Shown piece by piece: positions 1 through 64,000 of a stretch of DNA of 64,000 bases. The notes beneath the pieces were generated by a model. That model searched no databases. It worked only from the letters and a program-made list of their open reading frames with translations, and was not told the DNA's origin. Positions within the stretch are counted from its first letter, which is position 1, and the number at the start of each line of letters is the position of its first letter. Source of the DNA: Candidatus Gastranaerophilales bacterium (GTDB taxonomy: Bacteria > Cyanobacteriota > Vampirovibrionia > Gastranaerophilales > Gastranaerophilaceae); the NCBI GenBank assembly GCA_944324405.1, contig CALUWF010000006.1, positions 1 to 64,000 of the forward strand. Direction: 5' to 3'. The position numbers and the translations under genes were made by a program.

Positions 1-208
1 AGCTTGGATATGAACCTTTTGTTTCGCGCTTAACGCGCAAAACGTGCGCTACATCCCGACATACATTCAATTTTCAAACAAATGTGCGAATTTTAACAAA
101 TTCGCCATTGCAAGACTTTTTAGTCATAAAATAATTATACATCAAAAATTTTAATTTTTTGCAATTTAATTTTGCAATTTTTACGCTACAGCTATTTTTA
201 TCAAAAAA

Positions 209-694
209 TTAATCTACAAATACATTTTGAAACGCGTATGCGAGTTTTGAACTTTGTTTTTTGGATTTTGCTCTAATTGGGTTTTTAAGCGCATTTGTAA
301 AGTCGTAAAGTTCGTTTTTACATTGTACCAGTTCTTTAAATACATCAAGATTTGACTCGTTTAGAAGGTTAATATTTGCGCTGACCCTAAAAATAAAGTC
401 GCTAAATGTTTGTCCGAGGGCGTTAAATTCTTTTTCGTTATACATTTTACAAGCATGCGTCAGTATAGCAATTTTATTGTCATCAAGTTCAACGTTTGAG
501 AGTAAAAAACTTACGTCAAAGGCACTTAGTTCTTTTATTTGCGCGAGTTTTTCAAAGTATTTTAAATTTTTTTCATTTGCATTAGATATAATTTCATTAA
601 TTTCACTCTGTGTAAATCTGAATTTTGAATTAATTTTGCATTCCATGGAAAAAAGAGTGCGCGCAACATTTTCAATAAAATCTTTTAAAAACAT
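209..694 (-). CDS. Hypothetical protein, 161 aa
   Basis: I do not recognise this protein. It is predicted to be mainly alpha-helical, has no signal peptide or membrane segment, and ends in a basic stretch rich in Lys and Ser. It is transcribed divergently from the histidine kinase at 871, with 176 bp between the two starts. The function is unknown. The length, an ATG start and uninterrupted coding support a real gene. A short overlapping frame on the other strand (from 477) is a shadow. Confidence 0.7.
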   Translation of the reverse strand: MFLKDFIENVARTLFSMECKINSKFRFTQSEINEIISNANEKNLKYFEKLAQIKELSAFDVSFLLSNVELDDNKIAILTHACKMYNEKEFNALGQTFSDFIFRVSANINLLNESNLDVFKELVQCKNELYDFTNALKNPIRAKSKKQSSKLAYAFQNVFVD

Positions 695-870
695 TTTACC
701 TAACCTATACCTATAAAACTAACCTTATGTACTTATAAAGTATTTTACTAATTAAAAATTGATATTAAGTTAAGAAATATTAATTTTAAAAAAACTACCC
801 TTCCGTCTACTATTCTACTGATGTTTAAGAATTAATATGTAATTATATTGGTTAGGAAAGGAATACAACA

Positions 871-1575
871 ATGTTTGACTCAGACGTTAATACAAAAGGT
901 GATTTTATGGAAAATCTTGCGCATGATTTAAAATCTCCGGTTTTTTCTCAGATAAATGCGCTTAAACTTCTTCTTAATGATAAAAATTGTCACTTTGAAG
1001 ATAATCAGCTTGAAATATTAAATTGTGTTCTTGCCTCAAATATTTACATGAAGAATATGATTTTAAACATGCTGACAGGCTTTAAGCAAAGAAAAGAAGG
1101 TATGCTGCCCGATTATACATCAGTTAATATATATGAGGCAATTTATTCTACAATAGAGAGCATAAAACATCTTTTTGTGCAAAAAGATCAAAAAATTCAT
1201 TACGCTTTTGAATGCAAAAGTCCTTATTGCGAATGTGATGAAATAAAAATTAAAAGAGTAATATCAAATATTTTGACAAATGCATCTAAATATTCTCCTG
1301 ACAGTTCAATGATTTCTGTAAAAGTGTATAACGAAAATGCATTATTGGTATTTGAAGCGGTAAATGACGGACATATTGACTGTGAGAATATTGACGACGT
1401 TTTTAAAATTTATAAAACAGGCAGACATACGAAGTCTTATAGTTCAAGCGGATTAGGGCTTTTTATTTCAAAAAGAATAATAGAAGAACATGGCGGAAAA
1501 ATTTCGGTAAACAATATTGCCGGCAATAAGGTTATGTTTTCTTTTAAAATTCCTATTGTCAATACAAATTTATGA
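871..1575 (+). CDS. Sensorless cytosolic histidine kinase
   Basis: This 234-residue protein is little more than a kinase core. The phospho-acceptor H box (LAHDLKSPV) begins near residue 16 with His18, the N box (NILTNASKYSP) lies near 133-143 and the glycine-rich ATP lid (SGLGLFISKR) near 192. There is no membrane segment and no PAS, GAF or HAMP domain before the H box. It should autophosphorylate on His18 and pass phosphate to a response regulator; no regulator gene is adjacent. A strong ribosome site (AGGAAAGGA) precedes the ATG. The 3' end overlaps the convergent RNase PH gene by 17 bp. The kinase family is clear; the partner and signal are unknown. The orphan NarL-type regulator at 28167 is one conceivable partner, but nothing links them directly. 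Confidence 0.9.
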   Translation: MFDSDVNTKGDFMENLAHDLKSPVFSQINALKLLLNDKNCHFEDNQLEILNCVLASNIYMKNMILNMLTGFKQRKEGMLPDYTSVNIYEAIYSTIESIKHLFVQKDQKIHYAFECKSPYCECDEIKIKRVISNILTNASKYSPDSSMISVKVYNENALLVFEAVNDGHIDCENIDDVFKIYKTGRHTKSYSSSGLGLFISKRIIEEHGGKISVNNIAGNKVMFSFKIPIVNTNL

Positions 1576-2254
1576 TTTTTTGTATTGCCGAATTTGCAAG
1601 CTTAAAAATTTCATCCATCTGTTCTTTTGTAAAGGGTTCCCCCTCTGCTGTTGTTTGAAATTCGATTATTTTGCCGCTTTTAGTAAGGACAATGTTTGAA
1701 TCTGCTTGTGCGTTGGAATCTTCTTCATAGCATAAATCGACAATAATTTCTCCATCACAGATACCGGCAGATATTGCCCCAATAGGTTCAATTATCGGAT
1801 TTTGCGTAAGTACTTTTTCGTCAATAAGCTTGTTAATGAGTTCACACAGTGCAACATAACCTCCGCAAATTGAAGCTACGCGCGTCCCGCCGTCTGCCTG
1901 TAAAACATCCGCATCGATTGTTATCGTTCTTTCACCCAATTTTTCCAGGTCAATACAAGCTCTTAGGCTTCTGCCGATGAGCCTTTGGATTTCCTGCGTT
2001 CTGCCGGAGAGTTTTGTGCGTTCTCTTTGACATCTGACGTTTGTTGAAGCGGGCAAAAGAGAATACTCAGCAGTAAGCCAGCCGCTTTTTTCTTCTTTTG
2101 GCATCCATTTTGGCTTACCCTCTTCCACACTTGCACATACAAGTACTTTTGTATCACCAAATTCAACAAGTACTGAGCCTTTTGCATGCTTTATATAATT
2201 TTTTGTAAATTTTACGTTTCTTGTTTGATTGTTTTCTCTGCCATCAAAGCGCAT
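1559..2254 (-). CDS. rph: Ribonuclease PH
   Basis: RNase PH is a phosphate-dependent 3'-5' exoribonuclease that trims the 3' ends of tRNA precursors. The 231-residue protein shows the family N-terminus (MRFDGRENNQTRNV), the RERTKLSGRTQEIQRLIGRS block that forms the phosphate and RNA binding surface, and the DADVLQADGGTR core. The length is close to the usual 235-240 residues. It lies downstream of the metalloprotease gene on the same strand, with 140 bp between them. Its 3' end overlaps the histidine kinase gene by 17 bp. Family assignment is secure. Confidence 0.96.
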   Translation of the reverse strand: MRFDGRENNQTRNVKFTKNYIKHAKGSVLVEFGDTKVLVCASVEEGKPKWMPKEEKSGWLTAEYSLLPASTNVRCQRERTKLSGRTQEIQRLIGRSLRACIDLEKLGERTITIDADVLQADGGTRVASICGGYVALCELINKLIDEKVLTQNPIIEPIGAISAGICDGEIIVDLCYEEDSNAQADSNIVLTKSGKIIEFQTTAEGEPFTKEQMDEIFKLANSAIQKIINLY

Positions 2255-2353
2255 ATTACACCTTTTTTTGTTTATTATAGCACAAAAGTATTACATAAAT
2301 ATGAAAAAATAGGAGTTTTTGCCAATTTAACCTTAAATAAAAAAAGTTATAGT

Positions 2354-2412
2354 TATACTATAAATCCTCAACTCTTCTGATTGCTTTGTGCCCCCTATTT
2401 TTTAGGGGGTTT
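2354..2412 (+). terminator. Hairpin with T-tract on + strand; possible short RNA
   Basis: A 7-bp stem (CCCCCTA at 2391-2397 with TAGGGGG at 2403-2409) is followed by GTTTATTTTT on the plus strand, as in an intrinsic terminator. No plus-strand gene lies upstream; both neighbours are on the minus strand. A -10-like TATACT at 2354-2359 could start a transcript of about 50 nt ending here. The hairpin overlaps the stop codon of the metalloprotease gene. A small RNA is only a guess; the hairpin is directly visible. Confidence 0.35.
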
Positions 2413-3186
2413 ATTTTTAATATCGGGATTTTTGTAATTAATTTTTATATTATTAAGTTCAAGCAGATATTTTTTAAGTTCCGCAATATTTTCGTTTTCC
2501 CGAATTAAATCTTTATCGGGCAAGGTGTTTACGTTTTCAAGTTCCTGTTGAAATTCGCTTTTTTGGTTCATCAAAACGCTTATCAGGCTATCAACGTCAG
2601 AAACCTTAATATTTGGATATTTTGCGAGAATATCCTTTTCCTTCATGCCTATATCAAATCTATAGAGCCATAAAAGAGTTATTGCATCACCTTGTGTAAT
2701 GTTTGTTACCCCGTATTGGTGCGGAACGTACATAATATCACCTTTATGCGGGGAATGCCCGAGTCCCAAGGAGTGCCCTATTTCATGGACAATCGTGTGG
2801 TAAACCTCTGCTTCATCCATATATTTATGATGAATTATGCCGTCGGATAAACCTATCTGCAATTCCGCACTGTAGTAATTTCCGTTTTTATCATAGTTAA
2901 AATGGCACATGCCGAGCGATTTTCTGTCCACCCTTTTCCATTCAAGATTTATATTTGAATCATAAAGGCTTTGCACAACATTAAATGAAACCACCCCGCC
3001 TGTGGCGGATGTCCATGCGTCGAGCGCATTTTTAACCATTTGTTTATATTTATAGGCTTCCTCCATTCCTTTTGAGCGATACCATCTGTAATCGGCTATA
3101 TGCACATTAAGAGGCATTGCCTTCAACGGCCAGCGTGAAACTTTGCCGCCATGTAAAGAATGTTGCAGATAAGTTATTCTTTTCAT
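2395..3186 (-). CDS. Matrixin-like zinc metalloprotease
   Basis: The 263-residue protein carries the full metzincin zinc site HEIGHSLGLGH at residues 134-144 and a Met-turn (DIMY, Met152), the signature of the M10A matrixin family. Upstream blocks resemble matrixin catalytic domains: WPLKAMPLNVHI near 19-30 and an ALDAWTSATGG stretch near 54-64. There is no signal peptide or cysteine-switch propeptide; the protein begins MKRITYLQHS. Residues 170-263 are helical and charged, ending in KNKPPKK. It may be a small secreted or intracellular peptidase, but the export route is not evident. It starts 42 bp from the divergent ybaB. Confidence in the protease fold is high; substrate and location are unknown. 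Confidence 0.88.
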   Translation of the reverse strand: MKRITYLQHSLHGGKVSRWPLKAMPLNVHIADYRWYRSKGMEEAYKYKQMVKNALDAWTSATGGVVSFNVVQSLYDSNINLEWKRVDRKSLGMCHFNYDKNGNYYSAELQIGLSDGIIHHKYMDEAEVYHTIVHEIGHSLGLGHSPHKGDIMYVPHQYGVTNITQGDAITLLWLYRFDIGMKEKDILAKYPNIKVSDVDSLISVLMNQKSEFQQELENVNTLPDKDLIRENENIAELKKYLLELNNIKINYKNPDIKNKPPKK

Positions 3187-3228
3187 ACAATAATAATAAC
3201 ATATTATATTTTAAGGGGAGATAATAAA

Positions 3229-3561
3229 ATGAATATGATACAGATGATGCAGCAGGCTCAAAAAATGCAAAAGAAACTCAAAGAAACACAAGACGAGCTT
3301 GCCCAAACAGAAGTAAACGGCATGAGCGCTGGCGGCGCTGTGGAAGTTACATTTAACGGACAGGGTAAATTTAAAAGCATAAAATTAAAACCGCAAGCGC
3401 TTAATCCTGATAATCCGGAATCCGTTGATAAGGATGCTCTTGAAATGCTTGAGGATTTAATAATTGAAGCCATGACAAATGCAACCGATAAAGCAAATGC
3501 GCAAATGGAAGCAAAAATGAAAGCAATAACGGGCGGTATTAACATTCCGGGATTATTTTAA
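3229..3561 (+). CDS. YbaB/EbfC nucleoid-associated protein
   Basis: This 110-residue protein matches the YbaB/EbfC family of small dimeric DNA-binding proteins. It has a long N-terminal Met/Gln/Lys helix, a [14 protein letters not shown] central strand region, and a C-terminal helix ending in Gly-rich [12 protein letters not shown] chose ATG 3229 because AAGGGGAG (3213-3220) precedes it; an open frame extends upstream to 3160 but lacks a ribosome site. Its stop overlaps the recR start by one base (TAATG). The ybaB-recR pair is conserved in many bacteria, which supports both calls. Confidence 0.95.
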
Positions 3562-4157
3562 TGGAATACACAAAACCTCTTGCAAAATTAATAGAATGCT
3601 TTCAAAAACTGCCCTCAATAGGTCCTAAGACTGCTCAAAGGCTTGCTCTTTATCTTGTAAAAATGAGCGAGCATGAGGTTGAGAATTTTGCAAATGCCAT
3701 GCTTGAAGCAAAACGCACTATTTCATACTGCGAAGTTTGTTTTAACATGACATCGCAAAGCCCATGTGAAATTTGTTCAAATCCGCTGCGCGACAAATCA
3801 ACAATTTGTGTGGTATCTGAAACAAAAGACCTCATTGCAATTGAGAAAACAAATGAATATAAAGGGCTTTATCATGTTCTTCAGGGGCTTATTTCGCCGA
3901 TGGATGGCATAGGGCCCGATGATATAAGAGTGCGTGAGCTTTTAAATCGGGTACATGATAACGATATTAAAGAAGTCATCCTTGCGCTTAATCCTTCTGT
4001 TGAAGGTGAAGCGACGAGCTTGTACCTGTGCAAGCTTTTAAAACCTTTTAATATAAAAGTTTCAAGGATTGCTTTCGGGCTGCCTCTGGGTTCGGAGCTT
4101 GAATACGCAGATGAGATGACGCTTGTTAAGGCTTTAGAGGGAAGACAAACTCTTTAA
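3561..4157 (+). CDS. recR: Recombination protein RecR
   Basis: RecR acts with RecO and RecF to load RecA at single-stranded gaps. The 198-residue protein has the N-terminal helix-hairpin-helix ([16 protein letters not shown]), a four-Cys zinc finger ([16 protein letters not shown]) near residues 57-72, and a Toprim domain starting [10 protein letters not shown] and including [11 protein letters not shown]. The length matches the family. It is translationally coupled to ybaB by a one-base overlap. Confidence 0.97.
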
Positions 4158-4223
4158 TATTAAGCGATTGTTAAAATATTTAATTTTTAATGCTATTTTT
4201 TTATGAAGTGCTAAGATATAGTT

Positions 4224-4436
4224 ATGGCTGAAATCAGGATTGATAAGGAAAAATGTAAAAGCTGCATGATTTGCGTAAATGTTTGCCCTAAAAAGCTTAT
4301 AAGGGTCAACGACAAATATACAAACCATGCCGGAAATAAATATGTAGAGTTTATCGATGAGAAAAACGAGTGTCTGGGCTGTGCACTTTGCGCAATAAGC
4401 TGTCCGGATATGGCTATATATGAGGTATTAAAATAG
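4224..4436 (+). CDS. 2-oxoacid:ferredoxin oxidoreductase, ferredoxin (delta) subunit
   Basis: A 70-residue protein with two 4Fe-4S motifs of the CxxCxxCxxxCP type (CKSCMICVNVCPK near 12 and CLGCALCAISCPD near 50). It is the electron-transfer subunit of the enzyme encoded by the next three genes, passing electrons from the thiamine-diphosphate centre to free ferredoxin. It lies 14 bp upstream of the alpha subunit. A separate small delta subunit placed first is typical of the Vor/Kor class. The ribosome site is weak. Confidence 0.93.
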   Translation: MAEIRIDKEKCKSCMICVNVCPKKLIRVNDKYTNHAGNKYVEFIDEKNECLGCALCAISCPDMAIYEVLK

Positions 4437-4450
4437 TAAGCGGATAAAGT

Positions 4451-5551
4451 ATGGCAAGAGTTTTAATGAAAGGGAACGAAGCAATGGCGCAGGCGGCAAT
4501 AAATGCCGGCTGTATGTGCTATTTCGGCTATCCCATCACACCGCAAAATGAAATAGGCGAGTATATGTCCTCTAAAATGATTGAAATAGGTAGGACATAT
4601 ATTAGCGCAGAAAGCGAGCTTGCGGCCGTAAACATGCTAATCGGCGCAGGTTCGACAGGAACTCTTGCCATGACATCTTCATCAAGCTGTGCAATTGCCC
4701 TTATGCAGGAGGGTATTTCATCTATGGCTACTGCGGAAATTCCGGGTGTTATAGTAAGTGTTATGCGTGCCGGCCCAGGGCTTGGCGATATTACTCCTTC
4801 GCAGGCCGATTACACTCAGTCGGTTAAGGGCGGCGGCAACGGTGATTACAGGACAATTGTACTTGCCCCTTCGACAATAAATGAAGCTGTTATTTTGACT
4901 CAAAAAGCATTTTATCTGTCCATGAAATACAGAAATCCTGCCATGCTTTTAGCGGATGGCATTTTGGGACAAATGATGGAACCCGTTGAAATGCCGGAGG
5001 GAAATGCTTTTGAAAAAGTTGATACGTCAGACTGGGCACTTGACGGTGTTGGCGACGGAGATAGTACAAGGGATGGAAGAAGCCTTATGTCGCTTCATAT
5101 GGGTGATAACATTCTTGAAAAACTAAATCATCGTATATTTAAAAAATACGCTCAAATTGAGCAAAATGAAACAATGTGCGAAACATATATGTGTGATGAT
5201 GCAGATTTTATAATAACGGCATTCGGTACGGTTGCACGCGTTGCAAGGTCTGCTGTCAACATGGCAAGAAAAAAAGGAATAAAAGTAGGTCTGTTTAGGC
5301 CGATTACACTTTGGCCTTTTCCAAACAGTGAGCTTTTTAACTGTGTTAAGGGTAAAAAATGTGTACTTGATATAGAGCTTAATATGGGGCAAATGCTTCA
5401 AGATGTAAAAATTGCTCTAAATGGTTGTACAAAGACTGAATTTTTCGGCAAAACAGGGGGCGCCATTATAAATTCTGTTGAGATTTTGAACAAAATAATA
5501 GAACTTTCTAAAGCGGGACAATATGAAACAAACCTTACAAAGAGTATTTAA
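4451..5551 (+). CDS. 2-oxoacid:ferredoxin oxidoreductase, alpha subunit (VorB/KorA-like)
   Basis: The 366-residue protein is the alpha subunit of a 2-oxoacid:ferredoxin oxidoreductase. It shows the pyrimidine-binding domain start (MKGNEAMAQAAINAGC, FGYPITPQNEI), the conserved AESELAAVNMLIGA and TSSSSCAIALMQEG segments, and a C-terminal transketolase-like domain (ITAFGTVARVARSAV). The enzyme oxidatively decarboxylates a 2-oxoacid to an acyl-CoA and reduces ferredoxin. Subunit layout best fits branched-chain (3-methyl-2-oxobutanoate) or 2-oxoglutarate enzymes; sequence reading alone does not decide. The 3' end overlaps the beta gene by 29 bp. Confidence 0.92.
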   Translation: MARVLMKGNEAMAQAAINAGCMCYFGYPITPQNEIGEYMSSKMIEIGRTYISAESELAAVNMLIGAGSTGTLAMTSSSSCAIALMQEGISSMATAEIPGVIVSVMRAGPGLGDITPSQADYTQSVKGGGNGDYRTIVLAPSTINEAVILTQKAFYLSMKYRNPAMLLADGILGQMMEPVEMPEGNAFEKVDTSDWALDGVGDGDSTRDGRSLMSLHMGDNILEKLNHRIFKKYAQIEQNETMCETYMCDDADFIITAFGTVARVARSAVNMARKKGIKVGLFRPITLWPFPNSELFNCVKGKKCVLDIELNMGQMLQDVKIALNGCTKTEFFGKTGGAIINSVEILNKIIELSKAGQYETNLTKSI

Positions 5552-6287
5552 AAGACCGAGTGCATATAAAAAGAATTATAACTATCCGTTCTGTGCCGGA
5601 TGCGGGCATGGTGTTGTACTAAGGCTCATTGCTGAAGTTTTGGAAGAGCTGAAAGTCTGCGGCAAGGCAATTGCTACCGCATCGGTCGGCTGCTCAATTA
5701 ATCTTGATAAATTTTACAATATCGATATTGTTGGTGCTGACCATGGCAGAGCACCGTGCGTTGCAACCGGCGTAAAGCGCTCTAAGCCCGATAAAGTGGT
5801 ATTTACTTATCAAGGTGACGGAGATGCTGCGACAATAGGTTTTAATGAACTTATACATACCGCACTTCGCGGAGAAAATATTACGACATTCTGTGTTAAT
5901 AATACAAATTTCGGTATGACAGGCGGACAGGCAAGCGCCACAACTATTTTAGGCCAGGTTACCGCAACAACAAAAAATGGCCGTGACCCTAAAATTTCAG
6001 GTTACCCTGCTAAAATATCCGAAATGATAGCGCTTTGTGAAGGCGCAGTATTTGTTGCACGTGTTGCCATATTCTCGCCACAGAGCATAATTAAGGCAAA
6101 GGCTGCAATCAAAAAAGCTTTTGAATACCAAATAAAAGGTCTTGGCTTTAGTTTTGTTGAAGTTATTGCATCTTGCCCCACCGGCTGGAAGCTCAAACCT
6201 GTGGACGCGCTTGAATATATTAAAAACGAAGTAACTAAAGTGCACAAACTGGGTGTTTTTAAAGATTTGGCAGAAGGTATGGCATAA
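5523..6287 (+). CDS. 2-oxoacid:ferredoxin oxidoreductase, beta subunit (TPP-binding)
   Basis: The 254-residue beta subunit binds thiamine diphosphate. It has the N-terminal FKRPSAYKK...CAGCGHGVVLRL region, a GDGDAATIGFNELIH motif and the downstream VNNTNFGMTGGQASATT, together the TPP/Mg site. The start at 5523 lies inside the alpha gene (29-bp overlap). I keep it because the VFKRP...CxGCGHG lead is conserved in the family, and AAAGCGGGA precedes it. It continues directly into the gamma gene with a one-base overlap (TAATG). Confidence 0.93.
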   Translation: MKQTLQRVFKRPSAYKKNYNYPFCAGCGHGVVLRLIAEVLEELKVCGKAIATASVGCSINLDKFYNIDIVGADHGRAPCVATGVKRSKPDKVVFTYQGDGDAATIGFNELIHTALRGENITTFCVNNTNFGMTGGQASATTILGQVTATTKNGRDPKISGYPAKISEMIALCEGAVFVARVAIFSPQSIIKAKAAIKKAFEYQIKGLGFSFVEVIASCPTGWKLKPVDALEYIKNEVTKVHKLGVFKDLAEGMA

Positions 6288-6817
6288 TGGAAAAAAGCAT
6301 AAGAATAGCAGGATATGGCGGTCAGGGCGTTTTGTTTTTCGGCACAACTTTAGCGCAAGCAGCCATGATGGAGGGAAAATATACAACTTGGATTCCATCG
6401 TACGGCGCGGAAATGCGCGGCGGGCATGCAAACTGTTCTGTTAAAATATCCGACTGCGAAATCGCATCTCCAATAATTGATTATGCAGACTACGGCATAT
6501 TTTTAAATGATAACGCTATGGATAAATTTGAAAAAACAATGGCACCAAATTCTCTTATAATCGGGAACTCTTCAATTATTACCGAACCCCCATCACGCAG
6601 GGATATTAATTATTTAATGGTTAAACTGGGCGATTGTGCTCAAAACCTGGATGGCGGACTTTTAAATATGGTGGCACTCGGATATTTTATTAAAAAAACA
6701 TCTATTCTAAAGAAGCAAAGCGCGCTAGATGCACTTGAATTTGTTTCCAAAAAGAAAAACCCTGCTTTCCTAAAGCGAAATATCCAATCATTTGAAGCCG
6801 GCTATAATATGCAATAG
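6287..6817 (+). CDS. 2-oxoacid:ferredoxin oxidoreductase, gamma subunit
   Basis: The 176-residue gamma subunit has the family hallmark IRIAGYGGQGVLFFGTTLAQAA at the N-terminus and SYGAEMRGGHANCSVKIS near residue 40. It completes the delta-alpha-beta-gamma set in one tight operon (4224-6817). No terminator follows; the next gene begins 33 bp downstream, so read-through is possible. Subunit identity is certain; 2-oxoacid specificity is not. Confidence 0.93.
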   Translation: MEKSIRIAGYGGQGVLFFGTTLAQAAMMEGKYTTWIPSYGAEMRGGHANCSVKISDCEIASPIIDYADYGIFLNDNAMDKFEKTMAPNSLIIGNSSIITEPPSRRDINYLMVKLGDCAQNLDGGLLNMVALGYFIKKTSILKKQSALDALEFVSKKKNPAFLKRNIQSFEAGYNMQ

Positions 6818-6850
6818 CAACTTTTTTTCTTTTTGGTTTTTTGTCTTTAT

Positions 6851-9022
6851 ATGAAAATTAATCCAATTTCTATTTATCTAAAGCCGTATACACCACAGTC
6901 GAACAAAAGAGCACATAATAATCATATCAGCCCTTCATTGGAAAATTTTGCATTATTTCATAATTACTCTGCATTACTTGCTAAAAGTTCAATAAGCTTT
7001 TGTGGCAATGAAAACAACTTTAAAGAAAAGCTTGAAAAACTGTTAAATAATGGCAACGAAGATGAATTGTTTTTATTTATTGACTCCAGTTTACGAAACA
7101 GAGCCCGTGAAAAGAAAATTACGGGTAATAATGCCGACGATGTTGTACAAAGCGCAATTTTAGAAATACTCTTGCTTATGCAAAAATTTAATTCCGATGA
7201 AATTTCAAAGGATGAATTGTTGGATGGTGCGGAGGCTTTGCATAAAAATCTTAGGCTGAGTAATGAAGATTACTATTATAATTATAAATCAGTCAGCCTA
7301 AATCAACCCTTAGATGATAAAAGAAGCTTACAAGATATAATCCCCAATGATGACGAGCACAAGATTAACTATTTAAGCAAACCTGACGCAGTGCAGAAAC
7401 AAAAAGCAAGGTTTGATGTTGAAAATGCGGTTAGCGGTGTAGATTTAACTCAGTACGAGAGAGATTTGCTGCGTGCAAAGTACACTGATGATGACAGTGT
7501 TACATATTCTCAACTGGCACGTGCCTATGGGATATCAACGGTGCGTATGATTACGTTAATCAGAAAAATAATCAAAAAAATACAAATATCAAACAATGCG
7601 CTGCCGCAAGGTGAAATACAAAATATAAATGAGTTTATCGGGCGTTTTAATAAAGAAGGGCTAACGTATAAAAATTACCTTGCAGCTTGCCTGAGGCATC
7701 CTCAGCTATTTTCCCGTTCTCCTGATACTATGGAAAGCAATGTTAGAGATTTTGTAGAAAAATTTAAAAATGAAGGATTGACCGTTGAAAATTACCTTAC
7801 AGCCTGCTTAAAGCATTCTCAACTGTTTGTTCAATCTCCCGATACCATAGAAGGTAATGTAAGAGGCTTTGTCAAGAAATTTGAACATGAAGGCTTAACT
7901 GTTGAAAGGTATCTGGCAGCTTGTATAAAACATCCTCAGCTATTTTCTCAATCCCCAGATACCATAGAAGGCAATGTCCGGGATTTGGTCAAAAAGTTTA
8001 AAGATGAAGGCTTAACAGTTGAAAGGTATCTGGCTGCTTGTTTAAAGCACCCTCAACTACTTGGTCAATCTCCTGATAATGTAGAAAGCCATGTTAAGGG
8101 TTTGGTAAAGAAATTTGAAAATGAAGGCTTAACGGTAGACAGATATCTAACAGCTTGTCTTAGGCATCCTCAACTATTTGGTCAATCCCCCAATACCATA
8201 GAAAGCAATGTCAGAGACTTGGTCAAAAAATTTGAAAATGATGGATTGACCGTTAAAAAGCATCTTTTAGCATGTTTAGATATACCACAGCTATTTTCTC
8301 GTTCTCCTGATTCGGCCGAAAGTAATGTCCGAGATTTGGTCAAAAAATTTGAAAATGAAGGATTGACTGTTGAAAAATGCCTTGCAGCCTGCTTAAAACG
8401 GTCTCAGTTGTTTTATCAATCCCCAGATACCATAGAAGGCAATGTCAGAGACTTGGTCAAAAAATTTGAAAATGATGGGTTGACCGTTGAAAGGTATCTG
8501 GCTGCTTGCTTAAAGCACCCTCAACTATTTGTTCAATCTCCTGATACCGTAGAAAGTAATGTCAGAGATTTAGTCAAGAAATTTGAAAGCGAGGGACTAA
8601 CAGTTGAGCGCTATTTAGGTATGTGTTTAAATAATGCTTCGCTGTTTAGCCGCTCACCTGATAGTATTGAGAATAATTTCAAGGCTGTATTATTTTTGTA
8701 TCGAAATTTATATAATATGTCATCAAATAGTGAACCGTTAGATAAAATATCCGCTAATTATATATTGCTTGGAAGCAAACCTGAAAGAAGCTACGACCAA
8801 TTATTGCGAAAAAGAATGATTAAGCAAAATAATGCTAAAGAATTAAAAGGATGTTCAAGATTTCGGGAAAAAATAATAAATTGCCTTAGGGCGCATCCAG
8901 ACGTATTGTATAAATTTTCAGTTATAAATGATGAGTTAACGGATGATTTTATCAAATATACCAAAAACCTTGCCATTGAGGCGCTCGGACGAGATGATGT
9001 ATTTGATATAACTGTTGAATAA
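6851..9022 (+). CDS. Sigma-70-like protein fused to nine mTERF-like repeats
   Basis: A 723-residue protein counted from ATG 6851; a TTG at 6833 is possible, but the MKINPIS start recurs elsewhere in the window. Residues 1-60 are low-complexity and carry SISFCGN. About 75-245 resemble a sigma-70 factor: a region-2-like RAREKKITGNNADDVVQSAI, a linker SLNQPLDDKRSLQDIIPND, and a region-4-like helix-turn-helix (TQYERDLLRAKY...TYSQLARAYGIS). Residues 258-608 are nine 39-residue repeats with consensus ending LAACLKHPQLFSQSPDT, whose helix-helix-PxLF pattern recalls mTERF repeats that bind nucleic acid as a superhelix. A helical tail follows. The sigma similarity is moderately strong; the mTERF likeness is pattern-based. 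No Shine-Dalgarno sequence precedes the ATG; the leader is T-rich. Confidence 0.85.
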   Translation: MKINPISIYLKPYTPQSNKRAHNNHISPSLENFALFHNYSALLAKSSISFCGNENNFKEKLEKLLNNGNEDELFLFIDSSLRNRAREKKITGNNADDVVQSAILEILLLMQKFNSDEISKDELLDGAEALHKNLRLSNEDYYYNYKSVSLNQPLDDKRSLQDIIPNDDEHKINYLSKPDAVQKQKARFDVENAVSGVDLTQYERDLLRAKYTDDDSVTYSQLARAYGISTVRMITLIRKIIKKIQISNNALPQGEIQNINEFIGRFNKEGLTYKNYLAACLRHPQLFSRSPDTMESNVRDFVEKFKNEGLTVENYLTACLKHSQLFVQSPDTIEGNVRGFVKKFEHEGLTVERYLAACIKHPQLFSQSPDTIEGNVRDLVKKFKDEGLTVERYLAACLKHPQLLGQSPDNVESHVKGLVKKFENEGLTVDRYLTACLRHPQLFGQSPNTIESNVRDLVKKFENDGLTVKKHLLACLDIPQLFSRSPDSAESNVRDLVKKFENEGLTVEKCLAACLKRSQLFYQSPDTIEGNVRDLVKKFENDGLTVERYLAACLKHPQLFVQSPDTVESNVRDLVKKFESEGLTVERYLGMCLNNASLFSRSPDSIENNFKAVLFLYRNLYNMSSNSEPLDKISANYILLGSKPERSYDQLLRKRMIKQNNAKELKGCSRFREKIINCLRAHPDVLYKFSVINDELTDDFIKYTKNLAIEALGRDDVFDITVE
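7622..8674 (+). repeat. Nine tandem 117-bp repeats inside the sigma/mTERF-like gene
   Basis: Nine in-frame units of exactly 117 bp (39 codons) run without spacers. Each encodes NVRDLVKKFENEGLTVER and then YLAACLKHPQLFSQSPDTI, with small changes. The inner units are the most alike at DNA level, which suggests recent duplication or unequal crossover. A degenerate tenth unit follows (NFKAVLFLYRN). Confidence 0.95.
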
Positions 9023-9036
9023 CTATATTAATAAAA

Positions 9037-9063
9037 AACAGCGGATGAAATTCATCCGCTGTT
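9037..9063. terminator. Bidirectional intrinsic terminator
   Basis: A perfect 13-bp inverted repeat (AACAGCGGATGAA and TTCATCCGCTGTT) lies between the convergent sigma/mTERF-like gene (ends 9022) and the SLH gene (ends 9086). It is flanked by A-rich and T-rich runs on either side, so it can terminate both. Confidence 0.85.
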
Positions 9064-9085
9064 CAAATTTTAGCGTAGTCCAAGC

Positions 9086-10525
9086 TTAGAATATAATAAG
9101 TAATTCTTCGCCGGGATTGAGGCTTGATGAATTTGACAGGCTCGGAACGATTAAGTATACAATTTCGTCACCGATTTCATAAATTACACCAAATACGCCG
9201 CCTATGATATTTTTGCAAATGTCATAGATACCTTTTCCAAGTGTAATAAATGAGCTGCCAAATCTTTTAACCCCTGCTTTAGGCTGTAAGCAAAGAGTAT
9301 CTACAAATGTGTCTGATAATTCATCGCCGATTTCTTCTACACCGTTTGCGGCAATGTTAACACCCGTACCGACTGTTCTGCCCGATACACCGATTATTCT
9401 TGCCGCAGCTGAGAAAGGTGCGCCGAATAATCTTGCAATGAAGTTAGGATTTTTAATTTCATTGGCTTGGGCTTCAGTGATATTTTTGGGGAATTCAACA
9501 ACTGTATCGCCGTTTTTGATTTCAAGGAATTTAACTTTGATGAAACCGGGATGTTTTAATCCTGGACGTTTAACGGCAACAACTTCACCCTTAACTGTTG
9601 AACCTGCGGGGAATACATTGTTGTTGATTTCAACTTCTTTTGTTGTAACTGCTGCAAATTTTTGGCCGATATTTGAAGTTTTCGCGCTAATTCTGTCAGC
9701 AAGTTTTACATTTAAGTAAACAGGTTTGTATGATTTTACACAATCGGGAGCGAGTTTATCTTTTGCGAGTTTTCCGTTAGACGTTGCAAAGTTTGTTCTT
9801 AAAGTGCCGATTAAATATGCAACTTGTTCTTTTGAAAGGTACATGTCGTCATTTACCCTTTTTTGATCGGGCACTTGATCCAGAAGTTCGGAATTAACAA
9901 CTTCTTTTGTAGCGCCGATTGCCCAAGAGGGGATGTATTCGATTGTTTTTCCGTTATATTCGGGAACAAGAAGGCTTCTGTCTGTCGGAACATCGATTAA
10001 TTGTGCGATAACCGCGAATACTTCTGCTTTTGTAATGGGTTGGTCGGGTTTAAATGTTTTGTCCGGATAGCCAATCATAACGCCGGCATTAGTTGCCCTT
10101 GCAATCCATTCGTTAGCCCAGTAGTTTGTAGCTACATCGGAATATTTTTTTGTTTTTCCGACAGGAGCGACATCAAAACCTTCCGAGAGTACAACTGCCA
10201 TTTCGGAACGAAGGATGGGCATTTTGGGGTTAAACAGTTCGCCGCCGCTTCTTTCTTTAATTAAAGTCAGGACGTCTTTTGCCCAAGAATCTACATAAAC
10301 AGAATCTTTATTTTTAATGCCTATTCTGTTTTTTGTTTTGTAAATTTTTCCGCCTGTTTGGTAAACTTTGTTACCGTCTACGTATGTTTGCGCTTCGGGG
10401 TTAAAAAGTGTCGGGTGCGCATAACCTTCGATTTGCCCTTCTTTGCAAGGCCCTGCCAGTGCTGCACCGATTGTAAATGTAAGTGCAACAAGGGAAGCTG
10501 CAAAAAGCTTTTCAATCTTTTTCAT
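9086..10525 (-). CDS. Secreted S-layer homology (SLH) domain protein
   Basis: From ATG 10525 (GGAGAACTG before it) the protein has 479 residues; a longer frame to 10552 lacks a ribosome site. A clear signal peptide (MKKIEKLFAASLVALTFTIG...ALA) is followed by SLH motifs over roughly residues 75-240: FNPKMPILRSEMAVVLSEGF, YSDVATNYWANEWIARA, GYPDKTFKPDQPITKAEVF and a weaker third unit (YLSKEQVAYLIG). SLH modules bind cell-wall polymers. The C-terminal half (about 260-479) has beta-rich character and a hydrophobic end; I do not recognise it. In cyanobacteria, SLH-bearing outer-membrane proteins tie the outer membrane to peptidoglycan, and a similar role is plausible here. Confidence 0.9.
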   Translation of the reverse strand: MKKIEKLFAASLVALTFTIGAALAGPCKEGQIEGYAHPTLFNPEAQTYVDGNKVYQTGGKIYKTKNRIGIKNKDSVYVDSWAKDVLTLIKERSGGELFNPKMPILRSEMAVVLSEGFDVAPVGKTKKYSDVATNYWANEWIARATNAGVMIGYPDKTFKPDQPITKAEVFAVIAQLIDVPTDRSLLVPEYNGKTIEYIPSWAIGATKEVVNSELLDQVPDQKRVNDDMYLSKEQVAYLIGTLRTNFATSNGKLAKDKLAPDCVKSYKPVYLNVKLADRISAKTSNIGQKFAAVTTKEVEINNNVFPAGSTVKGEVVAVKRPGLKHPGFIKVKFLEIKNGDTVVEFPKNITEAQANEIKNPNFIARLFGAPFSAAARIIGVSGRTVGTGVNIAANGVEEIGDELSDTFVDTLCLQPKAGVKRFGSSFITLGKGIYDICKNIIGGVFGVIYEIGDEIVYLIVPSLSNSSSLNPGEELLIIF

Positions 10526-10577
10526 CAGTTCTCCTATTCTTTTGAAATTCAAACCCGTAGTTTTGTATAACGTCGCT

Positions 10578-10606
10578 ATTATGAGTCAAAAATGCCAGAA
10601 TGTCAA
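10578..10606 (-). promoter_or_regulatory. Sigma-70 promoter of the SLH gene
   Basis: On the minus strand a consensus -35 TTGACA (10601-10606) is followed by a 17-bp spacer and a -10 CATAAT (10578-10583). Transcription would start near 10571 and give a leader of about 46 nt to the ATG at 10525. Spacing and sequence are near-ideal, fitting an abundant envelope protein. Confidence 0.7.
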
Positions 10607-10728
10607 GTGTTTTCAGACATTTTTATAGATATTTTAAAATAACTTTATTGTTAAAAAATATTGAAATCATGGCGATTTTGTGGGATAATTCTTAGACGAA
10701 AAATACATTATCTAACGGAGATTTTTTT

Positions 10729-11520
10729 ATGACAATTAAAGTTGCGGTTGTCGGTGCATTGGGAAAAATGGGCAAAGAGGTTATTAAGGCGGTTGTGCAA
10801 AGTAATGACTTTGAGCTTGTGTGTGCAATAGATAAATTTGAGCTCGGTTTCAATGTTTGCGAAGATGTTGCGATTGAAGGAGATATTTTAAAGGCTTTTG
10901 AACTCAGAAAACCCGATGTGGCAGTTGATTTTACTCAGCCTGATACCGTTTTTGAAAATATTAAAACTTATCTTGATTTAAACGTTAAATCGGTAATCGG
11001 AACTACCGGCTTGAGCGACAAGCAGCTTGATGAAATAAAATCTCTGTCGGCAGAAAAAAATACCGGCTGTTTTATTGCACCTAATTTTTCTACAGGTGCG
11101 GTGCTAATGATGAAATTTGCTCAAATGGCTGCAAAATACTTTAACAACGCCGAAATTTTAGAGTTTCATCATAATCAAAAGAAAGACGCACCCTCGGGTA
11201 CCGCTATTAAGACGGCACAACTTATGACACAGGTAAATAAAAATTTAAAAGATGGCAATTGCCCCGAAACAGAGCTTATAACAGGTGCACGCGGCGCTAA
11301 TTATACCGATACAAACGGAGATGGCAACATAAATATCCATTCCGTTCGCATGCCGGGCTTTGTTGCTTCTCAGGAAGTTATTTTCGGCTCTGCGGGTCAA
11401 ACTCTTAAAATTCGTCATGATTCTATTAACCGAGAATGCTATATGGATGGCGTTTTAATGGCGGTACGTCATGTTGTTGAAAATAATAATTTTGTATATG
11501 GATTGGAGAATATTTTATGA
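10729..11520 (+). CDS. dapB: 4-hydroxy-tetrahydrodipicolinate reductase
   Basis: DapB reduces 4-hydroxy-tetrahydrodipicolinate with NAD(P)H in lysine and diaminopimelate synthesis. The 263-residue protein has the Rossmann loop GALGKMGKEV at residue 7, the IGTTGLS segment, and the active-site EFHHNQKKDAPSGTA. A CGGAG ribosome site precedes the ATG. It overlaps asd by 4 bp (ATGA), so the two are translationally coupled. It opens a three-gene diaminopimelate operon needed for peptidoglycan. Confidence 0.97.
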   Translation: MTIKVAVVGALGKMGKEVIKAVVQSNDFELVCAIDKFELGFNVCEDVAIEGDILKAFELRKPDVAVDFTQPDTVFENIKTYLDLNVKSVIGTTGLSDKQLDEIKSLSAEKNTGCFIAPNFSTGAVLMMKFAQMAAKYFNNAEILEFHHNQKKDAPSGTAIKTAQLMTQVNKNLKDGNCPETELITGARGANYTDTNGDGNINIHSVRMPGFVASQEVIFGSAGQTLKIRHDSINRECYMDGVLMAVRHVVENNNFVYGLENIL

Positions 11521-12539
11521 CACAGAGAAAACCAAACATTGCGGTGCTTGGTGCATCGGGCGTTGTAGGCAGAGAAATTTTAGGAATTCTTGCTGAAACT
11601 GATATTGAATATAACGATATAAAATTTCTTGCGTCAAAACGTTCCGCGGGAAATAAAATAGAATTTAAAAACGAAGAATATACGATTATTGAGGCAACAC
11701 CTGAAGTCTTTGAAGGTGTTAATGTCGTTCTTGCTTCCGCAGGCGGTTCAACAAGTCTTGCGCTTGCACCTGAAGCCGTAAAAAGGGGTGCCGTTTATAT
11801 TGATAATTCAAGCGCATTTCGTATGGAAGATAATGTTCCTCTTGTAATAGCAGGTGTCAACGATGATGATTTAAAAATGCACAAAGGAATAATTGCAAAT
11901 CCTAATTGCTCTACATCACAGTTAATGCTTGCGCTAAAACCGCTTCATGATTATGCAAAAATAAAAAGACTTATTGTTTCTACTTATCAAGCTGTTTCAG
12001 GTGCCGGTCTTGCAGCAATTCAGGAACTTACGGATAACACAAAAACAAATCTTATCGGCATGCCATATGACCACAAGGTGTTTAAATATGAAATAGGTTT
12101 CAATGTAATTCCGCAGATTGATGTTTTTTGCGACAACGGCTATACAAAAGAAGAAATGAAAGTGACAAACGAAACAAGAAAAATTCTTCATCTTGACAAA
12201 AGCGTGCCGATTTCCTGTACGGCAGTCAGAGTTCCCGTATATATAGGACACTCGGAAGCGGTAAGTATAGAATTTGAAAATCCTATTGATGCGGATAAAA
12301 CGCGTGAAATCTTAAAAAATGCATACGGGGTAAACGTTTTGGACGATACGGAACATTATGTATATCCTACGCCCAAAGATGCCGCAGGCAAAGACCCTGT
12401 TTTTGTCGGCAGAATAAGAAAATCAATTGCTTTTGATAACGGCATTGATTTCTTCTGTGTTGCGGATAATTTAAGAATAGGTGCGGCACTTAACACTGTA
12501 AGGCTTGCACAAAAAGTCATTGAGATGGGACTTTATTAA
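11517..12539 (+). CDS. asd: Aspartate-semialdehyde dehydrogenase
   Basis: Asd makes aspartate semialdehyde from aspartyl phosphate with NADPH and supplies both DapA and the threonine/methionine branch. The 340-residue protein shows the NADP loop VLGASGVVGREIL, the catalytic cysteine motif NPNCSTSQ, and the substrate-binding TAVRVPVYIGHSEAV. It overlaps dapB by 4 bp and lies 10 bp before dapA. The length is typical. Confidence 0.97.
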   Translation: MTQRKPNIAVLGASGVVGREILGILAETDIEYNDIKFLASKRSAGNKIEFKNEEYTIIEATPEVFEGVNVVLASAGGSTSLALAPEAVKRGAVYIDNSSAFRMEDNVPLVIAGVNDDDLKMHKGIIANPNCSTSQLMLALKPLHDYAKIKRLIVSTYQAVSGAGLAAIQELTDNTKTNLIGMPYDHKVFKYEIGFNVIPQIDVFCDNGYTKEEMKVTNETRKILHLDKSVPISCTAVRVPVYIGHSEAVSIEFENPIDADKTREILKNAYGVNVLDDTEHYVYPTPKDAAGKDPVFVGRIRKSIAFDNGIDFFCVADNLRIGAALNTVRLAQKVIEMGLY

Positions 12540-12549
12540 GGAGATTAGT

Positions 12550-13455
12550 ATGACAATGAGATATGATGCGGGTGAAGTGATTACCGCAATGGTTACACCT
12601 TTTAATGAAAAAAGAGAAATTGATTACCCTGCGGTGGAAAAACTTGCACGACACCTTGCCGAATCCGGCTCTGATGCAATTTTGGTTGCAGGTACGACAG
12701 GCGAGAGCCCCACTTTAACACATGAAGAAGAGTACGAACTTCTATACGCCGTAAAAGGTACTGTTAGCGGTGATGCAAAAATTATAATGGGCGCGGGTTC
12801 AAATTCTACTCGTACTGCGATTGATGTTACCAAAAAAGTTGAAAGCCTTGGCGCTGATGCTATTTTATCTGTTGTACCTTATTATAACAAACCTAATCAA
12901 CAGGGAATGATTGAGCATTTCGGCGCAATTGCAAGAAGTACAGACTTGCCGATTATACTTTATAACATTCCTTCCCGTACGGGTGTGAATATGCTTCCGC
13001 AGACTGTAGCATTTTTGGCCAAAGAATATTCAAACATTGTTGCACTTAAGCAATCAAATCCTGATTTGGATTTAATTTCAGAGTTTAAGGCGCAATGTCC
13101 GCCCGACTTTGCAATTTATTGCGGCGATGACAGCCTGACTCTTCCCATGCTTTCTTTGGGCGCCCATGGCGTAATATCCGTAGCATCGCATGTTGTGGGT
13201 AATGAAATTAAATCAATGATTCATAATTTTAAATCAGGCCAGGTTAAGGCGGCAAGAAACATGCACCAAATGCTTTTTCCTCTATTCAGGAAGCTTTTTA
13301 TGGCTCCAAACCCTGTTCCGGTCAAAGCTGTTCTGTCGCGTTTAAAACTCATTGAAAATTATGTCAGACGCCCGCTTGTCGAACTAAATGAAATTGAGCG
13401 TTCGGAGTTGTTTGACTGTTTAAATGAAGTACTTGAAGCCCTAAAAAATGCATAA
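12550..13455 (+). CDS. dapA: 4-hydroxy-tetrahydrodipicolinate synthase
   Basis: DapA condenses pyruvate and aspartate semialdehyde. The 301-residue TIM-barrel protein has the GTTGESPTLTHEE loop, the YNIPSRTG motif with the catalytic Tyr, and the Schiff-base lysine in ALKQSN. I start at ATG 12550 because AAGGAGATTAG lies just upstream; a longer frame from 12505 runs back into asd without a ribosome site. It ends the asd-dap operon before a strong terminator. Confidence 0.96.
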   Translation: MTMRYDAGEVITAMVTPFNEKREIDYPAVEKLARHLAESGSDAILVAGTTGESPTLTHEEEYELLYAVKGTVSGDAKIIMGAGSNSTRTAIDVTKKVESLGADAILSVVPYYNKPNQQGMIEHFGAIARSTDLPIILYNIPSRTGVNMLPQTVAFLAKEYSNIVALKQSNPDLDLISEFKAQCPPDFAIYCGDDSLTLPMLSLGAHGVISVASHVVGNEIKSMIHNFKSGQVKAARNMHQMLFPLFRKLFMAPNPVPVKAVLSRLKLIENYVRRPLVELNEIERSELFDCLNEVLEALKNA

Positions 13456-13460
13456 TAAAT

Positions 13461-13487
13461 AAAAGCCCTCTAAGCAAGAGGGCTTTT
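13461..13487. terminator. Bidirectional terminator between dapA and uvrB
   Basis: An 11-bp stem (AAAAGCCCTCT and AGAGGGCTTTT) with a 5-nt loop lies between convergent dapA (ends 13455) and uvrB (ends 13494). A/T runs on each side allow termination of both. Confidence 0.92.
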
Positions 13488-13493
13488 TAAAAT

Positions 13494-15479
13494 TTAAACC
13501 AAATCTCTAAGTTTTTTAATCTGGTCGCGGATTTCTGCCGCGCGTTCAAAATCAAGTACTTTTGCAGCCTTATGCATATCTTTTTCAAGTTTGTTTAAAA
13601 GCTTTGGCAGATCCTTTTTATCAATGTTAAGCTCGCTCATCTGTTCTGCAACAATGTCTTCAAGACTTCTATAGCTTGCAACAAGGCTTAATAGATTATT
13701 TTCGATAGATTTTTTAATGGTCTTTGGCGTGATATTGTGCTCTTTGTTGTATGCAACCTGTAATTTTCGGCGTCTGTTTGTTTCATTTATTGCAAGACGC
13801 ATTGAGTCCGTAATTTTATCGGCATACATAATAACATGTCCTGCCGCATTTCTGGCACTTCTTCCTATTGTTTGAATTAGCGACGTTTCACACCTTAAAA
13901 AGCCTTCTTTATCCGCGTCCATTATGGCAACAAGTGAAACCTCCGGTATATCAAGCCCTTCCCTTAAAAGATTAACCCCGACAAGCACATCAAATTCGCC
14001 TAAGCGCAAGTCCCTTAATATTTCAACCCTTTCAAGCGATTGTACTCCGCTGTGGAGATAGCGTACGCGTATGCCTTGTTGCAGAAGGTATTGTGTCAAA
14101 TCTTCCGCCATTTTTTTTGTAAGTGTTGTAACAAGCACCCGTTCTTTTTTCTCTGCCGTTTTCTTAATTTCCGTCATTAGGTTTTGGACTTGTCCATCTG
14201 TCGGACGTACGTCAATTTCAGGGTCAAGCAGCCCCGTAGGGCGGATAATTTGTTCCACTATTTGCTCTGAATTGTCGCGTTCAAATTCCGCAGGTGTGGC
14301 GGAAATAAATATTTTCTGTCCGATTTTTTTCCAAAATTCATCAAAGGTAAGCGGTCTGTTGTCCTTAGCGCATGGCAGTCTAAATCCATAGTCCACAAGT
14401 ACTTCTTTTCTTGATCTGTCTCCGTAATACATTCCTTTGAGCTGCGGGAGTGTAACGTGCGATTCGTCTATAACAACAAGGAAATCTTTTGGAAAATAAT
14501 CCAATAATGTGGCAGGGGGCGTGCCCGGTGCTCTTCGCTCAATAATTCTTGAATAATTTTCAATGCCCGAACAGTAGCCCATTTCTTTTATCATTTCCAT
14601 ATCGTAATGCACGCGCTGTTCAAGTCTTTGCGCTTCGACAAGCTTATTTTGTGCATTAAGCTCGTTTAATCTCTGTCTTAATTCATAATTTATCAGCCTT
14701 ATTGTTTCTTCCAAATCGTCATCGTATGCAAGATAGTGAACAGCAGGATATATGACTGTTTCAGGTACGTTTTCAAGTACTTCGCCCGTGACCGAGTCAA
14801 TTCTTGATATTTTTTCAATTTCATCCCCGAAATAGTAAATTCTTGTGATTATTTTTTCATAACTTGGCATAATTTCGACAATATCGCCGCGTGCGCGAAA
14901 CGTTGCTCGCTTTAGCTCAAGGTCGTTTCTTTCGTATCTGGTCGATACAAGATGTGTCAACAATTCTTGCCTCGGCAGTTCCTGGCCTACTTTTAGCGTT
15001 ATGGAACCTTTAAAATAATTCTCGGGCAAACCTAAGCCGTATATACAGCTTACCGATGCCACCACTATAACATCATTTCTTTCATACAGGCTGCGTGTTG
15101 TATTGTGCCGAAGCCTGTCTATTTCATCATTTATTGTTGCGGATTTTTCAATATATGTATCGGTGCGCGGTATGTATGCCTCGGGTTGATAGTAATCATA
15201 ATAACTTATAAAGTATTCAACCGCATTATCGGGAAAGAGTTCTCTAAATTCATTATAGAGCTGTGCCGCAAGCGTTTTATTGTGCGCAATAACCAATGTA
15301 GGTTTTTGTACTTTTTCAATAACGTTTGCAATGGTGAAAGTTTTGCCGCTGCCCGTTACGCCAAGAAGTGTCTGGTTTTGGCACCCTTCATTAATACCTT
15401 TGACAAGTTCATTAATTGCATGCGGCTGATCCCCGGCAGGCTTATGAGCAGAATGTATTTTGAATTTCTTTTCTATCAT
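13494..15479 (-). CDS. uvrB: Excinuclease ABC subunit B
   Basis: UvrB verifies lesions in nucleotide excision repair, receiving DNA from UvrA and recruiting UvrC. The 661-residue protein has the Walker A motif [10 protein letters not shown] near residue 40, the beta-hairpin region [13 protein letters not shown], helicase motifs ([38 protein letters not shown]) and a C-terminal UVR motif ([20 protein letters not shown]) for UvrC contact. Length and domain order are canonical. I did not identify a LexA box upstream. Confidence 0.98.
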
Positions 15480-15667
15480 AACAACATTTTATATCAATAA
15501 TAAAATGCTGCAATTTTTGGATTTTTTATGTTTTTAATGCTTTTGCAGAAAATTAATCACACTGTCGTTTTTGTAAATTTTTCTTAAAATTTAAAGAATT
15601 TTTCTAAAGATTTTTTTTAAAAATTACGACTTGACTTATATAAAATAATTTTTACGAGGATTTATTA

Positions 15668-16039
15668 ATGGATATTAACAGTTTCCCCTGGGGTTTTATA
15701 CCATATTCGCAAAATAATACTTTAATTGCTAATAATACAGGCGGCAAAAATTTTGACGTTTCGCAAAACACGCCCATTAAACGCGATATTTCAAATAATG
15801 AGAGCAGTAAGGCGCTCGACGAAATTAATTCATATGTTGAAAATAAAAGCCTTGGAAGCATAGTCGGCGAATTTTTCAGCGATATTTTTAAACCGTTTAG
15901 CGTTTCGGGCTCTAATGATAACGAATATGCCCGCATGCTTGATGATTATGCTTCAAGGTATGCAAATAATGCTAATACGTCATCTAATTTGGCCCAAAGT
16001 GCAGGTGATACTTTAAAAAATCTTGCCGAAGGGGAATAA
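15668..16039 (+). CDS. Hypothetical protein, 123 aa
   Basis: I do not recognise this protein. It begins MDINSFPWGFIPYSQNN, is rich in Asn and Ser, and has a helical middle (GSIVGEFFSDIF) and a C-terminus with ANNANTSSNLAQSAG. There is no classical signal peptide or membrane helix. ACGAGGA precedes the ATG. It stands alone between uvrB and tRNA-Gln. The Asn-rich composition and N-terminus resemble other lineage-specific proteins in this window, but no domain can be named. Confidence 0.75.
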   Translation: MDINSFPWGFIPYSQNNTLIANNTGGKNFDVSQNTPIKRDISNNESSKALDEINSYVENKSLGSIVGEFFSDIFKPFSVSGSNDNEYARMLDDYASRYANNANTSSNLAQSAGDTLKNLAEGE

Positions 16040-16079
16040 TAAACGGCTGTATTTCAGTTGAATTCATAAAAATAAAAAA

Positions 16080-16152
16080 CTGGGGCGAAAGGATTCGAAC
16101 CTCTGAAATGGCGGGACCAAAACCCGCTGCCTTACCACTTGGCGACGCCCCA
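16080..16152 (-). tRNA. tRNA-Gln (anticodon TTG)
   Basis: On the minus strand a 73-nt cloverleaf runs from acceptor TGGGGCG (16152 downward) to CGCCCCA plus discriminator G. The anticodon stem GCGGG/CCCGC encloses the loop TTTTGGT with anticodon TTG, and GGTTCGAATCC forms the T arm. CCA is not encoded. It reads CAA codons and is a natural substrate of MnmA, encoded at 17361. Confidence 0.95.
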
Positions 16153-16188
16153 ATGGACATATTTATAATATATAATCAAGTTTTATTG

Positions 16189-17019
16189 TCAAGTATTATG
16201 TTTCTTAATTACATCAACTATAGCATTAATAAAGCTATGAGTCATATCTTCGATGTATTCTTGTGTTGTAAGACCGTTTACAACAATATCGGCCATATCC
16301 ATAGTCGGACGAATATAGCGAAATGCAGTCTGGTTTACGTCATGGAATTGCATATCTGCCGCTTTTCCGATTTTGCCGCGTGAAACAGCGCGTGCATACC
16401 AACGTTCTTTTATTATTTCAAAAGGAGTGTAGACGTAAATTTTTACATCAACAATATCTCGCATGCATTCGTTTAAAACGTACAAGCCTTCATTTAAAAT
16501 GAGTTTTGCCGGTTTTTTTAAAACCATGTTTTTCTTGCTTTCGCATGTGACAAAATTATAAAGAGGGGAGCGTATTGCCTTGCCTGCTTTTAGTGTCATC
16601 AAATGTTCTTTCATAAGTGCAAGGTCAATTGCATCCGGCGTGTCAAAGCTGAAACCTGATTTAAAAAGTTCTTCATAGCTTCCCGCTTCCCTTAGCTCTT
16701 TTGAGGCGTCTTTATAGTAGTCATCACAGCACACAACGGTGTACACATCGCTTGTATCTGATTTTAAACATGCTTTTGCAGTATTTTTTACAAGTGTTGT
16801 TTTACCTGATGCCGATTCGCCTGCTATTGACATTAAAAATGTGGAATTTTTATCTACAAGTGCTTTTCTTGCGATGTTAAAAATAAATGCTTCGTTAATC
16901 CTTAAAATAAGCGGCTGTTTCTGCTCTCGGTCTTTTGCGATAACTTCCCTTATGTTGTTTAAAATCCTTGCAACATAAGACATTTCTATTATTTTATCTG
17001 ATTTGCTTGTGCTTGTCAT
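16189..17019 (-). CDS. Uridine kinase/phosphoribulokinase-family protein
   Basis: The 276-residue protein has a P-loop AGESASGKTT near residue 88, followed by CCDDYYKDASKE, the position of the conserved Asp that binds Mg and substrate in uridine kinases. LYNFVTCESKK and LNEGLYVLNE match the remaining Udk/PRK core. The N-terminal 70 residues form a helical extension not typical of uridine kinase. It probably phosphorylates a nucleoside or related small molecule; the exact substrate is uncertain. It sits between tRNA-Gln and a small hypothetical gene on the same strand (23 bp upstream). Confidence 0.82.
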   Translation of the reverse strand: MTSTSKSDKIIEMSYVARILNNIREVIAKDREQKQPLILRINEAFIFNIARKALVDKNSTFLMSIAGESASGKTTLVKNTAKACLKSDTSDVYTVVCCDDYYKDASKELREAGSYEELFKSGFSFDTPDAIDLALMKEHLMTLKAGKAIRSPLYNFVTCESKKNMVLKKPAKLILNEGLYVLNECMRDIVDVKIYVYTPFEIIKERWYARAVSRGKIGKAADMQFHDVNQTAFRYIRPTMDMADIVVNGLTTQEYIEDMTHSFINAIVDVIKKHNT

Positions 17020-17042
17020 AATGTTATTTTACACCATAAAAA

Positions 17043-17294
17043 TCATTCTTCAAATTTTGTTATTATGCCATCGCGTTCAGAAGCCTTTTCCAGAAGGATA
17101 TATGTCATATATGCCCCTGTAGCAACCGCTTTTGCGTCAAGATCAGACTTTTGCGCAAGTTCTATGATGGCCGTATTGATTTCAGGGTTTTCATCTTTTA
17201 TGTAATGTATCATTTTTTTGCGCCAGCTATGGATGTCGCCCATTACATCGCCCAGAACATTTTCAATTACTTCTTCATCTATTATCGGTAGCAT
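17043..17294 (-). CDS. Hypothetical protein, 83 aa
   Basis: A small, mainly helical, acidic protein (MLPIIDEEVIENVLG...KFEE). No domain is recognised. It lies 23 bp upstream of the uridine-kinase-like gene on the same strand and probably shares its transcript. No signal peptide or membrane segment is visible. Its start is 66 bp from the divergent mnmA start. Confidence 0.65.
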   Translation of the reverse strand: MLPIIDEEVIENVLGDVMGDIHSWRKKMIHYIKDENPEINTAIIELAQKSDLDAKAVATGAYMTYILLEKASERDGIITKFEE

Positions 17295-17360
17295 TTAATA
17301 ATTTTACAAAAATAGGATTATGGTGTCAAACAAGTATATATTTATGTTAAAATCATTCGT

Positions 17361-18422
17361 ATGAATATACTTGTTGCTCTATCAGGCGGGGTTGATTCCG
17401 CTGTGTGTGCCCATATATTAAAATCACAAGGTTTTAATATTACCGGTGCAATGATGAAAATATATAACGGCTCTATAATATCCTCTGCGCTAAATTCATG
17501 CTACGGAAGTGATAAAGCGGCGGAAATTAACGATGCAAAAAAAATATGCGCTCAACTGGAGTGCGATTTTCATTTGATAGACGTTTCGCAAGAATTTAAC
17601 AAACTGGTCTTTGAAAATTTTAAATCTCAGTATTTAAATGCAAAGACTCCAAATCCATGTGTTTTATGCAATCCTTTAATAAAATTCGGGGTTTTTCCCA
17701 AAAAAGCATTAGAGTTGGGAATTAAATTTGATAAATTTGCGACCGGGCATTATGTAAGAAATATTTTTGACCATGATAGTGGCAAATACAAGCTTATGCG
17801 TGCAAAAAATCACAAAAAAGACCAGTCATATTTTCTTTATGCTCTCACACAGGAGAAACTTTCAAAAATCCTTTTCCCGCTTGGTGATATGCTAAAAGAA
17901 GACGTAAGACAATATGCGCTTGAAAACAATATTCCTGTGGCAAATAAGCGTGATAGTCAGGATTTTTATGACGGCTCGTATTCTGATTTATTAAATGTTG
18001 ACGCTAAATGCGGTGATATTGTTGATAAGTTCGGCAATGTTTTGGGCAGGCACAAGGGATTGCATAATTATACAATCGGGCAGCGAAAAGGGCTTTTGAT
18101 TGCATACAGTGAGCCTTTGTACGTAATAGGTTTTGATACAAAAAATAACAGGCTTATTGTTTCTACAAAAAATGACACTTATGCTCAGGGTTTGTATGCA
18201 AAAAATATCAATTGGATTTTAGATGTACCCCAAAAACCATTTGAAGCACAAATTAAAATACGCTCGGCTCAACAGCCGGCCGAATGCATTATACATCCGA
18301 TGCAAGACTGTGTAAAAGTACTTTTTAAGACCCCGCAGAGCGCAGTCGCTCCCGGGCAGGCAGCAGTTTTTTATAATGAAGATACTGTACTTGGCGGCGG
18401 CACAATAGACTCACAAATATAA
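17361..18422 (+). CDS. mnmA: tRNA-specific 2-thiouridylase MnmA, variant lacking the usual second Cys
   Basis: MnmA thiolates U34 of tRNA-Gln, tRNA-Glu and tRNA-Lys. The 353-residue protein has the PP-loop SGGVDSAVCA at residue 8, the TPNPCVLCN segment with a CxxC, and GHYVRN plus DQSYFLYAL downstream. In well-studied homologues a second catalytic cysteine follows in a STGICFIG or SQDLCLI context; here the region reads RDSQDFYDGSYSDLL, with no cysteine. It may belong to a CxxC-dependent, possibly iron-sulfur, type of MnmA. The C-terminal beta domain ends with VAPGQAAVFY. The family is secure; the mechanism is inferred. Confidence 0.93.
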   Translation: MNILVALSGGVDSAVCAHILKSQGFNITGAMMKIYNGSIISSALNSCYGSDKAAEINDAKKICAQLECDFHLIDVSQEFNKLVFENFKSQYLNAKTPNPCVLCNPLIKFGVFPKKALELGIKFDKFATGHYVRNIFDHDSGKYKLMRAKNHKKDQSYFLYALTQEKLSKILFPLGDMLKEDVRQYALENNIPVANKRDSQDFYDGSYSDLLNVDAKCGDIVDKFGNVLGRHKGLHNYTIGQRKGLLIAYSEPLYVIGFDTKNNRLIVSTKNDTYAQGLYAKNINWILDVPQKPFEAQIKIRSAQQPAECIIHPMQDCVKVLFKTPQSAVAPGQAAVFYNEDTVLGGGTIDSQI

Positions 18423-18449
18423 AAACACCCCCAAAAAAGGGGTGTTTTT
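18421..18449. terminator. Bidirectional terminator between mnmA and the acidic-repeat gene
   Basis: An inverted repeat (AAAAACACCCC and GGGGTGTTTTT, A-rich loop) lies between the convergent mnmA (ends 18422) and the large minus-strand gene (ends 18468). T-tracts are present on both strands. Confidence 0.9.
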
Positions 18450-18467
18450 ATATTTACTTCGCATTAA

Positions 18468-21400
18468 TTATGCGTTTTGGAATATGTCATCCATTTCATC
18501 AAATACATCAACAGCATCAATACTTGCTTGTTCATTATTTGAAGCGCTTGTATCCTGTGCAGGTGCGGCTTCGCTTGGTGCGGGTGCGGCACTGGTTGTT
18601 GTATCAGGCGCAGCGGGCGCGCTTTGGGTTTGGGGTGCCGGTGTTTGTTCAGGTGTAGTTTGTGTTGCTTGTGACTCGTTGGCGCTTGTATCCTGTGCAG
18701 GTGCGGCTTCGCTTTGCGGTGCCGGAGCAGTGTCTGTTACTGCTTCAGGTGCAGCGGGTGCACTTTGAGTTTGTGTTTCCGGTGCTGCATTAGTTGTTGT
18801 ATCGGGTGCAGCAGGTGCACTTTGTACGCCCAATGCCGGATGTTCACCTTGTGATGTGTCTGTGTCGAAAATATCATCAGGTGCGCTTACTTCAGGTACA
18901 TTTGTATTGCCTTCATCGCCAATGCCCGTATTGTCGTTTTCGCTTGTGTTACCGGTGTTTGTTTGGTTGTCATTTGAACCTGCATCAGTACTTGTGTCGC
19001 CGCCTGTTACTATTGTTGTGTTATCACCAAACGGATCTTCTGGCGGTGCGACAATCGGGGGCTCATCGCAGTCTGTGTCTGTATCCGTGTCAACATCCAC
19101 ATCTGTATCTGTATCAATGTCGGTATCAACATCGGTATCTACATCCACATCTGTGTCTGTATCAACGTCCGTGTCTACGTCTGTGTCAATATCCGTATCG
19201 GTATCAACATCGGTGTCAATATCTGTATCTATATCAACATCAATGTCTGTGTCAGTGTCTATATCGGTATCTGTGTCAACGTCCACGTCTGTGTCTACGT
19301 CAGTATCGACATCTACGTCTGTGTCTATATCTATATCGACATCAGTGTCCGTGTCGCTGTCTGAATCGTCATCAAGTGGCGGATGTTCGGGTTCATCCGT
19401 GTCGGTATCAGTATCTACATCCACGTCAGTATCAACATCGACGTCGGTATCAGTATCGACATCCGTGTCTGTATCAACATCTGTATCCGTGTCGGTATCA
19501 ACGTCCGTATCAGTGTCAATATCTGTGTCTGTATCGACATCTGTATCGGTGTCTACGTCAGTATCCACATCCACATCCGTGTCTGTATCAATATCAGTAT
19601 CAATGTCGGTATCAGTATCTACATCCACGTCAGTATCGCTGTCTGAATCGTCATCAAGTGGCGGATGTTCAGGCTCATCGATATCCGTGTCGGTGTCTGT
19701 GTCCGTGTCAACGTCTGTGTCAATATCTGTGTCCACATCCACATCTGTGTCTACATCTGTGTCTACGTCAGTATCGACATCCACATCTGTATCGGTGTCT
19801 GTGTCAACGTCTGTATCTGTGTCAGTATCTACATCCACATCTGTATCGGTGTCCGTATCAACGTCCGTATCAGTATCTACGTCGGTGTCTACGTCAGTAT
19901 CGACATCCGTATCGGTGTCTGTGTCAATATCGGTGTCCGTGTCCACGTCCGTATCCGTGTCGATATCGGTGTCAGTATCAATATCGGTGTCTGTGTCCAC
20001 ATCAACGTCCGTATCAGTATCTACGTCGGTGTCTACGTCAGTATCGACATCCACATCCGTATCGGTGTCTGTGTCAATATCGGTGTCCGTGTCCACGTCC
20101 GTATCCGTGTCGATATCTGTATCGGTGTCCACATCCGTATCGGTATCTACATCCGTGTCTGTGTCGATATCTGTGTCAGTATCAATATCTGTGTCTGTGT
20201 CCACATCAACGTCTGTGTCAGTATCTATATCAGTATCTACGTCCGTGTCAGTATCAATATCGGTGTCCGTGTCTGTATCTGTGTCAGCCGGGATATTGTC
20301 ATCCGTGTCTATAGGTGGGGTAACAGTGGTCGAGTTATCATCCTCCGGTTGTTGCTCTTCATCTTCTTTTATCTGTTGGTCGGGTGCATTAATATAAATA
20401 TTTTCAACTCCTGAGCCGCAGGATGAGCCGCCAACAAGATTATATGCTGCATCGGCAAGAGTAATAGTATCGACAATCGGCTCATTATCTTTTATAAGGC
20501 TTATTTGAAGGGCTTGTTGCGGAGTGAGTTCTTCCCCTTTAACCGTATTATCGTTAAATTCAAATTCTGTACTGTTAAAATAAGGGTCGTTTTGAATAAT
20601 GTCCTTTACTGCAACGAGAATTAAAGCATTTATTTCAGGGTCTTCCGGATTTTCAAGATATCTGTCAAGCAGGCTCATACCGTTGCCCAAATATGCGTCA
20701 TAGGGTGTTTGGTAAAACTGCATTAAATCATAAAGGGTGTTGTATTTATATTCGCCATCTTCGTCTTTTTCCGTTAAATCAACTGATTTTACGGTTGATT
20801 GAAGGTATGAATACTTATGATCTTGTCCGTTTGTAATATTTTCCCTTGCACCATGCTCGTCACAACCAAGCGCAATTCTTTGTGCTTCAACTTCTCCAAG
20901 GTGGAGTACGATTTTTTCACTGAAGCTTGTATCTCTTAAATATGCAAATGCATCATCTCTTGACATGCCTTCGACAATAGAAGCATTTAATGCATCGTCC
21001 CTCAAACCGTCTACTATATCTGAATATGAGTCAGTCCAGATTGATTCTACAAGTTTTTCGTCTTTTTCCGCGTTTGTGCTTCTGTAGTTATTAAGAATTG
21101 CTTCTTCAACACTGCTGTATATCGGAAGTCCGGATGGGTCAGACATTTGACCGTCCCAATTTGGGTCAATGATTACATATTCGTTATCGGGTACAAATCT
21201 TTCCTGATCAACAAATGTTGTCATCGTTATATCGTCGTCAGCCTGTGCAAAACTTTCAAAAGAAGAATTTACAAGCTGCATTGTATTATCTTTATCTTGC
21301 GGATTTAATGTTGTGCTTAACAGTATGTCAGACGGAATATCTGCCACATCTCCGTATGTAATTTCTCCTACGCTGTCATTAACTGCATCAAGAATTAGCT

Positions 21401-22031
21401 CAGAGTTAGCCTTTGCCTGATCAAGAGCGATTGCGTATAAATTATCATCATTTATGCCGCCAAAGTTATTTCTGATAATACTTTCAAGAGTGTCGTCACT
21501 TGATAAATCAACAACAACACTTGTTGTTTCTTCGCCATTGCCGCCTCTGGGGACATATATGTATCTTACTGTGTCATGCGGGGTGGTAATTACCGTTGCG
21601 GCATGGGTGTGTTCTTCAAGCTTGTCTTTTATGGCATCTTCACCCGAAATTTCAGTTTGCGGTGCGGCACTGTTAGCACTTACACCCATGTCTTGTGTTG
21701 TTTCATCTGTTGTTGTTTCAAATTGCTCGTCAAGGCCATATTCCGGAGTTTGGCCTTGTTCTTCAATTACGCTCTGGCTTGTTTGCGGTGTTGTCGTATT
21801 TGTATCCGTATTTGCACAACTTGTTGTATTAAGTGCCATAAGGGCAGCCGTAAGTGCAAGTTGTGCTCTTTTTAAAATGGAATATTTTTTCTTTTTATTC
21901 TCATTGTTTCCAAAGTTTATTGTGTCTTGGCCGCTATTAGCTTTTAATGGGTTAGCATGTGCGGAAAATGTGTTGTTTTTAAGCTTGGTATGCGCTCCTT
22001 CAACATTTGCGCTGATTTTAAAGTCTGTCAT
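18468..22031 (-). CDS. Giant acidic-repeat protein, paralogue A (1187 aa)
   Basis: Residues 1-45 contain the recurrent INFGNN signature, followed by KKKK, a hydrophobic segment (about 56-67) and Cys72, a possible but atypical export or lipoprotein signal. Residues about 140-540 form a domain shared with the next gene (YAIALDQAKANSELIL, DVADIPSDILLST, GCDEHGAREN). Residues about 580-987 are almost strictly alternating Asp with Thr, Val or Ile, broken twice by EPEHPPLDDDSDSD. The tail (about 990-1187) is rich in Pro, Ala, Thr and Gln and ends DEMDDIFQNA. A surface role (adhesion, calcium or cation binding) is possible but unproven. GGGAGATAAG precedes the ATG. Confidence 0.9.
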   Translation of the reverse strand: MTDFKISANVEGAHTKLKNNTFSAHANPLKANSGQDTINFGNNENKKKKYSILKRAQLALTAALMALNTTSCANTDTNTTTPQTSQSVIEEQGQTPEYGLDEQFETTTDETTQDMGVSANSAAPQTEISGEDAIKDKLEEHTHAATVITTPHDTVRYIYVPRGGNGEETTSVVVDLSSDDTLESIIRNNFGGINDDNLYAIALDQAKANSELILDAVNDSVGEITYGDVADIPSDILLSTTLNPQDKDNTMQLVNSSFESFAQADDDITMTTFVDQERFVPDNEYVIIDPNWDGQMSDPSGLPIYSSVEEAILNNYRSTNAEKDEKLVESIWTDSYSDIVDGLRDDALNASIVEGMSRDDAFAYLRDTSFSEKIVLHLGEVEAQRIALGCDEHGARENITNGQDHKYSYLQSTVKSVDLTEKDEDGEYKYNTLYDLMQFYQTPYDAYLGNGMSLLDRYLENPEDPEINALILVAVKDIIQNDPYFNSTEFEFNDNTVKGEELTPQQALQISLIKDNEPIVDTITLADAAYNLVGGSSCGSGVENIYINAPDQQIKEDEEQQPEDDNSTTVTPPIDTDDNIPADTDTDTDTDIDTDTDVDTDIDTDTDVDVDTDTDIDTDTDIDTDTDVDTDTDVDTDTDIDTDTDVDTDTDIDTDTDTDVDVDTDVDTDVDTDTDVDVDTDTDIDTDTDIDTDTDVDTDTDIDTDTDTDVDTDVDTDVDTDTDVDTDTDTDVDVDTDTDTDVDTDTDTDVDVDTDVDTDVDTDVDVDTDIDTDVDTDTDTDTDIDEPEHPPLDDDSDSDTDVDVDTDTDIDTDIDTDTDVDVDTDVDTDTDVDTDTDIDTDTDVDTDTDTDVDTDTDVDTDTDVDVDTDVDVDTDTDTDEPEHPPLDDDSDSDTDTDVDIDIDTDVDVDTDVDTDVDVDTDTDIDTDTDIDVDIDTDIDTDVDTDTDIDTDVDTDVDTDTDVDVDTDVDTDIDTDTDVDVDTDTDTDCDEPPIVAPPEDPFGDNTTIVTGGDTSTDAGSNDNQTNTGNTSENDNTGIGDEGNTNVPEVSAPDDIFDTDTSQGEHPALGVQSAPAAPDTTTNAAPETQTQSAPAAPEAVTDTAPAPQSEAAPAQDTSANESQATQTTPEQTPAPQTQSAPAAPDTTTSAAPAPSEAAPAQDTSASNNEQASIDAVDVFDEMDDIFQNA
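19072..20286 (-). repeat. Alternating-Asp coding repeat, paralogue A
   Basis: About 1.2 kb of imperfect 6-bp units encode Asp-Thr, Asp-Val or Asp-Ile pairs, interrupted near 19360-19395 and 19645-19680 by EPEHPPLDDDSDSD. Synonymous variation (GTATC, GTGTC, CATCC and others on the plus strand) shows the peptide, not the DNA, is conserved. Long open frames on the plus strand here (Ser-Val-Thr, Ile-Cys-Val and Tyr-Arg-Leu rich) are mirror images of the repeat. Confidence 0.95.
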
Positions 22032-22143
22032 CTTATCTCCCGAGATATCTTTGCAATTTTTATATTACTACAAAACCTCTGAAAATAAATTTTGCGAAAA
22101 TGTATTAAACTGAAATAAATTTTTTACAAAATTTTACAATTAA

Positions 22144-22174
22144 AACAAAAGCGGCAAAACTTGCCGCTTTTGTT
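22144..22174 (-). terminator. Intrinsic terminator of paralogue B
   Basis: A 14-bp stem (AACAAAAGCGGCAA and TTGCCGCTTTTGTT, 3-nt loop) lies 26 bp beyond the stop of the 22200-25472 gene. On the minus strand it is followed by a T-rich run. It separates the two paralogues, so paralogue A should have its own promoter between 22032 and 22143. Confidence 0.9.
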
Positions 22175-22199
22175 ATCTGTGAGATTTGGATTATGGTTT

Positions 22200-25100
22200 T
22201 TAACCGAATATATCATCAATATCTACATTGCCATCAAGTGAAGGTTGTTCGTTTCCTGATGGTTCAGTACCGGTTGTTTCACCGCCGGACGCACTTCCAC
22301 TGTCTTGCGAGGGGGCTTGCTCTGTATTTCCGCCGTTATCTGACGGTGCTTGTTGTTCGCCGCCGCTTGCTCCGCTGTCTGAGGGTGCGCTGGGCTGCGG
22401 TGCCGGCTGAGGTGTACTTTGTGCCGGTGCGGTTGTTTCAGCAGGTGCAGCAGGTGTTGTACTTGGTTGAACGGTTTGCTGAGGTGCACTTTCGGCTGCT
22501 GGCGCTGAAGCTGCCTGTTCTGCTGCGGGTGCAGGCTGAGTATTTTGTTGCGGTGTACTTTCAGCTGCGGGTGTTGTAGATTGTTCAGGCACGCTTGGCG
22601 TAGGTGTATTATCTATTGGGGTTGAGCTTACTTGTTCTGCAAATGTGTCATCAGGGCTGCTTATTACCGGCGGCGGTGCGCAATCGCCTTCATCAGTGTC
22701 GGTATCTGTATCTGTGTCGTTATCCGTGTCTGTCGGCGGTAAATCCGGTTCATCAGTATCGGTATCGGTATCTGTATCAACGTCTGTGTCTACGTCAACA
22801 TCAACATCTGTATCCGTGTCTGTATCGACATCAATATCGGTGTCTGTGTCAGTATCTTGTGGCGGAATATCAGGCTCATCAATGTCTGTGTCAACATCTG
22901 TATCAACATCGACATCTGTGTCAACGTCTGTATCTACATCCACGTCTGTATCAATGTCAACATCGGTATCCACATCTACGTCTGTGTCAGTATCCAATGG
23001 CGGGTGTTCCGGCTCGTCTATTCCTGTATCTGTATCAGTATCGGTGTCTACGTCTACATCCACGTCTGTGTCTACGTCCGTATCAACGTCCGTGTCAACA
23101 TCGACATCTGTATCTACGTCCACATCAACATCCACGTCTGTATCAACGTCAACATCTGTGTCAACATCTACGTCAACGTCTGTATCAACATCCACGTCTG
23201 TATCAACGTCAACATCTGTGTCAACATCTACGTCAACGTCTGTGTCAACATCTACGTCAACATCTGTGTCAACGTCTGTATCTACGTCAACATCTGTGTC
23301 AACATCCACGTCTACGTCAGTATCGACATCTACGTCGATATCACTGTCTGAATCCGTATCTTCAGGTTCAGGTTCAGGGGTTGGTTCGGGTTCCGGTGTT
23401 GGTGTTGGTTTATTTTCCGGCGCCGGATCTGGATCTGACTCGGGAGTTGATTCCGGTTCGCTGCTTGGTGTTTGTTCCGGGGTTGGCGTCGGTTTAGTTT
23501 CCGGTGTCGGTTCAGGAGCAGGAGTCGGTGTGACCGTGGGTTCATTCGATGTTTGTTCGACAGGTGTGCTTTGTTGCTCGGCCGGTTTTGAGGCAGTTTT
23601 TGCTTTACCCGGACTTGTAATATTGTATGCTGCATCACCAAGTTCGATTGCACCTTTTACAATAGGTTCGCCATTTTCATCAACAAGGCTTAGTTCCATT
23701 GCTTGTTGCACGGTGAGATCTTTACCTTGTACTTCTTTTCCGTTAACTTCAAATGTTGAATTTTTAAAGAAGTCATTGTTTGTTATGATATTTTTGACAG
23801 CCGCACCGATTAACGCCTGTGTTTCAGGGTCATTTGGGTCTTCGTTATATCTATCCAAAAGAGTTTTGCCGTTTTTAACATCTTCGTCGCTTGGGTCTGC
23901 ATAATATTGCATTAAATCAAGCATGGTTTGGTGCTTGGGCATATCTTCGCCCGTAACGGGGTCGGTTGTGCGTTCGTCAATTCTTACTTTGTCAACTGTT
24001 GAATGCAGGTATGAAAATTCGGTGTCAGCACCATTTGCAAAGGCTTGTCTTGCTGTTTCTTCATCACATCCTACCGCTATTCTTTGAATTTCGGTTGCTT
24101 GCAAATTAAGGCTCGTTGTTTCGCCGATGTTATTAAGTGCATCAATTGCATCTTGGCCGCTTTTTCCTTCGACAATTGCTGAGTTTTTCGGGTTGTCTTT
24201 TAAGCCGTCCATAATAACCGCATACGCATCGGAATTTTTCTTAACAGGTTCTTTGGCGCTAATTATATTACCATCTGCATCAACCGTCACAACCGTGCCG
24301 TCTTTATATGTCATTACCGAGTTGTTGCCTTCTTCGACAGTTGATACAGCTTCACCGAGTTTGTCCATATCTACGTCTTTGGGATCAAGTTCTGTTTTAT
24401 AGTTTGCAAGTATCGCGTCTTCTACTGATTTATAAACAGGCGCGCCGTTTACCATTTCACCGTTTTCACCTTCAAATTCGGGATTGATGGTAATATCGGA
24501 TACATCCGAACTATAGAGCTGTTGGTCTACATAACGGGCTGATGATAAATCGCTTTCTTGGGCAAAATCTTCATAACGCGCATCTACAAGTTTTAGTTCA
24601 TTATTAGCGCCTTCTGTTTCATCATATAATGGTGTTGAAAGAAGGATTTGCGCCGGGATATCGGCTACATCATCAAAATTGTCGCCTGTTGCGGCATTTA
24701 CGCGCTCTAAAACAAGTTCAGAGTTTGCTTTTGCCTGGTCAAGCGCTATTGCGTAAGCTTTATTTGGATTTGCTTCATCATCAAAGTATTCATCGACAAT
24801 TTTTGAAAGGTTGTAGACTCCGTGGTTGTCATTTTCAATTTGAGCGGTTTCTTGGCTTGGAGTGTATACAATTTCCTCTGATCCATGCGGGGTTGCAATA
24901 ACCGTACCCACATGGACATGTTCAGGGTTGTTTTCATTGTTTGAATCAGCCGCACTAAGAACTTTTACACTATCGGCGCTCACTTTTGTACTTGCTGTCG
25001 GGATATTGATTTTATCGCCTGCGTAAATATATGTATTCATACGCTCTGTTCTTGTCGTATCATCAATAAGACTGCCCCTTGTGCTGTCTGTAACATATTG

Positions 25101-25472
25101 TTCGGATTGGTCATTTACCCTTGTGCCGAAAATTTCGGGGTTGGCGTCCATTACTGCGTCAATAAGCGCGTTTTGTTCATCATGCGACATCTCGTCCCAG
25201 TTTTCATAGGTATTTTGCATAATAGCGTATAGCGAATTATTTCTTTGAGTGTCGACTTCAACGTAAAAGCCGTCTTGCTCATCGCCCTGTAAATTGTCAT
25301 GGTTAAGAGTAATGTTGTCGCCGATTAAATCTCCGTCAATATCTTGTCCAAAAACATCAATTTCATCGGTGACTTCTGTCATGTCACTTGGTTTTTTTCC
25401 TGTTGCAGGCTCGTTTTCTTCCGGTTTTAGAATTTTTTTAACTGAGCTGCTAATGCCATCTAAGAATCCCAT
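22200..25472 (-). CDS. Giant acidic-repeat protein, paralogue B (1090 aa)
   Basis: Paralogue of the downstream gene. It begins MGFLDGISSSVKKILK with no signal peptide. Residues about 78-170 resemble a stretched LysM module (SLYAIMQNTYEN, DANPEIFG, YIYAGDKINIP), but this is weak. Residues about 205-660 match paralogue A (AYAIALDQAKANSELVLERV, DVADIPAQILLSTPL, GCDEETARQAF). A Pro/Glu/Thr linker (PTPEPEPTPEPEPE) leads into the alternating Asp repeat (about 709-927), split by DEPEHPPLDTD-like spacers, then a Pro/Ala/Gln/Ser tail ending NVDIDDIFG. AGGAGATAAAG precedes the ATG. I cannot name a family; an envelope or secreted role is suggested by composition only. Confidence 0.9.
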   Translation of the reverse strand: MGFLDGISSSVKKILKPEENEPATGKKPSDMTEVTDEIDVFGQDIDGDLIGDNITLNHDNLQGDEQDGFYVEVDTQRNNSLYAIMQNTYENWDEMSHDEQNALIDAVMDANPEIFGTRVNDQSEQYVTDSTRGSLIDDTTRTERMNTYIYAGDKINIPTASTKVSADSVKVLSAADSNNENNPEHVHVGTVIATPHGSEEIVYTPSQETAQIENDNHGVYNLSKIVDEYFDDEANPNKAYAIALDQAKANSELVLERVNAATGDNFDDVADIPAQILLSTPLYDETEGANNELKLVDARYEDFAQESDLSSARYVDQQLYSSDVSDITINPEFEGENGEMVNGAPVYKSVEDAILANYKTELDPKDVDMDKLGEAVSTVEEGNNSVMTYKDGTVVTVDADGNIISAKEPVKKNSDAYAVIMDGLKDNPKNSAIVEGKSGQDAIDALNNIGETTSLNLQATEIQRIAVGCDEETARQAFANGADTEFSYLHSTVDKVRIDERTTDPVTGEDMPKHQTMLDLMQYYADPSDEDVKNGKTLLDRYNEDPNDPETQALIGAAVKNIITNNDFFKNSTFEVNGKEVQGKDLTVQQAMELSLVDENGEPIVKGAIELGDAAYNITSPGKAKTASKPAEQQSTPVEQTSNEPTVTPTPAPEPTPETKPTPTPEQTPSSEPESTPESDPDPAPENKPTPTPEPEPTPEPEPEDTDSDSDIDVDVDTDVDVDVDTDVDVDTDVDTDVDVDVDTDVDVDVDTDVDVDTDVDVDTDVDVDVDTDVDVDTDVDVDVDVDTDVDVDTDVDTDVDTDVDVDVDTDTDTDTGIDEPEHPPLDTDTDVDVDTDVDIDTDVDVDTDVDTDVDVDTDVDTDIDEPDIPPQDTDTDTDIDVDTDTDTDVDVDVDTDVDTDTDTDTDEPDLPPTDTDNDTDTDTDTDEGDCAPPPVISSPDDTFAEQVSSTPIDNTPTPSVPEQSTTPAAESTPQQNTQPAPAAEQAASAPAAESAPQQTVQPSTTPAAPAETTAPAQSTPQPAPQPSAPSDSGASGGEQQAPSDNGGNTEQAPSQDSGSASGGETTGTEPSGNEQPSLDGNVDIDDIFG
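22695..23345 (-). repeat. Alternating-Asp coding repeat, paralogue B
   Basis: About 650 bp of the same 6-bp-type repeat encode mainly Asp-Val and Asp-Thr pairs. Spacers DEPEHPPL, DEPDIPPQ and DEPDLPPT divide it into blocks. It is richer in Val than paralogue A. Near-identical sub-blocks around 23130-23240 show recent internal duplication. Confidence 0.95.
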
Positions 25473-25581
25473 CTTTATCTCCTATATTTTACTGTACTGT
25501 CATCACACACGTATAAATGTATTCATCACGTATGTCGGCAGGCATGGAAAAAAATTGAGAAAAATAATAAAAAAATTTACA

Positions 25582-26850
25582 TTAGTTAATATTTTTTCTG
25601 ATATCTTTTGCGGCTGCTTCACCCATAGACATACAGCTTGACTGGACTCTGAGCGCTGCATGGGATTTAAAATCGCATCCTGCAATCTTTCCGATTGCAT
25701 AAAGGTTTTCAAAGTCTTTTGATTGAAGTGATTGAAGAGGAAATTCATAAGAGCAGACTTTATACAGCACGGAGGCATTTTTTTTATTAGAGTGAATATC
25801 AACGGGGTAATTTGAACATAAGGCAGGGTTATCAAATGTTTTTTGATTTATTATGTCCTCAATTGTGTAGTCATACCGGCATTTGACCCTGTTTATCTCA
25901 CGATAACCTGTTTTGGGGGCGATGTTTGATATGTAAGAGTTATTAAAACCGGGCAGATAGAGCTTCATAAAATTGTGGAGTCTTAATATAGCTTCTCGTG
26001 CTTCAATTATTGCTTTTGAGAAGTCAAACGGGTCGCAAGGGGTGTAATTTCTTATGCGAGGGCAGTTAAATGCAACGGATGACGGCATATTGGCGATACT
26101 AAAAAGCTGAAAATAAGATAAATCAGACTCTTTAAGTACTCCATCCCTTAATGCCCTTTTAAAATAGGTGTCGAGCGCCCATTTTTTTGTTTCATCCCAT
26201 GTGTATGCCGTGCTTAAATGTATATAGCTATCGGTTCGATAGGTAGTGGTAACATTTTTATCATCATCAATATCATCAAGAAAGGAGGAAAATTTGTCAA
26301 GATCAACTCCGCTTACAATAAAACGTAAACTCGGAGGTTGTTTTATATCATTATCAGCCCAAAATTCGCAATTGAGTATTTTTGAAAATGAGGCATCGCC
26401 GGTTGCATCTATATAATATTTCGATACGATTGGTAATGATAACATATTTGATAAAATTGTTATATCTTTTATCATGGTTTTATCGCAAGTTACATTTTTA
26501 ACTTCGCTTTCAAAAAGAATATCGCAGCCGACAGAAGTCAGCATTTTATCAAAAACAAGTTTTAAAATTATAGGGTTGAACCATCCCGGGTTGTCATCGC
26601 AATAAGTTTGCTGTGCGTTAAATTTTTTTGCATATTCAATAAGGTCACAGTAAAATTCCGTATTAATATTTTTCGTATCTGTTTTCATTACAGGGATCAC
26701 AAGTGCGCCTGTTATATCACCGCCGAGATAGTTTTCTTTTTCAACAAGCAAAGTCTTTAAATTTAATTTTGCGCAAATATATGCACATGAAACTCCCGCA
26801 ATCCCTCCGCCAATAATTGTAGCGTCATATATTTTATTGCCCGTGCCCAA
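25582..26850 (-). CDS. FAD-dependent oxidoreductase
   Basis: The 422-residue protein has an N-terminal FAD-binding fold (ATIIGGGIAGVSCAYIC near residue 10, then LLVEKENYLGGDITGA) and a C-terminal GKIAGCDFKSHAALRVQSS segment closing the FAD site, as in the FAD_oxidored-type flavoproteins. DATGDASFSKILNCEFW is a further typical flavin contact. The substrate is unknown. It stands alone, about 110 bp downstream of paralogue B on the same strand. No signal peptide is present, so it should be cytosolic. Confidence 0.85.
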   Translation of the reverse strand: MGTGNKIYDATIIGGGIAGVSCAYICAKLNLKTLLVEKENYLGGDITGALVIPVMKTDTKNINTEFYCDLIEYAKKFNAQQTYCDDNPGWFNPIILKLVFDKMLTSVGCDILFESEVKNVTCDKTMIKDITILSNMLSLPIVSKYYIDATGDASFSKILNCEFWADNDIKQPPSLRFIVSGVDLDKFSSFLDDIDDDKNVTTTYRTDSYIHLSTAYTWDETKKWALDTYFKRALRDGVLKESDLSYFQLFSIANMPSSVAFNCPRIRNYTPCDPFDFSKAIIEAREAILRLHNFMKLYLPGFNNSYISNIAPKTGYREINRVKCRYDYTIEDIINQKTFDNPALCSNYPVDIHSNKKNASVLYKVCSYEFPLQSLQSKDFENLYAIGKIAGCDFKSHAALRVQSSCMSMGEAAAKDIRKNIN

Positions 26851-26958
26851 TTTTACCTCTCAAATACATGCTGTCTTTAAATATCTAAATTATAGCATAC
26901 TAACCGAAAAAATTAAATTTACGATTTATGGGCATCTTAGCCTGTTTTTTATACGTAA

Positions 26959-26976
26959 CGATTGGTATCTATAATA
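26959..26976 (+). promoter_or_regulatory. 18-bp motif, site 1
   Basis: Sequence CGATTGGTATCTATAATA. It is one of five copies of CGATTGGTANYKATAAYA in 1.9 kb. Here the motif runs into a perfect TATAAT (26970-26975), so it may form the -10 region of the CheR-like gene about 140 bp downstream. Confidence 0.6.
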
Positions 26977-27111
26977 TATATTATGTAAGATTGCGTTTTA
27001 TTTTCCAGATAGGTATAAAACTTCATCTTGAAAATTTAAACCCTCTTAACGAGGCGTATAGCTTGTGTAATTTTATTAACAAAAATATATTTGTTCGTGT
27101 TTTATAAATAT

Positions 27112-27882
27112 ATGAAAATATCGCCGATAAGCTTTGGTTCAAATAATCTGATATACACACGTCACCCGGCAAACGAGTATAGAATTATGCGAGTTAGCTG
27201 TCATACTTCAATGTTTAGAAGTGATATGGATTGGCGGGCGTTTTCTTCAGTCCTGAGCGAATATTTTAAAAATAGTGAAAGGGTAAATATAATTAACGGA
27301 GGATGTTCAGATGGAAGTGAGACATACACTTTGTGCCTTTCTTTGCTCAACAATGCGGACAATCACTCGGCGATGAAATTTTTTCCGATAAGCGCATATG
27401 ATTATAATGAATTTATGATTGACGCTGTACTTGGAGGGTATATTAACCTTACTCCCGAGGATGTAGTGGTGCTTCGTGAAAATTTGGGGTACAAACTTGG
27501 TGAATATTTTATGCGTCTTGACAATCCGCCGCGCAACAGCATGGAAAAATTTAAAGAGAGAAAAACTACTACATACAAGGTTTCGGACAAATTGCGACAT
27601 CTTGTGGATTACAGGAGGGCTAATATTCTTGATGTACTTGAGGGTATGAGTGATAATACGCAAAATGTTGTTTTTATGTTTAGAAATGCGGTACCTTACC
27701 TTTCAACATTTGAGCGCGAGAAACTCTTTGAACTTATTGGCAAAAAGTTGGGCTCCAATACAGTCATGGCGTTTGGAGGCTTTGATAATAACACATATGG
27801 TAGCTATATTGATGCAACTGCCAGAAAGTTAGGGTACTTACAGAAGGTTAAAAACGGCAACTCTCTGGTTTACTTAAAATAA
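27112..27882 (+). CDS. CheR-like SAM-dependent methyltransferase
   Basis: A 256-residue protein from ATG 27112 (MKISPISFGSNN); the frame opens further up but has no better start. INGGCSDGSETYTLCLSLL matches the CheR motif I around the SAM site, AYDYNEFMIDAVLGGY matches the next SAM-contact block, and VVFMFRNAVPYLSTFEREKLF corresponds to the CheR FCRNVLIYF helix. CheR enzymes methylate chemoreceptor glutamates, yet no chemotaxis gene is nearby and the NP..F residues have diverged, so the substrate is probably different. The N-terminus carries the recurrent MKI.PISFG signature. There is no Shine-Dalgarno sequence. It is flanked by copies of the 18-bp motif. Confidence 0.78.
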   Translation: MKISPISFGSNNLIYTRHPANEYRIMRVSCHTSMFRSDMDWRAFSSVLSEYFKNSERVNIINGGCSDGSETYTLCLSLLNNADNHSAMKFFPISAYDYNEFMIDAVLGGYINLTPEDVVVLRENLGYKLGEYFMRLDNPPRNSMEKFKERKTTTYKVSDKLRHLVDYRRANILDVLEGMSDNTQNVVFMFRNAVPYLSTFEREKLFELIGKKLGSNTVMAFGGFDNNTYGSYIDATARKLGYLQKVKNGNSLVYLK

Positions 27883-27892
27883 ATGTACTATT

Positions 27893-27910
27893 CGATTGGT
27901 AGTGATAATA
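27893..27910 (+). promoter_or_regulatory. 18-bp motif, site 2
   Basis: Sequence CGATTGGTAGTGATAATA, 10 bp after the CheR-like stop. It is preceded by ACTATT, giving a 15-mer (27887-27901) repeated in inverted orientation at 28858-28872. Confidence 0.6.
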
Positions 27911-27927
27911 TTGAAAAATAGATTTAC

Positions 27928-27945
27928 TATTATCGTTACCAATCG
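27928..27945 (-). promoter_or_regulatory. 18-bp motif, site 3
   Basis: Minus-strand copy CGATTGGTAACGATAATA. It faces site 2 with 17 bp between them, in the 284-bp gap before the response regulator. Confidence 0.6.
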
Positions 27946-27983
27946 TTTAGATAAAAATTTTAATTTTATTATTTAATAGTTTT

Positions 27984-28001
27984 TGTTATCGATACCAATC
28001 G
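27984..28001 (-). promoter_or_regulatory. 18-bp motif, site 4
   Basis: Minus-strand copy CGATTGGTATCGATAACA. Here the motif sits in a dyad (ATCGAT-TGGT-ATCGAT), suggesting a dimeric binding protein. Confidence 0.6.
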
Positions 28002-28166
28002 ATACGATATCCATATATTATTTTCTGTTTTAAAATACAAGTTAAACTTTTTATTATTTTTTTTATTTTTTTAAAATAGTATAGCAAAATGATTATTCCG
28101 TTAATGAAAGCAAATCTTATTATTTATATACTTGATATAAATTTAATTTTCTGCGAAGGAGTGATT

Positions 28167-28847
28167 ATGCAAATTCAAGATAATAAAAAGAAAATAAGAG
28201 TTATTTTAATTGAAGATCATAAGCTTATGCGCGTCGGACTTAAATCGCTTTTTGAAAAATATGGCGATATAAGCGTCATAACAGAGTCTGAGAGCGGAAA
28301 AGAGGGGATTGAAAAGGTTAGAGTCCACAACCCTGACGTAGTTATAATTGATGTTGGGTTAAATGACATTTCAGGGGTTGAAGTTGCAAAAAGAATTTTA
28401 TCTTTTAACCCGGATACAAAAATCATGATGCTCACATCGCATATTAATTTGCAGGATGTTGCAGAGTCTTTAAAAGCAGGTGTGTATGCTTATGTGCTAA
28501 AAGATATAAATTCTGATATGCTGGCAATGGTTTTGCGTAGTGTAAATGACGGGGCAATATGGCTTGATCCGAAAGTTGTTCCCCTGCTTAGAGAGTCGGG
28601 AAGCGGAATAATTCCTGCAAAAACAAGAAGCAGAGCGAATTTTAAGGCTTCGCACGGAAATTTAACGGAAAGAGAGTATGAAGTCTTAAAGCTTGTTGTG
28701 GACGGAAAGTCAAATTATGAAATTGCGCAGATTTTAAAGATAAGCGAACATACCTCAAAAGCGCATGTGTGCAATATTATTCAAAAGCTTGTAGTGGATG
28801 ATAGAACACAGGCTGCGGTTAAGGCAATTAAAGAAGGGCTTGTATAA
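28167..28847 (+). CDS. NarL/FixJ-type response regulator
   Basis: A 226-residue two-domain regulator. The receiver domain (1-125) has the acidic pair in LIEDHKL (Glu16, Asp17), the phospho-acceptor Asp62 in VVIIDVGLND, Thr in MMLTSH and Lys in YVLKDIN. The C-terminal LuxR-type helix-turn-helix starts LTEREYEVLKLVVDG (about 166) and contains NYEIAQILKISEHTSKAHV. I start at ATG 28167 because GAAGGAG lies just before it; the frame extends to 28089 without a ribosome site. No kinase is adjacent. Repeats of an 18-bp motif lie upstream (27893-28001) and just past the stop (28849), so autoregulation is plausible. Confidence 0.95.
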   Translation: MQIQDNKKKIRVILIEDHKLMRVGLKSLFEKYGDISVITESESGKEGIEKVRVHNPDVVIIDVGLNDISGVEVAKRILSFNPDTKIMMLTSHINLQDVAESLKAGVYAYVLKDINSDMLAMVLRSVNDGAIWLDPKVVPLLRESGSGIIPAKTRSRANFKASHGNLTEREYEVLKLVVDGKSNYEIAQILKISEHTSKAHVCNIIQKLVVDDRTQAAVKAIKEGLV

Positions 28848-28848
28848 T

Positions 28849-28866
28849 TGTTATCAATACCAATCG
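28849..28866 (-). promoter_or_regulatory. 18-bp motif, site 5
   Basis: Minus-strand copy CGATTGGTATTGATAACA, starting 2 bp after the response-regulator stop codon. With ACTATT it extends to a 15-mer identical to site 2 in inverted orientation, so the pair brackets the regulator gene. Confidence 0.6.
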
Positions 28867-28890
28867 AATAGTAATAATATATAAAAATAA

Positions 28891-28914
28891 ACGCAAACCT
28901 TTTGCGATTTGCGT
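28891..28914 (+). terminator. Hairpin after the response regulator
   Basis: A 7-bp stem (ACGCAAA and TTTGCGT) about 45 bp after the stop codon. No clear T-tract follows, so termination would be weak. Confidence 0.4.
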
Positions 28915-29091
28915 CAAATAAGCACAAAAAATAAAATGTATTTAAGATAGTTTCTTGAAATAATATTAACTTTACACTGCCTTCACATGCTAAATATCGG
29001 TCTGCAAAATAAAAACTTTAGGTTTTTTACTTTAATATTTTACATTTGTTAACATTATCATATTATTTATTTGTGCTTTGTTAATATTTGT

Positions 29092-29658
29092 TTACACATT
29101 TGGCCATCGTTTTGTGTATAATTTATCAGTCATAATGGCGGTTCTTGGTACATGTTCTTCGGTTGTTATATATTTTTTTATTGTGTCGAGCATTTTCTTG
29201 CCGCTGCTCCTTGAAACGTATTCGTTATTTAAATTTGTGTCAAATGTTTCTAAAATAGAATTAACAAGCATGTTTCCTTTATCGGTAAGCAGTGTGCTGC
29301 TTGCAGGTTTTTTGTTTTCTTGCAGAAATTTTTGTGCCGCAATGCTGTGTTCGCGCTCCAGAAAGCTTTTTATCTTACGTCTTGCGCTAAGCGGCGTAAG
29401 CTGTTTCTTAATAAATTGTGCGTTTTTATCACCAAATGTTGTTGTTGAATAAGAAAAGAAGTCTTCAATTATATTTGTACTTGTATTTGCGCTAAGCATT
29501 CTTTTTAAGATGTTTTTAGTGGTGTAGGGTGCTTGATCCGTAAAATCGGTCAGATTTTTTGTTATAAAACGTTTAGCGGCGTTTTCACCCTTTTGTGTCA
29601 GTCTTGCCATTCCAAATGTTGTCTGGGGGACTTTTGATGTTTGAAAGTTTGCTTGCAT
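29092..29658 (-). CDS. Hypothetical protein, 188 aa, with TTFG signature
   Basis: I recognise no domain. The protein begins MQANFQTSKVPQTTFGMARL, carrying the [ST][IT][SNT]FG signature seen in other lineage-specific proteins here. The rest is helical, with many Lys, Thr and Ser residues and a basic stretch (LSARRKIKSFLEREH). GTTAAC rather than a good ribosome site precedes the ATG. It is convergent with the response regulator and divergent from the acetyltransferase at 29775 (116 bp apart). Confidence 0.7.
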   Translation of the reverse strand: MQANFQTSKVPQTTFGMARLTQKGENAAKRFITKNLTDFTDQAPYTTKNILKRMLSANTSTNIIEDFFSYSTTTFGDKNAQFIKKQLTPLSARRKIKSFLEREHSIAAQKFLQENKKPASSTLLTDKGNMLVNSILETFDTNLNNEYVSRSSGKKMLDTIKKYITTEEHVPRTAIMTDKLYTKRWPNV

Positions 29659-29774
29659 TGTGTTAACCTCGTTTTACTAAGTATTGTTTTGCAATAGATA
29701 CAATGCTTGTAAAATCTAATTTTGAACGAAGAAATAAATTCTTTTTTACAAAACGTAACACAAAAGGGGGGAAT

Positions 29775-30344
29775 ATGGAGCTGAACAAGTGTAATACCGA
29801 TATATTTTTTAATATGGTGTATCAGGATTTACTGTTGCAGTTCCCCCGGCAAGAGCTTAAAAGCTCCGATAAATTTAGGGAGCTGCTTACTTCTGGTGCT
29901 TATGAAGCATATATTGCATCTATAGACGGGGATGTATTAGGTTATGTAATATTGGCACATTTTGAAGAATATCTGTGGATTGATTATGTGGCTATTTTAA
30001 GAGAATTTCACTCGAGGGGCTACGGAGGTACTCTTTTGGAGCATATAAAAAACAACTTTAAAAATTATCATGGAATTTTTCTTGAAGTTGAAATGGAAAA
30101 TCCGAAGATGGCAAATACATTAAAGAGAGTTAAATTCTATAAAAACCATGGGGCAAAAAAGCTTGAGGGGCGCTATTTTTACCCCAATCAATACGGTGAT
30201 TTGCAAATGGATTTATATTACATTCCACTTAAAAAGAATGCGGTGCGGGGGTATGAAATAAAAAGAGTGATAGAAGGAGTTTTTAAGCTGCTGCACGGCG
30301 ATATTTCTCACCTTGGCAATGTTTTATCAAAGATTGTTTTTTAG
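29775..30344 (+). CDS. GNAT-family N-acetyltransferase
   Basis: A 189-residue protein from ATG 29775, chosen because GGGGGG lies a few bases upstream; the frame opens at 29703 without such a site. The GNAT core is visible: IASIDGDVLGYVILAHF, then WIDYVAILREFHSRGYGGTLL with the R-x-x-G-x-G acetyl-CoA loop, and a C-terminal VKFYKNHGAKK block. A short basic helical tail follows (about 155-189). The acceptor is unknown. It lies 42 bp upstream of the secreted protein gene at 30387, on the same strand. Confidence 0.85.
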   Translation: MELNKCNTDIFFNMVYQDLLLQFPRQELKSSDKFRELLTSGAYEAYIASIDGDVLGYVILAHFEEYLWIDYVAILREFHSRGYGGTLLEHIKNNFKNYHGIFLEVEMENPKMANTLKRVKFYKNHGAKKLEGRYFYPNQYGDLQMDLYYIPLKKNAVRGYEIKRVIEGVFKLLHGDISHLGNVLSKIVF

Positions 30345-30386
30345 CTTTATTTTTGCTAGGATTGTTAAAGTTTTTATGGAGGATTT

Positions 30387-31376
30387 ATGAAAAAATATTA
30401 CTTATCTTTTATTGTTTTGCTTTGTATGCTTTTTTGTTTTCAAACCGGTGCAAATGCATATGATTTAAGCGCAAGACACGATATATTCACTCCTGCTTTT
30501 CAGCTTTTGTGGCAGGATTTTAAAAATGTAATTTCCACAAAAAAAATTAACTTTAAGGGATTGGATCCTTCCGTTGCGCGAGTTTTAAATGCCAACCCTT
30601 TTACATCGGATGATATAAACTCAGAGTCTTATTATAAGATTGCAGCGCCGGTATCTTATGAACTTAAAGCTAAAATTCAAAGAGAGATTTTTGAAAAATT
30701 CGGCGAATCAAGCAAGATTTTAGATGGCATAGATTGGGAGCCAAAGGATGCTGAAGAATACCTTTTGTATGCTCTTTTGAAAAAAGATGTGGAATTTCTT
30801 GCAGAATTTGAAGTTCTTGACTCCAGGACTTTTAACGGCTCAAAGGACATTTACAAGTTCTTTGGTGTAAATAAAGATGCGAACAAGTATTCAAAGTGGG
30901 TAAAGCCTCTTTTTTATGAATACGACTGGGATTATGCAGTCTCGATTGAAACAAAATCCGGTGACAGAATAATTTTATACAGGACGGATTCTCCTCAAAA
31001 TGTATATGATTTATATCATCAAATAGATAAAAAGACTACGCGTGCGCTTAAATTCGGCGATAGCGACAAATTAATCATACCTTTTATTTCGCTTAATGAG
31101 CGCATCGAGTATCCGAAACTATGTAATAAAGTAATTAACGATACCAGATTTGTGATTGCAAAAGCTATTGATGATATTGAGTTTAAACTTGATAATAAAG
31201 GCGCAAAATTAAGAAATGAGGCAGCTATGCAAATTAAAACCTGTTCTCTTCCGGTTCCGGGCCGAGGTAAGGTTTTTGATTTTTCAAAGCCGTTTGTGCT
31301 TTATATGGTTGAAAAAGACAAGTCACTTCCCTATTTTGCACTTAGGATAAATGACACCAGATTTCTTGAAAAATAA
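30387..31376 (+). CDS. Secreted protein with possible serpin-like C-terminus
   Basis: The 329-residue protein has a clear signal peptide (MKKYYLSFIVLLCMLFCFQTG, then ANA and YDLS). The mature part starts with AFQLLWQDFKNVIS. Near the C-terminus, KLRNEAAMQI followed by FDFSKPFVLYMVEKDKSLPY resembles the serpin hinge and the PFLF-type shutter strand, and a few bacterial secreted proteins with this layout are annotated as serpin-like. This similarity is weak and I would not infer protease inhibition. GGAGG precedes the ATG. A terminator hairpin follows at 31384. Confidence 0.75.
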   Translation: MKKYYLSFIVLLCMLFCFQTGANAYDLSARHDIFTPAFQLLWQDFKNVISTKKINFKGLDPSVARVLNANPFTSDDINSESYYKIAAPVSYELKAKIQREIFEKFGESSKILDGIDWEPKDAEEYLLYALLKKDVEFLAEFEVLDSRTFNGSKDIYKFFGVNKDANKYSKWVKPLFYEYDWDYAVSIETKSGDRIILYRTDSPQNVYDLYHQIDKKTTRALKFGDSDKLIIPFISLNERIEYPKLCNKVINDTRFVIAKAIDDIEFKLDNKGAKLRNEAAMQIKTCSLPVPGRGKVFDFSKPFVLYMVEKDKSLPYFALRINDTRFLEK

Positions 31377-31383
31377 CTTAACA

Positions 31384-31415
31384 TAAGGGGCAAAAATATT
31401 TTTGTTTGCCCCTTA
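31384..31415 (+). terminator. Terminator hairpin directly before the next start codon
   Basis: A perfect 11-bp stem (TAAGGGGCAAA and TTTGCCCCTTA) followed by TATTTTATAATT. It lies 8 bp after the stop of the secreted-protein gene, and its right arm ends 12 bp before the ATG at 31428. Either transcription of the next gene begins within the hairpin region or the hairpin is partly read through. Confidence 0.75.
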
Positions 31416-31427
31416 TATTTTATAATT

Positions 31428-33185
31428 ATGAAAATAAATTTTTCTGCTTTAAATAAATTATATTCTTTGTCGTATCCGAAAGATGCTTCTGCGGGTGTTA
31501 ATAATCCTTATGTTCCGAAAATGCGCGGGTTAAGTCAAGATGTGTTTGTAAAATCAACTAATTCTATTAATTTCGGGTACAATTTTGCGCTAAAACAGCC
31601 CCGGGGTATTCCTTGTGCATATTGCGGCAAAGAAATGCTTTCAAAAGATGCCGTATATGAAATAATCGGATTACGCGGGCAAAAGCTTGCCGACAGGCTC
31701 GACGATTTTGCAATGCAGGGCTTAAACAATATGACTGTTCAGTCCCGCCTTGCATTATATTATATAAAGTCTGTTGCGTTAAATAATTCAAATAAAACCG
31801 GCAAGGAAATTTTGCCCATTGTTTACACGCGCGCTCGCAACAGAATGCTAATTAAGCAGATGGATGTTTATTCAAGAATCGAGCAGTTGGCTCGTGATTT
31901 AAATTCTGATGAGCTTTTAGATTATATTAGCAAGGTTAAAAACCAAGATGCTGTCCTAAATCCCGACATTTCTCTTGATGAATTATCTGATTTTCTTGTT
32001 AACAGGATACATATTCAATTCAGAAAAGATGTCATAATGAATGTTACAAGCATCGCTTCAAAAGGCATGCAAAACGGCAATGTGGATACGTGGTTAAATG
32101 TTGTAAATGAGATTTCAAAATTGCCTTCTTCGAAAACCGATCCTGATGCATTACTTGTAAAATATGTTTCAAGGGCTTTGCGGAAAGACCCTAAGATAGA
32201 AAACGAACTTATATCCTTAAATGATGACTCGGCAGCACTTTTCTATTCAAATATTCTCTCTCCTTATGTTGCGACCGCAGAACATGTTCAACCTCACAGT
32301 CATTTTGGTGAAAATGGTACAAATAATTATCTTACCGTACATTCGCATTGCAATATGCGGCGAAGTTCAATTCCGTTTTCCGAATACGTTGTAAAAAAGC
32401 CTGAAATTTTGGATCACATCGTTAATTATCTAAAAGCAATCATGGTTGCCAATTTGAATAATTTAAACGGTTTCAGCAAACTAGGCTATATTACAAATAT
32501 AAGCAGTAAGCTTAAATCTCAACTGCATGATGCCAAGGATGTTCCTGCCGTTAAAAAATTCTTTGCCGAGCTTGATAATATTTCACTTATGAAGCCTGAT
32601 GTAAAGCTTTCAAAGCCCGATGCAAACGTCAGGAGGGAATTGCTTGAAAAATTTAATGCTAAATTAACCGGCCTTGATTCAACGGTCGAACAATCACTAA
32701 GAGAAAAGTTCGCAAACATTCTTGTAAAATACAAGGGTGCTGAACTTGATATGGTGCTTGATAATCTCCTATACAGCAGTTTTGATTCGCTTAAGGAAAC
32801 AAGATTTACTAAGTTTGAAAAAGTACTTCAACACCTTAATCCTGATAATGAAGCACCTTATGTTGAACTTGTTGAAAAACTAAGAGATACTGACCCGATT
32901 TTAACTAGCAAAAGTCCTCTTGAGAGTGATTTTAATTCTATATTAAGTGACAGTTTTATATTTAATCACAAACTGCTTGTTTCAAACATGCTGCATTTTG
33001 CAGACAATGATTTGCTTGAACCGGGTGAAAAAAATTATATTTCATTCTTGCCCAAAAGGCTTGCCATAAAAAGAAATTTTGACCTTTATTGCATGAAAAT
33101 TCTGCTCAACGCAAGAGATACAAAGGGGCATTATAATAAATCAAAAATTTATAAACTCTTGCGAACTTTTGAATTTGACGCGTAA
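31428..33185 (+). CDS. HNH-nuclease-like protein with large insertion
   Basis: The 585-residue protein starts MKINFSALNKLY and carries SINFGYN near residue 45. At 63-67 it has CAYCG, and near 285-306 EHVQPHSHFGENGTNNYL followed by HSHCN. Together these resemble an HNH endonuclease core (CxxC knuckle, [DE]H..P.S..G...N, then a cysteine-Asn end), but about 215 residues are inserted between the two parts and the usual last CxxC is HxxC. Residues 320-585 are helical and unrecognised. It may bind or cut nucleic acid, or be a structural relic. No Shine-Dalgarno sequence is present; a hairpin lies just upstream. It abuts the convergent mdaB-like gene. Confidence 0.8.
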   Translation: MKINFSALNKLYSLSYPKDASAGVNNPYVPKMRGLSQDVFVKSTNSINFGYNFALKQPRGIPCAYCGKEMLSKDAVYEIIGLRGQKLADRLDDFAMQGLNNMTVQSRLALYYIKSVALNNSNKTGKEILPIVYTRARNRMLIKQMDVYSRIEQLARDLNSDELLDYISKVKNQDAVLNPDISLDELSDFLVNRIHIQFRKDVIMNVTSIASKGMQNGNVDTWLNVVNEISKLPSSKTDPDALLVKYVSRALRKDPKIENELISLNDDSAALFYSNILSPYVATAEHVQPHSHFGENGTNNYLTVHSHCNMRRSSIPFSEYVVKKPEILDHIVNYLKAIMVANLNNLNGFSKLGYITNISSKLKSQLHDAKDVPAVKKFFAELDNISLMKPDVKLSKPDANVRRELLEKFNAKLTGLDSTVEQSLREKFANILVKYKGAELDMVLDNLLYSSFDSLKETRFTKFEKVLQHLNPDNEAPYVELVEKLRDTDPILTSKSPLESDFNSILSDSFIFNHKLLVSNMLHFADNDLLEPGEKNYISFLPKRLAIKRNFDLYCMKILLNARDTKGHYNKSKIYKLLRTFEFDA

Positions 33186-33731
33186 CTATTTAAAATATTT
33201 ATTTAAGTGAAATCGTAATCTGTCAAGCTCTCTTTCAATGTTTTTAATGTGCAGGGCATTGTATATGCAAAATGTTTCAATTTTTTCCATGGCGCAAAAT
33301 TTGTGTATTTTGTGCTGTGCTATGTAAATATCATCAATGCTTCGCATGTCAAAAAATGAATTTGTGTCGCTGAAATCTTTTTCATTGGCGGCACAGGTGA
33401 GCGAAAACATATATTTTTTACCCTCTAACAGTCCGCATTTGCCATAATCTTTGCATGGCGTGTAGAATATTTTATTTAAAAATACTTCATCAAAGTATTT
33501 CTTTAAAATCCAGGGTACGCTAAACCAGTTTATTGGATTTTGATATATTACCGCATCTGCCCATTTGTATTTCTCCGCTTCTTCTTCGGGGGTATAGCCC
33601 TGCTCTACAACAGTTGTTTTTATGTCGTGATTTTCTGACAGAGTTTTTACTATTTCTTCAAATAGCGTGCAGTTAAGCTTTCCTGTTGAATACCAATAAT
33701 ACTTATGCCCGTTTATAACCAAAATTTTCAT
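33186..33731 (-). CDS. MdaB-like NAD(P)H:quinone oxidoreductase
   Basis: The 181-residue protein has the flavodoxin-like fold of the MdaB family: MKILVINGHKYYWYSTGKLN at the N-terminus for FMN/FAD phosphate and QNPINWFSVPWILKKYFDEVF near residue 65, a strong family signature. MdaB-type enzymes reduce quinones by two electrons and are linked to oxidative and drug stress. It is cytosolic. It lies 60 bp upstream of the end of the TolC-like gene on the same strand, close to the MarR efflux locus, so co-regulation is possible but not shown. Confidence 0.88.
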   Translation of the reverse strand: MKILVINGHKYYWYSTGKLNCTLFEEIVKTLSENHDIKTTVVEQGYTPEEEAEKYKWADAVIYQNPINWFSVPWILKKYFDEVFLNKIFYTPCKDYGKCGLLEGKKYMFSLTCAANEKDFSDTNSFFDMRSIDDIYIAQHKIHKFCAMEKIETFCIYNALHIKNIERELDRLRFHLNKYFK

Positions 33732-33744
33732 AGTAAAAGAATAC

Positions 33745-33780
33745 AGCCCTTATGCTTTAATTTCATTAATCATAAGGGCT
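33745..33780 (-). terminator. Hairpin downstream of the TolC-like gene
   Basis: A 10-bp stem (AGCCCTTATG and CATAAGGGCT) with a 16-nt loop lies between the TolC-like gene (ends 33793) and the mdaB-like gene (starts 33731). The T-tract is weak. Confidence 0.6.
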
Positions 33781-33792
33781 ATAGCACAATAA

Positions 33793-35181
33793 CTATAAAT
33801 TAGGTTTGATGTCGTTTAGATTTTTCCCGCCGACGCTTTTATAAAGTCCGATTACCGAAATGAGCGTATTGGCTTTTGAATCAACTATATCCTTTTGTAC
33901 AAGCAGTTCCCTTTGATAGCTTTGAAGCATATATGGCTTTGTTCCTTTGCCGGATGAGTACAAATTTTGGGCAATTTCGTAATTTTTATCTTCAAGCTCC
34001 AAACGTTCAAGAGCGCTTTTAAGGTTCTCGGCATATATTTTTGCGTTTACAAGTGCGTCGTTTACTTCTTTATAAGATGTTAAAACTGTTTTTTTGTATA
34101 ATTCAAGTGCTTCTTCGTATTCGTATTTTTTGTATCTTAAGTAAGCGAGTTTGCGCCCGCCTGTAAAAATATCCAGAACAGGCGCCACGCCTACGGAAGA
34201 AAGGAGCGCATTATTATTGAACAAATTGCTGAGTCTGTATGCATTAAAACCAAATTGTCCGAAAATTATAAATCGAGGGAGAAAGTTTTTCTTTGCAACC
34301 TTTACATCAAGTCCCATTCGCTCAATATTTTTTTGCGCCATAAGATAATCGGGACGTGACTCAATAATGTCTGATGGAATTTGAGAAGGGAAATATACAA
34401 GCGGTATTTCTTTTTGTGATATGTCCTCAATTTGATTTATCTCGGGGTCTGCAAGTACAAACCTTAATTCTTCTTCAATTAATGTGCGCTCTTTTTTAAG
34501 AGTGTTTAAATCCTCATCAAACGTTTTTTGAAGCTTTTCTTGCTCTATAACTTCGGTTACGGGGCATTTACCCGCTTCGAATTTAATTTTAGTGAGTCTT
34601 AAAATTTCGTTTTGTGTTTTTAGCAGCTCTTCTTGGATTTTGATTAATTTATCACATTTTATCAGGTTATAGTAAGCTGCGGCAAAATTTGCTGTAACGG
34701 TTATGTATTTGGCTCTTTCTTCCTCTTTTACTATATCCAGCTGTTTTTGTATACTTTTTGTTTTTGTTCTGTTTAAGCCCCAGATGTCAAATTCATAACT
34801 TGCAGATATCGGAAAAAGCAGATTTGTTTGAGAAAAATTGGGGATTAGCATATTCGGGCCGAAGTATTGATCACTTGCCCTTAAAACACGCTCAACATTG
34901 CCGCTTAAGCCGATTTGCGGAAGTTCATTTGCAATGCTTTGTTTTACAATTTGCTCTCCTTCTTTTATTTTCAGTTCCGCTATCTTTAAGTCATGGTTGT
35001 TTTTAAAGACCTTAAGCATATATTCGCTCAAAAGCGGGTCGTTAAATTCATCCCACCATTGTATGTTCAAATACTGTATTTGATTTTCATGCGGGTCATT
35101 TTTCTGTTTTTTTGCCCAAGCGGCATTTGGTATAATTGCTGCAAAAACAAGCAGCAAAATAATTGTTGTCAGCTTCTTCAT
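33793..35181 (-). CDS. Outer-membrane efflux protein, TolC/NodT family
   Basis: From ATG 35181 the protein has 462 residues with a signal peptide (MKKLTTIILLLVFAAIIPNA...AWA). An upstream frame reaches 35253 but would overlap the divergent regulator. The pair of OEP domains is visible: LKIAELKIKEGEQIVKQS and LPQIGLSG in the first, ESRPDYLMAQKNIERMGLDVKVAKK and LPRFIIFGQFG in the second. It forms the trimeric outer-membrane exit duct of a tripartite pump. It is divergent from marR-emrA, sharing the operator palindrome at 35211-35238, which implies it serves EmrA. Confidence 0.93.
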   Translation of the reverse strand: MKKLTTIILLLVFAAIIPNAAWAKKQKNDPHENQIQYLNIQWWDEFNDPLLSEYMLKVFKNNHDLKIAELKIKEGEQIVKQSIANELPQIGLSGNVERVLRASDQYFGPNMLIPNFSQTNLLFPISASYEFDIWGLNRTKTKSIQKQLDIVKEEERAKYITVTANFAAAYYNLIKCDKLIKIQEELLKTQNEILRLTKIKFEAGKCPVTEVIEQEKLQKTFDEDLNTLKKERTLIEEELRFVLADPEINQIEDISQKEIPLVYFPSQIPSDIIESRPDYLMAQKNIERMGLDVKVAKKNFLPRFIIFGQFGFNAYRLSNLFNNNALLSSVGVAPVLDIFTGGRKLAYLRYKKYEYEEALELYKKTVLTSYKEVNDALVNAKIYAENLKSALERLELEDKNYEIAQNLYSSGKGTKPYMLQSYQRELLVQKDIVDSKANTLISVIGLYKSVGGKNLNDIKPNL

Positions 35182-35210
35182 ATTTTTTATCCGAGTTGTT
35201 GTCAAAAATT

Positions 35211-35238
35211 TTCTTGTGTTATAATCATAACACAAGAA
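35211..35238. promoter_or_regulatory. MarR-type operator palindrome in divergent promoter
   Basis: A perfect inverted repeat with 12-bp arms and a 4-nt centre; the core is TTGTGTTAT-AATC-ATAACACAA. It contains TATAAT (35220-35225), read toward marR, and lies between marR-emrA and the TolC-like gene. MarR repressors usually bind such palindromes over their own promoter. The same core recurs at 63292-63313. Confidence 0.85.
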
Positions 35239-35247
35239 ATATTTTAA

Positions 35248-35727
35248 ATGCAAACCATGAAAAATAACGATGAAATCTTGCCATATTTAAATAAGCGATT
35301 TGGTACTCTGCTGGTCGCAGCAGGCGTTTATACAAGAATATTTTCAAGAAGAAGTTTTCAAAATTCAAAACTTGAAATAACGCCTGAACAATTTGTCGTA
35401 ATAGAAATTTTAATGCAGCATGACGGACTTTATCAAAGACAGCTGTGCGAGCTTGCAATTAAAGACAGACCAAATATGACACGCATTATAAATATTCTTG
35501 AAAAAAGCGGTTATGTTGAGCGAAAGAGCGATAAAAACAAAAGAAAAGTATATAAAATATTCTTGACCCAAAAGGCTAAGGAAATGTTTTCAAAACTTTC
35601 TTTTACTGCAAATAACTACCGAAGTACAATAATAGAAGGTGTTAATGAAGATGAACTTAATGTATGTAAAAAAGTTCTTTCAAAAGTAGTAGATAATCTT
35701 TTAGATAAAGTTGATATTAGCATGTAA
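35248..35727 (+). CDS. MarR-family transcriptional regulator
   Basis: The 159-residue protein has the MarR winged helix: FVVIEILMQHDGLYQRQLCELAIKD, then RPNMTRIINILEKSGYVERKSDKNKRKVY with a typical wing. N- and C-terminal helices form the dimer. The ATG at 35248 or the second ATG at 35257 are both possible; neither has a strong ribosome site. It is followed 15 bp later by emrA. A palindrome overlapping its own promoter, and shared with the TolC-like and EmrB-type genes, suggests it represses the pump until a ligand binds. Confidence 0.92.
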   Translation: MQTMKNNDEILPYLNKRFGTLLVAAGVYTRIFSRRSFQNSKLEITPEQFVVIEILMQHDGLYQRQLCELAIKDRPNMTRIINILEKSGYVERKSDKNKRKVYKIFLTQKAKEMFSKLSFTANNYRSTIIEGVNEDELNVCKKVLSKVVDNLLDKVDISM

Positions 35728-35742
35728 ATTTTGGAGTATACT

Positions 35743-36840
35743 ATGTCAAGCGAAAATAAACAGCAAACCGATACGCAAAAACAACAAACAAAATCAAAGA
35801 GTGAGACAAGAGAGCAAAAAAAACTTCATAAAGTAAAAAAAAGAATTGTTGTGCCGTCAATAATTTTTACAATACTTGCTCTTGGCGGGATTTATGCTCT
35901 CTTGCACGCCCATTATTATCAAACAACCGATGATGCTTTTGTTGAAGGGCATATAGTGTCTGTTGCACCAAGGGTATCGGGCCCGGTTATAAAATTGCTT
36001 ATAAAAGATAACCAGGAAGTCAAAAAAGGTGATTTGCTTCTTGAAATTGATCCTAATGATTATATTGTCGCGCTTGAGCAAAAAGAAGCTAGGCTTGCAG
36101 AAGCCCGTGCTCAGTTGAGTGCTTCACATAAAAATATAAAAGAAAATATAAGCATTTCAGGCAAAGCCGAAAAAGATATTTCCGGAGTCAAAACAAGGCT
36201 GGATAATGCAAAAACTATATATGACAGAGATTTAAAACTCAGTAAAGAAGGTATTGTTTCAAAAGAAGAACTTGATAATTCAAGAACTGCATATAATACA
36301 CTAAAAGCAAATTACCTTGCAGAGCAAGATAAAAAACGCGCTGCGGATATGGCCGTAGAATCTTCAATAGCTAAGCGTGCCGAAATGGAGGCCCAGATTA
36401 AAAGACTGGAGAGCGAAATTGATGAAGCAAAATTAAATCTTTCTTATACAAAAATTTATGCGCCGCAGGATGGAAAAATATCCGCAAGAACGGTTGAAGA
36501 AGGGAATTATGTACAAATTGCCCAGCCGTTAATGCAAATAGTATCTGATGAAGTCTGGATTGTGGCAAATTACAAGGAAACCCAACTTGAACAGGTAAAA
36601 GCGGGCCAAGAGGTTATTATAAAAGTTGATACATATCCCAAAAAACGTTTTAAGGGCCGCGTGGACAGCCTTCAGAAGGCAACGGGTGCAAAATCAAGCC
36701 TTTTCCCTCCGGAAAATGCTGTCGGAAGCTATGTAAAAATAGTTCAGAGAATTCCGGTTAAAATAACTTTTGAAGAGGATATTTCGAACTATAATATAGC
36801 GCCGGGCATGTCGGTTGTACCAAAGATAAAAATCAGATAA
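35743..36840 (+). CDS. emrA: EmrA-type membrane fusion protein
   Basis: A 365-residue periplasmic adaptor starting at ATG 35743 (TTGGAG before it). After a cytosolic tail rich in Gln and Lys comes one membrane helix (VPSIIFTILALGGIYALL), then the lipoyl halves (TTDDAFVEGHIVSVAPRVSG...GDLLLEID and YTKIYAPQDGKISARTVEEG) flanking a coiled coil. This is the HlyD/EmrA layout that links an inner-membrane transporter to TolC. No EmrB gene follows here; the likely partner starts at 63327 behind the same operator. Confidence 0.93.
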   Translation: MSSENKQQTDTQKQQTKSKSETREQKKLHKVKKRIVVPSIIFTILALGGIYALLHAHYYQTTDDAFVEGHIVSVAPRVSGPVIKLLIKDNQEVKKGDLLLEIDPNDYIVALEQKEARLAEARAQLSASHKNIKENISISGKAEKDISGVKTRLDNAKTIYDRDLKLSKEGIVSKEELDNSRTAYNTLKANYLAEQDKKRAADMAVESSIAKRAEMEAQIKRLESEIDEAKLNLSYTKIYAPQDGKISARTVEEGNYVQIAQPLMQIVSDEVWIVANYKETQLEQVKAGQEVIIKVDTYPKKRFKGRVDSLQKATGAKSSLFPPENAVGSYVKIVQRIPVKITFEEDISNYNIAPGMSVVPKIKIR

Positions 36841-36848
36841 ACAGTAAT

Positions 36849-36877
36849 AAAAAATCCCGCACCATGCGGGATTTTTT
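36849..36877. terminator. Bidirectional terminator after emrA
   Basis: A stem (AAAAATCCCGC and GCGGGATTTTT, loop ACCAT) lies between emrA and the convergent WG-repeat gene, with a T-tract on each strand. Confidence 0.92.
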
Positions 36878-37796
36878 ATTTAAGCTGTTTTATAACGTCT
36901 TCTCTGATTTCAGATAACGGGCCGTTGTATGGGTGGCGCAAATTTTCATAATATTTTTTTGCATATGTAAACGGAAATTTAGGTATCCAGCCAAGCTTGA
37001 AAAGAATATTTACGGTTTCGGCACCTTGCGAAAACATAAGCTCGTCAATTGTCTGTTCGTATGCCGGAGAGATTGATGTAATAAGCTTAAGCAGGTAATC
37101 CGCCGCAGTTAGTGCGCCGTATCCCGAAATTATTCCGGTGTCCGTTATAACTTTTGTTATCTTAAGTTCGTTTCCGTCAACATTTATATTTTTGCTTTCC
37201 TGCGGAATTGTTATCTCTCCCTCTTTTGCGCGTGCCACTTCATACCATTCTCCCTGATATTTTATCCTGAGCGTGTTTGGTGTTGGCATATATATATCAT
37301 CATATTCGTTATCGAGGATTAAATTGCCTTGTTTATCAATAATTCCGTATTTATAATTTCGGTATGTCAAAAACATTTCACCAAAGAGCGGATCAATTTT
37401 TGAATACTGGGGAGCAATTATAACTTCACCTTTTTCATTATATAAACCAAAATTTCTGTCGTTGCCAAGTTTTGCATAAGTGCCGAAGTATCTGTCGACA
37501 TGCCGGTATTTCGGCTCTACCAGATAGTTACCGTATGTGTCCATGATGCCGAATTTTGTGCCCTTTTGGATAATCCATGAACTTTCGCCAAGGCGTATCA
37601 TTTTTTTGTAATTAGGCTCTACAATTACATTTCCCGATTTATCTTTTAGCCCGAATTTGTTATCCTGACTAAATACCTCAACATCATTTAAAGTCAGCTC
37701 ACCCTGAAGCGGTGCAGAGGTTTGTACTGCAATTGTTTTTGGTGAATTTCCGTATATTAAAAGTGTAAACAATAATAAAAAAAATATCCTTTTCAT
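36876..37796 (-). CDS. Secreted WG-repeat protein
   Basis: The 306-residue protein has a short signal peptide (MKRIFFLLLFTLLIYGNSP). Residues 45-190 hold about four WG-type repeats (KFGLKDKSGNVIVEPNYKK, KFGIMDTYGNYLVEPKYR, NFGLYNEKGEVIIAPQYSKI, KYGIIDKQGNLILDNEYDDI). These form a beta-propeller-like fold in exported proteins of unknown function. The C-terminal 100 residues are helical and unrecognised. It lies convergent to emrA with a shared terminator. Confidence 0.9.
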   Translation of the reverse strand: MKRIFFLLLFTLLIYGNSPKTIAVQTSAPLQGELTLNDVEVFSQDNKFGLKDKSGNVIVEPNYKKMIRLGESSWIIQKGTKFGIMDTYGNYLVEPKYRHVDRYFGTYAKLGNDRNFGLYNEKGEVIIAPQYSKIDPLFGEMFLTYRNYKYGIIDKQGNLILDNEYDDIYMPTPNTLRIKYQGEWYEVARAKEGEITIPQESKNINVDGNELKITKVITDTGIISGYGALTAADYLLKLITSISPAYEQTIDELMFSQGAETVNILFKLGWIPKFPFTYAKKYYENLRHPYNGPLSEIREDVIKQLK

Positions 37797-37854
37797 AATT
37801 TAATGATACCATAAAATTATTCATGCTATAATTTTATTGAATTGGAATTGATTT

Positions 37855-40653
37855 ATGCAAAAAATTAAAAATATACCAAGGGGATTTATTTATGCGGTTT
37901 TGAGTTTAGTTGCGGCAGTTATTGTGCTATGCGCGATTTGGCTTGCGCTTATTCCTTCTCTTGTTTCAAACGACAGTGTAATTTCTTTTGTGCAAAAAAC
38001 TTCACAACAGGCGCTTAATGCCCATGTTGAAATTTTAAATCCCGAGCTTAAAACTTCTCTTACGCCCAGAATACGTTTTAAACTTGACAGGTTATGTGTG
38101 CGAAAAGACAAAAAAATATTGCTTGATTTGAATAAAATCGACGCTGACATTTCTTTTTCAAGAATTTTTTCAAAAAGAATAGTTGTAAATAAACTGGGTG
38201 CGGATTTAATTTTTATTGACGTTAATAAACTGATTGCCCTTCTTCCGCAAAAGCAGCAGGAGGAAGTAAAGAAACATTCGGATTGGCGCCCCGATTTGTT
38301 TAATTCTCTTTTATACATTAAAAAATGCATTGTGTACTATGCATTTACGCCTCAGACAAGCATTATTTTTGACGGCAAAAATTTGGAAATAACAGCGCAA
38401 CGTAATCCGAAATACGTTCATTTTAATGTAAATCTTGATATTATAAAAAACGACAAAAAACTCAGCTTTGAAATTAACGACAATAACAGGGTATATACAA
38501 AAAATCGCAAATTTATAGTTGATAACTGTGTACTTGATATTAATAAATCAAAAGTCTTTCTTAATGCTCAACTTGCAGAGAAAAGCTTTGCAGCAAGTGC
38601 AAATTCAAAAAATTTCAATGCGTCATATCTTGTTGAGCTTCTGAGAACAAATTTTATAGTTCCGACGGGCGAGCAAATGCTTTCCTATTTTAAGGATATT
38701 TCAGGCACTTTTGATTTTAATATAGAGATGTCAAACAATGGTCTTGAAGGTTTTGTCAATCTTAATAAAGGCAAGCTGACTCTTATTCCTCTTGCAGATT
38801 TAAAATTGACAATCAATTCGGGCTATGTGGATATTAAGCCTGATATAATAACGCTTTCTGATATCAAAGGCTTTTATTGTAACGACAAGAAAAATACTGT
38901 TGAAATAAAAGGAACAATTAAGGATTACTATAAATCTTTTGATACCGATATTATTGTTAAAGCTTTGGCAGGTAAAGAATTTTCAAGCAATCACCTTTCA
39001 AAAATTGTCGGTTACCCGCTTGAGATAAAAGGCAGCGCAAACAGCTTGATTTATTATAATTCTAAATATACCGATATGAATGTATGGTGCGCCTTTTTAC
39101 TCAAAAAAGGAAACGATTTTCTTGTAGACGGCGCTTCTTTAACTCCGGTTAATTATGATAGGGTTGCGACTGTTGATGTGGATTTAAAGCCGGATGTCAT
39201 AGATATTAAAGAAATTAACTACTACATAGCATCTACAATCGACAGAAACAGCAGGGGAAAAATTAAGCCTTTGCTTACAATTTGGGGTAAATTAGACGGC
39301 AAGACCTGTGCGCTAAAGAATATAGGCTTTAAAATTCCAAGGCCTCTCCCGAGTGAATTTTTAAATGTTTTAATCGGACAAAAGGTATTTAGAAAAGGCC
39401 AGATTGCAGGTCAGCTTGAATTTATTGCAGATGCCAAGGTTCCATATATCAAGGCAGATATGAGCATGGATAAAGTTGCCATTCCGGCACAGCGTTTATT
39501 TATAAGAAGCGCTAAATTTAGTGCATCCGGAAAGGATATAACACTTAAAACCGAGGGTAAATACAAACGTACCGACTATAATCTAACGGGTACAATGCTA
39601 AATGAAATTAAGCTCCCGGCAGTTATCAAGGATGTTAATTTGACTATCGATAACATTGATTTAGAGCGGATTATTGCTTCTTTAAATGTGCAGAATACGA
39701 CAAACGCTGCTGATACTCAAAGTGTTGAAAAATTAGTCGTGGCTGATGAAAAACATCTTGATGAAAATAAAGATATAGACGAAGCTCCTGTTTTTGATAC
39801 AGGGCTTTTGGTTGTTGAAAATTGTGTATTTAATCTGATTAAAGGAAAATACAAGGACATTAATTTCGGCAATTTAAAAGCTACTTTGACGCTTGATAAA
39901 GACGGTATTTTAAATATTCACTCAAACAGGTTTGACATAGCAGAAGGTATTTCATCCTGTAAAATTAACTGTGATTTAAAAAACCATAAATACAAGCTGC
40001 TGCTCGGTGTTAAGGATATCAACTCTGACATCATGGCAACCTCTGTACTTGGGCTAAAGCGTGAAATTTCAGGCAAAGCGAGCGGAATTATTGATTTTAA
40101 TACCGATGATTCGCTTGCACTAAACGGCATTATTAAATTTGCCGTAAAAAACGGTACAATAGGCAAAATCGGCCTTATTGAATACGTACTCAAATTTGCC
40201 GCTCTGTTTAGAAATCCTCTTGCAATGATTAGCCCTTCAACAATTATGGATATTGTTAATATCCCGGAAGGTAATTTTGACATAATTAACGGCGATTTAG
40301 AACTTAAAAATAATGTAATAGAAAAAATTGTTATAAAATCGCGTTCGCCCCAATTAAGCTCACTTATAGTCGGCAGATTTGATCTTATTACGCGCGATGC
40401 AACTCTTAGGATTTATACTAAATTTTCAAGCTCACATAAAGGCATTGGCGGATTTTTAAGGAATTTGTCCTTAAATTCTCTTGCAAACAAGGTTCCATTA
40501 AGCTCAAGAAATGACAGCAGCTACTATGCAGCAGAGTTGAGCTTCTTACCTCCAATAGACGCTGATGAGAAAGACTGCCAAGTTTTCCTGACAAAAGTCG
40601 ACGGTGATGTTGAGCATAATAACTTCATCTCTTCGCTTAAAAAAATTAAATAA
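37855..40653 (+). CDS. AsmA-like envelope protein
   Basis: A 932-residue protein with one N-terminal membrane helix (FIYAVLSLVAAVIVLCAIWLA) and a long beta-rich periplasmic part. Near the C-terminus (about 740-900) it shows the AsmA-type block: GKASGIIDFNTDDSLALNGI, FAVKNGTIGKIGLIEYVLKF and IVIKSRSPQLSSLIVGRFDL. AsmA-like proteins are thought to form hydrophobic grooves that move lipid between membranes, which implies an outer membrane. The start is 58 bp from the divergent WG-repeat gene. Confidence 0.85.
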   Translation: MQKIKNIPRGFIYAVLSLVAAVIVLCAIWLALIPSLVSNDSVISFVQKTSQQALNAHVEILNPELKTSLTPRIRFKLDRLCVRKDKKILLDLNKIDADISFSRIFSKRIVVNKLGADLIFIDVNKLIALLPQKQQEEVKKHSDWRPDLFNSLLYIKKCIVYYAFTPQTSIIFDGKNLEITAQRNPKYVHFNVNLDIIKNDKKLSFEINDNNRVYTKNRKFIVDNCVLDINKSKVFLNAQLAEKSFAASANSKNFNASYLVELLRTNFIVPTGEQMLSYFKDISGTFDFNIEMSNNGLEGFVNLNKGKLTLIPLADLKLTINSGYVDIKPDIITLSDIKGFYCNDKKNTVEIKGTIKDYYKSFDTDIIVKALAGKEFSSNHLSKIVGYPLEIKGSANSLIYYNSKYTDMNVWCAFLLKKGNDFLVDGASLTPVNYDRVATVDVDLKPDVIDIKEINYYIASTIDRNSRGKIKPLLTIWGKLDGKTCALKNIGFKIPRPLPSEFLNVLIGQKVFRKGQIAGQLEFIADAKVPYIKADMSMDKVAIPAQRLFIRSAKFSASGKDITLKTEGKYKRTDYNLTGTMLNEIKLPAVIKDVNLTIDNIDLERIIASLNVQNTTNAADTQSVEKLVVADEKHLDENKDIDEAPVFDTGLLVVENCVFNLIKGKYKDINFGNLKATLTLDKDGILNIHSNRFDIAEGISSCKINCDLKNHKYKLLLGVKDINSDIMATSVLGLKREISGKASGIIDFNTDDSLALNGIIKFAVKNGTIGKIGLIEYVLKFAALFRNPLAMISPSTIMDIVNIPEGNFDIINGDLELKNNVIEKIVIKSRSPQLSSLIVGRFDLITRDATLRIYTKFSSSHKGIGGFLRNLSLNSLANKVPLSSRNDSSYYAAELSFLPPIDADEKDCQVFLTKVDGDVEHNNFISSLKKIK

Positions 40654-40741
40654 TTTTGTTAAATTTTAGCAATAAAAGTATGTTTTATCTAAATTTTTTG
40701 TCTTTTGTTCCGATAACAAATATGTAATTAAGGGGTAAAAG

Positions 40742-41107
40742 ATGTCAATACAGTTTAAAATTCTCGATTTATTTAAAACATTTCTAAAAGAAAAGAATGA
40801 AGAATCAAATACTCAGACTTATGATGTAAATTCACCGACAAGTATTTATAAATACCGCGATGAGTTTGAAGAATTTGTTTCCGTTGAGCTGGAGGACGAT
40901 TTTTCCGAACAAATTCAAGCGGGCTTCAGCCTTGATAATCTGCAAGAAGATATGTCTGATAAAAGTCGCAAATCAGATTTTGAAAATAATGACAGACCAC
41001 TGGAAGCTATTTCAAAAGGCGATGCAGGTAATTTAGATGAAGATGATAAAAATTTTCAAGCATTTGACTTAAATCAAGAAATAGAGCCTTTGGATAAAGA
41101 ATATTAA
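40742..41107 (+). CDS. Hypothetical acidic protein, 121 aa
   Basis: A small, strongly acidic protein (MSIQFKILDLFKTFLKEKNEE...). It is probably disordered after residue 30, with many Asp, Glu, Ser and Asn residues, and has no signal peptide. AAGGGG precedes the ATG. It lies 88 bp after the AsmA-like gene and overlaps the end of the convergent ogt gene by 4 bp. No function can be assigned. Confidence 0.7.
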   Translation: MSIQFKILDLFKTFLKEKNEESNTQTYDVNSPTSIYKYRDEFEEFVSVELEDDFSEQIQAGFSLDNLQEDMSDKSRKSDFENNDRPLEAISKGDAGNLDEDDKNFQAFDLNQEIEPLDKEY

Positions 41108-41667
41108 TCTGATATTAATTGCCCTTTTGTATTTGGCAGGTGAAATTTTGTAATATCCACACCTTCCAATGTTAGCAGCTTTATTTTTGTTTGCAGCCCG
41201 CCTGCATATCCGACAAGGCTTCTATCTGCGCCTACAACTCTGTGGCATGGGATTATAATTGAAATCGGATTACGGCCGACTGCGGCTCCGACAGCGCGAG
41301 CGGAAATTTTATCCCTGCCGCTTAATTTTGCCGCTTCATTTGCTAAATATCCGTAGCTAACGGTTTTCCCGTAAGGTATTTTTTGAAGCAGGTCAAGTAT
41401 GAGCTTTCTAAAGTCGCTGCCACAATAGTAAAGCGGCAAATTTTCAAACGTCTGTCTTTTGCCTTTGAAATATTCATCAAGCAAACGTTTTGTGTTGTTA
41501 AAAATTTCCAAATTATTATCTTCAATAGTATTTAAATAATTGCCTTCCATGTAATGTTTTTGACCATAGAACCATGTGCCGACAAGGTTTTTACCGTCCG
41601 ATAGAAGGGTGTATGTGCCAAATGGAGAGTTGTACGTGCTTGTATAATAAATTTTATTTTCCATCAT
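41104..41667 (-). CDS. ogt: Methylated-DNA--protein-cysteine methyltransferase
   Basis: A 187-residue DNA repair protein that takes methyl groups from O6-methylguanine onto its own cysteine. The signature IPCHRVVG contains the acceptor Cys, preceded by the helix-turn-helix region (PYGKTVSYGYLANEAAKL and AVGAAVGRNPIS). I start at the MM pair (41667); a longer frame runs back into the glycosylase gene without a site. It overlaps alkA by 14 bp, so the two alkylation-repair genes are coupled. Confidence 0.94.
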   Translation of the reverse strand: MMENKIYYTSTYNSPFGTYTLLSDGKNLVGTWFYGQKHYMEGNYLNTIEDNNLEIFNNTKRLLDEYFKGKRQTFENLPLYYCGSDFRKLILDLLQKIPYGKTVSYGYLANEAAKLSGRDKISARAVGAAVGRNPISIIIPCHRVVGADRSLVGYAGGLQTKIKLLTLEGVDITKFHLPNTKGQLISD

Positions 41668-42307
41668 TTTTTCTCTTTTTTGGCGCGGGGTCGGTAATAT
41701 CTTCCAATGCTCCGCCTGCAACTGCCCAGAAATAAAGACTTGCAACGGAGCAATACGGACTTAGGCGTTTTTCGTATTTTTTGAAAAGTTCTTTTGTAAT
41801 TTCTCTGTGTCTATAGACCATTCTCATTCCGCGGCGGATTGCTAAATCGTCATAGCTTAGAATATTTTTTCTTTGCAGACAGAAAAGCAGAAGCATTTGT
41901 GCCGTCCAAACTCCAATGCCTTTTAATTTTATAAGCTCTGCTATAGCTTGTTCATCATCCATTTTTTCAATTGCTTTAATATTAAACTCGCCGCTTTTAA
42001 CCTTGCCTGCAAATTCTTTTATATATAAAATTTTTCTCTGTGATATCCCAAGGGCATTAAGTTCTTTATCGCTGCTTTTTAATATGGTGTTTTCATCAAT
42101 CACGCCAAGTGTATCAATAAGCCTTTGCCATATTGTGGCAAGAGCTTTTGATGAAATTTGCTGTGCTACTATGTGATGAACTACAGCGGAAAATAAATCG
42201 CCGTCAACCTCGCGCTCTATTGGCCCAAGTCTTTCTATAATTTTGGCAAGTTTTTTATCCTTGCTTTTCAGATGTTCCAGCTCTGCTTTTGAATATTTAA
42301 AATACAT
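41654..42307 (-). CDS. DNA-3-methyladenine glycosylase (AlkA-like)
   Basis: A 217-residue HhH-GPD glycosylase that removes alkylated purines. The helix-hairpin-helix ELIKLKGIGVWTAQMLLLF and the following YDDLAIRRGM, with the catalytic Asp, are both present. FSAVVHHIVAQQISSKALATIW matches the N-terminal part of the HhH-GPD domain. It lacks the beta-domain of E. coli AlkA and matches the shorter bacterial form. It forms a coupled pair with ogt for alkylation repair. Confidence 0.93.
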   Translation of the reverse strand: MYFKYSKAELEHLKSKDKKLAKIIERLGPIEREVDGDLFSAVVHHIVAQQISSKALATIWQRLIDTLGVIDENTILKSSDKELNALGISQRKILYIKEFAGKVKSGEFNIKAIEKMDDEQAIAELIKLKGIGVWTAQMLLLFCLQRKNILSYDDLAIRRGMRMVYRHREITKELFKKYEKRLSPYCSVASLYFWAVAGGALEDITDPAPKKRKNDGK

Positions 42308-42327
42308 ATTTTTACACGTTTTAAATT

Positions 42328-42415
42328 CGGAGAGTGAGGGATTCGAACCCTCGGCAGGTAATTAGCCTGCACGGACTTTCGAGATCCGCACCATAAACCG
42401 CTCGGACAACTCTCC
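42328..42415 (-). tRNA. tRNA-Ser (anticodon CGA)
   Basis: An 88-nt class II tRNA on the minus strand. Acceptor GGAGAGT pairs with ACTCTCC, with discriminator G. The anticodon stem CGGAT/GTCCG holds CTCGAAA with anticodon CGA (codon UCG). A long variable arm (GCAGGCTAATTACCTGC) and GGTTCGAATCC T arm follow. CCA is not encoded. Confidence 0.95.
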
Positions 42416-42492
42416 GCCTTTGATAATATCAAAAATATTGTAAATTTGCAATTTAATTTGCATGCCTGTTTGTTGCGTGCTAGTATTATGAT

Positions 42493-43569
42493 ATGAAAGC
42501 AGCTGTCTTATATTGCATATTTAACAGACTTGATGTCGTAAAGGAAACTTTTCAATCTATTCGTGAGTATAAACCTTCGAAATTATATATAGCTTCTGAC
42601 GGGCCAAGAGAGGGTAAGGAAGGCGAGTTTGAACTGGTTCAAAGTGTAAGAAATTATGTGCTTGAGCATATTGATTGGGATTGCAAGGTGAATACGCTCT
42701 TTCGTGATAAAAATTTAGGTTGCAGAAATCAGATGATAGGCTCAATACGTTGGTTTTTTGATAATGAGCCCATGGGCATAATAATTGAAGATGACATCAA
42801 AGCTTCACCTCAATTTTTCGATTTTTGCAATATATTGCTTGATAAATACAAAGATAATAAAAAAGTTCTTAATATCCATGGTACAAGATTAAGTAATATT
42901 GAATATAAATACGATTATTCATTTTGCCATGAGAGTGAAATTTGGGGATGGGCAAGCTGGGCTGATAGATTTAACGATGTAGATTTTAGTTTATCCGACT
43001 GGAAACAATTTCGGGACGAGAAACGACTTGATAAAATTTTAAACAATGAGTTTGCGGTAAAATTTTGGAGTTCCGTATTTAATTACTGGTATAATTCCAA
43101 CACTAATTCTTCCTGGGATGTTTCTCTTTTGTTTGATAATTTTAAAAAAGGTGAACATGGATGTGTTTCAATTGCTCCTGCAAGTAAAAATCTTGTTACA
43201 AATATAGGTTATGACGGCGTACATTTTTCAAAAGACTGTGCAGGTGAGCTTGGTTGGGAAATTGATTATTTGGACACAAGCAACCTTAGGCATCCAAATT
43301 CGCTTGAGACAGATAAAGAATTGTTGGACAGATATTATGAAAATCTGTGTTCAAAAGAGGCAAATAAGGTTTATTCAAGGTGTAAGCATACTCGTTTTGT
43401 TTATTATTTATTGCAATATTTAAAATTAGCCTCTACGTTTTTAAAACTTGTTATAACCCCTAAAAGCAATAATGTCTTGTATAAAAGAAGATTTACAAGG
43501 CTTGTTTTAATAAGGGATAATATCACTCTTGCAAAATACTATTATGATGTATTAGAGAAGAATAAATAA
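42493..43569 (+). CDS. Glycosyltransferase, GT-A fold
   Basis: The 358-residue protein has a GT-A-type nucleotide-sugar fold: AVLYCIFNRLDVVKETFQSI at the N-terminus, SDGPREGKEGE and GIIIEDDIKASPQFF near residue 98, the EDD being the likely metal-binding motif. WGWASWADRF follows. It resembles a small group of family-2-like glycosyltransferases found in surface-polysaccharide loci, but no other sugar genes are nearby. No membrane segment is visible. Confidence 0.8.
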   Translation: MKAAVLYCIFNRLDVVKETFQSIREYKPSKLYIASDGPREGKEGEFELVQSVRNYVLEHIDWDCKVNTLFRDKNLGCRNQMIGSIRWFFDNEPMGIIIEDDIKASPQFFDFCNILLDKYKDNKKVLNIHGTRLSNIEYKYDYSFCHESEIWGWASWADRFNDVDFSLSDWKQFRDEKRLDKILNNEFAVKFWSSVFNYWYNSNTNSSWDVSLLFDNFKKGEHGCVSIAPASKNLVTNIGYDGVHFSKDCAGELGWEIDYLDTSNLRHPNSLETDKELLDRYYENLCSKEANKVYSRCKHTRFVYYLLQYLKLASTFLKLVITPKSNNVLYKRRFTRLVLIRDNITLAKYYYDVLEKNK

Positions 43570-43583
43570 AACACTTTTAATTA

Positions 43584-43612
43584 AAAGCCCGGGATTTAAT
43601 CCCGGGCTTTAT
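43584..43612. terminator. Bidirectional terminator after the glycosyltransferase
   Basis: A 13-bp stem (AAAGCCCGGGATT and AATCCCGGGCTTT) with a one-base centre lies between the convergent glycosyltransferase (ends 43569) and hydrogenase (ends 43615) genes. Confidence 0.88.
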
Positions 43613-43614
43613 AC

Positions 43615-45378
43615 TTATTGTTTAACCAAATCCCTGTAGGAATTTTTGAACATATCCGAATATGTTGTGTGAAGAAGCTCGTGCGCCTTATGCGAGCCGG
43701 GCTTTTCAAGGTATTCATTATAAAGTTTGATGATATCCGGATTTTCGTGTGATTTTCTAAATGGAAGTTCGCTGTCTTCTTTGTAAAGGCCTTGCGAGCG
43801 AAGTTCTTTAATTTTGGAATTATCACAGCTTCTTGGCTGGCCTCCGCCGTTTACGCAGCCGCCCGGACATGCCATTACTTCAAGGAGTTGGAAGTCGGCC
43901 TTACCTTCTTTAATTTCGCGAATGCATTTTTCTGCTTCTTTAAGAGTAGAAACTACTCGCACCTTTACTTTTGTACCTTTGATATCAATTTGCGCTTCTT
44001 TCGACCTGTGGTCTTTATCAACCCCGCGAAGTGGTTTGAAATCAAGGTTATCAAGCGTTTCATGGGTTACAAATTCATATGCTGTTCTGACTGCTGCTTC
44101 TGCCACACCTCCTGACGCACCAAAGATAGTCCCTGCACCTGTGTATTGGCCAAAAGGTGTGTCGTTTGGTTCGGGATTAATTGTTGCCAAATCAATGCCT
44201 GCGGATTTAATCATTCTTGCTATTTCTTGCGTAGTAAGCACCACATCCGTTTCCGGCCTGCCGTTTCTTGTCAGTTGACCGCGGATTGCTTCAGCTTTTT
44301 TAGCAGTACAGGGCATAATCGAAATTACATAGAGATTATCTTCGCTAAATCCTTCAAAATGTTTTGGCACAAGTTCTTTAATAACCGGAGAAAGCATGCC
44401 TTGGGGAGACTTGCAGGTTGATAGGTGGTTAAGCATATCGGGGTGCTGTGTTTCAAGGTACCTCACCCAGGCAGGGCAGCATGATGTAAACAGAGGCAGG
44501 TTTTCGCCTTTTGTAAGACGTTCTATGAATTCGGTAGCCTCTTCCATAATTGTTAAATCTGCCGAGAAATTTGTATCAAAAATTAAGTCAAATCCTAACT
44601 GCCTTAGTGTAGCATTGAGCTTGCCAATGACATTTTCGCCGGGCTTGAGTCCAAATTCCTCACCCAGCGCAACACGTACTGACGGCGCCATTTGAACGGC
44701 AGTTTTTTTGGACTTATCATTTATGATGTCCCAGGCTCTGTCAATATCTGTTTTAATAGTCAGTGCGCCGGTGGGACATACAGCCTGACACTGTCCGCAG
44801 AAAACACAGTCCACACTGCCCAGAGTTCTTCCTGCCATAGGTTGCACAACTGTTTTTGAGCCTCTGTTTGCAAAGCCCAAGACACTGTGGCCTTGGAATT
44901 CTGCACAAGCTCTGACACATGCTCCGCAGAGGATACATTTATTCGGGTCACGGACGATTGACGGGTTTGAATTGTCAATTGGCATATAATCTTGGGGTTT
45001 TTTCTTTGCAAATCTGATGTCTTTAATGCCATATTCCTGTGCATATTGCTGTAATTCACATTTTCCTGATTTATCACAGGTTGTACATTCTCTGTCGTGG
45101 TTTGCAAGAAGAAGTTCAAGAACTATTTTTCTTATTCTTCTTGTTTTCTCGGTGTTTGTGTGAATTTTAAGCCCGGGCTCGGGTGGCATTGTACAAGATG
45201 ACTGTATTCCTCTTCCTTCAATCTCAACAACGCACATTCTGCAAGCTCCGTATTGTGTTAAATCCGGGCGGTAGCAAAAAGTGGGCACATTTATGCCGTT
45301 ATTTCTTATTACCTCGAGCAAATTAGGCTCGTTTGTATATTCGCATTCTTTTCCGTTTATAAATAATGTATTTGTCAT
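43615..45378 (-). CDS. hndD: [FeFe] hydrogenase catalytic subunit (HndD-type)
   Basis: The 587-residue protein has an N-terminal 2Fe-2S domain (CRMCVVEIEGRG), a His-ligated 4Fe-4S region (HDRECTTCDKSGKCELQ), two 4Fe-4S motifs (CILCGACVRACAEFQG and CVFCGQCQAVCPTGAL) and the H-cluster domain: TSCCPAW near 297, MPCTAKKAEA near 353 and ACPGGCVNGGGQP near 503. All H-cluster cysteines, including the proton-relay Cys, are present, so it should be active. It is the last gene of a hndA-hndC-hndD operon and lies 13 bp from hndC. With HndA and HndC it probably makes H2 from reduced ferredoxin and NADH. Confidence 0.95.
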   Translation of the reverse strand: MTNTLFINGKECEYTNEPNLLEVIRNNGINVPTFCYRPDLTQYGACRMCVVEIEGRGIQSSCTMPPEPGLKIHTNTEKTRRIRKIVLELLLANHDRECTTCDKSGKCELQQYAQEYGIKDIRFAKKKPQDYMPIDNSNPSIVRDPNKCILCGACVRACAEFQGHSVLGFANRGSKTVVQPMAGRTLGSVDCVFCGQCQAVCPTGALTIKTDIDRAWDIINDKSKKTAVQMAPSVRVALGEEFGLKPGENVIGKLNATLRQLGFDLIFDTNFSADLTIMEEATEFIERLTKGENLPLFTSCCPAWVRYLETQHPDMLNHLSTCKSPQGMLSPVIKELVPKHFEGFSEDNLYVISIMPCTAKKAEAIRGQLTRNGRPETDVVLTTQEIARMIKSAGIDLATINPEPNDTPFGQYTGAGTIFGASGGVAEAAVRTAYEFVTHETLDNLDFKPLRGVDKDHRSKEAQIDIKGTKVKVRVVSTLKEAEKCIREIKEGKADFQLLEVMACPGGCVNGGGQPRSCDNSKIKELRSQGLYKEDSELPFRKSHENPDIIKLYNEYLEKPGSHKAHELLHTTYSDMFKNSYRDLVKQ

Positions 45379-45391
45379 TTTTTTACCTCTC

Positions 45392-47260
45392 TTATATCTG
45401 TGAAATAGCCTTAAACGGACATGCGCTTATGCATGCGCCGCACTTAATACATTTTTCCTGATTGATTTTGTGAGGATTTTTCACAGTACCTTCAATTGCG
45501 CCCACAGGGCAGTTTCGTGCACATTTTGTACAGCCTTTACAGAGCTCTTCGTTAATTTTAATAACTTTAAGAGCACTGCAAACTCCGGCAGGACACCTTT
45601 TATCCTTAATGTGTGCGATGTATTCATCTCTAAAGTATTTAAGAGTCGATAAAACAGGGTTTGGGGCGGTTTTACCCAAGCCGCAAAGTGAACCTTCTTT
45701 AACTGAAATTGCCAGTTCTTCAAGAGTGTCAAGGTCTTTCATTTCACCTTGTCCGCGAACGATTTTTTCTAATATTTTTAACATATTTTTTGTACCTTCG
45801 CGGCATGGAACGCATTTACCGCAGCTTTCGTTTTGCGTAAAGTGCATAAAGAAGCGCGCAACTTCGACAATACAGGTGTCCTCGTTCATAACGACAAGAC
45901 CGCCAGAGCCGACCATTGCACCGGCTTTTATAAGGTTATCGTAGTCCATTGGTATATCAAGGTGTTCTTCCGTTAAACATCCGCCCGAAGGGCCTCCTAT
46001 TTGTACGGCTTTGAATTTTTTGCCGTTTCTGATACCGCCCCCTATATCAAAGACGATTTCTCTTAAAGTTGTACCCATAGGTACCTCAATAAGACCTGTG
46101 TTGTTTACTTCGCCTGTCAGTGCGAAAGTTTTTGTACCTTTTGATGTTTCGGTGCCGAATGAGGAGAACCATTGAGCTCCTTTATCAATAATAACGGGTA
46201 CGTTTGCAAGTGTTTCGACGTTATTAATAAGGGTTGGACGTCCGAAAAGACCGCAGTTGGCAGGGAACGGCGGTTTGGGTCTTGGCATGCCGCGCTCACC
46301 TTCAATTGAAGCCATAAGAGCCGTTTCTTCGCCACAAACAAATGCTCCGGCGCCTTCTTTAATGTGAATATCAAAATTAAAGCCGCTGCCCATGATATTT
46401 TGACCAAGAAGATTTCTTTCTTCAGCCTGCTTTATAGCAATTCTGAGCCTTTTAATCGCAAGAGGATATTCTGCACGCACGTAAATGTATGCTTCATCCG
46501 CACCGATTGCAAAACCTGCGATAGCCATACCTTCAAGCAGTTTATGCGGATCGCCTTCCATAACGGATCTGTCCATAAATGCGCCCGGGTCGCCTTCATC
46601 ACCGTTACATACAACGTATGATTTTCCGCCGCGATTGGCCGCGGTAAAACGCCATTTTCTGCCTGTCGGGAAACCGCCGCCGCCTCTGCCTCTAAGGCCG
46701 GACTTTTCAATTTCCTCAATTACCGCATCAGGGTTATTTTGTTCAAGAACTTTTGCCAACGCTCTGTAAGCACCGCTTGCGATTGCTTCCTCAATGCATT
46801 CGGCATTGATTTCACCGCAGTTTTTAAGCGATGTTCTTGATTGCTTTGCATAAAAGTTAATTTCTTCATTTTTATAAACGCGCTGATTTGTTTTTGGGTC
46901 AGTGTACAGCAGACGTTCTACAGGTTTGCCGTCTTTTATGTGAGAGTTTACAATCTCTTCCACATCTTCAGGTTTAACTTTAACGTATGTGACGTCTAAA
47001 TCGGGTATGATAACAAGCACGCCCTGCTCGCAAAAGCCGTGACAGCCGGTTGGTACTATTGTTACTTTGTCATGGTGGCTTAAAATTGAAACGTCAGCGC
47101 CAAGTTCCCTGAATTTTTCCATTACTTCGTTTGAACCGTTTGCAATACAGCCTGTTCCGTTGCATACAAGCACTCTTAAACCTTGTTTTTTAATTTCTTC
47201 AATTGCTTTATTTTTTTCAGCCTCAATATCAATGTTTAGCTTTTTGACTTGTGTTTCCAT
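45392..47260 (-). CDS. hndC: Hydrogenase NADH-binding subunit (HndC/NuoF-like)
   Basis: A 622-residue subunit starting at ATG 47260 (GAGGGG before it). An N-terminal thioredoxin-like 2Fe-2S domain (LVCNGTGCIANGSNE, TGCHGFCEQG) precedes the NuoF core with the NADH/FMN loops GRGGGGFPTGRKW and NGDEGDPGAFMDR, a CGKCVPCREGT 4Fe-4S site, and two C-terminal ferredoxin motifs (CKGCTKCARNCPVGAI and CIKCGACISACPFKAI). It links NAD(H) to the hydrogenase. It follows hndA by 4 bp. Confidence 0.95.
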   Translation of the reverse strand: METQVKKLNIDIEAEKNKAIEEIKKQGLRVLVCNGTGCIANGSNEVMEKFRELGADVSILSHHDKVTIVPTGCHGFCEQGVLVIIPDLDVTYVKVKPEDVEEIVNSHIKDGKPVERLLYTDPKTNQRVYKNEEINFYAKQSRTSLKNCGEINAECIEEAIASGAYRALAKVLEQNNPDAVIEEIEKSGLRGRGGGGFPTGRKWRFTAANRGGKSYVVCNGDEGDPGAFMDRSVMEGDPHKLLEGMAIAGFAIGADEAYIYVRAEYPLAIKRLRIAIKQAEERNLLGQNIMGSGFNFDIHIKEGAGAFVCGEETALMASIEGERGMPRPKPPFPANCGLFGRPTLINNVETLANVPVIIDKGAQWFSSFGTETSKGTKTFALTGEVNNTGLIEVPMGTTLREIVFDIGGGIRNGKKFKAVQIGGPSGGCLTEEHLDIPMDYDNLIKAGAMVGSGGLVVMNEDTCIVEVARFFMHFTQNESCGKCVPCREGTKNMLKILEKIVRGQGEMKDLDTLEELAISVKEGSLCGLGKTAPNPVLSTLKYFRDEYIAHIKDKRCPAGVCSALKVIKINEELCKGCTKCARNCPVGAIEGTVKNPHKINQEKCIKCGACISACPFKAISQI

Positions 47261-47264
47261 TTGC

Positions 47265-47765
47265 TTACCCCTCATTTTCCTGCGTAAGAATTGTGTCGAT
47301 AATAATTTTAATCGCATCAGGCGTCATTTGCGGATATACCTTTCCGTTTATAACAACGACCGGAGCAAGTCCGCATGCGCCGAGGCAGCTTACCGTTTCA
47401 AGTGAGAATAAGCCGTCATCTGAAGTGTATTTGCCTTCTTGCAGGTTAAATCTTTGCATAAGGTATGTATATACGGGCATTGAACCGCGTACGTGGCATG
47501 CCGTGCCGTCACAGCATTTAATTTCATATTTTCCCTTGGGTTCAAGAGAAAATTGTGCGTAAAATGTTGCTACGCCAAAAACAGTTGCGGGGGATAATCC
47601 CTCAATTTTAGTGCCGATGTAGGTAATGGCATCTTGCGGCAGGTATCTGAATTCTTCCTGAACTCTTTGTAAAATAGCAATCAGGTTGGATTTTTTTGCA
47701 CCGCAAGAATTAATGATGTCATCAACTTTTTTAAAGTTAATTCCTTCGGAGGTTTGAGTGCTCAT
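47265..47765 (-). CDS. hndA: Hydrogenase 2Fe-2S subunit (HndA/NuoE-like)
   Basis: A 166-residue subunit from ATG 47765 (AAAGGAG before it). NuoE features are visible: LQRVQEEFRYLPQDAITYIG, GVATFYAQFSLEPKGKYEIKCCDGTACHVRGS and ETVSCLGACGLAPVVVINGKVY, giving the four Cys of the 2Fe-2S cluster. It opens the hnd operon, divergent from the sensory-hydrogenase operon, with about 125 bp between the starts. Confidence 0.95.
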   Translation of the reverse strand: MSTQTSEGINFKKVDDIINSCGAKKSNLIAILQRVQEEFRYLPQDAITYIGTKIEGLSPATVFGVATFYAQFSLEPKGKYEIKCCDGTACHVRGSMPVYTYLMQRFNLQEGKYTSDDGLFSLETVSCLGACGLAPVVVINGKVYPQMTPDAIKIIIDTILTQENEG

Positions 47766-47837
47766 GTATTTCTCCTTTTTTACTAACAACCCTACAAGTG
47801 ATTATTGCACGCGCAAAAGCTAAAATCAAATATTAAA

Positions 47838-47875
47838 TTGCTTAAATACTCGCTTTGGACTATACTAATATTAGT
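47838..47875 (+). promoter_or_regulatory. Promoter and 12-bp palindrome upstream of the sensory-hydrogenase operon
   Basis: A candidate -35 TTGCTT (47838-47843), 17-bp spacer and -10 TATACT (47861-47866) face the operon starting at 47890. A perfect palindrome ACTAATATTAGT (47864-47875) overlaps the -10 end and the expected start, where a repressor could act. The protein that would bind it is not known. Confidence 0.5.
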
Positions 47876-47889
47876 TGAGGAATTAAATA

Positions 47890-48135
47890 ATGGATAAAGA
47901 AGTAAATATAACTGTCTGTCTTGGAAGTTCTTGCTTTGCAAGAGGTAATGAAGATAATTTAAATTTTATTGAACAATACATTGAAGAAAACAATTTGAAT
48001 GCAAAAGTAGATATAGCAGGTTCGCGATGTGAAGGTATATGTGCTCAGGGGCCAAATGTAACAATAAATGGTAAATTGTATTCAAATATTACCAGAGAAA
48101 AGCTTAAAGATATTTTAGATAACATCAGGGGTTGA
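47890..48135 (+). CDS. Thioredoxin-like 2Fe-2S ferredoxin (first copy)
   Basis: An 81-residue protein with the thioredoxin-like ferredoxin fold: CLGSSCFARG near the N-terminus and SRCEGICAQGPNVTINGKLY near residue 46, which give the four cluster cysteines. Similar small ferredoxins (NuoE C-terminal-like, HndB-like) accompany [FeFe] hydrogenases. It begins the sensory-hydrogenase operon and precedes the next gene by 3 bp. A second homologue lies at 51033. Confidence 0.9.
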   Translation: MDKEVNITVCLGSSCFARGNEDNLNFIEQYIEENNLNAKVDIAGSRCEGICAQGPNVTINGKLYSNITREKLKDILDNIRG

Positions 48136-48138
48136 TAA

Positions 48139-49860
48139 ATGGATAAACTGTCTCCGGTCTATACACTCTATAACGAGTGCCATGACTGTTACAAATGCGT
48201 CAGAGAGTGCCATATTAAAGCAATTAGTATTCAACAGGGGCATGCTTCCGTATTGCCTGAAAAGTGTATTGCATGCGGAAATTGCGTTAAAACATGTCCG
48301 AATAATGCAAAAAGAGTCAGAAATGATATTGAAAAAGTGAAAAATCTCTTCAGAGCTCAACAGGAAGTTTATGTTTCCCTTGCGCCAAGTTGGGACGGGA
48401 TTTTTGAATATACACCTTCAAAGATGATTTCAATTTTAAAAAGGCTCGGTTTCAAACATGTAAGCGAAACCGCACTTGGGGCCCAAGAAGTGTCCATAGA
48501 GTGCGCCAAGCTTATGAAACAAAAAGATAAGGGGCTTTTTATTTCAAGCGCATGTCCTGTTGTAGTTGATTATATCAGACTTTATAATCCTAAATTTTTG
48601 CCTTGTATTACCCCTGTTGCTTCGCCGGCGCTTACACACGCAAGAATGCTAAAAGACATTTACGGGGCTCATATCCACGTTGTTTTTATCGGCCCTTGTA
48701 TTGCAAAGAAAAACGAATCCGACCATAATCCCAATTTAATCGATGCCGCCCTTACCTTTGAAGAGCTGAAATACTGGCTGCAAGATGAATTTATTCAAAC
48801 GGATGATATTGAAGATAATGAAAATGACAGATTTGTGCCCGAAAGCGCATACGAAGGTGCTCTTTATCCTATTGAAGGCGGCATGAATGAAACTATTAAA
48901 CAAGGCGGCATGGCTGATGATGTTCAATTTTTAAATATCAGCTCTATAGAAAATTTAGAAAAAGCTCTTAAGGGTTTTGAGCCGGATTGTGTTAACAGAA
49001 AAATATTTATTGAAGCTCTGGCTTGTAACGGCGGATGTCTGGCAGGGCCCTGTGCATCTTCGAAAAAATCAGAACTATTACGTGTAAGCGATGCGCTTTC
49101 AAAAATTAAGTTGCGTGAAAATATTCCAAATGAGCCAAAGACTGTTGTAGAGATTGATTACAGAAAAAAACCGGTCGAGCATCCAAATTACAGCTACGAA
49201 ACAATTTGTGAAGCTTTAAAGAAAATCGGCAAATACTCTGAAGAAGACGAGCTAAACTGTGGCGGCTGCGGGTATAATACTTGTAGGGAGCTGGCTTGCG
49301 CCCTCTTGTCAGGCGAAGCCGAACCTTCGATGTGTGTATCTTATATGAGAAAAATAGCTATGCAAAAAGCTGCGGCAATGCTGCGCTGTATGCCTTCCGC
49401 CATTGTTATGGTTGATAAAGACTTAAAAATTGTAGAATCAAACGAAGCGTTTATGAGAATGTTTTGTTCGGATATGTATGATATTTTTTCAGATCGTCCC
49501 GAGGGTTTAAACGGCGCTTGTATAGACAGAATTGTTGATTTTGCGGATATTTTTAAAGATACTCTTAAATCCGAAAAAGATATCCATAAAGAGCATTATG
49601 CCGTAAAAAATCGACTGTATGACATAAGTGCTTTTTCAATAGAAAAGAATGAACTTGTCGGCGCGATTATAACCGATGTTACGCAAAGTGAGTTGGGCAG
49701 GGAAAAAATTGCACAAAAAGCACATGAAGTTATAAACAAAAACATTGCTATTGTACAAGAAATTGCTTGTCTTTTGGGTGAACACATGGTTGAAACCGAA
49801 CTGCTTTTAAGCACAATCGCCCAGGACTATGACACCTCCGAGCAGGGGGATAAAAAGTAA
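48139..49860 (+). CDS. Sensory-type [FeFe] hydrogenase with PAS domain
   Basis: The 573-residue protein has two N-terminal 4Fe-4S motifs (CHDCYKCVRECHIKAI and CIACGNCVKTCPNNAK), then an H-cluster domain with the motifs altered: SSACPVVVDY near 137 instead of TSCCPxW, so the proton-relay Cys is Ala while the cluster Cys stays; GPCIAKKNES near 186; and ACNGGCLAG near 294. A Fes-type four-Cys site (CGGCGYNTC...PSMC) near 374-400 and a PAS domain (SAIVMVDKDLKIVESNEAF) follow. This layout matches group C, putative H2-sensing hydrogenases, and HfsB-like proteins. It probably regulates rather than makes H2, perhaps through the phosphatase in the next gene. Confidence 0.9.
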   Translation: MDKLSPVYTLYNECHDCYKCVRECHIKAISIQQGHASVLPEKCIACGNCVKTCPNNAKRVRNDIEKVKNLFRAQQEVYVSLAPSWDGIFEYTPSKMISILKRLGFKHVSETALGAQEVSIECAKLMKQKDKGLFISSACPVVVDYIRLYNPKFLPCITPVASPALTHARMLKDIYGAHIHVVFIGPCIAKKNESDHNPNLIDAALTFEELKYWLQDEFIQTDDIEDNENDRFVPESAYEGALYPIEGGMNETIKQGGMADDVQFLNISSIENLEKALKGFEPDCVNRKIFIEALACNGGCLAGPCASSKKSELLRVSDALSKIKLRENIPNEPKTVVEIDYRKKPVEHPNYSYETICEALKKIGKYSEEDELNCGGCGYNTCRELACALLSGEAEPSMCVSYMRKIAMQKAAAMLRCMPSAIVMVDKDLKIVESNEAFMRMFCSDMYDIFSDRPEGLNGACIDRIVDFADIFKDTLKSEKDIHKEHYAVKNRLYDISAFSIEKNELVGAIITDVTQSELGREKIAQKAHEVINKNIAIVQEIACLLGEHMVETELLLSTIAQDYDTSEQGDKK

Positions 49861-51023
49861 TGTTTATTGATATCAACTGTGCTCAGGAAAAAAAATACAA
49901 CCAGAATACATATGGGGATTATTTTTTATCACGCAGATATCCTGATACCGGTACTCTTATTGCCGTTTTATCTGACGGATTGGGTAGCGGGATAAAGGCT
50001 AATATTCTTGCTACCATGACTGCGACTATGCTTTTAAAATTTGTTGAAGCCGGTGCGGATATTAAGACTGCTTGTGAAGTAATTATGAATTCGCTTCCCG
50101 TCTGCCAGGTCAGGAAGATAAGTTACTCGACATTTTCCGTTGCTCATTGCAGCGAAGATGGCGAAGTAAGGATTGTTGAGGAAGGAAATCCACAATTTGT
50201 CTACATTAGTGACGGAGTTGTGGTTGAGCCCGAGTTTACCGTTATAGATTCTGATACTTTTAAAAACAGGCACATGCATATTTACAAATTGCAATTAAAG
50301 CTTGGTGACAGGCTTATATTTTGCTCTGACGGTGTTACGCAGGCGGGTTTGGGCAGTCCGGATTTAAAACTCGGACTTAGACGAAGCGGACTTATTAAAT
50401 ATTTACTTGAAAAAATTAAAGAAAATCCGGATGTATCAAGCAGCGAGCTTTCAAAATTTGTTGTAAGAGCAGCTCTTAATACCGAGCCCGACAGAAAGGC
50501 AAAAGATGATACTTCCTGTTGCGTAATTTATTACAGAGAACCAAGGCGCGCACTTATTTTTACAGGCCCTCCTTACCATCAGGAAAAAGACAGCGAATAT
50601 GCGCATGAGTTTTTTAACTCTAAGGCAAAAAAAGCAATTTGCGGAGGCACTACCGCTAATTTAATTTCAAGAGAGCTTAATATTCCGGTGCGCTGTAATA
50701 ATGTGAGAAGTGTGGGTAAATTGCCCGCTGTTTCACAGATGGATGGCGTTGATCTTGTTACCGAAGGCATTTTAACTCTTACAAAAACTGTTGAATATCT
50801 TGAAAACGGATTTAATGAAAGTGAAAAGAATGCCGCTTATGATTTAATGCAATTTTTATTAAGCAGTGATTGCATTGAATTTATGGTTGGTGCAAAATTA
50901 AATCAGGCACATTATGATCCTAATTTGCCGATTGAAATAGAAATCAGAAAGAATATAATTAAAAAAATGGCTAAAATTCTTGAAGATAAGTATATTAAAA
51001 GAGTCACCGTGCGATATATATAA
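49860..51023 (+). CDS. SpoIIE/PP2C-type phosphatase
   Basis: The 387-residue protein has the SpoIIE phosphatase core: ALSDGLGSGIKANILATM-like AVLSDGLGSG near residue 35 and CSDGVTQAGLG near 156, with a metal-binding Asp in KDDTSCCVIYY near 218. It lacks a membrane anchor or receiver domain. Residues 240-387 form an extra helical domain I do not recognise. It overlaps the preceding sensory hydrogenase by one base (TAATG). Similar phosphatases accompany group C hydrogenases, so it likely relays the H2 or redox signal by removing a phosphate from a partner protein. Confidence 0.9.
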   Translation: MFIDINCAQEKKYNQNTYGDYFLSRRYPDTGTLIAVLSDGLGSGIKANILATMTATMLLKFVEAGADIKTACEVIMNSLPVCQVRKISYSTFSVAHCSEDGEVRIVEEGNPQFVYISDGVVVEPEFTVIDSDTFKNRHMHIYKLQLKLGDRLIFCSDGVTQAGLGSPDLKLGLRRSGLIKYLLEKIKENPDVSSSELSKFVVRAALNTEPDRKAKDDTSCCVIYYREPRRALIFTGPPYHQEKDSEYAHEFFNSKAKKAICGGTTANLISRELNIPVRCNNVRSVGKLPAVSQMDGVDLVTEGILTLTKTVEYLENGFNESEKNAAYDLMQFLLSSDCIEFMVGAKLNQAHYDPNLPIEIEIRKNIIKKMAKILEDKYIKRVTVRYI

Positions 51024-51032
51024 GGAGATGAA

Positions 51033-51296
51033 ATGAGCAAACTAACGGTAAAAATATGCATGGGCACAACATGTTTTGTAATGGGTGCTTCGGATCTGCA
51101 AGATTTACAAGAACTGATACCCGAAAGATTTGGCGACGATGTCGAAGTTACGGGCGTTACTTGTCTTGATTACTGTTCAAGCTGCTCGGAATCACAAGCG
51201 CCATATGTTATGGTAGGTGAAGAAGTTGTTAATAAGGCAACTGTTGAGAAAGTTATGGAAATAATAGACGGAAAGTTAAAAAATGGACAAGAATAA
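51033..51296 (+). CDS. Thioredoxin-like 2Fe-2S ferredoxin (second copy)
   Basis: An 87-residue homologue of the 47890 protein: CMGTTCFVMGAS near the N-terminus and TCLDYCSSCSESQAPYVMVG near residue 45. The extra Cys in the second motif is unusual. It overlaps the following hydrogenase-like gene by 14 bp and should deliver electrons to it. AAGGAGATG precedes the ATG. Confidence 0.88.
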   Translation: MSKLTVKICMGTTCFVMGASDLQDLQELIPERFGDDVEVTGVTCLDYCSSCSESQAPYVMVGEEVVNKATVEKVMEIIDGKLKNGQE

Positions 51297-52728
51297 TCAG
51301 GCAACACACTTAAAAAAAGAAATACTTGTAAAGACAATTAAAGCTTTTTTATCGGACAATTTTGAAGAAAATACACGCTTAATTCCTTTTGACATGCGTC
51401 CAAAAGGACATGATGTTCCTTATCGCTGTTGCATATATAAGGAGCGCGAAATCTTAAGAAACAGAATTATTGCGACATTAGGATTTCCGATTGAAGGCTC
51501 GGATGAAAGAGTTTTGCTTTCAGACTATGCAAAAAACGCGCAATTGAGAGAAAAACCGGACGAACAAACTCTTACTGTACTTGAATCCGCCTGCAAGGGT
51601 TGTGTTCCCAACAGAATTTTTGTAACGGATTTGTGCCAAGGCTGCGTTGCCCGTCCGTGTATTGAAAATTGTAAATTCGGCGCAATCTCAATTGTTAACG
51701 GCAAGTCACAAATTGACAGTTCCAAATGCAAAAACTGCACAAAATGCATTCAGGTTTGCCCTTATCATGCTATTGTAAAAATTGTTGTACCTTGTGAAAA
51801 TGCTTGCCCTGTGGATGCTATTTCAAAAGATGAACAGGGTCATGCAAGAATTGACTTTGAAAAATGTATTACCTGCGGCAAATGCGTTAGTGCATGCCCA
51901 TTTGGCGCAATACATGAAAAAAGCCAAATTATCGATATTTTAACAAGAATTAAACAGGGTAAAAAGGTAGTTGCCATGATTGCTCCTTCTGTTGCAGGCC
52001 AGCTTCCATGCACTATATATCAACTTAAAGCCGCACTTTTAAAATGCGGATTTTATGATGTGCTTGAAGTTGCTCAGGGTGCTGATATAACAGCAACCAA
52101 TGAAGCAAAAGAGTTTGATGAAAGGATTAAAGAAGGCCAAAAGTTTATGACCACTTCTTGCTGTGCGGGATACAATAACCTCGTTGACAAGCATTTAAAC
52201 GAAATTGCACAATATCGCTCCGACACTAAAACTCCCTTATATTATACGGCGCAAATTTGCAGGGAAAAATATCCTGATGCAATAAGTGTCTTTGTTTCAC
52301 CTTGTGTCGCGAAAAAAAGCGAAGCCCTTAAAGACAACAACATTGACTATGTTATGAATTATGAAGAGTTGGGCGCTTTATTTGTTGCACATAAAATTGA
52401 GTTAAGCGAGCTTGAAGGAGTGCCTTTTGATGTTGAGGCCTCAAGAGAAGGCAGAAATTTTGGCATAACAGGGGGTGTTGCAAAATCTGTCGAAGCTGCG
52501 GATAACGGAAAAAATGAAGTAAGAGCACACCTTGTAAACGGTATAAATAAAGACTCGATACGCGCACTTAAAGGTTTTGCCAAAAAAGGTGAGTGTGAAT
52601 TTGGTAATTTAATTGAAGTTATGTGCTGTGAGGGCGGCTGTGTCGGCGGCAATGATTGCCTGAGTACAGTCAGAACTGCAACAAAAGCAATAAATGACTT
52701 TACCAAGGACTCTAAACCTATTGTATAA
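51283..52728 (+). CDS. [FeFe] hydrogenase, HfsD-like
   Basis: The 481-residue protein has a Cys-rich N-terminal part (CKGCVPNRIF, CQGCVARPCIENCKFGAI), ferredoxin motifs (CKNCTKCIQVCPYHAI and CITCGKCVSACPFGAI) and an H-cluster domain: TTSCCAGY near 290, SPCVAKKSEA near 340 and CCEGGCVGG near 446. Unlike the sensory paralogue it keeps both adjacent Cys of the first motif, including the proton-relay one, but Pro-x-Trp is changed to Ala-Gly-Tyr. It may be catalytic. It ends the operon and has no 2Fe-2S N-terminal domain like HndD. Confidence 0.9.
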   Translation: MDKNNQATHLKKEILVKTIKAFLSDNFEENTRLIPFDMRPKGHDVPYRCCIYKEREILRNRIIATLGFPIEGSDERVLLSDYAKNAQLREKPDEQTLTVLESACKGCVPNRIFVTDLCQGCVARPCIENCKFGAISIVNGKSQIDSSKCKNCTKCIQVCPYHAIVKIVVPCENACPVDAISKDEQGHARIDFEKCITCGKCVSACPFGAIHEKSQIIDILTRIKQGKKVVAMIAPSVAGQLPCTIYQLKAALLKCGFYDVLEVAQGADITATNEAKEFDERIKEGQKFMTTSCCAGYNNLVDKHLNEIAQYRSDTKTPLYYTAQICREKYPDAISVFVSPCVAKKSEALKDNNIDYVMNYEELGALFVAHKIELSELEGVPFDVEASREGRNFGITGGVAKSVEAADNGKNEVRAHLVNGINKDSIRALKGFAKKGECEFGNLIEVMCCEGGCVGGNDCLSTVRTATKAINDFTKDSKPIV

Positions 52729-52801
52729 AATTTCTGTTAAATTATTTGCCCTATTTAAAATAACACTGTAAAATTAGAGTGTTAGGTGACTTGGGTTGAA
52801 T

Positions 52802-54499
52802 ATGATTAAAAAATTTAGTGCAATTGATACAAAAAATATACTTGCTTTTTTACAAAACAAAACAAATGATTTTGAGAATAAAATTGCACTGGGCATTAGA
52901 ACGCAATATGGCTGGAATGAGTTCAGTTATAAGGGCATAGGGCTTCTGTCAAGAAAAATAGCAAACTGGATGATTAATTGTGCCAGCTTGCTAAGAGGTG
53001 ACAGGGTTGCAATTTTGTCTGAATCAAAGCCGGAGTTCGGGGCTTGTTTTTTTGCTAGCGCATTGAGCTGCACCGTATTTACGCCTTTGGATATCAAACT
53101 TACAATTCATGAGCTTCTCTCAATTTTGTCGGATTGCAGGCCAAGAGTAATATTTGTGAGTAACTCATATTATAATATGGCTCTTGAACTAAAAAACAGA
53201 CTCGATTTTATTGAACACATTGTACTCCTTGACGATACACAGTCAGATGCAGATATTACGACAGTTTACAATATTGAAAACAAATACGATATTAAATTCA
53301 GGCGTCCGCACCTTCGCTCAACCGCCATTTTAATTTACACCTCCGGTACTACAGGTGCAGCAAAAGGCGTTGAGATTACCTATCTTAATATGCTCTCGCA
53401 AATTGATTCCTTGGATTGGGTCAGAAAATACGTATTTCCGGATTATGATGTAAACTCAGATATTGCCGTGCTTTCAATACTTCCGATGAACCATCTTTTT
53501 GAGCTTACAGTGGGCTTTTCGCTGTTTATGAACTGGGGGCTTTCAATTTATTATACAAATAGTCTGCGCCCAAAGGATATTTTAAGCACTATGCGAGAAA
53601 AAAATATAAGATTTATGATTGTCGTCCCGGCATTTTTAAAACTTTTGAAATCTGCAATTGAGAATAAAATCGCCTCGCTTTCAAGGTTCCAAAAATTAAA
53701 GTTTAAATTTGCATATACATTTGCGGCACTTATTCCTTTTACGTTTTTTAGAAGACTTTTGTTTAAAGATATTCATAAAAATTTCGGCTCTAAATTCAGT
53801 GGTTGTATAACAGGCGGTGCCCCACTTGATATAAGCGTAGGTAAATTTTTTGAAAGAATTGGTATAAAAGTGTACCATGGTTACGGTTTAAGCGAAACAA
53901 GCCCTGTTGTTGCCGTAAATTGTGAGAAGCGTAAAAATCTTGCCTCTGTCGGTCATCCCCTTAAGTGTTTTGAAGCAAAATGCGACCCAAAAACAGGTGA
54001 ATTGCTTCTTAGAGGTTTGAGCGTTATGAAGGGTTATTATAATCGTCCTGATTTAACAAATCAAGTAATTGACAAAGACGGTTGGTTGCATACGGGTGAC
54101 ATTGCAAAAATCGATAAAGACGGATTTTTATATATTACAGGTAGAATTAAAAATATGATTGTACTCTCCGGCGGGAAAAAGGTATTCCCTGAAGAAGTCG
54201 AGGCAGTGCTTGAGAAATCGCCTTTTTTCAGTGAAATATGTGTTTTTGGTGTATCCGTGCAAACCGGTGCAAAAGAGGGTTGTGAGGATATAGCGGCGGC
54301 AGTGTACCCTGCACAGGAGATAATAAATTTGCCTGATTGTGAAAAAATTATAAGAGAACAAATAAAACTGCTTTCACAAAAGCTTGCGCCATACAAGCGT
54401 CCGACAAACATCTATATTTTAAAAGACCCGCTTCCTCGCACAACCACAAAAAAGGTCAAGCGAAAAGATTTAAAAGAACTTATAGGTACTGTTATATAA
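52802..54499 (+). CDS. Long-chain acyl-CoA synthetase (AMP-forming)
   Basis: A 565-residue AMP-binding enzyme. It has the P-loop LIYTSGTTGAAKGVEITYLN near residue 181, the HGYGLSETSPVV motif near 360, the GWLHTGDIAKIDKDGFLYITGRIK hinge and the C-terminal RTTTKKVKRKDL with the catalytic Lys. It activates a fatty or other carboxylic acid to an acyl-CoA. A TTG at 52796 is an alternative start. It overlaps the convergent radical-SAM gene by 8 bp. Confidence 0.92.
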   Translation: MIKKFSAIDTKNILAFLQNKTNDFENKIALGIRTQYGWNEFSYKGIGLLSRKIANWMINCASLLRGDRVAILSESKPEFGACFFASALSCTVFTPLDIKLTIHELLSILSDCRPRVIFVSNSYYNMALELKNRLDFIEHIVLLDDTQSDADITTVYNIENKYDIKFRRPHLRSTAILIYTSGTTGAAKGVEITYLNMLSQIDSLDWVRKYVFPDYDVNSDIAVLSILPMNHLFELTVGFSLFMNWGLSIYYTNSLRPKDILSTMREKNIRFMIVVPAFLKLLKSAIENKIASLSRFQKLKFKFAYTFAALIPFTFFRRLLFKDIHKNFGSKFSGCITGGAPLDISVGKFFERIGIKVYHGYGLSETSPVVAVNCEKRKNLASVGHPLKCFEAKCDPKTGELLLRGLSVMKGYYNRPDLTNQVIDKDGWLHTGDIAKIDKDGFLYITGRIKNMIVLSGGKKVFPEEVEAVLEKSPFFSEICVFGVSVQTGAKEGCEDIAAAVYPAQEIINLPDCEKIIREQIKLLSQKLAPYKRPTNIYILKDPLPRTTTKKVKRKDLKELIGTVI

Positions 54500-55496
54500 A
54501 TACGCCATCAAGTGGTGTTTTGCAATTTTTGCAGCAGCCAAGTCCATCAAGGTTGTATGCTGTAATATTAAATCCTTGCCGTTCAATTAGTGTATTTGAG
54601 CAGCTTTTGCAATAGGTAGCCGAGGTTGCTTTGTCACTAATATTACCAAGGTATACGTAATTTATTCCTGCTTCTTTTGCGATATTATACGCCTTTAAAA
54701 GAGTGTCGTATGAAGTTTGTTTCCTGTTTTTAAATTTATATGCCCCATGAAATGCACTAAAGTGCAGGGGGACGTTTTTGCCAAGATTTTGAACAATCCA
54801 TTTGCACATATTTGTAATATCCTGCGGGTTGTCGTTTTCTCCTTCAATAATTAAATTTGTAAGTTCAAGATGGGCTTTTGTTTTGCCGTGCACATATTTT
54901 ATCGTATCAAGCACGGCTGTAATATCTGCAAGGCAGTTTTTTGAATAAAATTCTTCTGTTATGCCTTTTAAGTCCAGATTTACTGCATCCATTTTAGAAA
55001 AAAGCGCTTCCCCTGCATCTTTGTTTGCATATCCGGCACTTATTGCAATACATTTTATACCCTTCGATTGCGCAATACTTGTGACATCAAGCGCATATTC
55101 CAAAAATATTACCGGGTCATTATATGTAAAAGCAATGCTTTTGCACCCTAATTCGCACGCTATATTTACAATCTTTGCCGGTTCTGCGCTACAGAGTAAA
55201 AACGGGTCGTTATCAGATTTAGTTATATGCCAATTTTGACAAAATCTACAGCCCATATTGCATCCGTGCGTCCCAAAAGACAACACTTTTGAACCGGGGT
55301 AAAAATGATATAGCGGCTTTTTCTCGATTGGGTCAAGAGCAGGTGCAGTTATATAAGAGTAAGACAAATGCTCAATTTTACTGCCTGTATTTACCCTTAT
55401 TTTACAAAATCCCTTTTGTCCCTTTTTAAGATGGCATCTGCGCGGACAGACTTCACATATTAAAATTTCATTATTTAATCTTGAATAAAAATCCAT
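54492..55496 (-). CDS. AmmeMemoRadiSam system radical SAM enzyme
   Basis: From ATG 55496 the protein has 334 residues; the longer frame to 55595 would cross the divergent gene. N-terminal cysteines (CEVCPRRCHLKKGQKGFC) precede the radical SAM cluster motif CNMGCRFC in GTHGCNMGCRFCQNW near residue 75. A C-terminal pair of CxxC sites (YCKSC and CCKNC) forms a rubredoxin-like knuckle. It belongs to the enzyme family found next to MEMO and AMMECR1 genes, here encoded divergently 47 bp away. The substrate of this conserved system is not known. Confidence 0.93.
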   Translation of the reverse strand: MDFYSRLNNEILICEVCPRRCHLKKGQKGFCKIRVNTGSKIEHLSYSYITAPALDPIEKKPLYHFYPGSKVLSFGTHGCNMGCRFCQNWHITKSDNDPFLLCSAEPAKIVNIACELGCKSIAFTYNDPVIFLEYALDVTSIAQSKGIKCIAISAGYANKDAGEALFSKMDAVNLDLKGITEEFYSKNCLADITAVLDTIKYVHGKTKAHLELTNLIIEGENDNPQDITNMCKWIVQNLGKNVPLHFSAFHGAYKFKNRKQTSYDTLLKAYNIAKEAGINYVYLGNISDKATSATYCKSCSNTLIERQGFNITAYNLDGLGCCKNCKTPLDGVFI

Positions 55497-55543
55497 AAAA
55501 TATATTATAATACATATATCAATTAAAAAAACGCAAGGTATAT
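55497..55543. promoter_or_regulatory. Shared divergent promoter of the AmmeMemoRadiSam pair
   Basis: Only 47 bp separate the two ATGs. The space is almost purely A/T with near-palindromic ATTATAATA-type -10 elements facing both ways (TATTATAAT near 55502-55510). GCAAGG precedes the plus-strand ATG; the minus-strand ATG has none. Confidence 0.5.
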
Positions 55544-56857
55544 ATGGATAAGATAAAATCGCCTGCTGTTGCGGGGATGTTCTACCCGAACTCAAAATCT
55601 GAACTTCAAAATTTATTTAATAGCTGGGATGCAGCTATGCAATTTGATACAAATTACATTTCGCGCCTTGTTATCGCTCCTCATGCGGGCTATATTTATT
55701 CGGGTAAATGTGCTTTTAGTGCTCTTAGACATATTAGGGCTAAAAATATTTTTATATTTTCGCCTGCGCATAAAGAATTTATCGAAAATGCCATAAAATG
55801 TGACTATAATGCTTTTTTAACACCAATGGGACAAGTTAGTACAAATATTAATATCTTGTCAAAACTGGAGTTAAATACTAAAAACAGTGCCTATACAAAA
55901 GAACACGCTATAGAAGTTCAGCTTCCCATATTGCAATATTTTTTAAAAAACGATTTTAATATAATCCCCATAATTGTCGGCGCAAACGGTAAGGAAGACG
56001 TTTTTAAAATTATATATGAATACTGGAGCGATGAAGAGTGTGCGTTCGTTATTTCAAGTGATTTAAGCCACTACTTAAATGACAAACAAGCGCTAAGTCT
56101 TGATAATATAACGGCACAAATGATAGAAGCCTCTGACAGTTCAAAATTTCTCACTGAACAGGCATGCGGCTGCGCTTCAATTTCCGCGGCACTTGACTTT
56201 GCAAAAAAGCGCAATTTTTCATTTATAAGGCTCAATATGCTCAATTCCTCTGCTGCTACCAATGACAAAAGTCACGTTGTCGGCTATGGCGCATGGCTTT
56301 TGTATGAAGGCGGCAAAAATAGTTATATTGCGCAATTCTACCCAGATATTCTAAGAGAAATTGCATATCAATCCATTAAAAACAAAGGCAGAATTGATAT
56401 TAGAAGTTATCCTGATGTTTTAAATACATTAGGGGCTTCTTTTGTTACGCTTGAAAAGCATGGAGATTTAAGGGGCTGCATTGGTTCGCCGATTGCCCAT
56501 CAACCGCTTATTTTAGATTTAATTCAAAATGCTTGTTCTGCTGCCTATCGCGACCCGAGGTTTTTACCGCTGACGTTGGATGAATTAAGTGATATTAAAA
56601 TTAAAATTTCACTTTTGGATGAGCCTAAAGAGATTATTTTTACTGATGAGGAAGATTTACTAAATAAAATTACTCCGCATAAGGATGGAATTATTATACA
56701 AGACGGTCCGTATCGCGCTCTATATTTGCCAAGTGTCTGGGAACAGCTTGATGATAAGAAATTGTTTTTAAACTCACTCAAGCAAAAAGCGGGGTTAAAA
56801 AGTGATTATTTTTCAAATACACTTAAAGCATTTAGATTTCGCAGTGAATACATCTAA
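55544..56857 (+). CDS. AmmeMemoRadiSam system fusion: MEMO1 plus AMMECR1
   Basis: A 437-residue fusion of two families. Residues 1-260 match MEMO1-like proteins (SPAVAGMFYPNSKSEL, VIAPHAGYIYSGKCAFSAL with the metal-type His, EVQLPILQYFL, ISSDLSHYL). Residues about 265-437 match AMMECR1 (LRGCIGSPIAHQPLI, AYRDPRFLPLTLDEL, KIKISLLDEP). The separate radical SAM partner is divergent. Fusions of these two domains are common in bacteria and archaea. The function is unknown; roles in metal or redox chemistry have been proposed for MEMO. It overlaps the convergent transporter gene by 4 bp. Confidence 0.94.
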   Translation: MDKIKSPAVAGMFYPNSKSELQNLFNSWDAAMQFDTNYISRLVIAPHAGYIYSGKCAFSALRHIRAKNIFIFSPAHKEFIENAIKCDYNAFLTPMGQVSTNINILSKLELNTKNSAYTKEHAIEVQLPILQYFLKNDFNIIPIIVGANGKEDVFKIIYEYWSDEECAFVISSDLSHYLNDKQALSLDNITAQMIEASDSSKFLTEQACGCASISAALDFAKKRNFSFIRLNMLNSSAATNDKSHVVGYGAWLLYEGGKNSYIAQFYPDILREIAYQSIKNKGRIDIRSYPDVLNTLGASFVTLEKHGDLRGCIGSPIAHQPLILDLIQNACSAAYRDPRFLPLTLDELSDIKIKISLLDEPKEIIFTDEEDLLNKITPHKDGIIIQDGPYRALYLPSVWEQLDDKKLFLNSLKQKAGLKSDYFSNTLKAFRFRSEYI

Positions 56858-58215
56858 AAATCTCTGGGTCTAATTCCGTTTTTCCAGTTTTGTTCAATGG
56901 TTTCAAGTGCAATACCTTTTGTTTCCGGAACAAAGTAGAAAACAAAAATAAGGCAAATAATGCAAATTGCAACAAAAGTCAAAAATGTATATGCAGCGCC
57001 TGCTTTTTGCAGCATTATAGGAAAAGTGTATGTGACTATAAAATTAAAAATAAAATTTGCGCTTATGCTGACGCTCATGCCTACCCCTCTGACTTTAAGC
57101 GGAAAAACTTCTGAAATTAAAGTCATTCCAACCGGCCCGAGGCTAAAAGCAAAGCAGACGATATAGAAAAGCAGCGCTCCAAGTGCAAAGAATTTTATGT
57201 TTTCTCCAAAGTTTTGCGGAAAGGCAAATACAAGACTCATAACAATAAGACTTAGCATAACACCTGACAGTCCTATGTATAGCAGCGGTTTTCTGCCGAT
57301 TTTGTCACTGTATGCTATTGCCACAAAAGTCATAAGAAAATTTACCATTCCGATAATGCTTGTGGCATATATTGCGCTTTGATTTGAATTGTAGCCGGCA
57401 AGTTTAAAAATGGTAGGTGCGTAGTAAATAATTGTGTTGACCCCTGTGCAGATTTGCGCAAACATTATGCCTACACCTATTACAAAAGGCATTATGAGCC
57501 ATTTTTTAAACTTAAATTTTTTATCTGCTTTATCATCAATTAGTGATTTTTGAATTATTTTTATTTCGCTGTCAGCATCTGCTTTAGGTTGTAATTTCAA
57601 TAGCGCCTGTCGTGCCTCATCAATTTTTCCTTTTAAAACAAGCCATCTTGGGGTATCTGATAAAAACAGCATGCCGCAGAATAGCAAAAATGAAGGCACA
57701 ACTCCCGCAAGCAGCATAAGACGCCAGGAGAGTGCAAAATTTGCAAAGTATGAATTTATTAGGTAAGAAAATAAAACGCCTGCCGTAATTGCAAGCTGAA
57801 AAAGTGACACAAACATGCCGCGCTTTTCTTTTGGCGATACTTCGGATAAATACAAGGGTGCCGCAAAAGTAACCGCGCCGACTGCAAATCCGGTAAATAT
57901 CCTTGAAAGTATGAGCATTGTAGGACTTTGTGAAATAGCACAGAGTATTGAACCTATAAAAAATATAATTGAAGTAAAGATAATTATCTTTTTTCTTCCG
58001 AAAATATCTGCAAGTATGCCATTTGAAGCAGCACCCAAAAGTGCGCCTATCAGCACCGAAGAAACAAGAAAGCCCTGGTGAAATACACTTAAGTGCCAAG
58101 TTTGATTTATGTAAAGAAGTGCACCGGATATTACCCCTGTGTCATAACCTGATAATAATCCGCCCAGAGCCGCCATAAGCGCGCTTAAATATAATAATTT
58201 GTCATTAGATTTCAT
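56854..58215 (-). CDS. Sugar-porter MFS transporter
   Basis: A 453-residue twelve-helix transporter of the sugar porter family. Signature sequences are GGLLSGYDTGVISGALLY at the N-terminus, DIFGRKKIII, SDTPRWLVLKGK in the central loop, YSDKIGRKPLLY and PETKGIALE at the C-terminus. It likely imports a monosaccharide with protons. Its start is only 29 bp from the divergent TolC-like gene at 58245. Confidence 0.92.
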   Translation of the reverse strand: MKSNDKLLYLSALMAALGGLLSGYDTGVISGALLYINQTWHLSVFHQGFLVSSVLIGALLGAASNGILADIFGRKKIIIFTSIIFFIGSILCAISQSPTMLILSRIFTGFAVGAVTFAAPLYLSEVSPKEKRGMFVSLFQLAITAGVLFSYLINSYFANFALSWRLMLLAGVVPSFLLFCGMLFLSDTPRWLVLKGKIDEARQALLKLQPKADADSEIKIIQKSLIDDKADKKFKFKKWLIMPFVIGVGIMFAQICTGVNTIIYYAPTIFKLAGYNSNQSAIYATSIIGMVNFLMTFVAIAYSDKIGRKPLLYIGLSGVMLSLIVMSLVFAFPQNFGENIKFFALGALLFYIVCFAFSLGPVGMTLISEVFPLKVRGVGMSVSISANFIFNFIVTYTFPIMLQKAGAAYTFLTFVAICIICLIFVFYFVPETKGIALETIEQNWKNGIRPRDF

Positions 58216-58244
58216 ATATTAAAGATAACAGATTTATTAAAAAC

Positions 58245-59618
58245 ATGCCAATACTTAATATTGGTGATATTATATATAAGCGTGACACAACCTATGAGTG
58301 GAAATTGAAATTTAAAGCCGGACTGACATTGTTTATATTCTTTTGCTTTTGCGCTGCCTCACTTGCTATAGAAGATATAGCAAAAATTTCTTTGGATGAG
58401 GCAATTAATATTGCTATACAAAACAGCATTGATTTGCAGGCGCAAAAAATTAATGTTGATATTGCAAAAAATTCAATTAAAGCCGCAAATCGTCTTCAAA
58501 ATCCCTCTTTAGATACTTATTGGAATATGGGTGAGGCCGGTGCCGGCAATCCGCACTCAATCGGAATTTCCCAGGTAATTGAACTTTTTAAGCGCAAGCA
58601 TCGTAAAAAGAGTGCGCAGGCAAGTTATGCCGTGAGCGAAGAGAGTGCAAAATATAAAAATTTTGATCTTAAAATGGATGTAAGAGAGGCTTATATTAAC
58701 CTTGTAAGCGCTAAATCAATCGTTGATTCACTTGAAATGGAAGAGAAATCTCTTACAGAGATAAACAGAATTGTAAAACAGCGTTATAAATCTGGCAAGG
58801 CAAGCGAAACGGATGTTATTCAGGCTGATATTTCATTAAATCACGTGAGGACGCAGCTTAATACGGCGCGCACAAATATTATGGCTGCACGTTTTGAATT
58901 TAACAGTGTTATGGATACAGACCCGATTTATGATTCTATAATTGAAACATTTGACGATGATAAGAATTTCAGTGCGCTTTTGACTCCCTCGCCAAAATCT
59001 CCGCTTCCAGGGTTTAGCGATATTCTGGCGCTTGCCGAGCAGCACAGGTTTGATTTAAAAATTGCCCAAAAAGAAATTGATGTGGCCAAGAATAATCTTA
59101 AAATAGCAACAAGCCAAAGAGTGCCGGATGTTGAAATAAGCGCGGGCTATCTTTTTCAGCCAATGGGTGTATCAAGCGAAGGCAGATATTTAAACGGTGC
59201 ATATATTGGTGCGGGTCTTGTTAATTTGCCTATTTTGTACAATTATTCACCGGAGATTAAAAATGCAAAACTTGAGATTGAAAAAGCGGAATTAAAATAT
59301 GCCGCGGTACAAAACAACGCATTTGCAAATTTAAGCAGTGCTTATGAAAAGCTTGTAAACGCGCGCGTAAACCTGAATTATTACACAGACAGCCTGATTG
59401 AAGATTCAATTCACATGATGAAAACTTCAAAGAAAAATTACGAAGAAGGCAAGACTAATGATCTTACCTCCCTCATTGTTATAGAACAATCATTTCGTTC
59501 TATTATTATTGGATACACATACGCACTTGCCCAGTATTATTCCTGTTATATAAATTTCCTGCGCGAAGTTGATGTAGATAATCTTGACAGCATTACTAAT
59601 TCATCCGTGCCGCTATAG
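58245..59618 (+). CDS. TolC-family outer-membrane protein (second copy)
   Basis: The 457-residue protein has an export segment (KAGLTLFIFFCFCAASLAIEDI) and two OEP repeats (ISLDEAINIAIQNSIDLQAQKINVD; HRFDLKIAQKEIDVAKNNLK; LPILYNYSPEIKNAKLEIEKAELKYAAVQ). It resembles CzcC/TolC-type channels of metal or drug export systems. The ATG at 58245 leaves a 20-residue lead before the signal; a TTG at 58305 would give a normal signal peptide and a larger gap to the divergent sugar transporter. No inner-membrane partner gene is adjacent. Confidence 0.88.
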   Translation: MPILNIGDIIYKRDTTYEWKLKFKAGLTLFIFFCFCAASLAIEDIAKISLDEAINIAIQNSIDLQAQKINVDIAKNSIKAANRLQNPSLDTYWNMGEAGAGNPHSIGISQVIELFKRKHRKKSAQASYAVSEESAKYKNFDLKMDVREAYINLVSAKSIVDSLEMEEKSLTEINRIVKQRYKSGKASETDVIQADISLNHVRTQLNTARTNIMAARFEFNSVMDTDPIYDSIIETFDDDKNFSALLTPSPKSPLPGFSDILALAEQHRFDLKIAQKEIDVAKNNLKIATSQRVPDVEISAGYLFQPMGVSSEGRYLNGAYIGAGLVNLPILYNYSPEIKNAKLEIEKAELKYAAVQNNAFANLSSAYEKLVNARVNLNYYTDSLIEDSIHMMKTSKKNYEEGKTNDLTSLIVIEQSFRSIIIGYTYALAQYYSCYINFLREVDVDNLDSITNSSVPL

Positions 59619-59624
59619 ACTGTT

Positions 59625-60206
59625 TTAGTTAGAAAAATCTACCTTTGGCACTTGTTTGTCCGCTTCATCAATTTCAAAGTAATCTCTTTGTTTTATGCCG
59701 GAAATTGAAGCTATAATTGAAGTCGGAAACATTCTTATTTTGCCGTTAAGTGCTTTAACACTTTCATTGTAATCCATTCTTGCAACAGTTATGCGATTTT
59801 CAGTACCCGAGAGTTCATCTTGCAGTGCTATAAAGTTCTTATCTGCCTTAAGCTCGGGGTACCTTTCAACAACAAGCAGCAGCCTTGAAAGGGCTCCGCT
59901 TAGCTCTCCGGCGTTTTTCTGAACCGATTTTATGTCATTGGCGTTAAGCGAGCCTGAAAGTTTTGCCCGCGCTTGCGCAACGTCGTTAAAAACTTTACTT
60001 TCATGCGCTGCATAGCCTTTTACGGTTGCCACAAGATTTGGTATAAGGTCATTTCTGCGTTTTAGCTGGTTATCAATCTGCGCCCATTTTGAATTAACGT
60101 TTTCATCCATAAGCTGAAGTGAGTTGTAAGAATTTACAAACATAAAGCCTAAAATTACAATCACAATCAGCACAATGCCGAATATTGTGAGTCCTTTGTT
60201 TTTCAT
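59625..60206 (-). CDS. LemA-family protein
   Basis: The 193-residue protein has one N-terminal membrane helix (LTIFGIVLIVIVILGFMFV) and the LemA helical domain: NSYNSLQLMDENVNSKWAQID, LKRRNDLIPNLVATVKGYA and RISVARMDYNESV-like ITVARMDYNESVKAL. LemA proteins are inner-membrane proteins of unknown function, often encoded next to TPM-domain proteins, as here. It abuts the preceding gene directly. Confidence 0.93.
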   Translation of the reverse strand: MKNKGLTIFGIVLIVIVILGFMFVNSYNSLQLMDENVNSKWAQIDNQLKRRNDLIPNLVATVKGYAAHESKVFNDVAQARAKLSGSLNANDIKSVQKNAGELSGALSRLLLVVERYPELKADKNFIALQDELSGTENRITVARMDYNESVKALNGKIRMFPTSIIASISGIKQRDYFEIDEADKQVPKVDFSN

Positions 60207-60908
60207 TTATCCTCCTTGTATTGAATTTACGTAACACAACAGTATTTCAAGCTCAGAAATTAGGTTATCAAGTGTTTTATATGTTTCTTTACGTTTTATT
60301 TTTGCCTCACCTGTTTTATTTTCAAGCAGCGCAATAAAAACATCTTGTGAGAAACCGCAAATCTTAGAAGCACATTTGATTACGTTTTTATCGTCATTTA
60401 AACTTAAAGTGCCGTTTAGCCTTAGTATTGCTCGAAATACCGTCATAAAAGTTTTAACGCATGGGCAAAAAGCTTCTCTCAGGCGAATTTTAGAGTCCGC
60501 ATTTGCAAGGTAAAACGACCTTAAGTGCATTAAAAGCGCCTTGATTTCCCTTTCGCATTGAAGCCTTAAATCTTCCTTGCTTATTAAAATTTGTGAAATA
60601 TAGTCCTTTCCGAATATAATCTTATGAAAATCTATGATATCTGAATATTCCATAGGATAGGTGTCTGCCGAGCATTTCCATTCGTCATAAGTTATAAAAA
60701 CCGGCATAGGGTTACCGCCGCAGACCCATTTTTTTGTGACTTTTGAACATTTTCTCAAGTCTTCACCGGATAACCTGTCTAAAATAATCATAAGGTTCAC
60801 ATTATCTTTTTGTTCATATCTTAATGTCGATCCGTAAATAAATACGGATTTTAGATTTTCGGAAAAAATTTCATATAAATTTTTAACATAATTTTCAATT
60901 TTATTCAT
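60207..60908 (-). CDS. Nucleotidyltransferase-like protein, degenerate
   Basis: The 233-residue protein begins like an MNT-type nucleotidyltransferase: LKSVFIYGSTLRYEQKDNVNLMIILDRL near residue 18 has the GS..R part, but the catalytic Asp pair is replaced by Asn-Val-Asn. The rest is helical (a HEPN-like or unknown C-terminal part). It sits precisely between the lemA and TPM genes with no gap on either side, so it is part of that operon. It is probably not an active transferase. No signal or membrane segment is seen. Confidence 0.7.
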   Translation of the reverse strand: MNKIENYVKNLYEIFSENLKSVFIYGSTLRYEQKDNVNLMIILDRLSGEDLRKCSKVTKKWVCGGNPMPVFITYDEWKCSADTYPMEYSDIIDFHKIIFGKDYISQILISKEDLRLQCEREIKALLMHLRSFYLANADSKIRLREAFCPCVKTFMTVFRAILRLNGTLSLNDDKNVIKCASKICGFSQDVFIALLENKTGEAKIKRKETYKTLDNLISELEILLCYVNSIQGG

Positions 60909-61622
60909 TTACCAACCTCCCGAGGCTCCGCCCCCGCCGAAACCTCCGCCTCCTCCAAAGCCTCCGAAGCCGCCGGAGCGCGGAAATCCGCCAGTACCTG
61001 CAATAAAGGGAAAAACAACGTGCGAAGATTGCGGCGAGAGTACATACGATAATACAAATATTAAAACGAGAATAAATATTACATAGTCAAGTCCGGTCGG
61101 ATTATCTTGCAAGGGTTCGATTTCAGGCGGATTTTCGCTTAATGTTTGGCCATACCCCTTGGCTATATCGGATGCAAGAGTATATATACCGAGCATAATT
61201 CCGTCTTGGTATCTGTATTCTTTGAAGTAAGGAGTCATTAAATCCCGAATTCTGCCGGCATGTGCATCTGTTATAATGTGTTCCAATCCATAACCGATTT
61301 CAATTCTCATAACTCTGTCTTTGACAACAACAAGGATAACTGCGCCGTTGTTAAGTTTTCTGTCGCCGATTTTGTAGCTTCTGCCTATATTGAGTGCCGT
61401 TTCTTCAAGTCCGGCGCCATTTAGTGTATTTAGCGTAACAAGTGCTACATCTGCTTTTGTTTTATTTTGCAAGTCAAATAACAACGCATTTATTTGCTTT
61501 TTTGAATTTTGCGTAAGCACATTTGCATTATCGCTAATAAAGCCGTCAAATTTGAGGTTACCAAGTGCAAAAGATAAGCTTGATATAAGAAATAAAATAA
61601 ATATTAATATTATTTTTTTCAT
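60909..61622 (-). CDS. TPM-domain (YgcG-like) membrane protein
   Basis: The 237-residue protein has a signal peptide (MKKIILIFILFLISSLSFALG), a TPM domain (GFISDNANVLTQNSKKQINALL, KADVALVTLNTLNG, LNNGAVILVVVKDRVMRIEIGYGLE) and one C-terminal membrane helix (YVIFILVLIFVLSYVL) with a Gly-rich tail ending GGFGGGGASGGW. TPM proteins are periplasmic-facing and are often paired with LemA. It is the first gene of the three-gene block. Confidence 0.92.
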   Translation of the reverse strand: MKKIILIFILFLISSLSFALGNLKFDGFISDNANVLTQNSKKQINALLFDLQNKTKADVALVTLNTLNGAGLEETALNIGRSYKIGDRKLNNGAVILVVVKDRVMRIEIGYGLEHIITDAHAGRIRDLMTPYFKEYRYQDGIMLGIYTLASDIAKGYGQTLSENPPEIEPLQDNPTGLDYVIFILVLIFVLSYVLSPQSSHVVFPFIAGTGGFPRSGGFGGFGGGGGFGGGGASGGW

Positions 61623-61694
61623 AAAAATAAATGCACCCTGTTTTGAGATACTATATCAAATTTAGTTAAAACTTTCAATTGTATTTTTAAACTA

Positions 61695-61721
61695 TTGACA
61701 ATGAGAACTCTTTATTATAAT
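61695..61721 (+). promoter_or_regulatory. Promoter of the DtxR-type operon
   Basis: Consensus -35 TTGACA (61695-61700) and -10 TATAAT (61716-61721) with a 15-bp spacer, slightly short. The expected start, near 61728, falls within the first GTTAG-N6-CTAAC site, so occupancy of that site would block transcription. Confidence 0.75.
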
Positions 61722-61757
61722 GTTAGGCATGTCTAACAGATGTTAGGTCAATCTAAC
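61722..61757. promoter_or_regulatory. Two tandem DtxR/MntR-type operator palindromes
   Basis: GTTAG-N6-CTAAC occurs at 61722-61737 and again at 61742-61757, 20 bp apart (two helical turns). The form resembles metal-dependent DtxR/MntR/IdeR sites (TTAGG-type half-sites). A DtxR-family gene lies second in this operon, so feedback control is likely. Confidence 0.82.
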
Positions 61758-61769
61758 AAAGGAGAAAAT

Positions 61770-62828
61770 ATGAAATTATCTTCAGTCGGTAAATTCTTAG
61801 ATCAGCCTTTACTTTCCAATACTCTTCAGCGTAAAATGCCTGTTATCTTAACAGGTGCCGCTCTTGCGTATGGAGTTGCTGATACTGTATCACAGCCAAA
61901 GTCAGAGAGAAAAAATCGTGCAATTAAAAATGCAACAATACTTGGTTCGATTACCGCTTCCACTTTATTGGGGGTTAATTTTATAAAAGTAGGCGGTGAA
62001 AAGCTGATTGAAACTCTTCCAAAAGAAGAAATTTTGGCAAGACAAGGTAGTGTAATTGCAAAATTTAAAACTTTAAACCCCTCAATTGACACAAGAGCAA
62101 ATGAAATATTAACAAAGGCGCAAAAGAAAATGTTGAATTTAGCAGAAACTGATGAACTCCTTAAAAGCATTAAGAATAAACCGGCTTCTGATGAACTTAT
62201 AAATTCTTTATTTGGCGCAAATAAGAATATTACCTCAAAAGAAATTTTTAATGAAATTTCAAAACTTTCAATAATGGGATTTATCCCGGTTGCAAGCGGA
62301 ATAGCGGGCGGAATTGCAGCAGACAAGTTAACAGGTGAATCGTCTAAAGAAAAAACGACAAACAAAATTAAGGAAGGAATATATCAATTTTTTGCAAATA
62401 TATTTCTGTGTAACGTTGGTGCGGGCAGTTTCCTTTTTGCTGCGGAAAAATTAAACGAAAAAGGTTTAATTAAAAATTTTACCCCGCTAAAAAAGACTGC
62501 CGTAATATTAAGCGGAATATTATCTGTTGGTGTTCTTGGCGGAAGTTTTATCGCTAATAAAATAGGAAATAAAATCGTCAATCCGATTATTAATAAAATT
62601 GAGAAAAAACCTGGCAGTGCATGCAATAAGTACGAACAAAGAGTTCCGGAGCCTTTGGATATTGCCTTGCATACGGATGACATTGCAACAGCAGGTGTTC
62701 TCTCGGGTGTAAAATGGATTGAACCGCTTTTACCTGTTATGTATTTAATATCGGGTTATAGATCGGCAATTGGCTATAGAAATGCCGATAAGCTTGACAA
62801 AGCTAAAAATCACGCCCATAATTGTTAA
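61770..62828 (+). CDS. Uncharacterised multi-helix membrane protein in DtxR-type operon
   Basis: A 352-residue protein from ATG 61770 (AAAGGAG before it). Several hydrophobic stretches are seen: VILTGAALAYGVADTV, TILGSITASTLLGVNFI, IMGFIPVASGIAGGIA, FFANIFLCNVGAGSFLF, KTAVILSGILSVGVLGG and IEPLLPVMYLISGYRSA. Between the second and third is a Lys-rich helical stretch. No transporter family is recognised. Operators of DtxR type precede it and a DtxR-type gene follows with no gap, so a link to iron or manganese is plausible. It could be a membrane protein of the metal response or an unrelated passenger. Confidence 0.8.
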   Translation: MKLSSVGKFLDQPLLSNTLQRKMPVILTGAALAYGVADTVSQPKSERKNRAIKNATILGSITASTLLGVNFIKVGGEKLIETLPKEEILARQGSVIAKFKTLNPSIDTRANEILTKAQKKMLNLAETDELLKSIKNKPASDELINSLFGANKNITSKEIFNEISKLSIMGFIPVASGIAGGIAADKLTGESSKEKTTNKIKEGIYQFFANIFLCNVGAGSFLFAAEKLNEKGLIKNFTPLKKTAVILSGILSVGVLGGSFIANKIGNKIVNPIINKIEKKPGSACNKYEQRVPEPLDIALHTDDIATAGVLSGVKWIEPLLPVMYLISGYRSAIGYRNADKLDKAKNHAHNC

Positions 62829-63284
62829 ATGGCAAAATTTAACGAAGAATACAGGGGCGAATTAGAAGTAAATAAAAATATTTCTTCAAGCCTTGAAGAT
62901 TACCTTGAAGCGCTGTATTTGATTTATATCGAGCATAAAATCGTAAAAGCAATAGATATTTCCCGTGCATTAAATGTAAGTCGCGCTTCAACTACTGAGG
63001 CTCTTAAAAAATTAGCTGAGAAAAATCTAATTAACTATGGCAGATATGGTGTAATCTCAATAACTGATGAGGGTGCCATAAAAGCACAAGAGGTAATTAA
63101 AAAGCATAATTCACTTTATAACTTTTTCAAGAGTGTTCTCGGGGCATCACATACGGAAGCCCAGGATAACGCTTGTAAGATTGAGCATATAGTATCAAAA
63201 GATATTTTAGAGCGTATTGTTGCGTTTACCGATTATTATTCAAAGAACTTTGGCGACGACTTTAAAAAGAAATACTTTTCATGA
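62829..63284 (+). CDS. DtxR/MntR-family metal-dependent regulator
   Basis: The 151-residue protein shows the family N-terminal winged helix: SSLEDYLEALYLIYIEHK, then AIDISRALNVSRASTTEALKKL and ISITDEGAIKAQEVIKKHN. The dimer and metal domain follows (LGASHTEAQDNACKIEHIVSKDILER) with His and Glu residues typical of metal sites. It lacks the C-terminal SH3-like domain. It is joined to the membrane-protein gene (TAAATG), and the operon starts with two matching palindromes. Confidence 0.92.
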   Translation: MAKFNEEYRGELEVNKNISSSLEDYLEALYLIYIEHKIVKAIDISRALNVSRASTTEALKKLAEKNLINYGRYGVISITDEGAIKAQEVIKKHNSLYNFFKSVLGASHTEAQDNACKIEHIVSKDILERIVAFTDYYSKNFGDDFKKKYFS

Positions 63285-63291
63285 TTTACCT

Positions 63292-63313
63292 TTGTGTTAT
63301 CATTATAACACAA
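63292..63313. promoter_or_regulatory. Second MarR-type operator, before the EmrB-like gene
   Basis: TTGTGTTAT-CATT-ATAACACAA, the same core as the marR-emrA/TolC operator at 35211-35238, with only the 4-nt centre changed. It lies 13 bp before the EmrB-type ATG, at the expected promoter, and 7 bp after the DtxR-type gene. Confidence 0.85.
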
Positions 63314-63326
63314 GGAATTTTTTAGT

Positions 63327-64000
63327 ATGCCAAAGCAGAAAACAACAAAAAAAGTAAATCCTTACATTATTGCATTTACAATACTCTTACCCGCTTTTAT
63401 GTCAATGGTGGCATCTTCTGCAACAAATGTTTGCCAGCCGCACATTGCAGGTTATTTTGGTGCAACGCCATATGAAGCAAACAGCGTAATCACGGCATAT
63501 ATAATCTCAGGCGGCATAATGCTTCCTGTATTTGGCTGGTGGGTAAATACCTGCGGTAAAAAAAGTGTTGCGCTATGGTCGGTTAGCCTATTTGCCGTTG
63601 GTTGTATTTTGTGTCTTTTGTCAAAAGATTTGCATATGTTAATATTATGCAGGATATTCCAGGGTGCAGCAGGCGGCGCACTTTTGCCCCTTGCGCAGGC
63701 GGTTTTGCTCGAAACTTTTCCGCCGGAGAAAAAAGGGGTCGCCATGGGCTTTTTTGGATTTGCCGCAATGTTTTCTCCGCTTTTTGGCCCGTTTGTCGGC
63801 GGATATTTGACAGATAATTACTCTTGGCAATGGGTTTTTATTATGAATATTCCGTTATGTCTTTTGAGCCTTGCCTTAATTAAGCTTTTTATAAAAGATG
63901 ACAAGCCGGAAAGCCCCAAAAAAATGAAAATGGATTATGTTGGTCTTTTTTCAATTATTATTGCTATGGGAGCTATGCAAATAGTACTTGATAAAGGTGA
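63327..64000 (+). CDS. emrB: EmrB/QacA-type MFS transporter (partial, runs off window)
   Basis: The reading frame from ATG 63327 (AAGGA upstream) is open to the window end, giving 224 residues. It starts MPKQKTTKKVNPYIIAF and shows DHA2-family motifs: VCQPHIAGYFGATPYEANSV, SGGIMLPVFGWW with CGKKSVALWS as motif A, CRIFQGAAGGALLPLAQAV as motif C-like, FGPFVGGYLTDNYSWQWVF and the loop after it. This is the inner-membrane pump partner expected for EmrA and TolC. A MarR-type palindrome shared with marR-emrA lies 13 bp upstream. Its 3' end is outside the window. Confidence 0.9.
   Translation, partial: MPKQKTTKKVNPYIIAFTILLPAFMSMVASSATNVCQPHIAGYFGATPYEANSVITAYIISGGIMLPVFGWWVNTCGKKSVALWSVSLFAVGCILCLLSKDLHMLILCRIFQGAAGGALLPLAQAVLLETFPPEKKGVAMGFFGFAAMFSPLFGPFVGGYLTDNYSWQWVFIMNIPLCLLSLALIKLFIKDDKPESPKKMKMDYVGLFSIIIAMGAMQIVLDKG

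Follow-up and report, generated by a model that had tools for sequence, protein, structure and literature searches.

Within the window, by which is meant the whole analysed stretch of 64,000 nucleotides at the start of contig CALUWF010000006.1 from a Candidatus Gastranaerophilales bacterium, positions 61695-63315 span a self-contained transcription unit that comprises a promoter, two operators, the gene for a membrane protein (MP), the gene for a DtxR-type regulator (dtxR) and a hairpin. The unit is best explained as a self-repressed iron-response operon, in which MP plays a role in iron starvation; we assign this reading a probability of roughly 0.62. As a circuit it is familiar, a self-repressing DtxR unit, and the membrane protein at its centre is of a new kind. 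The case for the regulatory reading is strong, and MP is a promising candidate for a component of iron uptake, or of survival under iron starvation, that has so far gone unrecognised. A sequence-only reading of the region had described a DtxR-type regulated operon with an unrecognised membrane protein, and conservation among relatives supports this description well.

The promoter (61695-61723, plus strand) consists of TTGACA at 61695-61700, a spacer of 17 bp and TAATGT at 61718-61723, with an overlapping TATAAT at 61716-61721 (15-bp spacer). It was seen directly in the sequence and is conserved in the family, the arrangement TTGACA-17-TA[AT][AT]GT being identically positioned with respect to the operator in most MP orthologues; a generic promoter scan did not list it, because its -10 box is poor. 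Operator 1 (61722-61737, GTTAGGCATGTCTAAC) overlaps the -10 box, and operator 2 (61742-61757, GTTAGGTCAATCTAAC) begins 20 bp further downstream; neither is assigned to a strand. Both are perfect copies of GTTAG-N6-CTAAC, so that the tandem sites reported earlier are real, and their placement over the start of transcription appears a fair reading, the promoter running into operator 1. MP (61770-62828, plus strand) is an all-helical membrane protein of 352 residues, whose ATG lies behind an AGGAG; the list of open reading frames places the start further upstream, at the ATG of 61740, which gives 362 residues. The dtxR gene (62829-63284, plus strand) starts at the first base past the MP stop codon and encodes a short metalloregulator of the DtxR/MntR type. 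A terminator-like hairpin (63290-63315, plus strand) ends the operon, parting the two genes from an EmrB-type MFS gene at 63327, and the unit is compact, as had been proposed. Back to back with it, on the minus strand (59625-61622), are genes for LemA and a TPM-domain (Psb32-like) protein, which flank an unrecognised gene of 233 aa.

Exact GTTAG-N6-CTAAC occurs twice in the whole genome of 1.8 Mb, both times in this promoter region (the mirror-word control gave one match), and the suggested scan for other sites therefore yielded no further exact copy in the own genome. Weaker operators, with up to three mismatches, were not in excess in the own genome (6 versus 10 for the control word), and inexact matches within the window were no commoner than in shuffles.

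The operon was then compared across 146 genomes of the same family. MP was present at full or near full length in 106 of these genomes and a PF02742 regulator in 125, and the two genes lay within 3 kb of each other in 80 of the 102 genomes holding both, which answers the earlier suggestion to look for homologues next to metal regulators. The gene order is variable: site-MP-dtxR in the genus of the window, dtxR-site-MP in several genera and site-dtxR-MP in others. The exact site was present in all 41 of the MP loci fetched first. An absence of the sites upstream of orthologues had been named beforehand as a refutation. Of 72 distinct MP orthologues for which upstream sequence was available, 63 carry GT[A/T]AG-N6-CT[A/T]AC, either at MP or at the dtxR-MP operon, versus none of the 72 for control words of the same composition. 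Several of the nine orthologues lacking the site carry diverged palindromes, e.g., GTTCGGCTAACCGTAC. A promoter could be recognised at 62 loci; at 58 of them the site overlaps the region from -35 to about +6, most commonly from the -10 box onward. Where MP and dtxR are unlinked (loci L007-L010), the site is still located at MP. The MP of Candidatus Galligastranaerophilus intestinavium is 72% identical to that of the window. One genome without full-length MP (G084) has 18 exact GTTAG-N6-CTAAC sites, compared with 0-5 in the others; they may represent a family of repeats or a regulon that has expanded.

The consensus over 86 operator sites leans to GTTAGGCATGCCTAAC, with TTAGG/CCTAA half-sites 4 bp apart, as for one dimer; it thereby has the CCTAA half-site expected of IdeR and DtxR operators. 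The IdeR box is TTAGGTTAGSCTAACCTAA (PMC10317159), a 19-bp element for two dimers, whereas each operator of the window is a single-dimer site; in our reading, TTAGG-N4-CCTAA is the geometry of one dimer contact in that box. Covariation between the recognition helix and operator variants is suggestive, though confounded by kinship. Judged from the sequence and its conservation, this DtxR very probably represses the operon.

MP gave no significant match in Pfam, NCBIfam or PDB profile searches, and 64 orthologues shared no Pfam match; the other refutation named beforehand, membership in a known non-metal family, is therefore not borne out. The AlphaFold2 model, based on the 64 sequences, is all-helical and confident (pLDDT 89, pTM 0.86), and Foldseek comparisons of the full model with the PDB and viral models, and of a 190-aa core model with the PDB, returned no significant match. 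Hydrophobic segments are located near residues 63, 172-178, 215 and 248-256. Six polar residues, E202, N263, D297, H301, D303 and D304, are invariant in the MP orthologues and in three paralogues, and the set could plausibly form a site for a divalent cation. Outside the same family, full-length orthologues turned up in the record MW495066 alone, while a family of shorter paralogues of about 250 aa extends to one other family of the order; a search for MP relatives in viral contigs and plasmids found none. The paralogues in loci L107 (1181-1933 and 2022-2798) and L108 (884-1543), of about 220-260 aa and sometimes in tandem, share the six residues, and no exact operator is present in these loci.

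Known metal transporters of the FeoB, Nramp, ZIP, FecCD and ABC-3 families resemble MP in presumed physiological role only: MP matches none of their profiles or folds and forms a separate family. Nramp and ABC-3 permeases were found in none of the 146 genomes. FecCD was found in 12 and FeoB in 33 genomes (none of the six in the genus of the window), and ZIP in 127, including the own genome. FeoB and ZIP are nearly complementary over the 146 genomes (Fisher p about 2e-8, uncorrected for kinship), and MP goes together with ZIP, which is present in 102 of the 106 MP genomes (likewise uncorrected). FeoB occurs in 18 of the 106 MP genomes versus 15 of the 40 others, a weak anti-association (p = 0.014, uncorrected for kinship). 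A simple replacement of FeoB by MP was accordingly rejected, since the clear complements are FeoB and ZIP. No convincing operator was seen at the ZIP loci examined, nor at the FeoB loci, many of which cover little upstream DNA. Because ZIP genes free of the operator occur in the own genome and in most relatives, MP does not stand alone as a candidate importer. The iron-importer set of the lineage is thin, and the membrane protein that has stayed under the control of the regulator is MP.

The strongest competitor to a direct role in transport, which we regard as a serious though minority possibility, is that MP is a membrane or envelope factor of iron starvation that carries no metal itself, e.g., a transporter partner, a scaffold or an iron-sparing remodelling protein. 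The lack of a transporter fold, the glycine-rich helices and long, polar, helical middle region of MP, and the co-occurrence with ZIP all fit such a factor, as does the co-regulated DUF2023 gene described below, which is no known transporter: DUF2023 and flavodoxin are iron-responsive and yet do not transport the metal. The invariant E, N, D, H, D and D, as expected of a cation site, argue in the other direction. Moreover, the constant partner of the regulator in DtxR/MntR operons is usually an importer, and MP is the most constant partner of this regulator. The sequence-only reading had left MP as either a transporter or an envelope factor; residue pattern and regulation fit the transporter, and the fold of one was not found.

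The regulator contains both domains of the DtxR superfamily, PF01325 and PF02742 (Fe_dep_repress and Fe_dep_repr_C; 47.5 and 56.4 bits against Pfam cut-offs of 26 and 27), together with the conserved metal ligands, and the earlier description of a short DtxR-type regulator holds. It is 151 aa long, has no C-terminal SH3/FeoA-like domain or further Pfam domain, and is accompanied by no other PF02742 protein in the own genome. Some members of the family encode a second DtxR-type protein that is longer (open frames of about 165-195 aa), and the four fetched loci (G136:C2:179661, G120:C3:106256, G113:C79:3905 and G084:C5:3520) showed no close operator match.

Alignment to solved MntR structures placed the predicted ligands at D24, E27, H93, C116, E119 and H120, which are invariant in 57 of 57 family members. 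The set is mixed, the Asp being the choice of MntR and the Cys that of DtxR. The protein resembles DtxR and IdeR in its two domains, in a Cys at the position of DtxR C102 and in an operator placed over the promoter, and differs from them in the missing SH3 domain and in Asp24 at the place of Met10, so that the primary site of DtxR proper (Met10 plus Cys102) is present only in its Cys. With the MntR of B. subtilis and E. coli it shares size, domain order and equivalents of Asp8, Glu11, His77, Glu102 and His103; in contrast, Cys116 replaces MntR Glu99, in the window protein as in the whole family. The best match for the hybrid Asp, Cys, Glu, His set is PgMntR of Porphyromonas gingivalis, which binds both Fe(II) and Mn(II) and requires its Cys for full Fe(II) binding (PMC4805248). 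PgMntR differs in having twin FeoA domains, and that it also binds Mn(II) counts against the iron reading.

Further evidence on the metal comes from relatives, in which extra copies of the operator lead to a second target, the DUF2023 genes, which have the operator no more than 60 bp from their start in 24 of 30 loci. These genes (L139-L168) are a second conserved regulon member with the same DtxR-type operator. In Bacteroidetes, DUF2023 and flavodoxin are among the genes most strongly induced by iron depletion, the DUF2023-fldA operon rising 48-fold in P. gingivalis, about 160-fold in P. intermedia and 598-fold in B. thetaiotaomicron (PMC10434189). The DUF2023 relative in the own genome (C18:16627-16920) is divergent and lacks the operator; in this genus, the iron link thus rests on the regulator and on the relatives. 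DUF2023 is sometimes located beside the MP-DtxR operon (e.g., G102, G076 and G010) and sometimes near ZIP transporter genes (e.g., G065, G098 and G005). In genus g18 it is followed by a signal-peptide-like protein in which an SRHHA motif is conserved (L109:2434-2883 and L110:3441-3890), which is probably encoded in the same operon and matches no known family.

The record MW495066 contains a distant, full-length MP homologue (30% identity) in which the six invariant polar residues are retained. Three clustered repeats lie 101-174 bp upstream of it, namely an exact TGAGAATAATTCTCA and copies with one and two mismatches, within 74 bp; 0.34 such repeats would be expected in the whole 13 kb. By resemblance they are read as Fur-box-like. 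The record (MW495066.1; loci L241-L244) bears the name of a Microcystis phage, MaAM05, and is labelled a complete genome. Its genes include rplK, rplA, rpoD, smc, secDF, fliM, tRNA genes and many metabolic genes, and since it carries ribosomal proteins, rpoD, smc, secDF and fliM it looks like a misfiled contig of a bacterial chromosome, probably from a relative of the Gastranaerophilales lineage.

These data bear on a second alternative, in which a genuine MntR makes the operon respond to Mn(II), and MP serves in the import or handling of manganese. MntR models score best in NCBIfam, the closest solved structure is an MntR, the Asp at the D8 position is MntR-like, and no Nramp or ABC-3 manganese importer, the usual targets of MntR, was found in the 146 relatives. 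The NCBIfam scores (67 and 65.3 bits), however, are far under the equivalog cut-offs of 138 and 153, the Cys in place of Glu99 is a feature of DtxR, and both the co-regulation of DUF2023 and the Fur-box-like sites favour iron. A manganese operon is consequently considered unlikely. The DUF2023 operators, the hybrid ligand set and the Fur-box-like sites make iron the likely metal, and the metal link that had been supposed for MP is retained, with iron more likely than manganese.

A role for MP as a metal exporter, activated by the regulator at high metal, is highly improbable. Exporter genes can be activated by DtxR-family proteins, and MntR activates manganese exporters in Bacillus. The operators, in contrast, lie across the -10 box and start site or else occupy the promoter spacer, which is the position of a repressor; the otherwise good TTGACA promoter needs no activation, and co-regulation with DUF2023 argues for expression at low iron. 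That the sites are chance palindromes and the MP-dtxR pairing is without function, as half-sites of only 5 bp and the shuffled controls might suggest, is refuted by their uniqueness in the genome, their occurrence in all of the first loci and in most orthologues versus none for control words, their fixed promoter spacing and their retention at unlinked MP genes.

In the preferred reading of a self-repressed iron-response operon, DtxR loaded with Fe(II), and perhaps also with Mn(II), would bind the tandem TTAGG-N4-CCTAA-like operators as dimers and cover the -10 box and start site, shutting off MP and its own gene. Under iron shortage, DtxR would release the DNA, and MP would be made and inserted into the membrane, where it may take part in the acquisition of ferrous ions, with the invariant E, N, D, H, D and D making up the site for the ion. 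The operon layout, operator, promoter overlap, gene linkage, ligand residues and DUF2023 target are all supported by sequence and conservation; from them we infer DNA binding, Fe as the effector and induction on starvation. The regulation and the invariant residues of MP together suggest a role in ferrous-metal uptake. That MP directly moves or handles the ion is the most speculative part and has slightly less than an even chance: no relation to any solved transporter is detectable, for the whole protein or its core. Against an iron role, the paralogues with the same residues are not known as metal-regulated. More doubtful still is the proposal that MP founds a new family of ferrous-metal transporters. 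These would be iron-starvation importers, restricted to Gastranaerophilales and their close relatives, with an E-N-D-H-D-D site inside the membrane and a fold not represented in any solved structure, in a lineage mostly without FeoB, Nramp, ABC-3 and FecCD.

Iron acquisition by the non-photosynthetic gut relatives of cyanobacteria appears to be undescribed, and none of the papers searched names Gastranaerophilales together with DtxR. The usual iron importers are missing from most Gastranaerophilales genomes. The operon offers a testable entry to this subject: the regulator with its operator, DUF2023 as a further target linked to iron, and a membrane protein whose invariant polar residues make up a short list. 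Should MP carry iron, it would represent a new transporter family; if it does not, it would represent a new iron-starvation membrane factor.
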